Shown here one piece after another: positions 1 to 53,265 of a stretch of 53,265 bases of DNA. The position numbers and the translations under genes are program-made. The DNA comes from Pseudomonadales bacterium (GTDB lineage Bacteria > Pseudomonadota > Gammaproteobacteria > Pseudomonadales > Azotimanducaceae), in assembly GCA_022822135.1 (NCBI GenBank), contig JAJECH010000006.1, forward strand, positions 1 to 53,265, given 5' to 3'. The notes under the pieces were generated by a model. It did no database searches. It had not been told where the DNA came from and was given only the letters and a program-made list of their open reading frames with translations. Position 1 is the first letter of the stretch. Each line of letters opens with the position of its first letter.

Positions 1-2
1 TA

Positions 3-551
3 TCGGAATTACCCGGTGGGAAGCGCTTAAGACGTGGGGTAGAAGACAGACTCTATCGGCAAAAAGCAGTTGTTTGGCGAAATTACGAAGCCAGTCTCGA
101 TACCGCTTCACTAGAACCTCGAACGCGATTGTTTGCGACCTATCTCCTTCAAGAGTATTTCGTACCGATTGGAAACTTCTTACCGTTTGTTCGTTCGATG
201 GCAAACGTGTTAAGACGAAACGACGTTAATGCGCTCAACGTATCAATTCGACACTCGCCACCTGACCAAATATCGATGTTGAGGTGGGCGCCGACCGAGG
301 TTTTTTCATTTGTTCTTTATTACAAACAACGCAACACGAATCGAGCCCGTCGAGAAGCAGAAGCGTGGACGCAGGAGTTAATCGACGTAGCGCTTGCTAA
401 CGGAGGACGTTACTACCTACCGTATCGTCTCCATGCGAGACAATTTCAATTTATGGAGGCATATCCTGAAGTAAAGGACTTTGTTTGGCTCAAGCAGCAA
501 GTCGACCCGCTAGGGAAATTCCAGAACTTGCTTTGGGAAACATACCTCTAA
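3..551 (+). CDS. FAD-linked oxidase, C-terminal part (truncated by window start)
   Basis: The reading frame is open from the first complete codon to the stop at 551, so the gene begins outside the window and only about 182 C-terminal residues are seen. The pattern LLQEYFVP, SFVLYYKQ, GGRYYLPYRL and a final DPLGKFQN-LW-YL block matches the C-terminal (cap and substrate) domain of FAD-binding oxidases of the D-arabinono-1,4-lactone oxidase / FAD-FMN dehydrogenase type. The FAD-binding PCMH half lies upstream and is not visible, so substrate and flavin attachment cannot be judged. An internal ATG at 129 is not the real start, because the family-like sequence AVVWRNYEAS continues upstream of it. 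Confidence 0.75.
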   Translation, partial: SELPGGKRLRRGVEDRLYRQKAVVWRNYEASLDTASLEPRTRLFATYLLQEYFVPIGNFLPFVRSMANVLRRNDVNALNVSIRHSPPDQISMLRWAPTEVFSFVLYYKQRNTNRARREAEAWTQELIDVALANGGRYYLPYRLHARQFQFMEAYPEVKDFVWLKQQVDPLGKFQNLLWETYL

Positions 552-590
552 CCGAGGGGTTCGCAGTTAATAAGAGCCGCTAATCTAGGT

Positions 591-3503
591 GTGTCCAGAT
601 TTTTAGGCTTCACCGTGATGGTGTTGCTGTTCAGTATGTGCGCTTCCGGACAACAGACCGGTGATATCGAAGGGGTCGTGTCATCGCACGATAAATCTCG
701 CGTGCACGGCATGCTTGTGGTGGCTGATGGCGAAGCAATGCCAAGAGTTCGTGAGGTTCGGACGGATTCTGATGGTCGCTTTGAATTCTCCAATTTGCTT
801 CCAGGCGACTATCGATTGGTCTTTCAATCAACCGATGGAAGGCAACAAACGTTTAAAGCATCGGTAGTTCTTAATCAGACGACTACGATGCAAATCGAAC
901 TACCACCGAACTCCGAAGCTGAGATCGAAGAACTGGTAGTGGTAGGTCGGCAGATCAATAGAAATGGACGAGCTAGTATCGCTAATGGGCTCGATGGACA
1001 CATGGTTCGTGGAATCCCTACTGGTCGAGATTACCGCGACCTCGTAAAACTGGCGTCAGGCGTTCAATATTCCCAAGACGCAGTACGGGGTCCGTCGGCT
1101 GGCGGGAACGGGCAAGATAACGTTTACCGCTTCGACGGCGTGGATGTGACGTTGCCGATGTTCGGTACGCTCGCCGCGGAACCTTCAGGCCATGACATTG
1201 AGCAAGTGACCTTTGAGCGCGGCGGCGCAGGAGCTGTTGGTTTTAATCGAAGTGGAGGCTTCGTCATGGATTCAACGGCGCGATCGGGCACCGACGAGTT
1301 TGAAGCGAAGCTTGAGTACGTGACAGTCCCGACGGGTTTAAGAGCTAAACCAAAGGGAGATTCGCGTTCCTCTAATACGAACCAGCATTGGGTGACGGTT
1401 AGTGGAGGCGGACCGGTCTTGCCTTCGCAACTCTATTTCTACGGTTCGTTCTTCTCGCCATATGAGGGTCGTTCTAATCAAGCTACGCCGTACGGCAGCG
1501 TCAAGGATTTCGCGAATACACGCCACGAGTACTTCGGAAAACTCACGTACGCACCAACAGATAGTTTCTTGGGAAACGCCAGTTACCGCACCTCTCGCCG
1601 TACCGAGAAAGGCGTATCGGTGGGTCCTTTGGATGCGGATTCAGTTTCTTTAGGAGGTCGCGCCGAACAAGATATCGCCAGTGTCTCGGCTTCATGGACG
1701 CCTGCGCCAAATACGACGATCGGATTTCAATTTGACGAGTATCTCTTGCACGGTTCGTCCATCCCAGATGTACTCTTGGACGTAGTCCCATCATTCGACT
1801 CGAGGTTGGACGTCTCGAACCTGGATCGCATGGGGTATCTACGTGTACCGGCGCTCCAATCGGGAGCAGACGATTTCAACGCCGCGATTGCACCGATCAT
1901 CCAACGATATGGTTCAGTTGCTTCAACGGGGATACGTCAAGGCGGAGGAGGCGTTGGCGCTCATCCGGAAATTAACGACCAAACGTTCCGACGTCGTGGA
2001 TTTGAGGTGACATTCGATCATCGGTTTGAGTGGGGTGAGACTCGGCATGCCTTACACGTAGGTTTTTTGCGCGCCGACGCACAGGAAACGCTGCATCGAA
2101 CGTCGAACGGTTGGGGTACGATCGAAGTTCCTGGAGGTGTCGACCTTGCCACAGACGGAACCCCCGTTTTTTACGTGGCAAGCATTCAACAAATGAGTCT
2201 TCGAAAGCCCGATGGCTCGTTGGTTGCTCCGATCAATTCCTACACCAGATCGACTTCACTGGAGCTCAACGATTCGTTGCGATTCGGTTCGCTCAGTGTT
2301 GATTTAGGTGTTCTTATCAGTCAAGACGTCCTGTATGGACAGGGGTTGCGAAGTGCACCAGATACGCTATCTGGTTTTGTCGTAGCGCCGGCTGAGAAAT
2401 ACACCATGTACACGATTGGTTGGCAGGACATGATTCAACCTAGAGTCGGAACAACCTTCGAAGTGAACTCTGATACCTCGCTCTATGCAAACTATGCGCG
2501 TTACAACCCCGAAGCGTCTTCCCTTGCTCGTGCAGCGTCATGGGACCGCAATACGCGCGCTCGAATACGTGTGCTATTCGATGAATCCGGCAATATCATC
2601 GAACACGAACCGTATCCAGGTTCATCGGGTAAGGTATTTCAGCGGGATTTGACGCCGCGCAGAATCGATGAATGGGTCATTGGTGCAAGACGGCAATTGC
2701 TTGACGGATTGCAGTTGAAGGCTCATGTGCGTCAGCGTGACGGATCACATTTCTGGGAAGACACGTGGAACGGTTCCCGGAATTACGATAACGCGCCCGC
2801 TCACATTGCATCAAAAGGCCTGTACGTGCCTGAACTCGACACGATTAGATCTGAGATCGGTGGTTCGAGTTACGTGATCGCCGAACTGGATGACGCGTAC
2901 ACGAGATATCGCGAAGCGGCGATAGAACTTGAGTGGCTAGGTGATCGCGCCTACCTGAATGCCTCGTACGTCCGTAGTCGCTATATCGGGAATTTTGATC
3001 AAGACAACACCAGTGGCGTCAATGACGCGAATCGTTTCATCGGCTCCTCTAACTTAGCGGATGGGTACGGCAGGCAGGTGTGGGATAACAAGGACGGTAT
3101 CTTGAGAGGAGATCGGCCACACATGATGAAGGTATACGGCTATATGGATTTCAAATGGCGAGGTCGGGCAGGGATGTTTGCCGTGTATCAATCAGGTCAA
3201 CCGTGGGAGGCGTGGGATTCAGTTGCTTATGGACTCCCTTCGTATTTCTCATCAACCGTCCGATTTGCTGAACCCGCGGGGAGTCGTCGGAGCGCAAGTC
3301 ATTGGCAGTTAGACGTTAGTTACGAGCGCTCGTTCGAGGTAACACCTTCGCTCGACGCGAACTTGCGATTCGACGTATTCAATGTGTTTGGTCGTACCAC
3401 CGGATACAACATGGATCCGTATGTGCGAAATGCGACATTCGGGCAACCACGAGGTTATTTCCACTCACGTCGTGTGCAGATCACTGTTAGCGCAGAGATG
3501 TAG
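591..3503 (+). CDS. TonB-dependent receptor with N-terminal carboxypeptidase-regulatory-like domain
   Basis: This is a 970-residue outer-membrane receptor starting at GTG 591. Residues 1-20 form a signal peptide. Residues about 22-105 form a beta-sandwich domain with the typical TDSDGRFEFSNLLPGDYRL pattern of carboxypeptidase-regulatory-like domains. A plug domain follows at about 130-235 (NVYRFDGVDVT and similar), then a long beta-barrel to the C-terminus. Family knowledge says such receptors take up large or scarce substrates using TonB energy. The substrate is unknown, and no TonB, ExbB or ExbD gene lies nearby. The protein ends in Met rather than the usual C-terminal aromatic residue. It is probably transcribed alone or with the preceding oxidase, 39 bases upstream. 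Confidence 0.85.
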   Translation: MSRFLGFTVMVLLFSMCASGQQTGDIEGVVSSHDKSRVHGMLVVADGEAMPRVREVRTDSDGRFEFSNLLPGDYRLVFQSTDGRQQTFKASVVLNQTTTMQIELPPNSEAEIEELVVVGRQINRNGRASIANGLDGHMVRGIPTGRDYRDLVKLASGVQYSQDAVRGPSAGGNGQDNVYRFDGVDVTLPMFGTLAAEPSGHDIEQVTFERGGAGAVGFNRSGGFVMDSTARSGTDEFEAKLEYVTVPTGLRAKPKGDSRSSNTNQHWVTVSGGGPVLPSQLYFYGSFFSPYEGRSNQATPYGSVKDFANTRHEYFGKLTYAPTDSFLGNASYRTSRRTEKGVSVGPLDADSVSLGGRAEQDIASVSASWTPAPNTTIGFQFDEYLLHGSSIPDVLLDVVPSFDSRLDVSNLDRMGYLRVPALQSGADDFNAAIAPIIQRYGSVASTGIRQGGGGVGAHPEINDQTFRRRGFEVTFDHRFEWGETRHALHVGFLRADAQETLHRTSNGWGTIEVPGGVDLATDGTPVFYVASIQQMSLRKPDGSLVAPINSYTRSTSLELNDSLRFGSLSVDLGVLISQDVLYGQGLRSAPDTLSGFVVAPAEKYTMYTIGWQDMIQPRVGTTFEVNSDTSLYANYARYNPEASSLARAASWDRNTRARIRVLFDESGNIIEHEPYPGSSGKVFQRDLTPRRIDEWVIGARRQLLDGLQLKAHVRQRDGSHFWEDTWNGSRNYDNAPAHIASKGLYVPELDTIRSEIGGSSYVIAELDDAYTRYREAAIELEWLGDRAYLNASYVRSRYIGNFDQDNTSGVNDANRFIGSSNLADGYGRQVWDNKDGILRGDRPHMMKVYGYMDFKWRGRAGMFAVYQSGQPWEAWDSVAYGLPSYFSSTVRFAEPAGSRRSASHWQLDVSYERSFEVTPSLDANLRFDVFNVFGRTTGYNMDPYVRNATFGQPRGYFHSRRVQITVSAEM

Positions 3504-3578
3504 TCGAGTCGACTTGTCAGTAGTGGGTTATCGTGACTGCTTAGTACAATCCATCGCCTTTCGCAAGACCACTAAAAA

Positions 3579-4430
3579 ATGGACGACCAACCGTCGGTAG
3601 TAGACGTTTCCGTCGAAAACTTCCGAGAAGTTGTAGACCAGTCAAACAACCTGTTGGTGGTCTTACTCTTCTGGGCAGAGCAAATCGAACCTTCGGCGGT
3701 AACGAAGGACTATTTAGTCGGAGTAGCACCTGCCTACGCTGGTAAAGTACTTTTCGGTCTCGTTGACGTAGCGGCAAATCCACAAATTGCACAACAGCTG
3801 CAAATCCAAGGCTTACCTAGTATCCGAGCGATTCAGGAAGGGCAGATTGCGGGGCAACTTGACGGTCCACAAACCGAACAGGCGCTGCGTGAGTTTTTGG
3901 ATCCTTTCACGTTGTCAAATGCGGATGTGCTCAAACAGCAGATCGCTAGTAGCATCGCGAGTGAAGACTGGGAAACAGCGCTCCAAATCCTACAGGAAGC
4001 GATCACCGAAGAACCTACGAATCATTCGTTTCGCGTCGAATGCGCAGACGTGATGATCCTTAAAGGCGACCTGGAGGCTGCCAAACAGATCCTGGCAACA
4101 ATTCCTGAGGAATTCGCGGACCGCCTACGGCCAGCGACGCGATTGGAAATCGCACAAGAAGCAGCGGCAATGGGCTCTCTGTCTGAGTTGGAAAACGGAA
4201 TTGAAAGCGATGCTGATGATCTGTCAAATCGCTATGCTTATAGCATCGTTTTGGCTTCGCTAAGACGATACGAAGAGGCACTTGAACAGGCGATGATCAT
4301 TCTGCGTCAAGACCGGAGCTTCCGCGACGATATCGGCCGAGAAACGATGGTTCGAATTCTCAATCTGCTAGGGTCCGATTCTCCGCTAGCGAAACGCTAC
4401 CGTCGCCAGATGTTCGCCTTTATGCACTGA
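3579..4430 (+). CDS. cnoX: Thioredoxin-fold plus TPR protein, CnoX/YbbN-like
   Basis: The 283-residue protein has an N-terminal thioredoxin fold (about residues 7-110, including LVVLLFWAEQ and a GLPSIRAIQEGQIAGQLDG segment with the cis-proline) followed by helical TPR-like repeats (about 115-283). This order and length match CnoX (YbbN), a co-chaperone that protects and hands substrates to GroEL. The usual active-site CxxC or SxxC position reads EQIEPS here and has no cysteine, so redox activity is not expected from this motif. The chaperone holdase role is inferred from the architecture. It is followed 8 bases later by a small exported protein. Confidence 0.8.
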   Translation: MDDQPSVVDVSVENFREVVDQSNNLLVVLLFWAEQIEPSAVTKDYLVGVAPAYAGKVLFGLVDVAANPQIAQQLQIQGLPSIRAIQEGQIAGQLDGPQTEQALREFLDPFTLSNADVLKQQIASSIASEDWETALQILQEAITEEPTNHSFRVECADVMILKGDLEAAKQILATIPEEFADRLRPATRLEIAQEAAAMGSLSELENGIESDADDLSNRYAYSIVLASLRRYEEALEQAMIILRQDRSFRDDIGRETMVRILNLLGSDSPLAKRYRRQMFAFMH

Positions 4431-4438
4431 GAGTAGAA

Positions 4439-4885
4439 ATGTTTGCAACGTTAGGTAGGTTTCTAGTATTAACGGCGCTTGTTGGTATCACCGCAGTTGG
4501 ATGTGCGGTCGCCGAGTCTAAAGCAACGGCGAACACGATGAAGTTTGCGCCCGGAGTGTATGAGGCGACGTTGTCTGGTTCGCGCAAAGCAAGAATTGAA
4601 ATCGACGAAGAGCTTGCGTATCAATATGTGGAAGACAGTACACGTAACGGTCTTATACGGCAAGTAATGCGTAAAGGGAATCTCCTGTTTTCAACGTGGC
4701 GCAAGGCGAAAGCCGGAAATGTGAAACTAGAGTGGGTTAGCGAGGACACCATCCGCGTCGTTTCACCGTTCAGTTCGACGATCGGCAACGGCAATAACGA
4801 AGGGAACATGGCATATTCAAGTGGTCCATTTCTTACTGGAATGCCTAGCCACACATTTTTCATGAATCGTATTGACTCAGAATAG
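4439..4885 (+). CDS. Small exported or lipoprotein of unknown function
   Basis: This is a 148-residue protein not assigned to a family. Residues 1-20 are a hydrophobic signal sequence ending AVGC-AVA-ES. Cys22 could be a lipoprotein cysteine (A-V-G-C is a loose lipobox), or signal peptidase I could cut after AVA. The mature part is small and beta-rich, about 120 residues, with no cysteines. It starts 8 bases after the CnoX-like gene and may be co-transcribed with it. Confidence 0.6.
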   Translation: MFATLGRFLVLTALVGITAVGCAVAESKATANTMKFAPGVYEATLSGSRKARIEIDEELAYQYVEDSTRNGLIRQVMRKGNLLFSTWRKAKAGNVKLEWVSEDTIRVVSPFSSTIGNGNNEGNMAYSSGPFLTGMPSHTFFMNRIDSE

Positions 4886-4900
4886 CGTTCCTTTTTTAGT

Positions 4901-5623
4901 TTGACCCACATCGCCATCCTTCAGACGGATGAAGTAGAAGACGTCTTCCAACCGCGTTTTGGTACGTTGTCGAAGATGATGCATGCGATGCTTGAATCAT
5001 CAGGAAGGACTGGTTTCCGAACGACTGCGTTTGAAGTACACAAAGGCGTTGAACCGACTGAATTGAATGAGTTCGACGGTTTTCTACTCACGGGGAGTCG
5101 GCGAGGTGTCTACGACGACGACCCATGGATTGAACGGCTCTTCGATCTAATCCAGAGGATCCACGCAGAACGGATCAAAACGGTCGGAATCTGTTTTGGT
5201 CATCAAGCCATCGCACAAGCATTAGGTGGTCGAGTCGTGAATTGGTCCGATGGATGGGGCGTGGGTGTTCACAACTATGACATGTGTTTGCCGCAAGGAG
5301 GGAGCACTGAAGAGGTAGCGTTACCGTGTTGCCATCAAGATCAAGTCGTTGAGCTACCACCTGGTGCCGAACGCATCCTAACGAGCGATTTTTGCATGAA
5401 CGCAGGATTTATCCTCGACGAGCACGTCCTCGCGTTACAGCCTCATCCGGAATTTTCGGTCCACTACCTTGAGTGCATCTTGCGGGTAATCGAGGATCGT
5501 ATTAGCGAACGATTCTCGGATGCGATCGACAGTCTAAAGCGAGATACCGACAACACGCGAATCGCCGATCTGATCGCACAGTTCTTTTTAGCGTCCGGAC
5601 ACGGAACCCAAACAGCCGCGTAA
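4901..5623 (+). CDS. Class I glutamine amidotransferase-like protein
   Basis: The 240-residue protein starts at TTG 4901. It shows the class I glutamine amidotransferase fold: oxyanion region GFLLTGSRRGV (61-70), nucleophile elbow GICFGHQ with Cys98, and the His182-x-Glu184 pair in QPHPEF. The catalytic triad is therefore complete. Stand-alone members of this family (GuaA-N-like, PuuD-neighbour types) include gamma-glutamyl hydrolases acting on small peptides or amines. The synthase partner domain is absent, so the substrate is not known. It lies 15 bases after the small exported protein. Confidence 0.85.
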   Translation: MTHIAILQTDEVEDVFQPRFGTLSKMMHAMLESSGRTGFRTTAFEVHKGVEPTELNEFDGFLLTGSRRGVYDDDPWIERLFDLIQRIHAERIKTVGICFGHQAIAQALGGRVVNWSDGWGVGVHNYDMCLPQGGSTEEVALPCCHQDQVVELPPGAERILTSDFCMNAGFILDEHVLALQPHPEFSVHYLECILRVIEDRISERFSDAIDSLKRDTDNTRIADLIAQFFLASGHGTQTAA

Positions 5624-5666
5624 CGTCGACGTTTCTATCGTGAAGCAAAACGCCGAGTCTGCGAAC

Positions 5667-5900
5667 TCAGATGGACTCTTCGTCTACCTCGATGAAGAAG
5701 CGCGCCACGACATAAACAACGATCGTGATCACTGGCCAGAAATACGCGCATGCTAACGCCGCGACCCGTATTACTGCGACCGGTATGCCGATTCTCTTCG
5801 CCAAGTACGCGCATACCCCTAAAAGGACCGCGTCGGGTGTTGTAAATCGTTCTTGCGTGGCTTGCCACAGGCTTTGTAGCCGATCTTCCCAATTGAACAT
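5667..5900 (-). CDS. PspC-domain membrane protein
   Basis: The 77-residue protein has the PspC-type core: LLGVCAYLAKRIGIPVAVIR, then a hydrophobic helix AALACAYFWPVITIVVYVVA with a final Phe/Ile-rich end. PspC is an inner-membrane partner in the phage-shock envelope stress response. Neither pspA nor pspF is nearby, so a role in stress signalling is inference from the family. The GVCAG glycine pattern is changed to GVCAY. It starts at the ATG at 5900 and may be expressed with the small upstream reading frame at 5912-6088. Confidence 0.75.
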   Translation of the reverse strand: MFNWEDRLQSLWQATQERFTTPDAVLLGVCAYLAKRIGIPVAVIRVAALACAYFWPVITIVVYVVARFFIEVDEESI

Positions 5901-5911
5901 GTTCGCGAGCC

Positions 5912-6088
5912 TTACGAGCAGATTGTTAGCATACCAAACAGCGATGCTGCTTGCACTTGTGCTTGAAGTGGTTCAACCGAATCACTTGGTACACCCCACA
6001 AGCTTAATAGAACGCAAATCGTCAGCATCACAATACTGAGAAGCAATATGCTGCGTTCGCTAAACCTGTGAACCGAAAACCTTCTCAT
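5912..6088 (-). CDS. Possible small single-span membrane protein upstream of pspC
   Basis: A 59-codon reading frame runs from ATG at 6088 to TAA at 5912 on the minus strand. It encodes a basic N-terminus (MRRFSVHRFSERS), one hydrophobic segment (ILLLSIVMLTICVLLSLWGV) and a short polar tail. Its stop is 11 bases upstream of the PspC-domain start codon, so the two could form one transcript. The membrane-helix composition and position support a real gene. I do not recognise a family, and it does not resemble PspB. It could still be chance. Confidence 0.4.
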   Translation of the reverse strand: MRRFSVHRFSERSILLLSIVMLTICVLLSLWGVPSDSVEPLQAQVQAASLFGMLTICS

Positions 6089-6204
6089 CGTTCGTCATAT
6101 TTGATGTGTTTCGTTATTTAAGACAAAATCCATGCCAAGTCGTTTGCATTCCACGGATAACTTAACTTATTGAAATGACACGGTTTATTTTTGTTTTTCT
6201 GTCG
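6089..6204. other. AT-rich intergenic stretch, divergent promoter region
   Basis: This stretch lies between the small minus-strand frame (starts 6088) and the promoter of the acyl-CoA ligase genes. It is clearly more AT-rich than its surroundings, with runs such as TTTATTTTTGTTTTTC at about 6184-6200. I see no gene in it. It should hold the minus-strand promoter for the PspC pair, but I cannot pick a convincing one. Confidence 0.5.
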
Positions 6205-6232
6205 TTGATTGAGGAAGAATTGAGATTATGAT
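6205..6232 (+). promoter_or_regulatory. Putative sigma-70 promoter for the acyl-CoA ligase genes
   Basis: TTGATT (6205-6210) and TATGAT (6227-6232) are separated by 16 bases, a good -35/-10 match in an AT-rich background. Transcription would start near 6239-6240, about 110 bases before the ATG at 6350. Confidence 0.5.
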
Positions 6233-6239
6233 AAAAAAT

Positions 6240-6265
6240 CACCATAACATGGTGAAATTGACCAT
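6240..6265. promoter_or_regulatory. Operator-like repeat with three half-sites
   Basis: CACCAT-AAC-ATGGTG at 6240-6254 is a perfect inverted repeat. A third copy, ACCAT, at 6261-6265 forms a second inverted pair with ATGGT (6249-6253). The element sits exactly at the expected transcription start of the promoter just upstream, where a repressor would block initiation. The binding protein is unknown; a TetR- or GntR-type fatty-acid regulator is only a guess from the downstream genes. Confidence 0.45.
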
Positions 6266-6349
6266 GTGCTACTCAAGCCCGAACAGCGCACCGATATTAA
6301 TAGCTTCTCTTCGAATTAGATAATCACGCATCGTTTGAGAGGGGGTGTC

Positions 6350-7981
6350 ATGGCTCTGCATTTCGCTAACGCATGGGAAGCTGTCGCTCAGAATCAGCCA
6401 AACCAAACAGCGCTTATTTGTGGTGATCGCAAAGTCACATGGGGTGAATACGATCGGCGCGCCGCGTGTCTTGCGGATCTCCTAGCTTCGCATGGCTTAG
6501 GTCACGACTCGAAAGTCGGGATTTACGCGCATAACTCGAATGAGTACATCGAAGCGCAATATGCTGTATTCAAGATCGGTGGCTGTCCAATCAACGTAAA
6601 TTACCGGTACAAAGCTGACGAGCTGATCTACCTCCTCGATAACTCCGATGCTGAAGCAGTGTTCTTTCAAGGCTGCTACGCGGCACGCATTTGGGAGATT
6701 CGAAGAGACCTGCCTAAAGTCAAACTGTTTGTACAGATCGACGACGGGACGGAATCTCTCTTGGATGATTCGATCGAATACGAGCGAGGCATTCGGGAAG
6801 GATCACCGCTACAGGTCCGCGACCACTCGCCCGATGACGTTTACATGCTGTATACGGGTGGCACCACGGGCATGCCGAAAGGCGTCATGTACAGTCACGG
6901 TCAGTTTATCGGAGCCATGCTCGGGAGCCTTCGAGGGCTAGACGTACCCATTCCTTCGACGACCGATGAACTCCTTCATGTCAACCAGATCTTACGTGAG
7001 CGAGATTTAGCGCCGATTTGCCTTCCCGCGTGTCCATTGATGCACGGAACCGGCATGTGGCTTGGCACGATGGTGCCGTTGCTTCAAGGCGGCACGGTCG
7101 TCACGATCTCAAAACTTGGCTTGGACCCGCATCTACTGTGGAGTGAGGTTGAAGAGAACAAGGTATCCACGTTGGTTATCGTAGGTGATGCATTTGCACG
7201 CCCGATGTTAGAAGCGTTGAACGATGCGAAAGCGGCTGATCGCGCATATGACATTTCTTCGCTCAAGCAAATTACCTCAAGTGGTGTTATGTGGAGTCGG
7301 GAGGTCAAGCAGGGAATGCTTGAGCATCACGATATGACGCTTCTTGACGCGATGGGGTCGACCGAAGGAGGCATGGGAAGCTCCGTCGCGACTCGCGCTG
7401 CACCGGCGGACACCGCGAAGTTCAAGCTCCAGGCTGGGGTTAAGGTGTTCGACGACGAAGACCATGAAATCGAACCAGGCAGCGGCGACGTAGGTAAGTT
7501 GGCGACCAGTGGCTTAGTGCCTCTTGGGTACTACAAGGATCCTGAAAAGTCAGCAGCTACGTTTCGTACGGTGCAAGGTGTTCGGTATAGCTTCCCTGGC
7601 GATTTTGCTACGGTCGAAGCCGACGGCTCCATCACACTGCTAGGGCGCGGCAGCAACTGCATCAACACGGCAGGCGAAAAGGTTTATCCAGAGGAAGTGG
7701 AAGAAGCTCTCAAGAAACACCCGTCAGTCGACGACTGCCTTGTTGTGGGCGTGGCAGACCCGCGATTCGGTCAACGGATTGTTGCATTGGCTTCATTGCG
7801 TGAAGGCGAGCAGGTAGATGAAGATGCGCTGATCGACTTCTCACGCGAGCACTTGGCTGGCTACAAACTACCAAAGCAACTTCTGCTATTGGACGAAATC
7901 CGTCGTGCACCAAACGGCAAAGCGGATTACAAATGGGCTCGCCAGACCGCAGAATCTCAACTCAGCGCACCCGGCACCTAG
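6350..7981 (+). CDS. Acyl-CoA synthetase (AMP-forming), FadD-type
   Basis: This is a 543-residue ANL-superfamily ligase that activates a carboxylic acid as an acyl-adenylate and then a CoA thioester. The P-loop-like motif YTGGTTGMPKG (about 168-178), the GSTEGG motif (A5 region), and the GRGSNCINTAGEKVYPEEVE hinge and C-terminal domain are intact, as is the final catalytic Lys region PNGKADYKWA. The start is ATG 6350, because GAGAGGGGG (6337-6345) is an ideal ribosome site. A TTG at 6335 in the same frame has no such site. The C-terminal pattern resembles FadD3/FadD13-like acyl-CoA synthetases. The substrate cannot be read from sequence. It is followed 24 bases later by a second ligase. Confidence 0.88.
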   Translation: MALHFANAWEAVAQNQPNQTALICGDRKVTWGEYDRRAACLADLLASHGLGHDSKVGIYAHNSNEYIEAQYAVFKIGGCPINVNYRYKADELIYLLDNSDAEAVFFQGCYAARIWEIRRDLPKVKLFVQIDDGTESLLDDSIEYERGIREGSPLQVRDHSPDDVYMLYTGGTTGMPKGVMYSHGQFIGAMLGSLRGLDVPIPSTTDELLHVNQILRERDLAPICLPACPLMHGTGMWLGTMVPLLQGGTVVTISKLGLDPHLLWSEVEENKVSTLVIVGDAFARPMLEALNDAKAADRAYDISSLKQITSSGVMWSREVKQGMLEHHDMTLLDAMGSTEGGMGSSVATRAAPADTAKFKLQAGVKVFDDEDHEIEPGSGDVGKLATSGLVPLGYYKDPEKSAATFRTVQGVRYSFPGDFATVEADGSITLLGRGSNCINTAGEKVYPEEVEEALKKHPSVDDCLVVGVADPRFGQRIVALASLREGEQVDEDALIDFSREHLAGYKLPKQLLLLDEIRRAPNGKADYKWARQTAESQLSAPGT

Positions 7982-8005
7982 ACCCTACTAAGACGAGTTC
8001 AAACC

Positions 8006-9664
8006 ATGGGAATGCAACGTACTCCGCTCCTAATGTCACGTCTCATCGAACGTGGTGCAACGATTTCGCCGGATAGCGAGATAGTGACCGCGACGGAATC
8101 AGGCACACGACGACAAACGTACGCAGAAACAAGCGCGCGAGCACATCAGTTGGCTGGTGCGCTATCGGACGCTGGGATAGGCATCGGTGATCGTATTGGT
8201 ACGTTCATGTGGAACAGCTCGCAGCATGTTGAGGCATATCACGCGACTGCGGGAATGGGCGTCGTACTCCACACGTTAAACACGCGACTGTCGCCAAAGG
8301 ACCTTGAGTACATCGTTAACCATGCCGCGGATCGGCTCATCTTGGTTGACGAAGACCTCGTCCCTCTGATGGAAGAACTGCAGCCGCAACTGCCGACGGT
8401 CGAGCGATTCGTCGTCGTTGAGGAATCGGAATTCGACGTTTCCAAAACGTCACTGCGAAACGCCGTGACATACGAAGATTTCATTCGCGGTTTTCCGACA
8501 CGAGTCGAATGGCCTCAACTCGACGAATACGCACCGCTGGGATTGTGCTACACAAGTGGAACGACTGGCAACCCGAAAGGCGTCGAATACGAACATCGAG
8601 CGCAGTACTTACACACCATGACGATTGGACTGACGGACTCAATGAATCTGTCGGCGACGGACACCTTGTGCGGCATCGTGCCGATGTTTCACGCGATGGG
8701 GTGGGGTTTGCCTTGGGCCGCTCTTATGCTCGGCTGTAAGCAGGTGCTCCCGCACCGATTTATGCAGCCAGATCGATTGCTTCGGCTGATTGCTGAAGAG
8801 GGCGTGACGTTGTCAGCTGGTGTTCCCACAATCTGGCAAGGGCTAAGAGCTGCGATCGAAGCCAGTTCGGATGAGTTTGATCTATCAAACCTTCAACGAC
8901 TTACATGTGGTGGTTCGGCGCCGCCGGTCTCACTGATTCAGTGGTATTGGGAAACACTTGGCGTTGAGATCATTCAGGGTTGGGGCATGACTGAAATGAG
9001 CCCACTCGGTACGCTCTCGCGACGTATAGCCAAATACGGCGACGAGAATCGATCCATGGATGAACGTTTTGTTGATATGGGCAAGGCGGGGTTGCTTATG
9101 CCGGGCTTGGAGCTTGACGTATTTGACGAAAACAATCAGCCTCTGCCGCATGATGGTGAGCAGATTGGTGAAATCTACGTGCGAGGACCGTGGATTTGTA
9201 AAGAGTATTTCGACGATCCACAGCCAGATAAGTTCTTTGGTGACTGGCTGATCACTGGCGACGTTGGTAAGATCGATCCGGACGAATACTTGATCATCGC
9301 CGATCGTTCAAAGGATTTGGTGAAGAGCGGGGGCGAGTGGATTTCGTCGGTTGATCTCGAAAACACCATTGTTTCGATCGATGGGATTCAGCAGGCGTGT
9401 GTCGTTGCACAACCGCATCCACGCTGGGAGGAACGGCCGGTGGCATTGGTCATCCTTGGTCCTGAAGCCAACGTTTCGAGCCAAGAGATCATTGATCACT
9501 GTGCGAATTCATTTGCTCGATGGCAACTACCTGACGAAGTTCTTTTTGTTGACGAGATTCCGCTGACATCAACGGGCAAGATGGACAAGAAGACGGTTCG
9601 CGCAAACCTACAGGCGGATGGATACGTCCTACCTGAGCTGAGAGATCGAGAAAGCGCTGCGTAG
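8006..9664 (+). CDS. Medium/long-chain fatty-acid-CoA ligase, AlkK/DmdB-like
   Basis: This 552-residue AMP-binding ligase has the signature CYTSGTTGNPKG (181-192), the GWGMTEMSP motif, the ITGDVGKIDPDEY motif, the KSGGEWISSVDLE hinge and the final LTSTGKMDKK lysine motif, so it should be active. The N-terminus (TPLLMSRLIERG) and overall pattern match the AlkK group of medium-chain acyl-CoA ligases, which also includes DMSP-pathway DmdB. It is only distantly related to the ligase just upstream, so the pair is not a recent duplication. The two probably form an operon and may act on different acids of one pathway. Confidence 0.85.
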   Translation: MGMQRTPLLMSRLIERGATISPDSEIVTATESGTRRQTYAETSARAHQLAGALSDAGIGIGDRIGTFMWNSSQHVEAYHATAGMGVVLHTLNTRLSPKDLEYIVNHAADRLILVDEDLVPLMEELQPQLPTVERFVVVEESEFDVSKTSLRNAVTYEDFIRGFPTRVEWPQLDEYAPLGLCYTSGTTGNPKGVEYEHRAQYLHTMTIGLTDSMNLSATDTLCGIVPMFHAMGWGLPWAALMLGCKQVLPHRFMQPDRLLRLIAEEGVTLSAGVPTIWQGLRAAIEASSDEFDLSNLQRLTCGGSAPPVSLIQWYWETLGVEIIQGWGMTEMSPLGTLSRRIAKYGDENRSMDERFVDMGKAGLLMPGLELDVFDENNQPLPHDGEQIGEIYVRGPWICKEYFDDPQPDKFFGDWLITGDVGKIDPDEYLIIADRSKDLVKSGGEWISSVDLENTIVSIDGIQQACVVAQPHPRWEERPVALVILGPEANVSSQEIIDHCANSFARWQLPDEVLFVDEIPLTSTGKMDKKTVRANLQADGYVLPELRDRESAA

Positions 9665-9709
9665 TTACGGATGCGGTGGACAGGGTGTCCGTCGGTCTGA
9701 GTATCTCAC

Positions 9710-10690
9710 ATGTCACAGATTCTGGTCGAAGGACTAAGCAAGACGTTTCGTGTTGCTGAACGCAAACCGGGCTTGCTAGGTGCCGTTGGTGGTTTGTTTC
9801 AGCGCAAATATCGTTCTGTGGACGCGCTACGCGATGTCAGCTTCACGATCTACGAAGGGGAGTTAGTCGGATACATCGGTCCCAATGGCGCCGGTAAGTC
9901 CACTACGATAAAAATCCTATCGGGGATTCTTGTACCGAGTTCCGGTCGATGCGAAGTTGATGGTCGTATTCCGTGGAAGCAACGACGAGCGCACGTCGCA
10001 TCAATCGGGGTTGTATTTGGTCAGCGGACGCAGCTCTGGTGGGATCTCCCAGTTATCGAGTCGTTCGACTTGCTGCGTGATATCTACCGAATAACAGATT
10101 CCGTCTATCAGCAGCGAAGCGACGAGCTAATCGAAATGCTGGATTTGAGCGAATTGCTCGATACCCCTGTCCGGCAGCTCAGTCTCGGTCAGCGAGTCCG
10201 TTGTGACATTGCGGCTGCGTTGCTTCACGCGCCAAGAATTCTGTTTCTCGACGAGCCAACGATCGGCTTGGATGCAGTTTCGCAGTTGAATGTACGAGCG
10301 TTCATAAAGCAAATCTCCCGCGACCAGAACGTAACAGTGCTGCTCACGACACACAATCTGGATGACATCGAAGTGCTTTGCGACCGGATTTTGGTGCTAA
10401 GCGACGGACAGCTACTTATGGACGGTTCGATCGCGGACCTTCGCAAGCAGTACGGAGAAGGTCGGTACGTTGCCGTTGAACTTGAATCGTTTGCCTCGAC
10501 CGCACCGGAACACGAGACACTTGTCGTGGAACGATCAGACTCGCACATCCTGTTTAGCCTCGAATCGGATGTACCAGAATTCGTTGACGAAGTGTTGCGG
10601 CAATACCCTGTGAAGGATCTTCTGATCACGCATCCGCCGATTGAGCGTATCGTTGCTGAGATGTATCAAGCTGAACGCATCGAACATTAG
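9710..10690 (+). CDS. ABC-2 type exporter, ATP-binding protein
   Basis: The 326-residue ATPase contains Walker A GPNGAGKST (57-65), ABC signature LSLGQ (157-161), Walker B RILFLDEP (176-183) and the H-loop TTHNLDDIE. A C-terminal extension of about 80 residues follows the nucleotide-binding domain. The N-terminal insertion FQRKYRSVDALRDVSF is typical of exporters paired with two DUF990-type (ABC2_membrane_6) permeases, and two such permeases follow directly. The cargo is unknown; characterised relatives export viologens and other amphipathic compounds. Confidence 0.88.
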   Translation: MSQILVEGLSKTFRVAERKPGLLGAVGGLFQRKYRSVDALRDVSFTIYEGELVGYIGPNGAGKSTTIKILSGILVPSSGRCEVDGRIPWKQRRAHVASIGVVFGQRTQLWWDLPVIESFDLLRDIYRITDSVYQQRSDELIEMLDLSELLDTPVRQLSLGQRVRCDIAAALLHAPRILFLDEPTIGLDAVSQLNVRAFIKQISRDQNVTVLLTTHNLDDIEVLCDRILVLSDGQLLMDGSIADLRKQYGEGRYVAVELESFASTAPEHETLVVERSDSHILFSLESDVPEFVDEVLRQYPVKDLLITHPPIERIVAEMYQAERIEH

Positions 10691-10726
10691 CGTCGGCGTT
10701 ATTCGCATGTGTAGGGCAGTCGAAGA

Positions 10727-11566
10727 TTGCAGTCTTTAACCGTAGCGCTTCTGCGCAGCTACGTTTCTGTCGTTGCTGCTCGCTTCCGCGTGCTCCTGCA
10801 ATATCGTGCGGCAGCTCTCGCCGGAGTGGCGACGCAGATATTCTGGGGATGCATCAAGTTGATGGTGCTCGGCGCGTTCTACGCCGTTGCGGTAACAACC
10901 CCACCAATGACCTTTACAGCGATCGTTGCGTATGTGTGGTTGGGTCAGGTGCTGTTTGGCCTATTGCCTTCGAATCATGACCCGGAGCTACAGGGACTGT
11001 TTACGAGCGGGGGCGTTGCATACGAACTGCTGCGACCACTCGATCTGTATTGGTTTTGGTTTGCTCGCACGCTCGCTTTTCGCACCGCGCCGACATTGTC
11101 GCGGATGGTCCCCGGCATCATCTTCGCGACGCTTGTCTTACCGCTGATTGGATTACCTGAGTGGGCGCTTCCAGCGCCGGCGAGTGTCGCGCACGGGCTC
11201 ATGTTCTTGCTGTCTTTTGTTGTCACTGTGATGTTGTCTTGCGCGATCACGATCCTGATCACTATCTCGATGTTCTGGATGATCGAGGGTAGAGGGATTT
11301 CAACGTTCATGTACGGCGTTGTCCCAGTATTTTCCGGCATGATCGTGCCGTTGCCGCTGTTTCCAGATTGGATGCAACCGTTTCTATATTGGCAGCCTTT
11401 TCGTGGGTTGTGTGATGTACCGTTTCGGATTTACTCAGGCGATATCCCGCTCGCGATGGCATCCCAAGAAATCATGCTGCAAGTCATGTGGACAGTCATC
11501 TTGGTCCTTTTTGGTTATGGACTCATCGCGCGCGCTCGCGTACGACTCGTGGTGCAAGGCGGATGA
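10727..11566 (+). CDS. ABC-2 family exporter permease 1
   Basis: This 279-residue membrane protein has about six hydrophobic segments and the features of ABC2_membrane_6 permeases: an ARFRVLLQYRAAALAG start and a GEGRGI-like loop read here as MIEGRGISTFMYG. It starts at TTG 10727, 36 bases after the ATPase stop. It should pair with the second permease to form a heterodimeric export channel energised by the upstream ATPase. Its stop codon overlaps the start of permease 2. Confidence 0.82.
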   Translation: MQSLTVALLRSYVSVVAARFRVLLQYRAAALAGVATQIFWGCIKLMVLGAFYAVAVTTPPMTFTAIVAYVWLGQVLFGLLPSNHDPELQGLFTSGGVAYELLRPLDLYWFWFARTLAFRTAPTLSRMVPGIIFATLVLPLIGLPEWALPAPASVAHGLMFLLSFVVTVMLSCAITILITISMFWMIEGRGISTFMYGVVPVFSGMIVPLPLFPDWMQPFLYWQPFRGLCDVPFRIYSGDIPLAMASQEIMLQVMWTVILVLFGYGLIARARVRLVVQGG

Positions 11567-12369
11567 TCGCAGCGATCCAACTGTTTGGACGACTGATGAT
11601 GATCGCTATCCGCGGTCAGATGCAGTACCGTGGCGCTTTTTTGTTCATGGTTGCAGGAACGTTTGTCACCAGCATGGTGCAAGCTATTGGGATTTGGGCA
11701 CTGTTCGACCGGTTTGGAAATCTCGGTGTGTGGACCGTCGCCCATGTCGCGTTTCTATACGGGACGATCAACATCGTTTTTGCGAGCGTTGACATCACGG
11801 CGCGCGGATTCGACACGTTCGGTTCCTCTCTAATTCGTACAGGTCAATTCGATCGATTCCTTCTGCGACCAGCCAGCATTGTGATTCTCGTAGCGGCTCG
11901 CGAAGTAGCGCTACATAAATTAGGGCAGCTACTGCAGGGCATATTTGTATTGACCTACGCATTGATATCACTCGAAATCGACTGGACACTTGGTCGCTTA
12001 GCACTGTATGTCTTCGCAGTTTCAAGTATGTATGCGTTTTTTTATGCGATTCAGATCGTGCGTGCGACCATGAGTTTTTGGACGATTGAATCGCTTGAAA
12101 TACTCAACACGATCTCTCACGGTGGGATGGAGGCGGCTCAATATCCGATGTCGATTTACAAGGAATCGTTTACGAATTTCTTCACGTACGTCATTCCACT
12201 CGCATGTGTCGCGTACTTTCCGATGGTAGGGGTTCTCGATGTTCCAGATCCGTTGGGTAGCACGCTCTTCACGCAATCTCTCGCACCACTCGCGGGGTAC
12301 GTTTTCTTTGCGGTGTGTCTCTCATTCTGGTTCTTCGGTGTGAAGAACTATCAATCGACCGGATCGTGA
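11563..12369 (+). CDS. ABC-2 family exporter permease 2
   Basis: This 268-residue permease has about six membrane spans and also belongs to the ABC2_membrane_6 group (LIRTGQFDRFLLRP is a typical cytoplasmic loop). The start is ATG 11563, whose ATGA overlaps the TGA of permease 1, a translational-coupling arrangement. A longer in-frame start at 11488 would run 79 bases into permease 1 and adds no family-like sequence. It works with the preceding ATPase and permease. Confidence 0.82.
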   Translation: MIAAIQLFGRLMMIAIRGQMQYRGAFLFMVAGTFVTSMVQAIGIWALFDRFGNLGVWTVAHVAFLYGTINIVFASVDITARGFDTFGSSLIRTGQFDRFLLRPASIVILVAAREVALHKLGQLLQGIFVLTYALISLEIDWTLGRLALYVFAVSSMYAFFYAIQIVRATMSFWTIESLEILNTISHGGMEAAQYPMSIYKESFTNFFTYVIPLACVAYFPMVGVLDVPDPLGSTLFTQSLAPLAGYVFFAVCLSFWFFGVKNYQSTGS

Positions 12370-12411
12370 AACCATCGTGTACTGCTAAACCAATTTAAAA
12401 GGACACTGTTG

Positions 12412-13356
12412 ATGCTTCCCTCTGAAACTGACTTTGATCATCTTCGTTTCGATCCCGCGCAGGGAACCGTGATTCGTGACCCTCCTGGTCGGGGCTACGG
12501 ATACTGGGCCGGTGGTCACAAAGTCTCCTTCGATGAACTCTCTGGGCAATACGTTCTCTTCTATCGCGAGCGCACGCCGTTAGAAAAGGGACGCGGAGGA
12601 CGTTGTGCGCTCGCCACCAGTACGGACGGGTTGGAATTTACGGACGTCTGGTCTGCGACCAAAGATGAATTCGCGGCATCGTCGATTGAGGTCGGTCACT
12701 GTGTGCGCGGTCTGGATGGTCGCTGGAAGTTCTACATCTCCTATGAAGTTGCGGGTGCGGGCTATTGGCGGATCGATCTGCTTGAAGGCGAAGAACTGAG
12801 TTCAATCAGTGCACAAGCTAGACGCACCGTTTTTCAGCCGCAAGCTTTCGGTCAACGCTCGCTCAAAGATCCTGTCGTGTACGTTAGCGATGGGTCATAT
12901 TCGGTCTACGTTGCGGGGGCAAGTACCAACGCACCTCGACAGGAAGGCGATGTCTTTCATGTAGGCGGCGGTGATGCCACTTTCTTGGCGACATCCACTG
13001 ATGGAAGATATTTCACGTCCATTCGACGCGTGTTTGAACCACCAAATAGCGACACATGGCACGGTCGCCGTGCACGCATCAACTCTGTCATCCGGGAGAA
13101 GGATGGGTGGCTCGCCTTTTACGACGGTGGGCGAAATTTCTACGACACGTACGAAGAATGGTGTGGACTAGCCTGGAGCGCTGACGGGACGAAATTCGAA
13201 CGACTAGATCAGGAGCAACCCTGGATTCAGTCGTCTTTCGGATGTGTGCGATATGTATATGCGCTCGAAGCAGGTGGGCGGGTGTTCTTCTACTACGAAT
13301 ATACGCGAGAGGACGGATCACACGACCTTCGTGTAAGCGTGGTTAACCGAGATTAA
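12412..13356 (+). CDS. Five-bladed beta-propeller glycosidase-like protein (GH43/GH32/GH130 fold)
   Basis: The 314-residue protein repeats the blade pattern of glycoside hydrolase clan propellers: GYWAGGHKVSFDELSGQYVL near the start, LATSTDGLEFTD, SLKDPVVY (a DP motif typical of GH43/GH130), LATSTDGRYFTS and LAWSADGTKF. There is no signal peptide, so it is probably cytoplasmic. The start ATG 12412 is preceded by AAAAGGA (12397-12403) at good spacing. It follows the exporter genes by 42 bases and could share their transcript. The catalytic acid and base are not assignable by eye, so hydrolase or phosphorylase activity is unproven. Its stop overlaps the stop of the convergent dihydroorotase. 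Confidence 0.65.
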   Translation: MLPSETDFDHLRFDPAQGTVIRDPPGRGYGYWAGGHKVSFDELSGQYVLFYRERTPLEKGRGGRCALATSTDGLEFTDVWSATKDEFAASSIEVGHCVRGLDGRWKFYISYEVAGAGYWRIDLLEGEELSSISAQARRTVFQPQAFGQRSLKDPVVYVSDGSYSVYVAGASTNAPRQEGDVFHVGGGDATFLATSTDGRYFTSIRRVFEPPNSDTWHGRRARINSVIREKDGWLAFYDGGRNFYDTYEEWCGLAWSADGTKFERLDQEQPWIQSSFGCVRYVYALEAGGRVFFYYEYTREDGSHDLRVSVVNRD

Positions 13357-14687
13357 TTCGGGCGGTCGTAGGTTAACGCTTGACCGAGTGGTGCGTCGAT
13401 GACTTCGGCGCCGTCGTAAACCATGGTACCGTTCACGAACGTGTGCGTAACTTTGGACGCAAAGGTAATCCCACCGAAAGGTGACCAACCACACTTCGCC
13501 AAGATCGGCTCATTGTCGATCGACGTACTTTGCGCGCTGTCGATGACCGCGATATCGGCGAAGTAGCCTTCGCGGAGATAGCCACGATTGGCAACGTCAT
13601 AGAGCTCAGCAGGAGCGTGTGACGTTTTGCGAACCAAGGTAGGTACATCGAAAATGCCTTCGATCGCGTGTTCGAACACGGCCAGTAACGCATGTTGAAC
13701 TAACGGTAAACCAGACGGAGCTAACGCAAATGGTTGTTGCTTCTCTTCGATCGTATGCGGGGCGTGATCGGTTGCGATGACATCAATTCGATCCTCTTGG
13801 AGTGCTTTGCGCAACGCGAGCTGATCGGAACGACGTTTGATCGCGGGATTGCACTTAATGAACGTGCCCTTCGATTCGTACCAAGCGTCGTTGAAGAAGA
13901 GGTGGTGGACACACACTTCCGCAGTGATCCGTTTCGACGCGATGAGACCAGGCTCGAATAAGGCCATCTCATCTGCGGTTGTAAGGTGCAATACGTGAAG
14001 TTTTGATCCGTGTTCCTTTGCGAGTGAAACGGCAAGTTCCGAAGATTTAAGACATGCCTCACGCGATCGAATAAGTGGATGCTGGCTCGGCGGCATATCT
14101 TCGCCGAATTCTTCTAACGCCGCGCGTTCATTCTCGATGATGGTGGGGGTGTGTTCACAATGCGTGGCGATCAGAATCGGCGAAGCAGCGAAGATGCCGT
14201 GAAGCGTTTCTTCGTTGTCAACGAGCATGTTGCCGGTTGACGCACCCATGAATACCTTCACACCACATGCAAGGTGTGGATCAACTGACTTAATCGCCTC
14301 TAGATTGTCGTTCGTCGCGCCTAGATAAAAGCCGAAATTCGCATGTGAAACATCTCGTGCGCGCGCGATTTTGGCTCGCAGCCTGTCTTCGTTGATGGTT
14401 TGCGGAACACAGTTTGGCATCTCCATATAACTGGTAATGCCACCCGCGACGGCGGCACGGGATTCCGTCTTGATCTCGCCTTTGTGCTCGAATCCCGGCT
14501 CACGGAAATGAACCTGATCGTCGATCATCCCAGGGATAACCCATGCGCCATTCACGTCGATCTCGGTCTGGCCGGTGGCGACGCCGCCGACTTGAGAGAT
14601 CCGTTCGCCATCCATAGCCAGATCGCCTTCTAACGTACGACCTTCGTTTACCAGCGTACCGTTTTTTAAAACTACAGAATTGGGCAA
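13353..14687 (-). CDS. pyrC: Dihydroorotase, class I-like
   Basis: The 444-residue amidohydrolase would cyclise N-carbamoyl-L-aspartate to dihydroorotate in pyrimidine synthesis. Visible metal-site elements are IDDQVHFREPG (56-65), Lys144 in CGVKVFMG (the carboxylated lysine), His176/His179 in ATHCEHT, His231/His234 in LHVLHL, and Asp307 in ATDHAPHT. The first His of the usual HxH pair is Gln58, which I recall from a dihydroorotase subgroup common in Bacteroidetes. The start is TTG 14687 with an AGGA ribosome site about 8 bases upstream. The selenoprotein gene starts divergently only 18 bases away. A hydantoinase-like role cannot be excluded. Confidence 0.8.
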   Translation of the reverse strand: MPNSVVLKNGTLVNEGRTLEGDLAMDGERISQVGGVATGQTEIDVNGAWVIPGMIDDQVHFREPGFEHKGEIKTESRAAVAGGITSYMEMPNCVPQTINEDRLRAKIARARDVSHANFGFYLGATNDNLEAIKSVDPHLACGVKVFMGASTGNMLVDNEETLHGIFAASPILIATHCEHTPTIIENERAALEEFGEDMPPSQHPLIRSREACLKSSELAVSLAKEHGSKLHVLHLTTADEMALFEPGLIASKRITAEVCVHHLFFNDAWYESKGTFIKCNPAIKRRSDQLALRKALQEDRIDVIATDHAPHTIEEKQQPFALAPSGLPLVQHALLAVFEHAIEGIFDVPTLVRKTSHAPAELYDVANRGYLREGYFADIAVIDSAQSTSIDNEPILAKCGWSPFGGITFASKVTHTFVNGTMVYDGAEVIDAPLGQALTYDRPN

Positions 14688-14705
14688 TTTTTTATCCTAG
14701 AGTCT

Positions 14706-15638
14706 ATGGTTCATCGACCGATGACGACATTCGATCGGATTTGCTTAATCGACCCTATGTATGATATTTCGATGCATAAAGCCCAACCAGTTCAATACAT
14801 GGAACGCACGCGTCTCTACTACGAGGCGCAAGGATTCGATCGCGCCTATCAATGGGCGCAACACGACGACGTTCCGTTCACACCTCTAAGCAAACCGCTT
14901 TCCGAGTCGCGAATAGCGGTGGTAACCACAGGCGCGCGTTACGACAGATTGATGACAGATCCGCGTTTCGTCGACTCAGGTGACGTCAATGACCTACCGT
15001 CCCACCTTTTTGCTCGAGACTTAGCTTGGGACAAGAACGCGACTCACCTTAACGATCTAGGTTCATATCTGCCCGTCCGAGTCCTGCAGAAGTTCGCAGA
15101 GAATGGCAGCATTCACAGCATCGCGCCACGTTTTCATTGCCTCCCGACAGAATATAGTCAGCGTCGAACCCGAGAAACTGATGCCCCTGAGGTCCTTTCG
15201 CGGTGTCAGGAGGATCGAGCCGATCTTGCGCTGCTGGTGCCGTTGTGACCGGTTTGCCATCAGTCCGTTGGACTGACAGCACGGCATCTCGAAGCCAACG
15301 GTATCCCGACCGTTATTCTCGGATCGGCGATTGACATCGTCGAACAATGTGGCGTACCGCGGTTTTACTTTGTCGACTTTCCTCTTGGTAATCCTTGCGG
15401 AAAACCATACGATCTAGACATGCAGCAGAGCATCGTGTCTGCGGCTTTGCAACTATTTGAGACGGCGTCGGAGCCGGGTACAGTGGTCAAAGACCCGAAT
15501 CGATGGGGAACCGATGAGTGGCGGCAGCGCTACATGGAGATCAATTCCGAAGATCGCGAGCGGATGCTGCGACAAGGCGAAGAGCGACGTCGTGAGCGGA
15601 AGCGTTTGCGAGATATCGGACACACCCGTCAAGACTAG
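14706..15638 (+). CDS. Selenoprotein of the GrdB/PrdB-like reductase family, in-frame UGA = selenocysteine
   Basis: One frame runs from ATG 14706 to the stop at 15638, interrupted only by TGA at 15246-15248. Sequence on both sides is coherent: ...DLALLVPL-[UGA]-PVCHQSVGLTARHLE... In the glycine/sarcosine/betaine/D-proline reductase selenoprotein B family this position is Sec or Cys in a U/C-P-x-C motif, which points to Sec181 with Cys184 as partner. A SECIS-like hairpin follows at 15260-15276. The product would be 310 residues. The family reduces C-N bonds in amino-acid derivatives or acts as an uncharacterised redox enzyme; the exact substrate is unknown. Alternative starts are ATG 14721 or 14757, none with a clear ribosome site. 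It precedes glcDEF on the same strand. Confidence 0.82.
15246..15276 (+). promoter_or_regulatory. Bacterial SECIS-like element (UGA plus hairpin)
   Basis: After the TGA at 15246-15248 and an 11-base spacer, TCAGTCC (15260-15266) pairs with GGACTGA (15270-15276) in a perfect 7-base-pair stem with loop GTT. The UGA-to-loop distance is 18 bases, and the first loop base is G. Both agree with the known bacterial SECIS layout, in which SelB binds the hairpin and delivers Sec-tRNA. Confidence 0.7.
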
Positions 15639-15696
15639 CTTGCATTGCATAGCGTGTTTTAGGGTCGGGAACACTTCATAAATGAGCTGATGAACG

Positions 15697-17151
15697 ATGT
15701 CGCTTGAGTTTGCGATTGAACTCATCAAATCGACGTTACCTAGGGACTGCGTTCTAACCGACGCGACTGCGACTACGCCGTTCGAAACTGACGGACTGAC
15801 CGCGTATCGTCAACGACCACCTGTCGTCGCACTTCCACGAGATACCAACGACGTACGCCAAGTCCTTCGGATTTGCCACGAGACGGGCGTTCCAGTCGTT
15901 ACCAGAGGTGCGGGAACGGGTCTTTCGGGTGGTGCGTTACCACTTGAGAACGGCGTCCTTCTCGTTCTGACCAAGATGAACCGTATTCTCGAAGTCGACG
16001 AAACTGGTTGCACCGCGACCGTGCAGCCAGGCGTTACCAACCTCTCGATCTCAGATGCCGTAGCCGATAAAGGACTCTATTACGCACCTGACCCATCGTC
16101 ACAGATCGCATGTAGTATCGGCGGCAACGTTGCGGAAAACGCCGGTGGCGTGCATTGTTTGAAGTACGGGCTGACACTACATAACGTGTTAGGGCTGAAA
16201 GTGCAGACAATCGAAGGAGACGAACTGACATTAGGCGGAAATGGGTACGAGAGCTCAGGCATTGAGCTCATTCCATTATTCGTCGGCTCGGAAGGTATGT
16301 TGGGCGTTGTTACCGAGATCACGGTTAAGTTGCTGCCGTCTCCACCGTGCAAGGAAGTACTGCTAGGCGCGTTCGACGATGTGGAATCTGCTGGCGAATG
16401 CGTGGCCGCAATCATCGCGCGTGGGGTCGTACCGGCCGGTCTAGAAATGATGGACGCTTTGGCGATTCAAGCCGCCGAGGACTTTGTCCACGCTGGATAT
16501 CCGCGCGACGCAGCAACGATTCTTCTGTGTGAAGTTGATGGTACGAAGGAGCAGGTGCGTAGCGATGTGACGCTGATTCGACAGCTAATGGAAACAAACG
16601 GCGCTGTCAACATCCGTAGTGCGTCCGAACCTGACGAGCGTGACCTTCTCTGGCAAGGTCGAAAAGCAGCGTTTCCCGCAGTTGGACGAATTTCACCCGA
16701 CTATTACTGCATGGACGGTACGATTCCTCGGCGCTTTCTGGGGAAGATTCTGTCGAGCATAGCGTTGTTGGCGGCAAAGCATGAACTGCGCGTCGCAAAT
16801 GTGTTTCACGCGGGCGATGGCAATCTTCACCCGCTAATCCTCTACGACGCGAGCGATGACGAGCAACTTCATCGTGCGGAACGCCTTGGTGTGGAGATTC
16901 TTGAACTATGCGTGGCAGTTGGTGGCACCGTTACCGGGGAACACGGCGTCGGTGTCGAGAAGCTCGATCCCATGTGTTCTCAATTCTCAACACCTGAACT
17001 TGAGCAGTTCTTCCGGCTTAAGGAAGTATTCGACACGAGTGGATTAATGAACCCGGGTAAAGCCATACCTACACTCGCGCATTGTTCCGAGATCAAAGGC
17101 ATGCACGTGCACGGTGGCAAACTTCCATTTCCGGAACTTGACCGGTTTTGA
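15697..17151 (+). CDS. glcD: Glycolate oxidase subunit GlcD (FAD-linked)
   Basis: The 484-residue flavoprotein has the PCMH FAD-binding domain (RGAGTGLSGGALP at about 70, PDPSSQIACSIGGNVAENAGG at about 130-150, VGSEGMLGVVTEITVKLLPSP) and the C-terminal VFHAGDGNLHP and GTVTGEHGVGVEK motifs. Length and motifs match GlcD, the catalytic subunit that oxidises glycolate (or D-lactate-type 2-hydroxyacids) to the 2-oxoacid. glcE and glcF follow in the usual order, with the glcE start overlapping this stop by 4 bases. Confidence 0.92.
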   Translation: MSLEFAIELIKSTLPRDCVLTDATATTPFETDGLTAYRQRPPVVALPRDTNDVRQVLRICHETGVPVVTRGAGTGLSGGALPLENGVLLVLTKMNRILEVDETGCTATVQPGVTNLSISDAVADKGLYYAPDPSSQIACSIGGNVAENAGGVHCLKYGLTLHNVLGLKVQTIEGDELTLGGNGYESSGIELIPLFVGSEGMLGVVTEITVKLLPSPPCKEVLLGAFDDVESAGECVAAIIARGVVPAGLEMMDALAIQAAEDFVHAGYPRDAATILLCEVDGTKEQVRSDVTLIRQLMETNGAVNIRSASEPDERDLLWQGRKAAFPAVGRISPDYYCMDGTIPRRFLGKILSSIALLAAKHELRVANVFHAGDGNLHPLILYDASDDEQLHRAERLGVEILELCVAVGGTVTGEHGVGVEKLDPMCSQFSTPELEQFFRLKEVFDTSGLMNPGKAIPTLAHCSEIKGMHVHGGKLPFPELDRF

Positions 17152-18173
17152 CGCAACCATTCGACGATTCGCAGCGTCTCCTCGACTCGGTCAAACAAGC
17201 CGTCGCACAGAAGCGGCAGCTGTCCATCCTTGGTCACGGAACGAAGGCACACTATGCAAGATCGACTCACGGGGATGCGTTACAGTCTCGAGACCATGTC
17301 GGCGTTATCGAATATCAACCGGATGAGCTGACGATTTCAGTACGAGCTGGAACACCTTTGACGGTTATCGCGGAAACTCTCGACCAACATAACCAAATGC
17401 TCGCCTGTGACCCACCTAGATTTTTTGGTGGAGGAACAATTGGCGGCGCGGTAGCCAGCGGATTGAGTGGACCTGGCAGGCCATGGTACGGCAATCTTCG
17501 AGATGCGGTGCTCGGCGTCGAAATGATCAACGGACTCGGTGAACGTTTGACATTTGGCGGTTCGGTGATGAAAAACGTCGCTGGGTTTGACATATCTCGC
17601 ATGATGGTGGGGTCGCTCGGTGTGTTTGGCGTGATTCTGAGTGTGAATCTACGGGTACATCCCAAACCTGAAATTGAGCGCACGATTTCGCTTGATCTGA
17701 ACTGGGACGACGCATGGTCGGTTCTATGCGAAACGATCGCTAAGCCGACCGCAGTGACCGCGACCTGTTATTGGTCAGGTTCGCTCTATCTACGCCTCGC
17801 TGGCAATCGTGCAAGCGTTGAAGAAGCATGCTCGAGTTTTCCTTCTAATACAGAAATCGAAAACGATGTCTGGGTGCACCTTCGCGATCACGAACATTCG
17901 TTTTTTCAATCGAGCGAGGAACTGAGACGCACATGGCTCGGTCGTGGCTTGCAACCTCAGATCGAGAATGATGAGAGTAACTTGATTGAATGGGCGGGTG
18001 CACAGGTCTGGTCATTCAAAGTTCACGGTGATTCGGCTGCGCTTGGTCAGCGCATTTCCAGTGAACCATTCAACCGTTCAAGTGCGGCTCCTTCAACGGA
18101 ATCGAAATACATGAGACGATTGAGACGTGCGTTCGATCCGCATCAACTGTTCAACAGCGATCTGCTCCTCTAG
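17148..18173 (+). CDS. glcE: Glycolate oxidase subunit GlcE (FAD-binding)
   Basis: This 341-residue protein starts at TTG 17148, whose TTGA overlaps the glcD stop. The FAD-binding half is visible: LGHGTKAHY, VRAGTPLTVIAETL, CDPPRFFGGGTIGGAVASGL and MKNVAGFDISRMMVGSLG. GlcE is the second flavin-binding subunit of glycolate oxidase and is required with GlcD and GlcF. The C-terminal RLRRAFDPHQLFNSD motif is typical. Confidence 0.9.
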   Translation: MTQPFDDSQRLLDSVKQAVAQKRQLSILGHGTKAHYARSTHGDALQSRDHVGVIEYQPDELTISVRAGTPLTVIAETLDQHNQMLACDPPRFFGGGTIGGAVASGLSGPGRPWYGNLRDAVLGVEMINGLGERLTFGGSVMKNVAGFDISRMMVGSLGVFGVILSVNLRVHPKPEIERTISLDLNWDDAWSVLCETIAKPTAVTATCYWSGSLYLRLAGNRASVEEACSSFPSNTEIENDVWVHLRDHEHSFFQSSEELRRTWLGRGLQPQIENDESNLIEWAGAQVWSFKVHGDSAALGQRISSEPFNRSSAAPSTESKYMRRLRRAFDPHQLFNSDLLL

Positions 18174-18175
18174 TT

Positions 18176-19336
18176 ATGCGCGTTGAACTTGCACAAGCAT
18201 TGGTTGACACTGCAGACGGTCAACGTGCAGAGGAAATTCTTCGCAAGTGCGTACATTGCGGATTTTGCAATGCGACGTGCCCGACATACAACCTCCTCGG
18301 CGATGAGCTTGATGGACCGCGAGGTCGAATATACCTGATCAAAGGCATGTTTGAGTCGGACGAGGTCGATGAACACGCGCGCTTTCACCTTGACCGTTGT
18401 TTGACGTGCCGTAACTGCGAGACAACATGCCCGTCCGGTGTTGAATACGGCGAGCTCCTTGAATTAGGTCGCGACTACATTCATCGGCAATCACCCGTCG
18501 CTTCGTTGCTCGAACGTATCCTCCTTTGGGTTGTCCCGTTCCATCGTCGGCTTCGTTTTTTGGTACGCCTCGGACGTCTTGTTCGGTGGTTCGCGCCAAA
18601 GTCTTTGAAGCGCATGCTTCAGCCTGTCCGCACGGCTCGTGTGGAAGACGATGGTTCAGAAGCTACAGTCACGTTGCTTCAGGGCTGTGCACAACGTGCA
18701 ATGACGCCCGAAGTCAATCAACATATCGCCAAGTTATTACGTGCGCGTGATGTAACCGTCAGATTCATTTCTTCGGAACATTGTTGTGGTGGTTTGCACT
18801 TACATCTTGGTCGACATGACCAAGCATTGAAGCACATGACACAGAATGTCAACGCGTTGTATAGCGAGACGACCACCACTTACGTCTCGTCAGCATCCGG
18901 ATGCGGAGTAACGGTTAAGGACTATGGAAGGCTTCTTGGTACGAAGGAGGCCGTGGCGCTAGCGGATCGTACGCAAGACATCGCTGAATACCTACAGCAA
19001 TTCACGTTTGAACGCCATCCGAATATCGTGCGAGTAGCACTGCATATTCCCTGTACGTTGCAACATGGTCAACGGATTCACGGTCTGATCGAGCAGATTC
19101 TCAAACGTACTGGTTACGAGCTTGTACCCGTTCGAGACAGCGATCTTTGTTGTGGTTCCGCCGGGTCGTACTCGCTACTCCAACCAGAACTGTCGGAGCG
19201 GTTGTTAGACCGTAAGCTGACTTCGTTAGAAGAACGCGCACCTGACGTTATTGCTACCGCGAATGTGGGATGTCAGCTGCATCTCACGTCTGGTACATCG
19301 ACACGCGTTGTGCATTGGGTGAGCTTGCTACGCTAA
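18176..19336 (+). CDS. glcF: Glycolate oxidase iron-sulfur subunit GlcF
   Basis: The 386-residue subunit carries two 4Fe-4S ferredoxin motifs (Cys25, 28, 31, 35 and Cys75, 78, 81, 85) followed by two CCG domains (HCCGGLHLHLG and LCCGSAGSY), as in GlcF. It passes electrons from the GlcDE flavoproteins to the membrane quinone pool. It begins 2 bases after the glcE stop. Its stop overlaps the stop of the convergent DsbA-family gene, and a strong hairpin begins 4 bases after its stop. Confidence 0.92.
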   Translation: MRVELAQALVDTADGQRAEEILRKCVHCGFCNATCPTYNLLGDELDGPRGRIYLIKGMFESDEVDEHARFHLDRCLTCRNCETTCPSGVEYGELLELGRDYIHRQSPVASLLERILLWVVPFHRRLRFLVRLGRLVRWFAPKSLKRMLQPVRTARVEDDGSEATVTLLQGCAQRAMTPEVNQHIAKLLRARDVTVRFISSEHCCGGLHLHLGRHDQALKHMTQNVNALYSETTTTYVSSASGCGVTVKDYGRLLGTKEAVALADRTQDIAEYLQQFTFERHPNIVRVALHIPCTLQHGQRIHGLIEQILKRTGYELVPVRDSDLCCGSAGSYSLLQPELSERLLDRKLTSLEERAPDVIATANVGCQLHLTSGTSTRVVHWVSLLR

Positions 19337-20064
19337 TCCGAGTCCTCAGCCGAACTTGAGGACTCATCGATTTCGGTCGTGCTTGTTTCTTCGAGCGTGG
19401 CGCTCGGATCACGACCGGCTGAAAGTTCGTCGACCAACCATTGTGCGGTTGATAGAAGCTGACGGTTTCCGCCCTGCGCGGACACTTGATATTTGTTGCC
19501 GATCAGAAGCGCTGGCACACCAAGTGTGCGAGTATCAACAGCGAATTGTCGATTGGTCTCAACCGCTCTTGTGATGTATCTTCCATTCAATGCAGTTAAG
19601 AAGCGTTCGCTCGCGATACCATGATCGTGAACAAAGTCAGCAATTTGCTCGTCGTTAAGGAACGTGATGTTCCGTTCGTGAATCGCATCGAATAGACGTC
19701 GATGGTTTTCCTCAAGTAGTTCTTGAGATTCGAGAACTAAATAGGTCTTCGCGAGTCGTGTCGTAATGGTGTCGATCGCGATGTGAACCCGCCTGAATTC
19801 AACGTTTTCGGGCAATCCATCAACCCAGCCGTCCAACATGCGTTCGAGATTCGAGCAGTGCGGACACGCGTAACTGAAGAATTCAACAACTTCGATTGGA
19901 TCATCGTGTAGTGGTCTGTCAAGCGTCGTATACGTACGTTCTGTACTCGTACCCCATCCCGGTACAAGATTTAGTGCATAGAGTGTGCTGTACCCAATCA
20001 CCGCGATAAGAATCACACCAAGGGTGCCTATCAGACCTATGCGAACTCGTTCTACTTTGGTCAT
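19333..20064 (-). CDS. Membrane-anchored DsbA-family thiol oxidoreductase
   Basis: The 243-residue protein has an N-terminal membrane anchor or uncleaved signal (about residues 9-30), then a thioredoxin fold with active-site CPHC (Cys67, Cys70) in VVEFFSYACPHC and cis-Pro184 in LGVPALL. This is the DsbA pattern, so it should form or shuffle disulfides in the periplasm. The last 25 residues are Ser/Glu/Asp-rich and outside the domain; this tail DNA also forms the hairpin at 19340-19365. No dsbB lies next to it. A membrane-bound DsbA-like chaperone role is an alternative. Confidence 0.85.
   Translation of the reverse strand: MTKVERVRIGLIGTLGVILIAVIGYSTLYALNLVPGWGTSTERTYTTLDRPLHDDPIEVVEFFSYACPHCSNLERMLDGWVDGLPENVEFRRVHIAIDTITTRLAKTYLVLESQELLEENHRRLFDAIHERNITFLNDEQIADFVHDHGIASERFLTALNGRYITRAVETNRQFAVDTRTLGVPALLIGNKYQVSAQGGNRQLLSTAQWLVDELSAGRDPSATLEETSTTEIDESSSSAEDSD
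19340..19365. terminator. Hairpin between convergent glcF and dsbA-like genes
   Basis: GAGTCCTCA (19340-19348) and TGAGGACTC (19357-19365) form a perfect 9-base-pair stem with an 8-base loop, starting 4 bases after the glcF stop. The following bases (ATCGATTTCGG) are only weakly T-rich, so intrinsic termination is plausible but not certain. The element lies inside the coding end of the DsbA-family gene. Confidence 0.45.
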
Positions 20065-20136
20065 TGTGTAAGTTCATCCTCGATTGCCACAATATACTAG
20101 CAAGTAGTCTCGCACCTGAATTGAACGGATTCGCTC

Positions 20137-20400
20137 TTGTCGTTAAAGCTCACTCTATATCAAGATCCGATTTGCCCTTTTTGCATGCGTGTAAAGAGCT
20201 TTCTATCAATGAGGGGAATCGATATCCCGATGCGCAATACGGTAATGGATGTCTCGGCTTACAGAGAGCTCGTAACGGGCGGAGGTCGAGCTATGGTCCC
20301 GTGCCTTCGAATAGAACGAGACGAAGGGCAGGTCGAATGGATGTATGAGTCCATCGACATCATGCGATTCATTGACGGCGTCGTAGACCAATTGACCTAG
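20137..20400 (+). CDS. Glutaredoxin-like protein
   Basis: The 87-residue protein has the glutaredoxin fold with active site CPFC (Cys13, Cys16) in YQDPICPFCMRV and the cis-proline motif MVPCLRIE. The start is TTG 20137. A GST N-terminal-like (glutaredoxin/GrxB-like) function in thiol reduction is inferred. The GG motif for glutathione binding is less clear. Its stop codon (TAG) overlaps the stop of the convergent phosphotransferase gene in a CTAG. Confidence 0.8.
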   Translation: MSLKLTLYQDPICPFCMRVKSFLSMRGIDIPMRNTVMDVSAYRELVTGGGRAMVPCLRIERDEGQVEWMYESIDIMRFIDGVVDQLT

Positions 20401-21452
20401 TCGGTAGCGTACTCTTCTACAAGCTGCCACGCGAGTTCCGATCGCTTTCGCGCAACCCCTTCGTATTCCAGCGCCATATCCGAACTCGCATTTCCGTCCA
20501 AGCCGCGCTTATAGACTCCTTGAATGATTCCTGCCGATCGGAACAGGTTATAGATCACGTAGAAGAGCCAGTTATCGATTTTTTCTAGACCAGATTGGCG
20601 ACAGTACGACTGAATCACGTCCTGTTCCGTAGGAATACCGAGCTCTTCGAGGTTTGCGCCAGCTATACCGCCGGGTTGTTCGCTTTGCTCACCGTAATAC
20701 TCTTGGCACCAATAACCTAAATCAGCTAAGCCGTCCCCGAGCGTCGAAAGTTCCCAATCCAGCACTGCGACTACGTTGGGTGCCGTTTCGTCGAGAAGCA
20801 CATTACCAAGCCGAAAGTCGCCATGGACGATAACGGGTGACGTTTCATCAGGAAGGTGTTCAGGTACCCATTTGATTAGTTCGTCCATCGCCTTGATCGT
20901 CTCCGTCTCCGACGCCTGATACTGGCGAGTCCAGCGGGATACCTGGCGTGCAAAGTAGTTACCCGGACGACCAAATGAATCCAACCCGACAGCGCTAGGA
21001 TCGACGCGATGCAGACACGCGAGAATGCGAGCCATATCGTGATAAACAACTTTGCGGTCCGCTATCGGTAAATCGGGAAGCGCGGTCTTGGTGAAAAGTC
21101 GTCCTTCCACCATCGACATGACGTAGAACTTCGTACCGATAACGTCGGTGTCTTCGCAAAGCGAGAGCATTTCAGGGACCGGCACCTCCGTTTCCGCAAG
21201 AGCGGCCATGACACGGTACTCGCGGTCGACAGCATGTGCGGATGGGAGGAGCTGACCTGGCGGTTGCTTCCTCATCACGTAACGGCGGGAGGGCGTTTCT
21301 AGAAGGAATGTGGGATTACTCTGACCGCCTTCAAATTGCTGGACCGTAAACGGACCTCGATAGCCCGAAACGTGTCGGCGCATGTATCGATCGACTCGAA
21401 CAACATCGAACTCGTGGCCAGGTCGAATTGGCGTTAGTTCAACTTCGCTCAT
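20397..21452 (-). CDS. APH-fold phosphotransferase (ACAD10/11-kinase-like)
   Basis: This 351-residue protein-kinase-like phosphotransferase has the nucleotide-loop region [12 protein letters not shown], catalytic motif [12 protein letters not shown] (His210, Asp212, Asn217) and metal Asp232 in [11 protein letters not shown]. The sequence resembles the acyl-CoA-dehydrogenase-associated kinases (FadE36/ACAD10 N-terminal type) that phosphorylate hydroxy-acids or CoA derivatives, rather than antibiotic-resistance kinases. No acyl-CoA dehydrogenase lies next to it. It is divergent from rplM. Confidence 0.85.
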
Positions 21453-21546
21453 ATCTCAGGTCGATCAAGAATCCGGTTTCATTCTAAATGTTCATCGAAC
21501 GAGTGAATGTTCGCGACAACAACTAAGAAAAATCGTTCAACAAGCG

Positions 21547-21574
21547 TTGAATGTCAAAACCGTTTTCTTATCAT
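21547..21574 (+). promoter_or_regulatory. Putative promoter for rplM-rpsI
   Basis: TTGAAT (21547-21552) and TATCAT (21569-21574) are 16 bases apart in the gap upstream of rplM. Initiation near 21581 would leave a short leader of about 26 bases before the GTG at 21607. Confidence 0.35.
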
Positions 21575-21606
21575 TCGCACCTTCAAAAATCTGGTACGGA
21601 AGACTC

Positions 21607-22035
21607 GTGAGGACTGAAAGCGCGCGGCAGGAAGATGTTGTGCGTGACTGGCTCGTGGTGGATGCCTCTGAGCACAATCTCGGTCGCTTGGCATCGGTTA
21701 TCGCACAGCGATTGCGCGGTAAGCACAAAGTGATGTACACGCCACATATAGACATGGGCGATTACGTTGTTGTGATCAACGCCGAACAGGTCCAAGTAAC
21801 GGGTCGAAAGGAAACGGACAAGCTTTATCACCGGCATACGGGGTACCCTGGGGGACTCAAGACAACCTCGTTAGCTGAGATGCGTGACCGTCGTCCAGAG
21901 GAAGTCATACGACTTGCGGTCAAGCGGATGTTGCCACGCAATCCACTTGGTCGAAGCATGCTGAGGAAGCTCAAGGTATATCGAGGCCCTGAGCACCCAC
22001 ACGGCGCACAGCTGCCAAAAGAACTCGAAATTTAG
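21607..22035 (+). CDS. rplM: 50S ribosomal protein L13
   Basis: The 142-residue product matches L13 throughout: [40 protein letters not shown] and [13 protein letters not shown]. Starting at GTG 21607 gives 142 residues, the E. coli length, with W15 in the same place, and GGAAG just upstream serves as ribosome site. An in-frame start further upstream (21382) would overlap the divergent gene and has no L13 similarity. L13 is an early-assembly 23S rRNA-binding protein. rpsI follows after a 61-base spacer. Confidence 0.97.
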
Positions 22036-22054
22036 TTCGATTGGTCACGTGCGG

Positions 22055-22074
22055 ACCATCCAATTGCGGATGGT
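22055..22074 (+). promoter_or_regulatory. Hairpin in the rplM-rpsI spacer
   Basis: ACCATCC (22055-22061) pairs with GGATGGT (22068-22074), 7 base pairs with a 6-base loop, followed by a T-rich stretch TTCATTTGTTT just before the rpsI ribosome site. It could be a weak attenuator or a protein-binding leader element. Confidence 0.35.
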
Positions 22075-22096
22075 TTCATTTGTTTAGGAGCAGTTA

Positions 22097-22489
22097 GTGG
22101 TAGGCGATTACAGCTACGGTACTGGACGACGCAAAGTGTCGACAGCACGTGTGTTTTTAAGTACTGGTGTTGGCCAGATTATTGTGAATGGCAAGCCGCT
22201 CGACGAGTATTTCGGACGCGAGACTGCCCGCATGGTGGTACGTCAGCCACTCGAAACAACGGGATTGACGGAGCGCGTCAACTTGAAGGTGTCCGTACGC
22301 GGCGGTGGCGGCTCAGGACAGGCCGGCGCGATTCGACACGGTATTGCACGTGCACTGGTGGATTACGACGAAGCGCTTAAACCTCAACTTCGTGCTGCGG
22401 GTTTCCTAACTCGGGATGCACGCCAGGTAGAGCGCAAAAAAGTCGGCTTACGCAAAGCGCGGAAACGCCCGCAATACTCGAAGCGATAA
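22097..22489 (+). CDS. rpsI: 30S ribosomal protein S9
   Basis: This 130-residue product has the same length as E. coli S9. GTG 22097 is preceded by AGGAG. S9 motifs are [45 protein letters not shown] and the basic C-terminal tail [18 protein letters not shown], whose final Arg reaches the ribosomal P-site tRNA. It is co-transcribed with rplM. Confidence 0.97.
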
Positions 22490-22555
22490 CGACACACCGT
22501 TCTGAACCCTAACTGCAATCGGCAGTTGATGAACAGCTAGACAGGCAGAGAACAT

Positions 22556-23158
22556 TTGAGCGAGGACACTCTAAGTACAAATACGAATCGTCGATATTTA
22601 CTTTTGGCGACGACAGGTGTAGCGGCTGTAGGCGCCGTTGGCGCAGCGATTCCATTCGTGCAGTCATGGCAACCGAGCGCTCGCGCTCGAGCACTTGGCG
22701 GCCCAATCGAAGTCGATATCGGAAAACTCAAACCAGGTGAGATTCTCCGACCTGTGCCAGCTTGGCGAGGTCAACCTGTTTTCGTCGTACGGAGAACCCC
22801 TGAAGCGATCGCGATTCTTGAAAACGAAGTGGAGAACCTGGCGGATTCTGATTCTGCTGACAGCGAACAACCTGATTACGCTGAGAATCCACATCGTTCC
22901 CGTAATCCTGAAATCGGGGTTTACGTTGGATTGTGCACGCATCTAGGTTGTTCGCCAGAGTTTGAAGGCGATGCACAACCTAAACCGTTCGACAGCGATT
23001 GGAAAGGTGGTTTCTTCTGCCCGTGTCATGGTTCAAAGTTCGATCTTGCTGGACGCGTTGAGAAGAACCTACCTGCGCCGACGAATTTGCGGGTACCACC
23101 TTACTACTACGAGACGGATACGACGTTGGTGATTGGTTTGGATGGGCGGGTCGCATAG
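22556..23158 (+). CDS. petA: Ubiquinol-cytochrome c reductase iron-sulfur (Rieske) subunit
   Basis: The 200-residue Rieske protein starts at TTG 22556. An N-terminal anchor with RRYLLL before the hydrophobic segment (twin-arginine-type) spans residues 12-36. Cluster ligands lie in CTHLGC (127-132) and CPCHGS (155-160), with the usual disulfide cysteines present. It transfers electrons from ubiquinol to cytochrome c1 in the bc1 complex. An insertion of acidic residues (about 93-112) precedes the first cluster motif. The stop shares one base with the GTG start of petB. Confidence 0.95.
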   Translation: MSEDTLSTNTNRRYLLLATTGVAAVGAVGAAIPFVQSWQPSARARALGGPIEVDIGKLKPGEILRPVPAWRGQPVFVVRRTPEAIAILENEVENLADSDSADSEQPDYAENPHRSRNPEIGVYVGLCTHLGCSPEFEGDAQPKPFDSDWKGGFFCPCHGSKFDLAGRVEKNLPAPTNLRVPPYYYETDTTLVIGLDGRVA

Positions 23159-24420
23159 TGTCTGAAGTCACTGAAAAAGGTCGTTGGGTGTCGCGCGCGA
23201 TTCAGTGGGTCGACGATCGTTTACCGATTACCGCGACTTTTAAAGAACACGCTTCGGAGTACTACGCACCGAAGAACTTCAATGCATGGTATGCCATGGG
23301 CGTCCTTGCGTTGGTCGTACTGGTCATTCAAATCCTGACCGGTATATGGCTCACAATGGCGTACGTACCTACTGGTGAAGGCGCGTTCGCGAGTATTGAG
23401 TACATCATGCGCGATGTGGAATTCGGATACCTAATCCGATACATTCACTCAACCGGCGCATCCGCATTCTTTGTGGTCGTTTACCTTCACATGTTCCGCG
23501 GTTTCGCTTACGGGTCCTATCGTAAACCTCGTGAGCTGCTGTGGCTGATTGGTATGGCAATCTACCTCGTGCTAATGGCAGAAGGGTTCTTCGGCTACCT
23601 ACTGCCGTGGGGCAACATGTCGTACTGGGGAGCGCAAGTGATCGTATCGCTGATCGGCGCAATCCCTTACTTCGGTCCGGAGCTGATGGAGTGGGTACGT
23701 GGCGACTTCGTCATGTCAGGTATCACGCTGAACCGGTTCTTCGCGCTCCACGTCGTTGCTCTGCCGCTCGCGTTAGTGGGTTTGGTGTTCGTACACGTCA
23801 TCGCATTGCATCACGTCGGGTCGAGCAACCCAGACGGCATAGAAATCAAAGCCAAAAAAGATGAAAACGGTGTACCGTTAGACGGTATCCCGTTCCATCC
23901 GTACTACTCGACAAAAGATTTTGTCGCGATCGTTGTCTTCTTGATCCTCTTTTGTGCAGTCGTCTTTTACGCGCCTGAAATGGGCGGCTACTTTATTGAG
24001 AAGCCCAACTTTGAGGAAGCGAATCCGCTCAAGACGCCGGAGCACATCGCCCCTGTCTGGTACTACACACCGTTTTACGCGATGCTTCGCGCGGCGACAT
24101 TCCCATTCCTTGGGCTCGATGCCAAGTTCTGGGGATTGGTCATTATGGCTGGTGCAATTCTCATTCCAGCTGCGTTGCCGTGGCTTGATCGTAGTAAAGT
24201 CAAATCCATGCGCTATAAGGGCTGGTTCTCAAAGATCGCGCTCATGGGTTTCGTGGTCAGTTTCTTGGTCTTAGGCTACCTTGGCACGATCCCACCGTCG
24301 CCCATCGCTACCGCGAGTGCGCAAATCATGACGATCGTCTATTTCGCGTATTTCGTTCTGATGCCGTGGTACACAACGATAGAGACAACAAAACCTGAAC
24401 CCGAGCGGGTCACGCATTAA
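23158..24420 (+). CDS. petB: Cytochrome b of the bc1 complex
   Basis: The 420-residue multi-span cytochrome b starts at GTG 23158. Paired heme histidines are visible in IRYIHSTGASAFF with YLHMFRG and in RFFALHVVALP with FVHVIALHH. The Qo-site tetrad reads PVWY in HIAPVWYYTPFYAMLRA instead of the mitochondrial PEWY, a variant I associate with beta/gammaproteobacterial enzymes. Eight or more membrane helices are expected, including the C-terminal helices of the full-length form. It is part of the petABC operon. Confidence 0.96.
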   Translation: MSEVTEKGRWVSRAIQWVDDRLPITATFKEHASEYYAPKNFNAWYAMGVLALVVLVIQILTGIWLTMAYVPTGEGAFASIEYIMRDVEFGYLIRYIHSTGASAFFVVVYLHMFRGFAYGSYRKPRELLWLIGMAIYLVLMAEGFFGYLLPWGNMSYWGAQVIVSLIGAIPYFGPELMEWVRGDFVMSGITLNRFFALHVVALPLALVGLVFVHVIALHHVGSSNPDGIEIKAKKDENGVPLDGIPFHPYYSTKDFVAIVVFLILFCAVVFYAPEMGGYFIEKPNFEEANPLKTPEHIAPVWYYTPFYAMLRAATFPFLGLDAKFWGLVIMAGAILIPAALPWLDRSKVKSMRYKGWFSKIALMGFVVSFLVLGYLGTIPPSPIATASAQIMTIVYFAYFVLMPWYTTIETTKPEPERVTH

Positions 24421-24434
24421 GGCGCGGTGTATCA

Positions 24435-25262
24435 ATGAGCAAACGACTACTCAAATTGATTCGCGTTTACACGATCGCGTTGATAACTCTCGCGTTCGGT
24501 GTCTCGACACTTGGGGCTGATTCCGATTGGATCATGGAGTCTATGTCACCCAATCTCGATGACACGGCATCATTGCAACGCGGTGCGAATCTCTATGTGA
24601 ACTTCTGTCTAGGATGTCATTCACTAGAGCATCAACGCTACGAACGGACTGCCGACGATCTAGGCGAGATCCCACACGAGTTGATGGAGGCGAACGTCAT
24701 CCATACCGGGCAGAAGATTGGTGAGCACATCCAGTCAGCCATGTCTGAGGAAGACGCGAAAGCGTGGTTTGGCGCAGCTCCGCCGGACCTAACGATGGTG
24801 ACACGTGTACGAAGTCCGGAATGGGTTTACAACTTCCTATTGACGTTCTACGAGGATTCTTCGCGACCGTTCGGTGTCAACAACAAGGTGTTTCCCAACG
24901 TTGGCATGCCGCATGCGATGCTGTCGTTGCAAGGTATTCAGGAAGAGGTCTGTTTTGGCAATCGCCCGATCGATCTACTTGATGTACAAGCAGCGCTCAG
25001 GCAGGATCGAGTTGATTCGATCAAAGAGGGCGGTGCTGAGAATTGTGGCGAGCTGTCACTGATCCCTGGTTCAGGGATGTTCAGCACGGAAGAGTATGAA
25101 CAAGCCGCTTTCGACATCGCGAATTTCCTGCACTACGTGGGTGACCCAACACGCGCGGAACGAGAAGCGATCGGCAAATACGTAATTGGTTTTCTGCTGA
25201 TTCTTCTTGTGTTAGCGTACTTCTTAAATCGCAACTACTGGAAAGACGTTAAAAAGAATTGA
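24435..25262 (+). CDS. petC: Cytochrome c1
   Basis: The 275-residue protein has a signal sequence (about 1-28), heme-binding CLGCH (58-62), a Met axial-ligand region near NVGMPHAML, and a C-terminal membrane anchor (about 247-266) followed by a basic end. This is the layout of bacterial cytochrome c1. It passes electrons from the Rieske protein to soluble cytochrome c. It is the last gene of petABC, 14 bases after petB. Confidence 0.95.
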   Translation: MSKRLLKLIRVYTIALITLAFGVSTLGADSDWIMESMSPNLDDTASLQRGANLYVNFCLGCHSLEHQRYERTADDLGEIPHELMEANVIHTGQKIGEHIQSAMSEEDAKAWFGAAPPDLTMVTRVRSPEWVYNFLLTFYEDSSRPFGVNNKVFPNVGMPHAMLSLQGIQEEVCFGNRPIDLLDVQAALRQDRVDSIKEGGAENCGELSLIPGSGMFSTEEYEQAAFDIANFLHYVGDPTRAEREAIGKYVIGFLLILLVLAYFLNRNYWKDVKKN

Positions 25263-25327
25263 AGCGGCCGATCCTCGCCCCTCAATCGTTTCGTTTGGTG
25301 GTTCAACTCCTGTAGGTTAGAGACACT

Positions 25328-25963
25328 ATGAGTCTATCGTCACGTCACACGCCGCTGAAACTCTATTCGGATCCGGGTTCTCAGTACAGTCATCGGGTGC
25401 GCATCGCACTAGCTGAAAAGGACTTGGATGTTGATATCTACGATGTCCTCGATCCGGCTAAAGAAGAGGATCTGCTGTTGATAAATCCGTCGCTTTCTCT
25501 CCCAACGCTTCAAGATCGCGGCACGGTGCTTAACAACAGCTCAGTGATCATGGAGTATCTCGATGAGCGGTATCCCCATCCTCCACTGTTTCCGATTTAT
25601 CCCGTGGATAAAGCTAGAAGTCGTTCCATCATGCGTGAAGTCGACGACCATCTTGCGTCCTACGTCGACGTAGTGAGTGCCGGTGGTAAACCGAATACAC
25701 AACAGAAGAACAAAGCACGCGACGCACTGAAAGGCAACTTAATTGCGTTTCAAGCGCATTACTTACGGGATGGTGAACACTTTGGCGGCGAGGAATTCTC
25801 CTTGGTAGACTGCACGGTGTTACCTATCCTCTGGCGGCTCGAATTGATGCAGATTAAATTGCCTGACCGTCAGACGAGGAGCTTGCGACGTTACATGAGT
25901 CGTCTGTTTGATCGCGAAGGATTTCGCGCAAGTCTCTCCGAAGAAGAGAAAGAGATGAGATAG
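25328..25963 (+). CDS. sspA: Stringent starvation protein A (GST-fold RNA polymerase-associated)
   Basis: This 211-residue GST-fold protein has KLYSDPGSQYSHRVRIALAEK at the N-terminus and the SLPTLQDRGTVLNNSSVIMEYLDERYPHPPL block, matching SspA. SspA binds RNA polymerase and helps the stationary-phase and acid response. It has no catalytic GST residue pattern. sspB follows after 8 bases, and the position behind petABC is the usual gammaproteobacterial order. Confidence 0.93.
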   Translation: MSLSSRHTPLKLYSDPGSQYSHRVRIALAEKDLDVDIYDVLDPAKEEDLLLINPSLSLPTLQDRGTVLNNSSVIMEYLDERYPHPPLFPIYPVDKARSRSIMREVDDHLASYVDVVSAGGKPNTQQKNKARDALKGNLIAFQAHYLRDGEHFGGEEFSLVDCTVLPILWRLELMQIKLPDRQTRSLRRYMSRLFDREGFRASLSEEEKEMR

Positions 25964-25971
25964 AGCGAGCT

Positions 25972-26370
25972 ATGAATTCATCACGCTCGTATCTTGTCAA
26001 CGCGTTGATCGACTGGATTGTCGATAACGGTTGCACGCCCCACATCGTACTCGACATTTCCTGTAAAGACGTCATCGCGCCGACGGAATTCGCACACGAA
26101 AATCGACTAGTCCTCAACGTCTCCGGCACTGCGGTTCGAAACTTCAAGCTTGACTCGGACGGCCTCGAGTTCGACGCTCGGTTTCACGGCGAATCACGTC
26201 ATGTAAGTTGCCCGACCGGAGCGATCATCGGAATCTACGCTAAGGAGAACGGTGAAGGCATGGCGTTCAGTCCGCAGAAGGACCAAGAAGCTCCATCGAA
26301 CGACGACGACTCGCCTTCAGACGACGAATCCCCTAAACTGCCGTCACATTTAAGGCTGGTTAAGGACTAA
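25972..26370 (+). CDS. sspB: ClpXP adaptor SspB
   Basis: The 132-residue protein has an N-terminal SspB fold (YLVNALIDWIVDNGCTPHIVLD...), an acidic flexible linker (about 104-122) and a C-terminal ClpX-binding motif LRLVKD corresponding to the E. coli tail. SspB delivers ssrA-tagged peptides to ClpXP. It is co-transcribed with sspA. Its end converges on dolP, 24 bases apart, with an imperfect hairpin (26379-26399) in the gap. Confidence 0.93.
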   Translation: MNSSRSYLVNALIDWIVDNGCTPHIVLDISCKDVIAPTEFAHENRLVLNVSGTAVRNFKLDSDGLEFDARFHGESRHVSCPTGAIIGIYAKENGEGMAFSPQKDQEAPSNDDDSPSDDESPKLPSHLRLVKD

Positions 26371-26394
26371 GGCGCCGTACTGACTCTCGACCTG

Positions 26395-26958
26395 TCAGTC
26401 GAGATAGTCAATCAGGAGCATTACAGTTTGCACACCTCGTACATATTTGACGACGTCTGCGGCGGCGATTCCTACAGATCGTGGTGTTATTCCGATTAAG
26501 TAAACCGTTCCTTTATGAGCGTATAGTTGGAATTCCTGAGCTCGCGTTCTTGGGTCGTTTAAAAGCGCGAAGCGCGCGGAGGTGGCAATGGTCCGATCTC
26601 GATTGGCCTCACCCGCAGTTCTAAGTTCGCCGACATGCAACTCGTTTTGGGTGCTCTTCACGTGCCTGAAGTCACTGGCTATGTCTGACGCTAGTTCTTT
26701 GTGATCTTCGGTTTGGACGGAGCCGATTAAGAACACGCGACCGTCGAGTACCACCGTGTTGATTTGGTATGAGAGTTCCTGACGCCTAAATTCTTCCCGA
26801 ATCGCGGAACGGACGGCTACGGTCAGTAACTCGTCATCAAGAATGCGACCCGGCGTAAGACGAGATTCAATCGTGGGTGCGGATGTAGCGCATGCTGTAA
26901 GGAAGATAAGAAGCGCTGTGCAGATGGGAACGCAAGTCGCACTCAATTTGAACTTCAT
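26395..26958 (-). CDS. dolP: Outer-membrane lipoprotein with two BON domains, DolP-like
   Basis: This 187-residue lipoprotein has lipobox LTAC (Cys23) and two BON domains (about 46-110 and 120-187; the first shows VVLDGRVFLIGSV and the second GTVYLIGITPRSVG). This is the layout of DolP (YraP), which supports outer-membrane integrity and the amidase activator NlpD. It sits beside lpoA as in many gammaproteobacteria, with its start overlapping the lpoA stop by 4 bases. YraN, often between them, is absent. Confidence 0.88.
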   Translation of the reverse strand: MKFKLSATCVPICTALLIFLTACATSAPTIESRLTPGRILDDELLTVAVRSAIREEFRRQELSYQINTVVLDGRVFLIGSVQTEDHKELASDIASDFRHVKSTQNELHVGELRTAGEANRDRTIATSARFALLNDPRTRAQEFQLYAHKGTVYLIGITPRSVGIAAADVVKYVRGVQTVMLLIDYLD

Positions 26959-28787
26959 AAGTAAGGGTTGCTCGATTGCTGTTGATTTACGTCGATGAGA
27001 GGGGTTAATGTTTGATTTCGTACCACTCCCCAGTACGGCAGACGCCTGATGTTGCCGGTGGATTCCAGTCGATATCGACTACCGTGACCGGCCATCGTTT
27101 TCGACACCTTGACCTCAGACCATAGGTTGCTGAATCTGTAAGCGTCGATACCCATGGCGTAGAACGATGCCATGTTCGGATTCGAATCGAAATATTCGTT
27201 CACCGTGTTCGCAAGATCTGATTTGAAAATCCGCCAGGTATCGGTGGTGAACTGAACACCGTTCGCCAATTCGGTGAGTTTTCCTCTAACCGCCGAATCC
27301 GTGACGTAAATATCGAGCGGACGATCTGCGTGGAAGCGTAAGGACTCGAGAACCGCTTCTAATTGGCTTGAATCGATAAACGCAACGATGCTGTTGATTT
27401 CTTGATTCATGCGCGGTTGGAACTCGAGCGGGAACTGAACGATCGACTCAATTTCAGTCCGTCTTTTCTCGCTCTCTTCGATTCCTATCGTCGCACCGAC
27501 GTCATCAGTCAATTGCTCGAATTCGCTGATGCGATTAACGGATAGCACGCGGGTCGGGGCAGCGACGTTGAGCTCAAACTCTGCGCGCGCGCGAATCATC
27601 CAAGGTTCATTGCCATAAATCACGACGCAGCGAGTGCGTTCGAGTCGGGACAGCGTCTGCGCCATTTTCAATGCTTCGTCCTCAATCGTCCATGCAAGGT
27701 AGCGCACAGTGTCCGGCCTGGAGTTGCCAAAGGAATTGGGTGTATTGAGCATCAAGATGGAACCTGGGAACGTACGACCAGCTTGAATTGAGTTAACCGC
27801 ATCTTTGGAAAGTGGTCCGACAATATGATCCGCACCATCTTCGAATGCCTCGAAAACCAACTGTTCGCGATCTTTTCCAACGGTGTCATAGAACTTGAAG
27901 TTGGGTAGAGAAGCCGGATCGACTTGGCGTTTGTCCACCATATATGCCAGCATCCACCCGTCGCGAATGCCTCGTGCGGCTTGCGCGTACGCATCGGATC
28001 CGGATTGTGGTAAGAGAATTGCGACTTGCTTGGGACCTTCGGGCGCGAGTCTGATTTGATTTTCTAACCATGGAATACTCTCGTGATGTGGTCGAGTTTG
28101 AGCCCATTCTGCAATCGCGTTGCGCCACGACGATAAACTCAGGCTATTGTTGAACGACGCCGCGATTTCAATCCATCCATTGAGGTTGGGATTGTCGTTT
28201 CGGTACTGCATCTCGGTCAATCGTTGATAAGGCATCCCAATCAGAAGTTCCCATAGTTGGAGATTCAAACTGGATTGACGTGATGGATCGACGTCGGCCG
28301 CGAGTTCCTTCGCAGCCATAAGTGAAGTAATCGACGCTTCATAACGATCAGTGTGTTGTAGAAATCGAGACCACAGTTCAAGCGCGTCGATACGCTGCAT
28401 TCTTGAAACGGGATTGAGAGCAATCACAAGATCGTTTGCGTCACGACCAATATCCAGTGCGAAATGCGCTCGGAGAAGTCCTAATCGAAAGAGGCCGCTC
28501 GGAGATAGCCTTGCAGAACCGCCAGAGCTGTCAGTCACGATGTTGACGATTTCACGAGCGGTGTCGATCCGATCCGAACGATAGTGCTTAAGAGCCCGCT
28601 CTAAATAGAGGTCAGGATCGCTCAGAATCGCGTTCACGTTAAATGCATCAGATGACGTTTGTGGTGGCTCGACGGGAGGCTGCTGCTTTACCTCAGGCGC
28701 AGTTTCGCTACAGCTTGCCGCGCACAATACAATCAAACCTGCTATACACAGCCGCAACGCAATGAGCGACCAAGGCACGCTATTCAT
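26955..28787 (-). CDS. lpoA: Penicillin-binding protein activator LpoA
   Basis: The 610-residue outer-membrane lipoprotein activates PBP1a. Starting at ATG 28787 gives a signal peptide ending in the lipobox AASC. A TPR-like N-terminal half follows, then a periplasmic-binding-protein fold (KQVAILLPQSGSDAYAQAARGIRDGWMLAY, VGPLSKDAVNSI) as in LpoA. A longer in-frame start at 28982 has no signal-like sequence and lies inside rsmI. The 5' end overlaps the divergent rsmI start by 26 bases. Confidence 0.9.
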   Translation of the reverse strand: MNSVPWSLIALRLCIAGLIVLCAASCSETAPEVKQQPPVEPPQTSSDAFNVNAILSDPDLYLERALKHYRSDRIDTAREIVNIVTDSSGGSARLSPSGLFRLGLLRAHFALDIGRDANDLVIALNPVSRMQRIDALELWSRFLQHTDRYEASITSLMAAKELAADVDPSRQSSLNLQLWELLIGMPYQRLTEMQYRNDNPNLNGWIEIAASFNNSLSLSSWRNAIAEWAQTRPHHESIPWLENQIRLAPEGPKQVAILLPQSGSDAYAQAARGIRDGWMLAYMVDKRQVDPASLPNFKFYDTVGKDREQLVFEAFEDGADHIVGPLSKDAVNSIQAGRTFPGSILMLNTPNSFGNSRPDTVRYLAWTIEDEALKMAQTLSRLERTRCVVIYGNEPWMIRARAEFELNVAAPTRVLSVNRISEFEQLTDDVGATIGIEESEKRRTEIESIVQFPLEFQPRMNQEINSIVAFIDSSQLEAVLESLRFHADRPLDIYVTDSAVRGKLTELANGVQFTTDTWRIFKSDLANTVNEYFDSNPNMASFYAMGIDAYRFSNLWSEVKVSKTMAGHGSRYRLESTGNIRRLPYWGVVRNQTLTPLIDVNQQQSSNPYL

Positions 28788-29610
28788 CGTGGCAACGCCG
28801 ATCGGCAATATCGGAGACATCACCGAGCGTGCACGAAGTGTTCTGGATGACACGACTTTCATTGCATGTGAAGACACTCGCCGTGCGAGCAAGTTGCTAC
28901 GCCAACTCTCGATCGATTCAAAAGGGAAGTCGCTTCGCAGCTTCAATGCGCTGAACGAAAACGATCTCGCGACGAAAATCATAGCTAGTCTTGAGAATGG
29001 TCAAGACGTTGCGCTCATTTCGGATGCGGGGACGCCGGTTCTTTCGGACCCGGGATTACCGCTGCTCAGGGCGGCGCTGGATCGACGAGTGGAGGTGGTA
29101 CCTGTACCAGGTCCAAGTGCACTCACTGCGTGCCTTTCAGTATGTCCGTTACCTATGCACGACTTTCGTTTTGTAGGGTTCGTCGAACGAAAAGCGAAAC
29201 AAAAGCGAGTGCAACTTAGGTTGTTGCTTCAACAGACGATTCCGGTGGTGTGTTTTGAATCTCCGAATCGATTGCTTGACACGTTGAGGTTGATGAGTGA
29301 GTTGGGTGCTGGCTCACGCGCGATCTTTCTCGCACGAGAACTCACAAAACTGCATGAAGAGAAGCTATTTGATTCGGTCGACAATCTGATCGAGTCGTTT
29401 GGCAGTCGTGATCGCGTTCTCGGGGAGATCGTCTTCGTTGTCTCACCCTCGGAAGAGCCGGAACGTCCTGACGCTGGTACATTGGTCGAACTCTTCGCCA
29501 AAGAACACATTCCAAAGAGTTCATCTGCAAGGTTGATCGCGAAACTAACTGGAATCTCGAGGCAAGAAGCGTATCGAAGACTATCCTCAACCGATGGACC
29601 AGATGACTAG
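28762..29610 (+). CDS. rsmI: 16S rRNA (cytidine-1402-2'-O)-methyltransferase RsmI
   Basis: The 282-residue SAM-dependent methyltransferase has TLFIVATPIGNIGDITERA at the start, EDTRRASKLL, SDAGTPVLSDPG, VPVPGPSALTACLS and a C-terminal helical domain. It adds the 2'-O-methyl of C1402 in 16S rRNA, the same base that RsmH, encoded nearby, methylates at N4. rnpB follows within a few bases of its stop. Confidence 0.94.
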   Translation: MSDQGTLFIVATPIGNIGDITERARSVLDDTTFIACEDTRRASKLLRQLSIDSKGKSLRSFNALNENDLATKIIASLENGQDVALISDAGTPVLSDPGLPLLRAALDRRVEVVPVPGPSALTACLSVCPLPMHDFRFVGFVERKAKQKRVQLRLLLQQTIPVVCFESPNRLLDTLRLMSELGAGSRAIFLARELTKLHEEKLFDSVDNLIESFGSRDRVLGEIVFVVSPSEEPERPDAGTLVELFAKEHIPKSSSARLIAKLTGISRQEAYRRLSSTDGPDD

Positions 29611-29614
29611 CATT

Positions 29615-29966
29615 AGTGTCGGGAGTCAACCAAGCAATCGCCGGCGTCATAAGACGCGGGAGGAAAGTCCGGGCACTGCAGGACACGGTGCCAGGTAACG
29701 CCTGGGGAGCGAAAGCTCACGGCAAGTGCAACAGAAAATACACCGCTCGATCCGTCGAGTAAGGGTGAAATGGTGCGGTAAGAGCGCACCGCGAGACTGG
29801 TAACAGGATCGGCAAGGTAAACCCCACCGAGTGCAAGGCTGAATAGGAACCTAGGGCGTGGTCCGCGTCGGTTCGGGTAAGCTGCTAGTGGAAGTGTACG
29901 GCGACGTACGCTCTAGATGAATGATTGCTCTCGACAGAACCCGGCTTATCGGTTGACTCCCACACT
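29615..29966 (+). ncRNA. rnpB: RNase P RNA, class A
   Basis: The conserved core is unmistakable: GGAGGAAAGTCCGGGC at about 29660, AGGGTGAAATGGTGCGGTAA with AGAGCGCACCG, and the ACAGAA-type motif near 29730. The ends pair: 29621-29631 with 29951-29961 is an 11-base-pair P1 helix, and AGTGT (29615-29619) with ACACT (29962-29966) extends it past a bulged C. About 350 nt is the normal length. Exact ends are approximate. Confidence 0.96.
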
Positions 29967-30080
29967 TTCGTCCCGATAACAATCCATTGATCACCTGTGC
30001 TAAGTGGAATACCTAATAACTCTATGATTTAGTTAGCTTTATGGAGTAGCGAGCTGGAGCTAACAAACGGCTGCTATTCG
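29967..30080. other. Intergenic region after rnpB, no gene seen
   Basis: AT-rich spacer between RNase P RNA and the dcw promoter. I see no reading frame with family-like sequence and no clear T-run terminator for rnpB. Confidence 0.5.
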
Positions 30081-30108
30081 TTTACTTCCTAGATTTTCAT
30101 CGTATAAT
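30081..30108 (+). promoter_or_regulatory. Sigma-70 promoter of the dcw cluster
   Basis: TTTACT (30081-30086), a 16-base spacer and a perfect TATAAT (30103-30108) are followed by an A/T start region near 30115. This is the best -10 box seen in the window, and it sits ahead of rsmH-ftsL-ftsI and downstream genes. Confidence 0.65.
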
Positions 30109-30114
30109 CAAAAT

Positions 30115-30392
30115 TGCATAAAACTTCTCGCATCGGCGAGAAATTTGTGCGTCGTAAGCCTATCCACGGAGGGAGGGTGAGACCCACGGCGTTTGTGTTC
30201 TTCGCCGTGTGTGCAGACTCAAGAATGGAGTCGAGATCGTCCGCGACGACTGCGGGCTCCTTTTGTCGGTCACGCTTTAATAAGCGAAGCGACCTGGTAC
30301 GTCCCGGCGTACCGTCTCTGCGCCACACCGACTCAGCCCAATCTCTTCCAGTACTTCGTGCTTGGCATTCGACGCCAATTTTGACGCGTGTC
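30115..30392 (+). other. Long structured 5' leader of the dcw operon (no gene seen; mraZ absent)
   Basis: About 280 bases separate the promoter from the rsmH start. The stretch contains several hairpins in series: TTCTCGC/GCGAGAA near 30123-30140, GGGT/ACCC near 30175, CACGGCG/CGCCGTG near 30186-30210, GACTC/GAGTC near 30220-30235 and GGTACG/CGTACC near 30296-30313. No frame shows MraZ-like sequence, although mraZ normally stands here. It may be a regulatory leader. Confidence 0.45.
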
Positions 30393-31322
30393 GTGACTAA
30401 GCCACAATCCCCAATAACTCACGAACCGGTTCTCGCACCCCAACTGGTGCAAGCGCTCGTTACAGATCGTGGTGGCACATACCTTGACGCCACATTCGGT
30501 AGAGGCGGGCACACGAGGGCAATCTTGGCTGAGCTGAACGACTCAGGTAGGTTGGTCAGTCTTGATCGCGACAAAGACGCAACACAAGACGCACATGAAC
30601 TCGAGCAACGAGACATTCGTTTCTCGTTCTCGTGTTCGAAATTCAGTGAACTACGAGATGTACTCAACGAGCTCGACATGCCTAACGTCGACGGTATCTG
30701 CTTTGATGTCGGTGTCTCCACACCCCAGCTTAAGGACGCCGAACGAGGGTTCGCATTTGATATCGATGGACCGTTGGATATGCGTATGGACGCGGAGACG
30801 GGTCTACCCGCGTCTGAATGGATAAACAAAGCTCCGATTGAGGACTTAAGCGAGGTTTTGCGAACCTACGGTGATGTTCGAAACGCCCGTTCTATCGCAC
30901 GACAGATTGTGGCGCGGCGACCGTTAGGTACAACGTTTGAACTTGTGCGTGCGATCAGAGCAGCGACTCCAGGTAGTGCGACATCAGCGAGGATTCTTGC
31001 ACAGGTGTTTCAAGCTGTTCGAATTTACGTTAACGATGAACTTAACGAGCTGCAGAACGGGCTTGTTCAAGGCTTTGACGCGCTCAATGTAGGCGGTCGT
31101 CTTGCAGTGATTTCATTTCATAGCATTGAACATCGTCTGGTTCGAGATGTCATTCAGTCGTGGGTTCGTCCACCGGTCCCGAAAGGTTTGCCCGTTCGAA
31201 ATAAGGACGAGGATCCGCGCGCGCGACATGTCGTTAAGAACGTTCGACCGGCATATATAGAGCGGCAGAACAACCCGGCGTCCCGAAGCGCGATGATGCA
31301 AGTCGTTGAGCGATTGAGGTAG
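30393..31322 (+). CDS. rsmH: 16S rRNA (cytosine-1402-N4)-methyltransferase RsmH (MraW)
   Basis: The 309-residue methyltransferase starts at GTG 30393, giving ITHEPVLAPQLVQALV at the N-terminus as in the family and a length close to E. coli (313). Motifs are YLDATFGRGGHTRAIL (SAM loop), GICFDVGVSTPQLKDAERGFAFDIDGPLDMRMD and VISFHSIEHRLVRD. An open frame continues upstream to 30114 but that extension shows no similarity and is taken as leader. ftsL follows after 6 bases. Confidence 0.95.
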   Translation: MTKPQSPITHEPVLAPQLVQALVTDRGGTYLDATFGRGGHTRAILAELNDSGRLVSLDRDKDATQDAHELEQRDIRFSFSCSKFSELRDVLNELDMPNVDGICFDVGVSTPQLKDAERGFAFDIDGPLDMRMDAETGLPASEWINKAPIEDLSEVLRTYGDVRNARSIARQIVARRPLGTTFELVRAIRAATPGSATSARILAQVFQAVRIYVNDELNELQNGLVQGFDALNVGGRLAVISFHSIEHRLVRDVIQSWVRPPVPKGLPVRNKDEDPRARHVVKNVRPAYIERQNNPASRSAMMQVVERLR

Positions 31323-31328
31323 TCGTTC

Positions 31329-31631
31329 ATGGCGAAGAAATCTACTGCTCGGGGTGCTAATTTCAGTCGCCACATCTTGATTGTCACGTTGATTGTGGCG
31401 ATGTTGGCAAGTGGGCTACTGATCGTGCAGCAGTCGTCTCTCCGTCTGGACACCTACACGCAACTAACCGAGTTGCGATTGCAACAGGATCGGGAACTTA
31501 GCGAGCACTCTCGGCTACTAATCGAGAAGGAGAGTCTCTCTTCGTACTCGTTGGTCCAAACAAAAGCGCAATCTGATGGCTTGGTTTATCCAGATGAGCT
31601 GGTTAAACCAGAGACAGGAACAGTTCCGTGA
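31329..31631 (+). CDS. ftsL: Cell division protein FtsL
   Basis: This 100-residue bitopic membrane protein has a basic cytoplasmic start, one span (about 15-34), and a periplasmic coiled coil (LRLQQDRELSEHSRLLIEKESL). Length, topology and position between rsmH and ftsI identify FtsL, which forms the FtsQLB complex. Its stop overlaps the ftsI start by 4 bases. Confidence 0.92.
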   Translation: MAKKSTARGANFSRHILIVTLIVAMLASGLLIVQQSSLRLDTYTQLTELRLQQDRELSEHSRLLIEKESLSSYSLVQTKAQSDGLVYPDELVKPETGTVP

Positions 31632-33322
31632 ACGATCGGCGTCATACAACGGCCGTGGTGTGCTTTACGTTCGTTACCGCTTTATTAGTGGGGCAAATGG
31701 CGTACATCGCCATCGTGGAACGGTACTTCCTCCAGGATCAAAGCAAGATGCAGTCCGAACGACTGCAGAAGATTCCGGTCCATCGTGGCATGATCTACGA
31801 TCGACTCGGCGAACCGATGGCGATCAGTACACCCGTTATCGGCGTGACCGTAAACCCCTCTCGGATCGAATGGACCGAAGATGAATTCGGCGCGGTCGCC
31901 GACATTCTCAAACAGGATGCGAACGATCTACGCGCCAAAATCGAGGGTAATCGATCGCGTGCTTTTCTCTATTTAGCACGGCGACAATCGCCTCAGAAAG
32001 CACTCGCCCTTCAGCAGCTTGCGCTGGATGGTTTGGATATTCAGACCGAATATCGACGTTATTACCCATTAGGTGAAGTTGCCGCACATCTAACCGGTTT
32101 TACAGATATTGATGAACGTGGACTCGAAGGATTAGAACGAGCATTCGATGCACACCTGGAAGGCGAGGTCGGTACACGAAGGGTTGTAAGAGATCGGAAG
32201 GGGCGATTGATTCGCGACATTCGGTACGAGACACTACCTAAATTCGGTGAGGACTTGGTGACGTCTATCGACAGTCGATTGCAGTTTCTCGCCTATAGTG
32301 AACTTCAAAACGTCATTGAAGAATACCGTGCCGAATCCGCATCGATGATTCTGATTGATGTGCCTACTGGTGGCGTCCTCGCACTGGCGAACGTTCCGTC
32401 CTTCAACCCCAACAATACTTCGAATCTTGATTGGGAAAACGTACGAAATCGTGCGGTAACGGATCTCATTGAACCGGGTTCAACTTTTAAGCCATTTGTG
32501 GCAATAGCTGCACTAGAAAGTGGTCGCTATACCCCCGAAACAAAAGTTGACACGAATCCTGGATGGACGGTCGTTCAGTCCAAGACGATCGAGGATCCAC
32601 GCAACTATGGCGTCTTATCGCTTCGTAACGTACTCGTCAAATCGAGTCAGGTTGGCGCTTCGCGCATTGCTCTGGACTTGGACGAACAATCTCTGCTCAC
32701 AATGCACGAGAGGATCGGATTCAACAACTACGTGTTGCTTGGTTTACCTGGCGAAACGATTGGTCAGTTGTCAGGCGACGATATTTCGAAACCTCTCACG
32801 CGAGCGACAATGTCGTACGGATATGGTTTTTCGGTAACGCCGCTTCAGCTTGCGCGTTCGTACCTCACGATCGCGACCGGTGGACTACAACGACAGATCT
32901 CCATTCTCTTGAACGATGAATACCGTGAACGCGATTTTCGGGTATTCGACAAGGGTCACGCATTGCAGGTGCTCGACATGCTCTCGGGCGTGGTTGGACC
33001 CACCGGGACCGCGAGTAAATCTCCAATCCCCGGATTTCAGGTGGCCGGTAAAACTGGTACGGTGCGAAAGATTGCGAGAGACGGTTATTCCGATCAACAC
33101 CATCTGACCTTGTTCGTGGGGATTGTCCCGATGAAAAACCCTCAATTTTTGGGAATAGTCATGGTGGACGGACCGAAACCGAAAGTAGAAGGCGGAAAAG
33201 TCTCCGGCGGATCTGTATCTGCGCCTGTCTTCAAGCGAGTCGCGACTCGCGCGTTGCAACTTCGTGGAGTGCGGGAGCGTGGAACCGTCGCCGGCGCAAC
33301 AGGACGTGACGATGCGGCTTGA
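31628..33322 (+). CDS. ftsI: Peptidoglycan D,D-transpeptidase FtsI (PBP3)
   Basis: The 564-residue class B penicillin-binding protein has an N-terminal membrane span (about 10-30), the RGMIYDRLGEPMA pedestal motif, catalytic Ser285 in GSTFKPF, the second motif KSSQVG (338-343) and AGKTGT in the third. It cross-links septal peptidoglycan with FtsW. The second motif is SSQ where many homologues have SSN. The C-terminal end of its frame overlaps murE by 11 bases. Confidence 0.94.
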   Translation: MNDRRHTTAVVCFTFVTALLVGQMAYIAIVERYFLQDQSKMQSERLQKIPVHRGMIYDRLGEPMAISTPVIGVTVNPSRIEWTEDEFGAVADILKQDANDLRAKIEGNRSRAFLYLARRQSPQKALALQQLALDGLDIQTEYRRYYPLGEVAAHLTGFTDIDERGLEGLERAFDAHLEGEVGTRRVVRDRKGRLIRDIRYETLPKFGEDLVTSIDSRLQFLAYSELQNVIEEYRAESASMILIDVPTGGVLALANVPSFNPNNTSNLDWENVRNRAVTDLIEPGSTFKPFVAIAALESGRYTPETKVDTNPGWTVVQSKTIEDPRNYGVLSLRNVLVKSSQVGASRIALDLDEQSLLTMHERIGFNNYVLLGLPGETIGQLSGDDISKPLTRATMSYGYGFSVTPLQLARSYLTIATGGLQRQISILLNDEYRERDFRVFDKGHALQVLDMLSGVVGPTGTASKSPIPGFQVAGKTGTVRKIARDGYSDQHHLTLFVGIVPMKNPQFLGIVMVDGPKPKVEGGKVSGGSVSAPVFKRVATRALQLRGVRERGTVAGATGRDDAA

Positions 33323-34763
33323 TGTCCTACTGGAGCGTTTAGGTCTACCCAACGTTGAAATAACCGGTATGACGGCAGACTCACGCCGTGTAAAGAGTGG
33401 GGACATGTTCGTCGCCGTTCAAGGTAAGGTACATGACGGTCATGCGTTTATCGACGAAGCTATTTCAAACGGTGCACACTGCATTCTGACATCGCGACCG
33501 GTTGATTGTGTGAGCGACGACGTGGTGGTGATTTCTGACCCGTCTCTCGTCGAGAAGCGGAATCAACTTGCCGCTCGACTGTACGGGAACCCCAGTCAGA
33601 ACTTGGCGTGTATCGGTGTTACCGGTACCAACGGTAAAACGAGTGTCGCGTTCGGTTTAGCAGGACTGTTGCGGTCAACCGGTTTTGCGGGAACGCCAGG
33701 ATGGGGGATTCTGCCGGACGTTACTCACTCCGGACTGACGACGATGGATGGGATCGAACTGCAGGCTTGTATGGCTGCGATGCGAGATCAAGGCGCGCAA
33801 CGTGTAGCGATGGAGGTGAGCTCTCATGCACTGAGTCAAGATCGTCTAAGCGATGTTCGCCTACAAGTCGGTATCTATACGAACATTTCCCGAGACCACC
33901 TTGACTATCACCGATCAATGGCTTCCTACGAAGCAGCGAAACAGAGGATGTTCGAGGACTTCGATCTCGAGAGAGCCGTGATCAATGTCGACGATGCGTT
34001 TGGACAGCGACTAAAGCGCGTTTGTGACGAACGCGACATTCCAGTCACGACGTACGGCACGACGCATTCTGCGGATGTCACGGGCGAACTGACGTCACTG
34101 ACGATCGAGGGAGCGCGGGGATTGTGGCGCACGAAATGGGGAAGCACGCCTCTGCACTTGCCCGTGCGTAGTGAATTTGGGATCGCAAATTGTGCGGCGA
34201 TTCTCGCTACGCTAGTGCATTTTGGAACTGACTTGGAGTGCGCTTCGCGTCAGCTAGCGAAGTTCCACGCGGCACCTGGGCGGTTCGAATTCGTAAAGCT
34301 CCGCTCGAAGGCGCACGCTGTTATCGATTACGCACATACACCTGACGCACTGCGTAAGACTTTGCTCGCGCTACGCAATCTAGAACCTAGTGAAGTTATT
34401 TGTGTGTTCGGCTGTGGCGGGGATCGAGACAAAGGCAAGCGGCCACTGATGGGCGCGCTCGCAGAAGAACTAGCTGACCGGGTCATTGTGACGAACGACA
34501 ACCCGCGTACCGAGTCGCCGGAGGTTATTGCTGACGCAGTCTTACGCGGAATGAAGAAACCAAAACTTGCACGAGTTGAACTTGATCGTGAATGCGCGAT
34601 CTCAAGCGCGTTGCAGGAGGTACAACCTAACAGCATCGTACTCATCGCTGGCAAAGGCGCTGAGGAATATCAAGAAATAGACGGTGTCAAACATCCTTTC
34701 AGCGATCGTGAAATTGTCGATCGCGTTCGACAGGGAGGGCGAAGTGCTACTTTGGTTGACTGA
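33312..34763 (+). CDS. murE: UDP-MurNAc-tripeptide synthetase MurE (meso-DAP type)
   Basis: The 483-residue Mur ligase has the Rossmann start ([20 protein letters not shown]), ATP loop [22 protein letters not shown], and DNPRTE, the DNPR signature for meso-diaminopimelate as third residue. The start ATG 33312 gives a usual length; an upstream GTG at 33264 lies well inside ftsI. Normally murF follows, but mraY starts 20 bases before the murE stop, so no murF remnant can be present here. Confidence 0.94.
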
Positions 34764-35826
34764 GTGGCTCGAACAGTACGTTTCAGCGTTCAACGTATTT
34801 AGTTACATCACATTTAGAACGTTAGTCGCCACAGGAACAGCGCTATTCATCAGCCTCTTGGTCGGACCGTTGATGATCCGATGGCTTGAGCGGAGACAAA
34901 TCGGCGACGTCATACGAAAAGACGGGCCGGAAGGTCACTATGAGAAGGAAGGCACCCCAACGATGGGGGGTCTACTGATCTTAATCAGCATCATCATATC
35001 CTCGCTGTGCTGGGTCGAACTCGACAACCGGCAAGTTTGGATCGTACTCGCAGTGCTGTTGAGTTTTGGGTTCATCGGGTTTCTGGACGATTACATCAAG
35101 CTTTCGAAACGAGAGAAGGGCGGACTTTCCGCGAAGCTCAAATTCTTTCTCCAAATAGTGTGCGCTTTGAGTGTCGCGATCGTTCTGTACCAGACCGCTA
35201 CAAATCCCGCCGAAACGTCATTGTTGGTGCCGTTTTTTAAAGAACTCTCGATACCTTTGGGCTGGGGATTTGTGATTCTCACGCTGCTAATGATCGTAGG
35301 GATGAGTAATGCGGTGAATCTCACTGACGGATTAGACGGTCTCGCGACCCTACCAACAGTCATGGTTGTCGGCGCATTAGGACTATTCGCATACGCGGTC
35401 GGTCATTCCGAATTCGCGACCTATCTACAGATTCCGTACATCGAGGGAATGGGCGAAGTCGCAATCGTTTGTGGCGCAATTGTCGGAGCCGGGTTGGGGT
35501 TCCTCTGGTACAACACTTACCCTGCGCAAATGATCATGGGGGACATTGGTTCTCTGCCATTGGGTGCTGCGCTTGGCGTAATCGGCGTGCTTGTACGACA
35601 AGAGATCGTTTTGTTGATTATGAGCGGGTTGTTTGTCTTGGAGACCGCTTCTGTGATCGCTCAAGTTGGGAGCTTCAAACTGCGCGGCAAGCGCGTCCTT
35701 CGTATGGCTCCAATTCACCATCATTTCGAACTAAAGGGCTGGCCCGAACCCAAGGTCACAGTCCGTTTTTGGATCATCACATTCTTACTTGTGATGATCG
35801 GTCTTGCAACATTGAAGCTTCGGTGA
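34744..35826 (+). CDS. mraY: Phospho-MurNAc-pentapeptide transferase MraY
   Basis: This polytopic enzyme makes lipid I on undecaprenyl phosphate. Starting at GTG 34744 gives 360 residues, the E. coli length, with [20 protein letters not shown] aligned to the known N-terminus. Motifs are [28 protein letters not shown] and [17 protein letters not shown]. It overlaps murE by 20 bases and murD by 4. Confidence 0.95.
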
Positions 35827-37130
35827 TTCCGGATCGCGCGTTGGTGGTTGGACTCGGCGCCACAGGTGAGTCGTGTACTCGTTTCCTAAACGGTCGCACA
35901 GAGCTCTACGTTACGGATACTCGCGTTGGACTTGAAGACTCGATTACGAACCGCTTTCGGGATTTGGAGCTGAAATACGTGGATGCTGAGTTCATCATGC
36001 CGCAAGAGGTGGCGACCAAGGTGGACTCGAACACGGTCGTTTACGCAAGTCCGGGTATTCCCCTACACGATCCTATCTTCGACGTTGTTCGTTCGTGCAA
36101 TTCACGAATTTCGTGTGATATCGAGTTGTTTTGTGAGTTGGTCGACGCACCCCTTATTGGTGTTACTGGAACCAACGGAAAGACCACAACAACCCATCTG
36201 GTCGCAAACATGCTTCGATCAAAAGGGTATATCTCCGGCGGCAACATTGGGAAACCGGCGCTAGATCTGCTAGAGGAATCAGGGCTAGGTTATGTGCTGG
36301 AGTTGTCGAGTTTTCAACTCGAAAAGATGAATCCTCCGCAGCTGAACGCGGCGACGGTGTTGAACATCACAGAAGATCATCAAGACCACCATCGTACGTT
36401 TACTGAATACGTTGCAGCTAAATCTCGAATATACGAGCGTAGCGAGGTCGCGGTTTACAACAAAGATGATCCGCACACGAAGCCGATGACGCACGTGTCA
36501 TCGATTCCTGTAAACGGAACCGAAGATTGGTGCGTTCGTGAAGACGAAATCGTGATTGCTAGTGAAGTTGTGCCGACAACGAACTTACGTCTGACAGGTC
36601 AGCAGAACCATCTCAACATCGTGATCGCTGCGGCCCTTGCACACGTTTGTGGTGCTGAAGTTAGTGAGCTGGTAGCCACAGCGATGAGTTTTGAAGGTTT
36701 ACCTCACCGAATGGAACTGATCGCGGAAATTGAAGGCGTACGTTACGTCAATGATTCAAAGGCGACGAACGTTGCCGCTACGTGTGCGGCTCTCGAATCG
36801 CTGAGCAACGGAAAGCGAAATATCCTATTGCTGGCGGGTGGGGATGCGAAAGGCGCTAGTTTTGAAGCGCTCACAGACCCAATTCGTCATCATGCGAAAG
36901 CGGCTATTTTGTTCGGTCGTGATGCAACGAGGATCGCGGCAGCAATTGACGAGGGGACGCAGTACGTCCATTCAGAATCGCTTGAAGATGCTGTGACCCA
37001 AGCGAGGGAACTTGCCAAACCTGGAGATGTGGTGCTACTTTCTCCAGCGTGTGCTAGTTTCGACATGTTTTCCAACTACGAGCAACGCGGTCACCAATTC
37101 GGTGAAACCGTCAAGGCGATGCAGTCGTGA
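35823..37130 (+). CDS. murD: UDP-MurNAc-L-alanine:D-glutamate ligase MurD
   Basis: The 435-residue Mur ligase starts at GTG 35823 (GTGA overlapping the mraY stop), giving [11 protein letters not shown] at the N-terminus as expected. Motifs are [16 protein letters not shown] (ATP loop), [27 protein letters not shown] and [16 protein letters not shown] longer open frame upstream (to 35469) lies inside mraY and is not coding. Its stop overlaps the ftsW start by 4 bases. Confidence 0.94.
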
Positions 37131-38233
37131 ATTCAAATCAACCACTAACGGTTCTATATCTTTGGGGCGTATTGATAGGTTTCGGGTTAATCGCGGTCGC
37201 AAGTGTCAGTGTGCATTTGGCGGACGCGTGGATCAACCCTATGTTCCTGCGGCACGTTGGTTACGTTGTTGTAAGCGGCATCGCGTTGGTACTCGCGTAC
37301 TTGATTCCAACTGAGCGCTATTCCCAGTTTCACCGAGCCGCATGGCTACTCGCACTGTTGTTAGCAGGATTGGTGTTAGTTCCGGGGATTGGTATCGAGT
37401 CTGGAGGTGGTAGGAGATGGATTTCTCTCCACTTTTTCACGATTCAAGTATCCGAAGTCGTGAAACCCTTGCTTCTGATTTTCATCGCCGGTTATTTGGC
37501 AAACAATTTCGAGCGAACGCAGTATTCAATCGCGCCACTCTTGATACTGCTCATTGCAGTAGGCGTTGTCCTCGGGCTAGTTTTCGTAGAACCGGACTTT
37601 GGCACGGTGGCGATCATGGGAACGGTCACGGTCGGTGTGTTGTTCTTAGCCAAAGCAAGAATGTCGCACCTGCTCCTACTCGGCGGCTTCGCGATCTCTG
37701 GTATTGGCGCACTACTTTACGTGGAACCGTACAGAGTCACGCGTCTGGTGACGTTGCTGTCGCCTTGGGAAGAAGGCGTAAAACTGAATGAAGGCTACCA
37801 GCTAACGAATTCTCTGATCAGTTTTGGCCGCGGTGAACTAACGGGTACGGGTCTAGGTACCGGTCTTCAAAAAACATTTACCCCTGCCTCACATAATGAT
37901 TTCATTTTTGCCACGATCGCAGAAGAAACTGGTGTTGTCGGTGCATCGATCGTACTAGGGTTGTTGATGGTGTTGGTGCATCGGATCGGAAATATCGCGC
38001 GTACTGCTTTACAGAAAGAGCGCCATTTCGATAGCATGTTCTGCTATGGCGTGGCACTGTTGATTGGCTTTCAAGCACTCATCCATGTCGGCGTCAATGC
38101 GGGTATCTTTCCGACAAAGGGACTGACTCTGCCGTTCATCAGTTACGGTGGAAACAGTCTGTTGATCCTTAGTGCACTGATCGGAATGGTCTTGCGAATC
38201 GATCGAACGAACGGGTTAGATCCCTCCAAATGA
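37127..38233 (+). CDS. ftsW: Septal peptidoglycan glycosyltransferase FtsW
   Basis: This 368-residue SEDS protein, starting at GTG 37127, has about ten spans and the motifs GGGRRWISL, FVEPDFGTVAIM, GYQLTNSLISFGRGELTGTGLG, HNDFIFATIAEETGVVG and GLTLPFISYGGNSLL. It polymerises septal glycan strands with FtsI. It lacks the usual N-terminal extension of about 40 residues found in E. coli FtsW. murG, which normally follows, is absent: the murC start overlaps this stop by 4 bases. Confidence 0.93.
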   Translation: MNSNQPLTVLYLWGVLIGFGLIAVASVSVHLADAWINPMFLRHVGYVVVSGIALVLAYLIPTERYSQFHRAAWLLALLLAGLVLVPGIGIESGGGRRWISLHFFTIQVSEVVKPLLLIFIAGYLANNFERTQYSIAPLLILLIAVGVVLGLVFVEPDFGTVAIMGTVTVGVLFLAKARMSHLLLLGGFAISGIGALLYVEPYRVTRLVTLLSPWEEGVKLNEGYQLTNSLISFGRGELTGTGLGTGLQKTFTPASHNDFIFATIAEETGVVGASIVLGLLMVLVHRIGNIARTALQKERHFDSMFCYGVALLIGFQALIHVGVNAGIFPTKGLTLPFISYGGNSLLILSALIGMVLRIDRTNGLDPSK

Positions 38234-39645
38234 GACCCGATGACGTTGCGTCATGCCCCGCACAAACCATGCGACATGTACGTCACATACATTTTGTAGG
38301 CATCGGCGGTGCCGGAATGTGTGGCATTGCTGAAGTCATGGCAAACCTTGGCTACGTTGTATCGGGGTCGGATCTTGTACCTTCATCTGTTACGAAGAGG
38401 CTTGAATCGCTTGGGATTGCGATTTCAACCCAACACGTCGCTGAGAACGTGAACGATGCGGATGTTGTCGTCACATCAAGCGCGATCGCCGACGACAATC
38501 CCGAAGTTGTGAGCGCACACGCACTACACAAACCGGTGGTGCCAAGAGCAGAAATGCTCGGCGAACTCATGCGACATCGTTACGGCATAGCTGTCGCGGG
38601 ATCACATGGGAAAACCACCGCGACTAGTTTTATCGCGGACATCTTCCAATCCGCCAACATTGATCCGACGTACGTGATAGGTGGGTTACTCAAGAGCGAA
38701 AATCGAAACGCGAGGCTGGGTTCGAGTCGCTACATCATCGCTGAAGCCGACGAAAGCGATGCTTCATTTCTTTATTTACATCCGATGCTCGCGGTGATCA
38801 CGAACATTGACCACGACCACCTTGGAACGTACGGTCAAGATTTCGAGCAATTGAAACAAGCATTCCGAGAGTTCGTGTCGAAACTACCGTTTTACGGTGC
38901 TGTGATCCTGTGCATCGACGACGAGGAATGCCGACGGTTTGCGGACGAAATCACAAGACCAGTGATCACCTATGGATTGCACGACGACGCTGACTACCAA
39001 GCCGTTGACATTGAGGCAGACGGTGTAGAGTGGCGTTTCAACGTCAAACGTCCTGGCGGACAAGCACCATTACCTATTGAGATTCGACTACCTGGAATCC
39101 AGAATGTTCAGAACGCTTTAGCAGCCATTGCGGTCGCGAACGACGAAGGCGTTGCAGACACTCATATTCAGGAGGGGATTCGACGCTTCATCGGTGTGGG
39201 ACGGCGCTTCGAGGTATCGGAAATCACGCTCAAGAACCATCAACTGCCGCTCGTTGACGATTACGGTCATCATCCGACGGAGCTAGCGTGCACCCTAGAT
39301 ACGGTCAAGCAGGTTTGGCCTGGTCGACGCCACTTGATGGTATATCAACCACACAGATTCACTCGCACTCGAGATTTGTTTGCGGAATTTGTGGACGTAC
39401 TAAGTACCACCGATGATTTGGTGATTCTGGACACCTACGCAGCGAGTGAAGCAGCGATCGACGGAGCTAGCGCGATTGCCCTTCGTAACGCCATAAGTAA
39501 GCGAAACGGTAAAAACGTCGGGTTTGCGAAGGACATACACGAGGCCGCTGCGTGGATCAATATGTCCGCGGAAAGCGACCACGTCGTCATTGTGCAAGGC
39601 GCCGGAGACGTAAGCGGGGTTTCGGATTTGCTAAAGTCAAGTTAA
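38230..39645 (+). CDS. murC: UDP-MurNAc:L-alanine ligase MurC
   Basis: This 471-residue Mur ligase starts at ATG 38230 (ATGA overlap with ftsW). Motifs are HIHFVGIGGAGMCGIAEVM, VAGSHGKTTATSFIADIF, EADESDASFLYL, TNIDHDHLGTY and DDYGHHPTELACTL. It adds L-alanine to UDP-MurNAc. murB and ddl, usually next, are missing, and the following gene is the FtsQ-like one, 41 bases downstream. Confidence 0.95.
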   Translation: MRPDDVASCPAQTMRHVRHIHFVGIGGAGMCGIAEVMANLGYVVSGSDLVPSSVTKRLESLGIAISTQHVAENVNDADVVVTSSAIADDNPEVVSAHALHKPVVPRAEMLGELMRHRYGIAVAGSHGKTTATSFIADIFQSANIDPTYVIGGLLKSENRNARLGSSRYIIAEADESDASFLYLHPMLAVITNIDHDHLGTYGQDFEQLKQAFREFVSKLPFYGAVILCIDDEECRRFADEITRPVITYGLHDDADYQAVDIEADGVEWRFNVKRPGGQAPLPIEIRLPGIQNVQNALAAIAVANDEGVADTHIQEGIRRFIGVGRRFEVSEITLKNHQLPLVDDYGHHPTELACTLDTVKQVWPGRRHLMVYQPHRFTRTRDLFAEFVDVLSTTDDLVILDTYAASEAAIDGASAIALRNAISKRNGKNVGFAKDIHEAAAWINMSAESDHVVIVQGAGDVSGVSDLLKSS

Positions 39646-39686
39646 AATGAGAGGGTGGACACGGATGTCTGCCTACGCGACATGGA

Positions 39687-40283
39687 TTGTTGAACGCGAT
39701 GAATCGATTCATCAGCTTCCTGACAGGCTTCGCACTAACCTTTTTGTGCGGCAGTCTGCTCGTCATTCAGTACCGACCTCAATTCTCTGGCCTTGATGCG
39801 TTGGTCGATACGAACGTATTCGAGCGTGCCTCGAACCTATCAGTCGTAGACGGACAACTAACGAAGGCAGTTGAGTTGTTTGACGCTACAAAAGCGAAGC
39901 TCACCGAGTCCATACGAGAGTGGGAAGACATTGATGTTTCCAAATACCTGAGTGTGGTTGAAGACAGTGCGCCATCTTTCGCGGAGATGCTAGCTCAAGA
40001 CCAGGAGCGTGTTTTTAATGACATTTCCGCGATCGCACTTGCTCAAGGAAAGGTCGTAGCGGACGTCAAGTTCGATGAAAACTCCGGTTGGACGCTTACG
40101 TTGGAAAGTGGCGAACAGGTTTTACTTGGCGACGAAGAAGTGAGTACGCGGTTGAATCGGGCGTTGACCATGCTTGATTTTCTGCCTGCGGTTGAAGACG
40201 ATGAACAAAAACTCGTTGATGCCCGCTACTCGAACGGCATTGCCTTCGCACAAACCGAACGCACCGTGGTAGCAATGGAATGA
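39687..40283 (+). CDS. ftsQ: Short FtsQ-like division protein without recognisable POTRA domain
   Basis: This 198-residue bitopic protein occupies the ftsQ position between murC and ftsA. It has one membrane span (about 10-28). Its last 65 residues match the end of the FtsQ beta domain: GWTLTLESGEQVLLG (134-148), a helix RLNRALTMLDFLP, and VDARYSNGIAFA (177-188), comparable to E. coli VDLRYDSGAAV. The region between span and beta domain is about 60-90 residues and shows no POTRA pattern (no PWV...R.WP..L motif); E. coli FtsQ is 276 residues. The start is TTG 39687 or ATG 39699. Its stop overlaps the ftsA start. Confidence 0.8.
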   Translation: MLNAMNRFISFLTGFALTFLCGSLLVIQYRPQFSGLDALVDTNVFERASNLSVVDGQLTKAVELFDATKAKLTESIREWEDIDVSKYLSVVEDSAPSFAEMLAQDQERVFNDISAIALAQGKVVADVKFDENSGWTLTLESGEQVLLGDEEVSTRLNRALTMLDFLPAVEDDEQKLVDARYSNGIAFAQTERTVVAME

Positions 40284-41581
40284 CGAAAGGCAAAACCCCG
40301 AATTTATTCGCAGCGATCGACATCGGTTCGAGCAAGATCGCCGTGTGCATCGGCTACCTTCGAACCGATGGACACCTTGAGGTCGTGAGTTTCGCACAGC
40401 GTTCATCAACCGGTGTTCATCAAGGCATCGTCGTTGATATGGATCGAACCGTAGGTGAGGTCGAAGCCACACTGCGTGAGGCAGAGCAAGGTATCAAATC
40501 GCCGATAGAAGATGCAATCGCAAACGTGAATGGGAGCCACCTCTCTTGTCTCAATGCGATGGGTTCGTCGGTTACCCACAAAGGGGAAGTGTCCGAAAAG
40601 CACATCAAGCAAGCGTTGCATACCGCGCAAGCAGTCAATTTGAGCGCGGCGAACGTGATGCTACACGTTCTACCGCAGCAATACATCGTTGACAATCAAT
40701 TTGGTATCGTTCAGCCGTTAGGCCAAGCAGGAAAAAGGCTAGACGCGAATGTCCACATGATCATGGCATCTAGCAACGCACAACAGAACCTAACAAAGTG
40801 CATCACGAAATGCAGACTCCCCAATCTACAGTTGGTTGCATCGCCTCTGGCAAGCGCGAACGCTGTCCTGGACGACGCTTCTCGCGAGTTAGGCGTTTGC
40901 GTGATTGATATCGGTCATGAAACGACGGGTGTCGCTCTGTTCGTCGCGGGTGAAATAAAACACACGGGTGTATTGAATTGGGGCGGTCGGCAGGTCGATC
41001 AAGATATCGCCAAATCTCTATTCACGCCTCCACAAGCCGCGGAGAACCTCAAAGTAGAACACGGCAGCGTTGTCGGTCATGAGCTGGACGAAAGTGCGAT
41101 CACGGTTCCTGGAGTGAACGGTCGACCTGAGACCCGTCCGTCAAAGAGTTTGTTTTCGCAGATCATTCGAGCCGTCTACGAGCGGATTTTCAACGAGGTC
41201 GCTGCAGAATTTGAGCGACACGACTTATCCAATGAATTCGGATCCACACGAGTCGTGCTAACAGGCGGTGGTTCGAAAATAGAAAACCTCGCGTATTTGG
41301 CTTCAGAGGTGCTTGGTCTCGAAGCGTATGTAGATCACCCGAAGGTAGTTCCAGCGCCTGGCGCTAATGCGAATGGTGATTCCACACATGACCAGATCTT
41401 TGCTGGTGATGACATTAATACTGCGGAACTCAACGATCCAGCGATGGCAACCGTGGTGGGATTACTCCAAAGGCGGGTAGTCGGTAGAATAAAAACGCAC
41501 CAAGCGAGGACAGCGCAAACGCGGGGCGTAACAAGTACAGCTGCACGTTCAGTCTATAGATGGTTGGGCGGCAATGTTTGA
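40280..41581 (+). CDS. ftsA: Cell division protein FtsA
   Basis: The 433-residue actin-like protein has phosphate-1 motif AIDIGSSKIAVCIG (12-25), 1C domain residues about 85-165, phosphate-2 VIDIGHETTGVAL (208-220), the adenosine motif VVLTGGGSKIENL (325-337) and a C-terminal amphipathic helix SVYRWLGGNV. FtsA tethers FtsZ to the membrane. An extra Gly/Asn/Asp-rich stretch (about 357-385) lies between VDHPKVV and NDPAMATVVGLL, where homologues are shorter. The start overlaps the ftsQ-like stop by 4 bases; ftsZ follows after 39 bases. Confidence 0.93.
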   Translation: MTKGKTPNLFAAIDIGSSKIAVCIGYLRTDGHLEVVSFAQRSSTGVHQGIVVDMDRTVGEVEATLREAEQGIKSPIEDAIANVNGSHLSCLNAMGSSVTHKGEVSEKHIKQALHTAQAVNLSAANVMLHVLPQQYIVDNQFGIVQPLGQAGKRLDANVHMIMASSNAQQNLTKCITKCRLPNLQLVASPLASANAVLDDASRELGVCVIDIGHETTGVALFVAGEIKHTGVLNWGGRQVDQDIAKSLFTPPQAAENLKVEHGSVVGHELDESAITVPGVNGRPETRPSKSLFSQIIRAVYERIFNEVAAEFERHDLSNEFGSTRVVLTGGGSKIENLAYLASEVLGLEAYVDHPKVVPAPGANANGDSTHDQIFAGDDINTAELNDPAMATVVGLLQRRVVGRIKTHQARTAQTRGVTSTAARSVYRWLGGNV

Positions 41582-41620
41582 ACGCTTTCTCAAGTGGAGC
41601 CCAGCTAGGGAGTGGCAACC

Positions 41621-42925
41621 ATGATTACGGAGACACGAAGTCGAAAGATCGGGGTAGGTGAACCGGTCGCCAAACCACTTGGTATTGGTGTCGTCGGTGT
41701 AGGCGGCGGTGGCGGCAATATCGTCAGCCATCTCTCTCGCCGAGGGATTAAAAACGTTGATTTTTACGCCATAAATACCGATAAACAGGCTCTCGATAAG
41801 TTAGACGCGGGCTTGGAGACGATTCAAATCGGCGAACGGATTTGCGACGGCGAAGGAGCGGGCGGAAATCCGGAGGTCGGTCGAGGTGCTGCGCAAGAAG
41901 ACACGCAGCTTCTCATGTCCAAATTCAATGGCAAGCGATTGCTGTTCATTGTTTCGTGTATGGGCGGTGGCACGGGTACCGGTGCTAGTCCCGTGATTGC
42001 GAATCATGCTTCGCACGAAAATCCGGGGTTACTGACTATTTCGATTCTGACGACACCGGGCGGCGGCAGTGGCGATCAGACCGTCACGCTCGCGTCTCAA
42101 GGCATACGCGCAATGCGCGAAGAAGTCGATGCATTGATGGTGGTGCCCAACAACAAGCCCGGTATGGGCATGCGTGCGCGTCAACGTGAAGTCAATACGT
42201 TGGTGTACGAGAAGATCAATGCGATCGCACGCTTGCTGGTCGACACTCAAATACCGAACATCGACATGGCGGATCTGAAGGCGACGTTGTCGAAACTAGA
42301 CGGCGAAGCGGTCAATATGTTCATCGGCACAGCGTCACTCGAACCGGAAGAGATGAAGGAAGAGGTGAGTGAGAGCGGCGATAGCCAAGCAAGATTCAAA
42401 GGCCTATTGGCACACGCGCTTGATACGGACTGGCTAACGATCGACTTCGGTGCACCGATCGAGGAGGGCCGTGGTGTATTGAGTTTCACGCTTGGCGGCG
42501 ATGAGGACGACGAGGACATAGACGACATTACTGATGAGTCGTCCATCAAGCAATCCGTGGAAGAAATGCAGACGGGTGCTAAGACCTCGAACTTGAAAGT
42601 TGCGTCGTTCATCGATGATGATTTGCCGAAAGGTGCGATGGTCGCTACTGTGGTTCTTCGTGCCGCACATAGTGAAGTCGAGACAAGTGTTGACGCGTTC
42701 GACGAAGAATCCTCGACGCTCGCGTCAGCCGAATTTGACGAGGAAGCTGAATTCGATCCGTCTGTCTTGCCGGAAGAAAAAGAGCCAGTCGGGTTAGACG
42801 GCGATACGGACGACTTTGACGCGCACGTCGTTTCTCAAAATGAGCTCGCCCCATCTAACTCCGGACGTGATTTCGCGGGTAACAAAGACGCGTCTACTGA
42901 ATTGACGCGAAAATACCCGAGCTAG
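41621..42925 (+). CDS. ftsZ: Divergent cell division protein FtsZ
   Basis: This 434-residue tubulin homologue starts at ATG 41621, preceded by GGGAG at 41608-41612. GTPase motifs are present: VGGGGGNIVSHL, YAINTDKQAL, GAGGNPEVGRGAAQED and the tubulin signature GGGTGTG (115-121). The T7 loop is NIDMAD (213-218), keeping Asn, Asp and Asp where most have NVDFAD. It differs from typical FtsZ in a changed TPGGGSGDQ segment, a shortened VPNNKPGMG region, an acidic insertion (about 294-306, DEDDEDIDD) and an acidic tail (about 355-434) that ends ELTRKYPS with no conserved C-terminal docking peptide. lpxC does not follow. Confidence 0.92.
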   Translation: MITETRSRKIGVGEPVAKPLGIGVVGVGGGGGNIVSHLSRRGIKNVDFYAINTDKQALDKLDAGLETIQIGERICDGEGAGGNPEVGRGAAQEDTQLLMSKFNGKRLLFIVSCMGGGTGTGASPVIANHASHENPGLLTISILTTPGGGSGDQTVTLASQGIRAMREEVDALMVVPNNKPGMGMRARQREVNTLVYEKINAIARLLVDTQIPNIDMADLKATLSKLDGEAVNMFIGTASLEPEEMKEEVSESGDSQARFKGLLAHALDTDWLTIDFGAPIEEGRGVLSFTLGGDEDDEDIDDITDESSIKQSVEEMQTGAKTSNLKVASFIDDDLPKGAMVATVVLRAAHSEVETSVDAFDEESSTLASAEFDEEAEFDPSVLPEEKEPVGLDGDTDDFDAHVVSQNELAPSNSGRDFAGNKDASTELTRKYPS

Positions 42926-42954
42926 TAATAGGAGTCTCAACGACTAGCGCGTCG

Positions 42955-43641
42955 CTAGAAAACATCCGCAAATTCAGCTAAAGTTTCGAACTCCCAGACT
43001 GGATGCGCGTTGACATGCTGCACTGCTGACGCGTGCTCGCTTTGTCTGTTAATCCAAACGGTGTTAAGACCTAATTCGCTCGCCGGTGCGATGTCGTGAT
43101 ATCGACTCTGCGCCACATGGAGTATTCGCTTTCCCTGTTGACTGATCTGGTCAAACGCTTTCCGCATCATCACGGGATCTGGTTTGTAGGCACCGAGCTC
43201 TTGCGCTGTCAGCACCGCGCAGAATTCCGTTGGCATCGATTTAAGCGTCAATTCGATTAGATCTTTGTCCGTGTTCGAGATGATCGCCAGCTTGAAGAGT
43301 TCGGCGAGCTTTGTTATGGCCTCAATCGTATCGCCGAACGGTTCCGAGGTCGAGATCGCGTTGACGAAGCCTTTCGATTCCTCCTCGGTCGGCGTAAATC
43401 CCAATCGTGCGCCATAACGTGTCATGACACGACCAAGTACATCTCTGTAAGACCCGCCTGCATCTTGCTCCAACGGTTCCCATTCTGAATAGAACTCAAG
43501 GATCGTGCCGTCGAAGACGTGGACATCGTGGGAGATTAAGACCGGTTGGAGATACTGGATGATTGCGGTCTCCCAGTCGACGAGAGTGCCGTAACAATCG
43601 AAGCTAAGTACGTCGTAGTCGTCTGCGCGCAAGTCAGGCAT
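42955..43641 (-). CDS. Haloacid dehalogenase, type II-like HAD hydrolase
   Basis: The 228-residue HAD hydrolase has nucleophile Asp15 in SFDCYGTLVDWE, motif II IISNTDKDLI, the Lys in GAYKPDP and a final motif replaced by SRYHDIAPASELG. The N-terminal DCYGTL and cap pattern are those of L-2-haloacid dehalogenase-like proteins, which are often phosphatases in practice. It is the last gene of a minus-strand group with the CULT protein and the dioxygenase. Confidence 0.82.
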   Translation of the reverse strand: MPDLRADDYDVLSFDCYGTLVDWETAIIQYLQPVLISHDVHVFDGTILEFYSEWEPLEQDAGGSYRDVLGRVMTRYGARLGFTPTEEESKGFVNAISTSEPFGDTIEAITKLAELFKLAIISNTDKDLIELTLKSMPTEFCAVLTAQELGAYKPDPVMMRKAFDQISQQGKRILHVAQSRYHDIAPASELGLNTVWINRQSEHASAVQHVNAHPVWEFETLAEFADVF

Positions 43642-43707
43642 GCGAGGTTCGCTTATTGAAAACGCGCGAATTAAACGGAACGAAGTTAGGGTGGTTTGGG
43701 TGGACTG

Positions 43708-44097
43708 CTATTCGATGTGAATCGCATCCGAGCGGATGCCGAAAAAGCTGTCGGCGCCGTGGAAAAACCAGCCTAGATGCTGGTTACATGATTCACAATA
43801 GAGATACTGCCATACGCAACCTGGAAACCAGCTGTGCGCGCTTTCATCAGGTCCTTCGACGGCGCAACCTAACGCTTCACTAAAGCATCGAAATTCAAAC
43901 GTATTGCCGTATGGGTTAGTTTTGACGTGGCGATGGTTTCCGGCGACGCTAATCGCGGTGTCCGCATGAGTGAGAACGTGCTGGCAATTGACGCACTTCA
44001 CAAATTGATCTGAGCGTTCTTCGAGCGTCTCTTGATAGTTTTCGAGAAGTGATTCGAGCTTTGAATCCTTCTCCTTAACGATCGTCGTTTCAGACAC
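43708..44097 (-). CDS. Stand-alone CULT (cereblon-type) domain protein
   Basis: The 129-residue protein consists of an acidic N-terminal helix (about 1-30) and a complete CULT domain. Zinc cysteines C35, C38, C101 and C104 are present. The ligand-cage tryptophans align with cereblon W380, W386 and W400: W90 in AHSWFPG, W96 in CVW and W110 in HLGWFF. The NPYG segment and FFGI end also match. CULT domains bind cyclic imides and, in bacteria, uracil-like ligands; the native function is unknown. It lies between a HAD hydrolase and a TauD-type dioxygenase. Confidence 0.85.
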   Translation of the reverse strand: MSETTIVKEKDSKLESLLENYQETLEERSDQFVKCVNCQHVLTHADTAISVAGNHRHVKTNPYGNTFEFRCFSEALGCAVEGPDESAHSWFPGCVWQYLYCESCNQHLGWFFHGADSFFGIRSDAIHIE

Positions 44098-44181
44098 AGG
44101 CTCAGATAAATCCTGAATTCAGTCGCGAAAAGTTTACAGGAGCCGAACTAGAGCTAGACTGGTTAACCTGTCTTCATCACG

Positions 44182-45009
44182 CTAGACGGCTTGCTCCGAG
44201 TAGAACGGTCGGTCGCCTTTCACGGTTACCCGAATTCCACTCCTGGTTTCAGGATAGTAATCCCAAATCGCTAGGTGTTGAACACATCGGTTGTCCCACA
44301 TCGCAATCGAATTGGGTTGCCACTGAAAGCGACACTGGAATGCAGGATTCGTCACGTGCTTAAACAGCATCTCAAGCAATGCGTCGCTCTCCATACGAGA
44401 CATGCCGCGAATGCGTTTCGTGAATCCAACATTTACAAACAGTGCTTGACGTCCCGTGACCGGATGGGTGCGAACGACTGGATGTACGGCCTTCGGAAAC
44501 TCGCGTTGTGGTTTATGGTCGCCGTATTGATTCGTGTAGTCGGATACGTGGTGTGCCTCTAATCCGATGAGCAGATTCTGAACCGGTTCACTCAATGCGT
44601 CGAAAGCGGCGTACATATTTGCAAACAACGTGTCGCCGCCATGCGGCGGCACACGATGAAGATGCAGTATCGATCCTAACGGCGGTTCTTCATCCGCCGA
44701 GACGTCCGAGTGCCAACCCGCGCCATTTTGTATATGCGAGTTCTTATCCGTGTGGACCTTCATGAGCTCGGGATTGTCATGCAGATACGGAGCCGCCGGG
44801 TGAATGTGCAACGCACCAAAACGACGACCAAACTCCAGGTGCTGCTCTGGTGAGATCTTCTGGTTCCGAAAGAACAGGACTAGATGCTGCATCCATGCGT
44901 CGTGGATTTGTTGGAACCTATCCTCAGAGAGTGGCTGGGACAAATCCACACCGTTTATTTGCGCGCCGATAGTTGGCGTGAGAGGTTCGACTTCGATCGA
45001 TTGAGACAT
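44182..45009 (-). CDS. TauD/TfdA-family 2-oxoglutarate-dependent dioxygenase
   Basis: The 275-residue enzyme has iron ligands His100 and Asp102 in GWHSDVS and distal His244 in DNRCVQHLAIWDY, with Arg255 or Arg259 for 2-oxoglutarate in ETRSGIRVTV. This is the complete facial triad of TauD-type dioxygenases, which oxidise taurine, 2,4-D or similar substrates. The real substrate is unknown. It is the first gene of the minus-strand group that contains the CULT protein. Confidence 0.88.
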   Translation of the reverse strand: MSQSIEVEPLTPTIGAQINGVDLSQPLSEDRFQQIHDAWMQHLVLFFRNQKISPEQHLEFGRRFGALHIHPAAPYLHDNPELMKVHTDKNSHIQNGAGWHSDVSADEEPPLGSILHLHRVPPHGGDTLFANMYAAFDALSEPVQNLLIGLEAHHVSDYTNQYGDHKPQREFPKAVHPVVRTHPVTGRQALFVNVGFTKRIRGMSRMESDALLEMLFKHVTNPAFQCRFQWQPNSIAMWDNRCVQHLAIWDYYPETRSGIRVTVKGDRPFYSEQAV

Positions 45010-45230
45010 CTGAATTTCCGAACTTGTGAGGGTTGTAGCCTAGATTGCTAGTGTGAAATATAGACAGAAGAGGATTTCATGATGGCGCCGAGCGTTCGAA
45101 TTTGGAGGTTGGAATCTCGGGAAGCGACCGTTCGCAAACGAAAAACGCTCATTCGACCAAGCCGTCGAGTGCATCGCTCTATACTCAACCATGTGACAGG
45201 AAGTCGCATTTAACCGTAGACGAAGGATGA

Positions 45231-46406
45231 ATGATGGCGGCGTTAGAAGGCATGCGCATCTTGGATATGACTCAATACGAGGCCGGTACGTCATGTACAC
45301 AGGCATTAGCATGGATGGGTGCAGATGTAGTGAAGATCGAAGCACCAGGCAGAGGGGATCCGGGGAGAGGGTTAAACGGTAACGCCGAGTATTTCGTCGT
45401 CTGGAACTCGAACAAGCGCAGCGTCGCGATTGACTTGAAGTCGGAGAAGGGTCGCGAGCTGTTTCTCGAGCTCCTGCCGAAGTTCGACGTCTTTGTCGAG
45501 AACTACGGACCCGGCGTAATCGAGAAGCTTGACCTTACGTACGACGTCATGCGGTCATGCAAACCCGACATCATCTATGCTCGCCTCAAGGGGTTTGGTG
45601 TAGAAGGTCCTTGGTCGGACTACAAGTGCTACGACATGGTGGCACAAGCAGCCGCTGGCGCATTCTCGATTACAGGTGAAGCCGATGGTCCACCCATGCG
45701 ACCGGGACCAACCATGGGCGACGCGGGAACAGGCGTGCAGATGGCGCTGGCCATAAGCGCCGCGTATATTCAGAAATTGCGCACCGGCAAAGGACAGTAC
45801 ATCGAGTTATCGATGCAAGAGGCTATGACCTACTACCTTCGTACCGCGACATCAGGTGGTCGTTTCGGTGAGCGTCCTGCTGGACGATCCGGTAACGGTG
45901 GCGGACCGTATTCGAACCTGTATCCCTGTCTTGGTGACGGTCCGAATGATTACGTTTTTGTCATGGCTGTCACCGCCAAGATGGCGCAGGCTCTGTTACA
46001 GACTGTCGGGTATGTTGATGAATCGGCGGATAACGAAGAGCAATCTCCTGCGGAGCAACGCAAGTTACTTAGCGAGAAGATCACAGCATGGACGCGTACG
46101 CGGACAAAGTACGACGCCATGCGCGAACTTGCGGAAGCGGGAGTTCCAGTAAGTGCAGTACTGACGACGCAGGACCTCTACACAAATCGTCACTTAGTTG
46201 AGCGTGGATTTGTACGAGAGGTAGACCATCCGGTTCACGGCGCGATTAAGTTGCTTGGTTGGCCCGTCAAGATGTCAGAAAGCGATGTGCCGGTCGAACC
46301 AGCACCTCAGCTTGGCGAGCATACGAGCGATGTGCTGAGCGCGGAGTTGGGATTAAGCAACGAGGAGATCGAAGGCTTAGTCCGGTCAGCAGTTGTCAGC
46401 GCATAG
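45231..46406 (+). CDS. CaiB/BaiF-family CoA-transferase (class III)
   Basis: The 391-residue protein carries the class III transferase pattern: LEGMRILDMTQYEAGTSCTQ, LAWMGADVVKIEAPGRGDPGR, NSNKRSVAIDLKSEKGR and the catalytic Asp region PTMGDAGTG. Members transfer CoA between carboxylic acids (formyl-CoA, carnitine, bile-acid types). The substrate is not readable. GAAGGA precedes the ATG at 45231 (a second ATG follows at 45234). It is divergent from the dioxygenase across a 221-base gap with no evident gene. Confidence 0.88.
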   Translation: MMAALEGMRILDMTQYEAGTSCTQALAWMGADVVKIEAPGRGDPGRGLNGNAEYFVVWNSNKRSVAIDLKSEKGRELFLELLPKFDVFVENYGPGVIEKLDLTYDVMRSCKPDIIYARLKGFGVEGPWSDYKCYDMVAQAAAGAFSITGEADGPPMRPGPTMGDAGTGVQMALAISAAYIQKLRTGKGQYIELSMQEAMTYYLRTATSGGRFGERPAGRSGNGGGPYSNLYPCLGDGPNDYVFVMAVTAKMAQALLQTVGYVDESADNEEQSPAEQRKLLSEKITAWTRTRTKYDAMRELAEAGVPVSAVLTTQDLYTNRHLVERGFVREVDHPVHGAIKLLGWPVKMSESDVPVEPAPQLGEHTSDVLSAELGLSNEEIEGLVRSAVVSA

Positions 46407-46485
46407 TTTCTTGATTCTTGCTAGTGGAACACCCCGCGAATTGAACCTGTGGAGTCGTATGCAGACATCGTAAACACTGCTCCAA

Positions 46486-47595
46486 TTAGGGATACGCCGC
46501 CAAAACGGCATCCCATACGACATCCGATGCCAGTTCTCCGAGTCCGGCACCCGACCATGGTGTTATGTCGACTTCACCAGTTGAAACGAACCACAAGGTA
46601 TCGCCGTCGCTGTCTGTTTGAAATGGTTGGATCGCGCGAGACATTGAGCTATGGACCTGACGTGCAAGCTGCTCGATCGAAAATCGCTCGACCGATTGAT
46701 TCGTTATGACAACGGTTAACGTCGTATTCCCCGATGGTGTTTGCACATTAGCTTCCGCGTCCGCGATCATGCGCTCAATTGCCGCCATGAAGCTGACCCG
46801 CTCACCGGATTCAGGGTCTAGATGCCCGCGCACAACCTGACCTTCTCGGTTTACAACCGCACCCATCGCATTCAACACGACACACGCGAAGACCTTGATT
46901 CCACCGGTTTCACGAAACGCGGCACCTTGACCCGCCGGTTCGCTTCGGTCAAAGCCAATCGATTTTCCGACGGTGGCGGAAATCCCTGCGCCTCTTGCGC
47001 CCAATGGGAATCGGTTAGGCATCGCATTTTCAAACGCCGCACGACCTAGTCGTTTATCGGGATAGATGCTGTTGTTGCGAGGACCAAAATCGAAGATGAT
47101 GCCGCCGCTCACGAGTGGAATAGCGTTCCAATCATTTTTGTAGCCGTTCTCTGCCAGTATGCCAGCGGTTACGCCACTTGCCGCTTCAAGCCCAAACAAT
47201 GAGCCACCCGCGAGACTAATCGCGTGAACGTATCCGTAATCCCCGATCACTCCAGGCGAGCCACCGCGTACATCTAATGCAACTCGTGCACCGTCTGGAA
47301 AGTGAAAGACAGTCGCACCCGTCGGTCCATCCGGGTATTCGGCGATGCCAACGCTGAACGAATCGAAGTCGTACTCAAGTATGCGTTCACCCAAGCCTTC
47401 GCTAATTACCAGGTCAGGGTCGTCGTTGTTCTTAGCCTGAGTTTCACCGAATGCGGTTGTCACAGAGAGATGAGTCGACGCGAAGAGCGCGAGAGCCACT
47501 AGGATCCTGTTGCGTACTGGTGATGTTCTGGTTCGATCGCGCAATGCAGAAACCGGTCGTTCTTGTAGTTGAATTCGATTTTTAGCTGTTACCAT
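46486..47595 (-). CDS. P1-family self-processing hydrolase (DmpA/NylC type), probably exported
   Basis: This 369-residue protein has a long basic N-terminal part and a hydrophobic signal at about 31-50 (ILVALALFASTHLSVTTAFG), suggesting export. The mature part matches the P1 peptidase family: HAISLAGGSLFGLEAASGV, GPRNNSIYP, and the autocleavage site GN-TTLTVVITN (Asn290/Thr291). Thr291 would become the N-terminal nucleophile, as in NylC and DmpA, which hydrolyse oligoamides and amino-acid amides. The region before the signal is unusually long, so a later start is possible. It is divergent from the SulP gene. Confidence 0.82.
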   Translation of the reverse strand: MVTAKNRIQLQERPVSALRDRTRTSPVRNRILVALALFASTHLSVTTAFGETQAKNNDDPDLVISEGLGERILEYDFDSFSVGIAEYPDGPTGATVFHFPDGARVALDVRGGSPGVIGDYGYVHAISLAGGSLFGLEAASGVTAGILAENGYKNDWNAIPLVSGGIIFDFGPRNNSIYPDKRLGRAAFENAMPNRFPLGARGAGISATVGKSIGFDRSEPAGQGAAFRETGGIKVFACVVLNAMGAVVNREGQVVRGHLDPESGERVSFMAAIERMIADAEANVQTPSGNTTLTVVITNQSVERFSIEQLARQVHSSMSRAIQPFQTDSDGDTLWFVSTGEVDITPWSGAGLGELASDVVWDAVLAAYP

Positions 47596-47735
47596 GCCTC
47601 ATAACCTAGTGGTGGAACATTTAGCTAGAGTGTCGGTCGATTCGTTTTTTTATGCTCGACGGTCGCTATTGTCAATCTCCGGTTCACGTATGTTGCGGGA
47701 GCCAGTGATTTCTAATGTGTTAAGGTCGATCATTA

Positions 47736-49898
47736 ATGGCCAATTTAGGCACTAATCGGTTTCTGTCGTCAACGACCATCGCCGCAATATCAGCCGGCGG
47801 GACATCAGGATTAGGTTTACTGGTCTCCCACGTTGCATTCGCAACACTCATCTTTTCGGGTGCGCTCGCACCACATTCGTCTCAAGGCATCGGCTTCATC
47901 CTGTTCGGGTGTTTTTCGGGATGCTTGATCATCGCATTGCTCGGCGGCTTTCGCGGCGCTATTGCTGGTCTATCGCCCGCATTGGTAGTCGCGATGGTTC
48001 ACATCGGCGCATCCATGAATGTGCCAGACGAAGCACTATTCGTTACGACCATCGTGGCACTAGCCGTCAGCGCGGCGATTACTGGATTGCTCTGTTTCCT
48101 GGTTGGAAAGTACGGACTCACCCATCTGGTACGTTTTATCCCGTTTCCGGTGGCAAGCGGATTCGTCGGGGGTATCGGCGGCGTGGTGTGTTTGACAGCG
48201 ATCGCTGTCGCTGGTGTCGATTTGAATTGGCAAACGGCGCCAAGACTGTTTGACGCTGACGTATTAGTCCAATGGGTACCTGGCGTTGTCTACGGACTTG
48301 GTCTCTATCTGACATTAAAGCGGTGGCGCAATCCTCTGATCTTACCGCTCAGCGTCGTGTTGTTTGTTGGAGCGTATCAGGTGGTATTGGCGACGCTTGG
48401 TTTCTCTGAGGCTGAAGTTCGGGATTTAGGTCTTCTGTACTCGAGTACGGTTTCGGGTAATTTGTGGCCGCCAGTCATGCCTGCTGATTTATTGCAAACT
48501 GAGTGGTCGGCGATACTCGGTCAAATCCCTAATCTCTTAGCGTTGGCGCTTGTCGCACTCATTTGCATTGTCATGGCGCTATCTGGTCTAGAAGTTGCAC
48601 TCAATGAGGATCTAGACTGGGATCGCGAGTTCCGTGCCGCGGGCGCCGCGAGTATGTTCGGCGGGATCGGTGGCGGCACGTTCATTTGCATGATCGTTCC
48701 CGCTTCGTTCCGTAGCAAGCAATTCGGCGCGACTTCGCGCCTGACCGGGGTCATTTGTGCACTGGTGATTGGCGGTGCGCTCTTCCTAGGCGATGCGGCG
48801 CTTGAGTTCGTGCCGATATCGCTCCTGATCGGCATTCTGTTGTTCGCAGGTTTGGGCATGATCGATGAAGGACTCATTCGCACGTATCAACGTTTGCCGT
48901 GGTCAGAGTTTTCGATCGTTCTGATCATCGTGGTCGTGATCATTGCCCTCGGATTGCTCGAAGGCGTCGCGGTTGGTATCTTGGCGACTTTGGTGTTCTT
49001 CGCACTACGTCTTTCGCGAATTGACCCGATCACATCCGAGTTTAGTGCTCAGAGCCTTAGCAGCAAAGCGGTTCGAACACCACCGGACCGAACAATCCTC
49101 CGTCAACAAGGGAATCGAATCCAAGGATTTCGATTGCGTGGATACCTCTTCTTTGGTAGTGCGTCGGCATTGGCGGATCGGTTGGCCAGTGCGATCGAGA
49201 GCGACACAAAGCCGTATCGTCTTATTCTCGATCTCACGAACGTCTCAGGATTCGACTATTCGGCGATTAGCGTTCTTGGAAGGTTCATTCAAAACGCTCA
49301 GAAACAACAAGTGAATCTAGTCATTAGTGGCGCTTCTACTTCATTCATTGAGGGACTCTCACGGAACGTACCCTCTAACGCGTTCGAGGAGCTGACCTTG
49401 TTCGAGAACGAGGACCAAGCGCTCGAATGTTGTGAAGAAGATTTGATCGAAGACTGGCGTTCGACCACACGTGATCGACATGAAGAGCGCGGGGAGCTAC
49501 TACAGCAATCTGCGGAGGAGATCGAGCACTATCTCGACAAACAAATGATGTTCGAGGAACTCATGTTGGAATTGCAGACCCACACAATAACTGTAGCGTA
49601 CGATTCAGGCGAGCTCATCAGCTCAGAGGACGCGAACGAGATTCAGTTTCTACTTCATGGCCGCGCTACGGCGTTCGATGCAAACGGTATGAGGCTGCTA
49701 CAGTGTCAGCTCGGTGACGTGGTTTGGCCACCGTCCATTGCAGACGCACGTGCAGAGCGTATGGTCGCTGATGAACCAATGGAATGCGCACGATTGTCCG
49801 GCGAAAAACTCCAGTTGCTGGAAGAACACGATCATGAGCTCGCGCTTGCGCTCTATCGCTATCTATACGTACTACGTGAGTCCGCATCAGAAATCTAG
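47736..49898 (+). CDS. SulP-type anion transporter with STAS and possible cNMP-binding-like tail
   Basis: This 720-residue membrane protein has about 10-12 spans (residues about 10-430) with a SulP core (FIPFPVASGFVGGIGGV, PASFRSKQFG, then VPISLLIGILLFAG). A STAS domain follows (about 445-555; LILDLTNVSGFDYSAISVLGRF). The last 130 residues, about 590-720, have a pattern similar to a cyclic-nucleotide-binding fold (a short repeat with EIQFLLHGRATAFD and a C-terminal helix), as in some long SulP proteins. The transported anion (sulfate, bicarbonate or another) is unknown. ATG 47736 is taken as start. Confidence 0.8.
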   Translation: MANLGTNRFLSSTTIAAISAGGTSGLGLLVSHVAFATLIFSGALAPHSSQGIGFILFGCFSGCLIIALLGGFRGAIAGLSPALVVAMVHIGASMNVPDEALFVTTIVALAVSAAITGLLCFLVGKYGLTHLVRFIPFPVASGFVGGIGGVVCLTAIAVAGVDLNWQTAPRLFDADVLVQWVPGVVYGLGLYLTLKRWRNPLILPLSVVLFVGAYQVVLATLGFSEAEVRDLGLLYSSTVSGNLWPPVMPADLLQTEWSAILGQIPNLLALALVALICIVMALSGLEVALNEDLDWDREFRAAGAASMFGGIGGGTFICMIVPASFRSKQFGATSRLTGVICALVIGGALFLGDAALEFVPISLLIGILLFAGLGMIDEGLIRTYQRLPWSEFSIVLIIVVVIIALGLLEGVAVGILATLVFFALRLSRIDPITSEFSAQSLSSKAVRTPPDRTILRQQGNRIQGFRLRGYLFFGSASALADRLASAIESDTKPYRLILDLTNVSGFDYSAISVLGRFIQNAQKQQVNLVISGASTSFIEGLSRNVPSNAFEELTLFENEDQALECCEEDLIEDWRSTTRDRHEERGELLQQSAEEIEHYLDKQMMFEELMLELQTHTITVAYDSGELISSEDANEIQFLLHGRATAFDANGMRLLQCQLGDVVWPPSIADARAERMVADEPMECARLSGEKLQLLEEHDHELALALYRYLYVLRESASEI

Positions 49899-49934
49899 GT
49901 AATTTAGCGCGTGTACTTGAGGAACGGCGAAGTT

Positions 49935-51149
49935 CTATTTTTTTAGCAAAGACCGGAGATCTATCGACGTATCGCGTAGAGAATCTGGATCAACGGTCTT
50001 ACCGCACAGTTGGCGCGCCGCCATGAATTCCTTAGGTGAGTTAACCGCATCCGCACCAACCAAGACGCCGTCTTTGAGATGAAAATCGGCGAATGAGTTC
50101 GAAGCGTGTTCGCCGCGAGTGACGGTTTCATCCCGGTCCGCCGAAAAGCCAACCATTTGTAGTTTCAGCTTGTACTGATCCGACCAAAACCAAGGGAAAC
50201 TTGCGTACGTTGTAGGCGTTCCGGCAATATTGGCGGCGGCAACACGAGCTTGTTCCATGGCGTTCGGTACTGACTCGAGTCGTAAGCGACGACCGATGAG
50301 TGGATTCGGATGATTCGTGCAATCGCCGACGGCGTAAATATCGGCGTCGTCCGTTTCGCAGCGTTCGTTCACACGAATCCCGTTTTCGACACGAAGACCC
50401 GCATCAGATGCCAATTCCGTATTGGGACGAATACCGACACCTACGATCACTAAGTCCAAGTCGATTTTTGCGCCGTCGGAAACCGTTAACGATGAGACAC
50501 GCCCATCAGAATCCCCACAAATCTCAGTTACCTGGGAATTGAGATGGATGTCGACATCATGCTGCCTGTGTAAATGCGCATAGAAGGACGCTAACTCTTC
50601 GGTTGCTACGCGCTTTAGCAGTCGGTCTTCCATCTCGATCACTGACGTTTTAAAACCAAGATGTCCAAATGAAGCGGCGGCTTCTAAGCCGATATAACCG
50701 CCACCGACGATACCAATACTTGATGTTGTTTCGAGTTCCGCGACGATGGCGTCAACATCGTCGATCGTTCTCAAGACGTGTACACCGGTCAAGGTAGCGC
50801 CAGGAATGGGTGGCAGAATAGGCGTCGAACCGGTCGCGAGCACTAGCTTGTCGTATGCGAGCTCTTCATCTCTATTTAGGTTAACGACTTTCTTGTCGCG
50901 ATCAATCGATTGAACTTTGCGTCCGAGCATGAGAGATACGTCGTTCTTCTCATAAAACGCTTCGGGTCGTAACGTAACTCGTTCCAGTCCTTGTTCGCGG
51001 CGAAGATACTCCTTCGTCAAAGGCGGGCGTTGATACGGTACGTATGCCTCGGACCCAATTAGCGTGATTGGACCTTCATATTTGAGCTGACGAAGACTTG
51101 CTGCGACTTGGCCACCTGCGTGACCAGCACCGACGATAACGACTGACAT
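49935..51149 (-). CDS. NAD(P)H:ferredoxin reductase-type flavoprotein
   Basis: The 404-residue pyridine-nucleotide-disulfide-oxidoreductase-like protein has FAD loop VIVGAGHAGGQVA (3-15), PYQRPPLTKEYL, NAD(P) loop SIGIVGGGYIGLEAAASFG, and DADIYAVGDCTNHPNP for FAD. No redox cysteine pair is present. This is the rhodocoxin/putidaredoxin reductase type, which feeds electrons to a 2Fe-2S ferredoxin and a P450 or dioxygenase. No ferredoxin or P450 is adjacent in the window. Confidence 0.9.
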   Translation of the reverse strand: MSVVIVGAGHAGGQVAASLRQLKYEGPITLIGSEAYVPYQRPPLTKEYLRREQGLERVTLRPEAFYEKNDVSLMLGRKVQSIDRDKKVVNLNRDEELAYDKLVLATGSTPILPPIPGATLTGVHVLRTIDDVDAIVAELETTSSIGIVGGGYIGLEAAASFGHLGFKTSVIEMEDRLLKRVATEELASFYAHLHRQHDVDIHLNSQVTEICGDSDGRVSSLTVSDGAKIDLDLVIVGVGIRPNTELASDAGLRVENGIRVNERCETDDADIYAVGDCTNHPNPLIGRRLRLESVPNAMEQARVAAANIAGTPTTYASFPWFWSDQYKLKLQMVGFSADRDETVTRGEHASNSFADFHLKDGVLVGADAVNSPKEFMAARQLCGKTVDPDSLRDTSIDLRSLLKK

Positions 51150-51189
51150 TATTTAGGGAATTTAGATAGGCGTGTTATTGAATGAATGA

Positions 51190-51516
51190 CTAGCGCTTAG
51201 GTCTCTCAGGAGTCGGAAATTGGTGAATCTGAGTACCGTCGTTTTCCGTGATTTTCGCTTCGCCAACTTCCTTTACTTCATCGATGCGTTCGACGTTAGC
51301 AATAGGAATAAAGACTCGTTTCACCGACTCAAACTCATTACGCAAGCTCTCTTCTGTTGGATCGATCACCATGGACGTTGGTTTGGAGAACACAAAGTCC
51401 TGTAGTTCAAGAAAACCGAAAAGTTCCGCCCGACCAACGCTATGGACGAACACATCGTAGATTTTGCCTTGATTGTGGAACAAGACGCGATACACGCGAT
51501 CTTGTGACTCATCCAT
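51190..51516 (-). CDS. DUF1820 family protein
   Basis: This 108-residue protein starts YRVLFHNQGKIYDVFVHSVG and continues with FGFLELQDFVF, VIDPTEESLRNEFESVKRVFIP and IDEVKEVGEAKI. These are the features of the DUF1820 family of small proteobacterial proteins. The function is unknown. It precedes the flavoprotein on the same strand by 40 bases. Confidence 0.88.
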   Translation of the reverse strand: MDESQDRVYRVLFHNQGKIYDVFVHSVGRAELFGFLELQDFVFSKPTSMVIDPTEESLRNEFESVKRVFIPIANVERIDEVKEVGEAKITENDGTQIHQFPTPERPKR

Positions 51517-51586
51517 AGGGAATTGCGTTTAAGTGGATACCAAACTAACTTATTGTAATTTCGCTTGAGTTTGAGATAGAGGACGA

Positions 51587-52918
51587 CTAAGTCGAGTTAC
51601 TCGGACGCTGATCACTCGGGTTCGCCTCTAAGACCATGTTTCGTGTCGCGTACATCAATCCTGACAGTAGTACTACAAGCAAGAGACTACCGATGAGAAG
51701 CGCGTAGTCGGTAGACGCCAAGCAGAGATATAACGCAGCGTAGACGCCGATTAACAGCACCGCCATACTTCCGGCAAACTTCGCTTGGCGGGTACTGAAC
51801 CAGGCGTACCCCACGATCAATGTGACGAGCACCGCACTCGCTACGAGATACGACGCTACAAATCCGATGTGTTCTGAGATCGACAGAAGCAATAAATAGA
51901 AGAGCGCAAGTGCCGCACCGACGACTGCGTACTGAACCACATGGATCTTTATGCCCGTGATCATCTCAAGGCAGTAGATCGACAGTAACGTCAGCCCTAC
52001 AACGAAGAAACCGTATTTGACCGCTCTCGTGACCATCCGATACAACGTGACGGGTTCGTGAAAAGAGAAACCCACCGCGCTCGCTTTCGTCACTGCAAGC
52101 CATTCGTTTTCGTCAAGTTCGGAGGCAAAGCCTCGTGCCAACGCAATGGATGTCCAATCTGCATCGAAGCCTGAAGAGCTAATTACATGGTTATCAGGTA
52201 GTTGGCGTCCTTCGAATTTAGGATGCGGCCAAGAGGCATTCATCGATAACGTACTCTCGTCTCCGACTAGTGCGATCGATTGGCGATTTGAACCCTGCGC
52301 AACGAGATTCAACTGGAAGTCGCCGCCATTACATTCAGCATGGCTGAGCTTTGCCTGAACGGGTTCGCCAGACCAACCGAGTAACTGGGAAGACGGTTCG
52401 AACTGAATGTCGCGCCCACTGAACTGACCAGTCAGCGAACGAATGGCTTGTGAGTAGGAGAGACCGATTTGGATCGAGCAGTTTTCGATGTTCGCGATGT
52501 CGACATTGCGCCGTTCGGCGAATTTCGCCAAATCGATATCAAACGAACCTTCAAGCACGACCGTTGCGACGTAGACTGGCTTCTTGAATATTCCCTTCTG
52601 CCGTTCTTCGTGTTCTGATGTGGACCGAACGACTAGCGTTCGTGGCGCGAAGAAATAGCTATCTACTTGCGCGTCTCTGTTCAGTGTGTCGGTGCCTTCT
52701 GAAGCGGGTGTATGTACTCTCAGTCTGAGAAAAGGTCCGACGAGCGCCTGTTCATCTCCCCAACCCTTGGAGATTTCGGCTGAAACTTCCTGTTCGTACT
52801 CAGAACGAAGTTCGACGACGACCCAAACAAAGGCGATTGGAACGGCGAGTGCAACCGTAAATACGAGCACAGTAAATAACCTAAAGGTAGGCGAAGTATC
52901 GAATTTCGGAAGTTGCAT
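51587..52918 (-). CDS. creD: CreD family inner-membrane protein
   Basis: This 443-residue protein has an N-terminal span (about 13-36), a large periplasmic part (FFAPRTLVVRSTSEHEERQKGIFKKPVYVATV is the typical CreD block), and several C-terminal spans with VEMITG-like LEMITGIKIHVVQYAVVGAALALFYLLLLSISEHIGF, matching CreD. In E. coli it belongs to the CreBC regulon and supports envelope stability. No creBC is nearby. A palindrome at 52990-53003 lies upstream. Confidence 0.9.
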   Translation of the reverse strand: MQLPKFDTSPTFRLFTVLVFTVALAVPIAFVWVVVELRSEYEQEVSAEISKGWGDEQALVGPFLRLRVHTPASEGTDTLNRDAQVDSYFFAPRTLVVRSTSEHEERQKGIFKKPVYVATVVLEGSFDIDLAKFAERRNVDIANIENCSIQIGLSYSQAIRSLTGQFSGRDIQFEPSSQLLGWSGEPVQAKLSHAECNGGDFQLNLVAQGSNRQSIALVGDESTLSMNASWPHPKFEGRQLPDNHVISSSGFDADWTSIALARGFASELDENEWLAVTKASAVGFSFHEPVTLYRMVTRAVKYGFFVVGLTLLSIYCLEMITGIKIHVVQYAVVGAALALFYLLLLSISEHIGFVASYLVASAVLVTLIVGYAWFSTRQAKFAGSMAVLLIGVYAALYLCLASTDYALLIGSLLLVVLLSGLMYATRNMVLEANPSDQRPSNST

Positions 52919-53141
52919 CAGTTTATGGGAGCAGAATGTGTAATCGCGTTAGGTCACGTACGAGTGATGACTTTGCGTTTTGACAACAGATTCTCGCGAG
53001 AATTGCACAAATTGCGCGAATGGACGAATTCCTTGACGATCGCAACCTTCGCAACCGTGGCACGATGAGCCGATTCATAGGGGACTTATAACCCTGACTA
53101 AATTATTTATTGCTATACTTTTGCACAGGGTGCGAGATTTA
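52919..53141. other. Intergenic region between creD and the right-edge gene
   Basis: This gap holds the palindrome ATTCTCGCGAGAAT (52990-53003) and a -10-like TATACT (53114-53119) before the right-edge gene. GCAC-AGG-GTGC (near 53123-53133) is a short inverted repeat. I see no reading frame of interest. Confidence 0.5.
52990..53003. promoter_or_regulatory. Perfect 14-base palindrome upstream of creD
   Basis: ATTCTCGCGAGAAT is a perfect inverted repeat, 72 bases upstream of the creD start and about 140 upstream of the right-edge gene. It could be an operator. I know no regulator with this site. Confidence 0.35.
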
Positions 53142-53265
53142 GTGATGAACACCATACATTCTGACAAACCAGGCAATTCTCACATGCAACGTGTCCATCG
53201 CAACGTCACGTATCGACTGCTCCCGGTGACGCGCGCCCGCGCAAAGCAACTGGAGCGACTTGCCG
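53142..53265 (+). CDS. Probable TnpB/OrfB (IS605-type) protein, N-terminus only
   Basis: From GTG 53142 or ATG 53145 the frame is open to the window edge, giving about 40 residues. VTYRLLPVTRARAKQLERLA resembles the N-terminal helix-turn-helix of TnpB/OrfB proteins of IS200/IS605-type elements (pattern YRLYPT..Q...LE...GACR). Too little is visible to be certain, or to tell whether the protein is intact or part of a mobile element. Confidence 0.45.
   Translation, partial: MMNTIHSDKPGNSHMQRVHRNVTYRLLPVTRARAKQLERLA

Follow-up and report, generated by a model that had tools for sequence, protein, structure and literature searches.

A PrdB-like gene with a conserved in-frame UGA, very probably read as selenocysteine, upstream of glcDEF in a bacterium of the Azotimanducaceae

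Results

Locus, reading frame and start

The window analysed here is a 53,265-nucleotide stretch of contig JAJECH010000006.1 (assembly GCA_022822135.1) from a bacterium of the Azotimanducaceae (Pseudomonadales). Its forward strand carries a PrdB-like gene with an in-frame TGA, flanked by a divergent dihydroorotase-family gene and by glcD, glcE and glcF (Table 1). Positions 14706–15638 (+) form a single frame that ends in TAG at 15636–15638 and has this TGA as its sole interruption. The preliminary description, made from the sequence alone, had read one frame here and placed the TGA at a U-P-x-C motif, and both points were borne out by the frame and its translation (LVPL-U-PVCHQSVGL). The frame list shows two pieces, the two fragments that automatic annotation had been expected to give. 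Each piece alone matched the PrdB profile TIGR04483 (E = 1.8e-05 for the 180-aa piece and 2.4e-12 for the 129-aa piece). The read-through product matched the profile with E = 1.5e-24 and 86.8 bits, against a curated cut-off of 300, the homology spanning residues 58–264 of the 310-aa product. A mechanical scan found 10 TGA-split frames in the window, and a Cys lies at +3 residues after the TGA in this one only; relatives were traced for the PrdB-like frame alone.

The 310-residue product proposed earlier is probably too long at its N-terminus. In the alignment, ATG 14706 is not conserved, while ATG 14772 is the start common to the closest relatives; in three close relatives (L052, L019 and L020) the frame is closed by stops immediately before the position equivalent to 14757, and a fourth (L021) has AAG at the position of ATG 14757. 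The alignment points to ATG 14772 as the probable true start, giving a product of 288 aa.

Table 1. Features of the PrdB-like locus and of the remaining window, with the basis of each assignment
Feature	Position	Strand	Remarks
Dihydroorotase-family gene, divergent	13353..14687	-	NF006688, 661 bits, over cut-off; synteny
PrdB-like gene, very probably a selenoprotein gene; likely extent	14772..15638	+	288 aa, Sec159; alternative start 14757; start inferred from alignment
In-frame TGA, very probably read as selenocysteine (U-P-V-C-H-Q motif)	15246..15248	+	TGA 94/101, TGC 7/101
SECIS-like hairpin	15260..15276	+	15260–15265 pairs with 15271–15276; apical loop GUU 15267–15269
glcD, glycolate oxidase subunit	15697..17151	+	NF008408, 739.6 bits, cut-off 897 not reached; synteny
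glcE	17148..18173	+	NF008439, over cut-off; synteny
glcF	18176..19336	+	NF008434, over cut-off; synteny
RNase P RNA, class A	29622..29964	+	Rfam, 312.6 bits

Genomic neighbourhood

The position directly upstream of glcDEF and divergent from a dihydroorotase gene, noted in the preliminary description, was confirmed by profiles for both neighbours. The order dihydroorotase (-), PrdB-like gene (+), glcD, glcE, glcF, DsbA-like gene and glutaredoxin-like gene is kept in seven genomes of the genus (the window's own, G001, G004, G006, G015, G016 and G017). The PrdB-like gene and glcD, on the same strand, are separated by 58 bp in the window and by 21–206 bp in the five cases measured, and the gene is probably co-transcribed with glcDEF in this genus. 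Among the 18 genus members searched, the gene is absent in eight and stands in another context in three (G003, G007 and G014). The glcDEF/dihydroorotase setting was not seen at loci outside the genus, a GlcD-like match of 28% at L087 being all that resembled it there. Same-strand neighbours in other genera are mixed (56 of the 57 collected, an overlong frame at L099 being left out); in a tally of the best 25 of 78 Pfam families, the commonest content at these other loci was acyl-CoA thioesterase (five), followed by methyltransferase, MFS and metallophosphatase (three each). The suggestion that the neighbours hint at a metabolic setting thus stands within one genus and fails beyond it.

In one subclade (L076, L077, L078, L082 and L088), three genes precede the PrdB-like one: an ArsR-like regulator carrying an extra domain, an S-adenosylhomocysteinase-like gene and an acyl-CoA thioesterase; the ArsR-like and S-adenosylhomocysteinase-like neighbours were named by eye.

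Conservation of the UGA codon and selection around it

A search of 117 relatives gave a match at E <= 0.001 in 60 genomes. At least one in-frame TGA was present in 142 of the 143 matches listed and none in the remaining one; the codon itself was examined in 91 of these 143, the window included. Removal of duplicate DNA left 95 distinct sequences out of 118 placed hits (117 sources); of these, 92 have TGA and three TGC at the site, and six further sequences from a class-wide sample added two TGA and four TGC. The site is thus TGA in 94 and TGC (Cys) in seven of 101 homologous places, with no other codon; an unrelated residue in homologues, which the preliminary description had named as a possible refutation, was not seen. 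The Cys forms are the Roseomonas and Haematobacter plasmid genes, one from the same family (G056) and four from other families of the class. Since a match at E <= 1e-20 was found in only 7 of the 369 genomes of the class sample, the window's own included, the Sec form seems to occur mainly in the family to which the window belongs. Some genomes have more than one homologue, with up to six matches per genome, and in G074 three PrdB/GrdB-like matches with TGA lie on one contig (L131, G074:C2), spread over about 31 kb. The search of viral_contigs found no relative.

Compared with five relatives, dN/dS was about 0.04–0.09 on both sides of the TGA (four comparisons computable before it and five after it), with dS near saturation.

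A covarying SECIS-like hairpin

Bacterial SECIS elements are hairpins that follow the UGA closely on its 3' side and have a GU-type loop. Such a hairpin follows the TGA of the window (Table 1), with an additional pair at 15266/15270. Numbered from the T of the TGA, its stem occupies columns 15–20 and 26–31; the six pairs are complete in 71 of the 92 TGA sequences, against 13 of 92 for the best unrelated register, and loop columns 22–23 are GU in 89 of 92. Covariation was assessed in a gapless alignment of 91 (88 distinct) of the 92 TGA sequences, which omits L074, a clostridial PrdB with three of the six pairs. In this alignment 96.2% of cells are paired and five of the six pairs vary at both of their positions. 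The covariation was 0.452, whereas shuffles averaged 0.153 and 0 of 500 reached the observed value; slid controls gave at most 0.099. RNAalifold, unprompted, returned the same six pairs. The Cys homologues retain 3, 4 and 3, and 4, 4, 4 and 5, of the six.

Folded as a single sequence, the window hairpin surpassed its shuffles only slightly (z = -1.61), 14 of the 200 shuffles being equally good. The energy of 60 nt compared with synonymous-codon shuffles gave a mean z of -0.14, with 18 of 92 sequences below -1, a test that is weak because its codon pool was drawn from the same sites. Covariation is the informative test of the hairpin, and the energy tests are weak or negative.

These results bear on whether the locus is a pseudogene or contains a sequencing error, the TGA being a real stop or a misread TGC or TGT. 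The two fragments expected from automatic annotation would suit such a reading, but the same-site TGA recurs in 94 of 101 places and many genera, purifying selection continues after it, and the hairpin covaries. A sequencing error in place of TGC or TGT, which the preliminary description had named as a possible refutation, is excluded by the TGA in dozens of independent genomes. We reject this explanation as extremely improbable in view of the conservation of the site.

Selenocysteine machinery

The preliminary description had made the reading depend on selA, selB, selC and selD, and all four were found in the window's own genome (G000, 97.6% complete) over curated cut-offs: selC with 71.1 bits (cut-off 47; ARAGORN, tRNA-SeC with anticodon tca), selB with 411.6 bits and selA with 544.8 bits, on the same strand 38 bp apart, and selD with 256.7 bits. 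Among 14 control genomes, selC was over its cut-off in five, selB in two, selA in one and selD in two. Sub-cut-off matches to selB, selC and selD were frequent among these controls, so the curated cut-off is decisive for these three. A selA match accompanied the homologue in 57 of 60 genomes and was present in 16 of the 57 genomes that have no homologue (Fisher p 1e-14, a value that ignores relatedness, which inflates the co-occurrence). The three genomes with a homologue but no selA match (G057, G069 and G076), as well as three of the 57 with both in which selA appears only as sub-cut-off pieces (G045, G047 and G056), are draft assemblies.

SelD of the window's genome (L048, G000:C26:161753-162655) makes up the C-terminal portion of a frame of 739 codons, the N-terminal portion of which, named by eye, is pyridine-nucleotide-oxidoreductase-like.

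A different residue at the UGA, either Trp through a genome-wide change of code or one inserted by near-cognate read-through, found no support: the non-TGA places are all Cys (7 of 7) and never Trp, several homologues use UGA as an ordinary stop, and the genome has selABCD. With Cys as the sole exchange partner and selABCD present, the Trp reading was rejected, and the whole alternative appears highly improbable. The exclusive exchange of TGA with TGC, the covarying SECIS-like hairpin and the full selABCD set instead support selenocysteine, which the TGA very probably encodes.

Predicted structure

AlphaFold2 gave one confident fold for the 288 residues (pLDDT 95.4; pTM 0.93), with Sec159 between strand 152–156 and helix 160–175. 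The product is predicted to be Rossmann-like, with Sec159 of the U-P-x-C motif placed where a helix begins. A PDB sequence search with the single protein returned nothing at E <= 1, and a PDB profile search gave nothing better than two chance-level matches (E = 0.17).

Placement in the PrdB/GrdB superfamily

The protein alignment comprised 53 of 85 usable proteins, and the PrdB profile matched all 53 members scanned. The match of the product to Pfam PF07355 (GRDB) reached 10.6 bits, under the cut-off of 22. In a tree of 99 rows, drawn with a midpoint root, the window protein falls within a PrdB-like clade of 61 rows (support 100/100) in which Sec and Cys forms are mixed; true PrdB (five rows; 100/100) and long GrdB-like proteins (eight rows; 100/99) each group separately. 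PF09338, the PrdA/GrdE family, was found in 0 of 38 genomes, although the model matches a plasmid with prdA as positive control. A PrdA query against the window's own genome, a search without its own positive control, gave no match at E <= 1.

A clade of paralogues (11 rows; L115 and L117–L126) keeps the UGA and the hairpin and has U-P-L-D in place of U-P-x-C. At the Roseomonas locus (L072, 8001–10353), the neighbour of the Cys form carries the annotation protein adenylyltransferase SelO. On a 21.7-kb Terrisporobacter plasmid (L135; NZ_CP154621.1, 1–12910), prdA, prdB with an in-frame UGA, selD and selA lie together; its gene content suggests that proline reductase travels on this plasmid along with some of the Sec machinery it needs.

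Discussion

We hold with high confidence that the locus is a real selenoprotein gene in which UGA 15246–15248 specifies selenocysteine and whose product is likeliest a selenol-based reductase. The ribosome would read this UGA as Sec by means of tRNA-Sec (selC), SelB and the downstream mRNA hairpin. Site conservation, hairpin, machinery and synteny are computational findings, while Sec insertion itself, the reductase activity and co-transcription are inferred. A frame that annotation would split thus becomes a well-supported selenoprotein with hairpin, machinery and genome setting.

The preliminary description had assigned the Sec site to a GrdB/PrdB-like group. The site and the superfamily stand, but membership in true PrdB or GrdB does not. 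That the protein is a D-proline reductase PrdB, or a glycine/sarcosine/betaine reductase GrdB, would agree with TIGR04483 as its best profile, with a Sec site that is the same as in clostridial PrdB, and with the name proline reductase given to marine relatives in PMC1088965 and PMC2398784. Against it stand a score far under the curated cut-off (87 bits versus 300), the position of the true PrdB rows outside the window's clade, and the failure to find a PrdA/GrdE-type partner, either by PF09338, whose model detects the plasmid prdA, or by the PrdA query in the own genome. For these reasons membership was not upheld, and we regard it as very unlikely. The protein is instead best placed, from its profiles and phylogeny, as a superfamily member in a distinct PrdB-like clade. 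These are grounds for questioning whether PrdB-like selenoproteins act as D-proline reductases in such marine bacteria.

Homology and the motif, the two grounds for a function, make a selenol-based reductase most likely. In the mechanism we propose, the selenol of Sec159 would act as the nucleophile that attacks the substrate, and would be regenerated through a selenenylsulfide with Cys162 as the resolving thiol and a cellular thiol as electron donor. The protein seems to act without a pyruvoyl partner of the PrdA/GrdE type, so its chemistry is probably not that of D-proline or glycine reductase. A possible, though less likely, alternative is that the protein is an oxidoreductase of the thiol-disulfide or peroxide-defence kind, which would carry electrons generally instead of reducing a specific substrate. 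UxxC is typical of thiol oxidoreductases, and the conserved block continues past glcF with DsbA-like and glutaredoxin-like genes; on the other hand, no thioredoxin-type match was found in Pfam or NCBIfam, and the U-P-L-D paralogues, which have no second Cys, suit a nucleophile better than a dithiol carrier.

For the selenol-based reductase, the conserved operon neighbour glcDEF offers a basis for guessing the substrate. Substituted acetates are known or proposed substrates of GrdB relatives, and with glycolate genes adjacent, a 2-substituted acid would by analogy be a reasonable guess. We suggest, as a decidedly doubtful extension, that the clade might consist of stand-alone selenol enzymes that cleave the C-X bond of small 2-substituted acids without a pyruvoyl partner, feed the glcDEF glycolate/glyoxylate route in this genus, and have radiated into several paralogous lineages, one of them without the second Cys (U-P-L-D). 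If this were true, the label 'proline reductase' on hundreds of marine selenoproteins would be wrong.

PrdB-type UxxC selenoproteins have already been reported from marine data, and the window gene adds one. From the Sargasso Sea, 42 such genes were described (PMC1088965), and 235 PrdB-type selenoproteins with 110 Cys homologues from GOS (PMC2398784), in both cases under the name proline reductase PrdB. By this published description, they resemble the window protein in their likely marine origin, the UxxC motif and the PrdB/GrdB superfamily. They differ in that, so far as described, they are metagenomic fragments, whereas genome context and machinery are seen here, and in their name, since the window clade does not appear to be proline reductase PrdB. 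Among the open-licence papers listed, judged by titles and the beginnings of abstracts, no tie of such a gene to glcDEF was found. Reduction of fluoroacetate by a GrdB-like protein, FarB, was proposed from operon induction (PMC10838667); as in our proposal, a selenol would attack a C-X bond.

Among characterized families, PrdB (TIGR04483) is homologous over the residues given above and has an equivalent Sec site. The window protein differs from it by extensions at the N-terminus (about 35 residues) and the C-terminus, by UPVCHQ in place of the UGTCHR of clostridial PrdB, by its separate clade and by prdA not having been found. GrdB, GrdF and GrdH (TIGR01917/01918, NF040794 and NF040795) show a weak full-domain match (E = 2.5e-07 to 8.1e-05) and likewise have Sec in a UxxC site, but are about 435 residues long, compared with about 288 here, and their GrdE-type partner was not found. 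The Cys forms on Roseomonas and Haematobacter plasmids, annotated 'glycine/sarcosine/betaine reductase selenoprotein B family protein', belong to the same clade (46% and 42% identity) and share the motif as CPVCHQ or CPICHQ, while having TGC for TGA, three of the six hairpin pairs and other neighbours.
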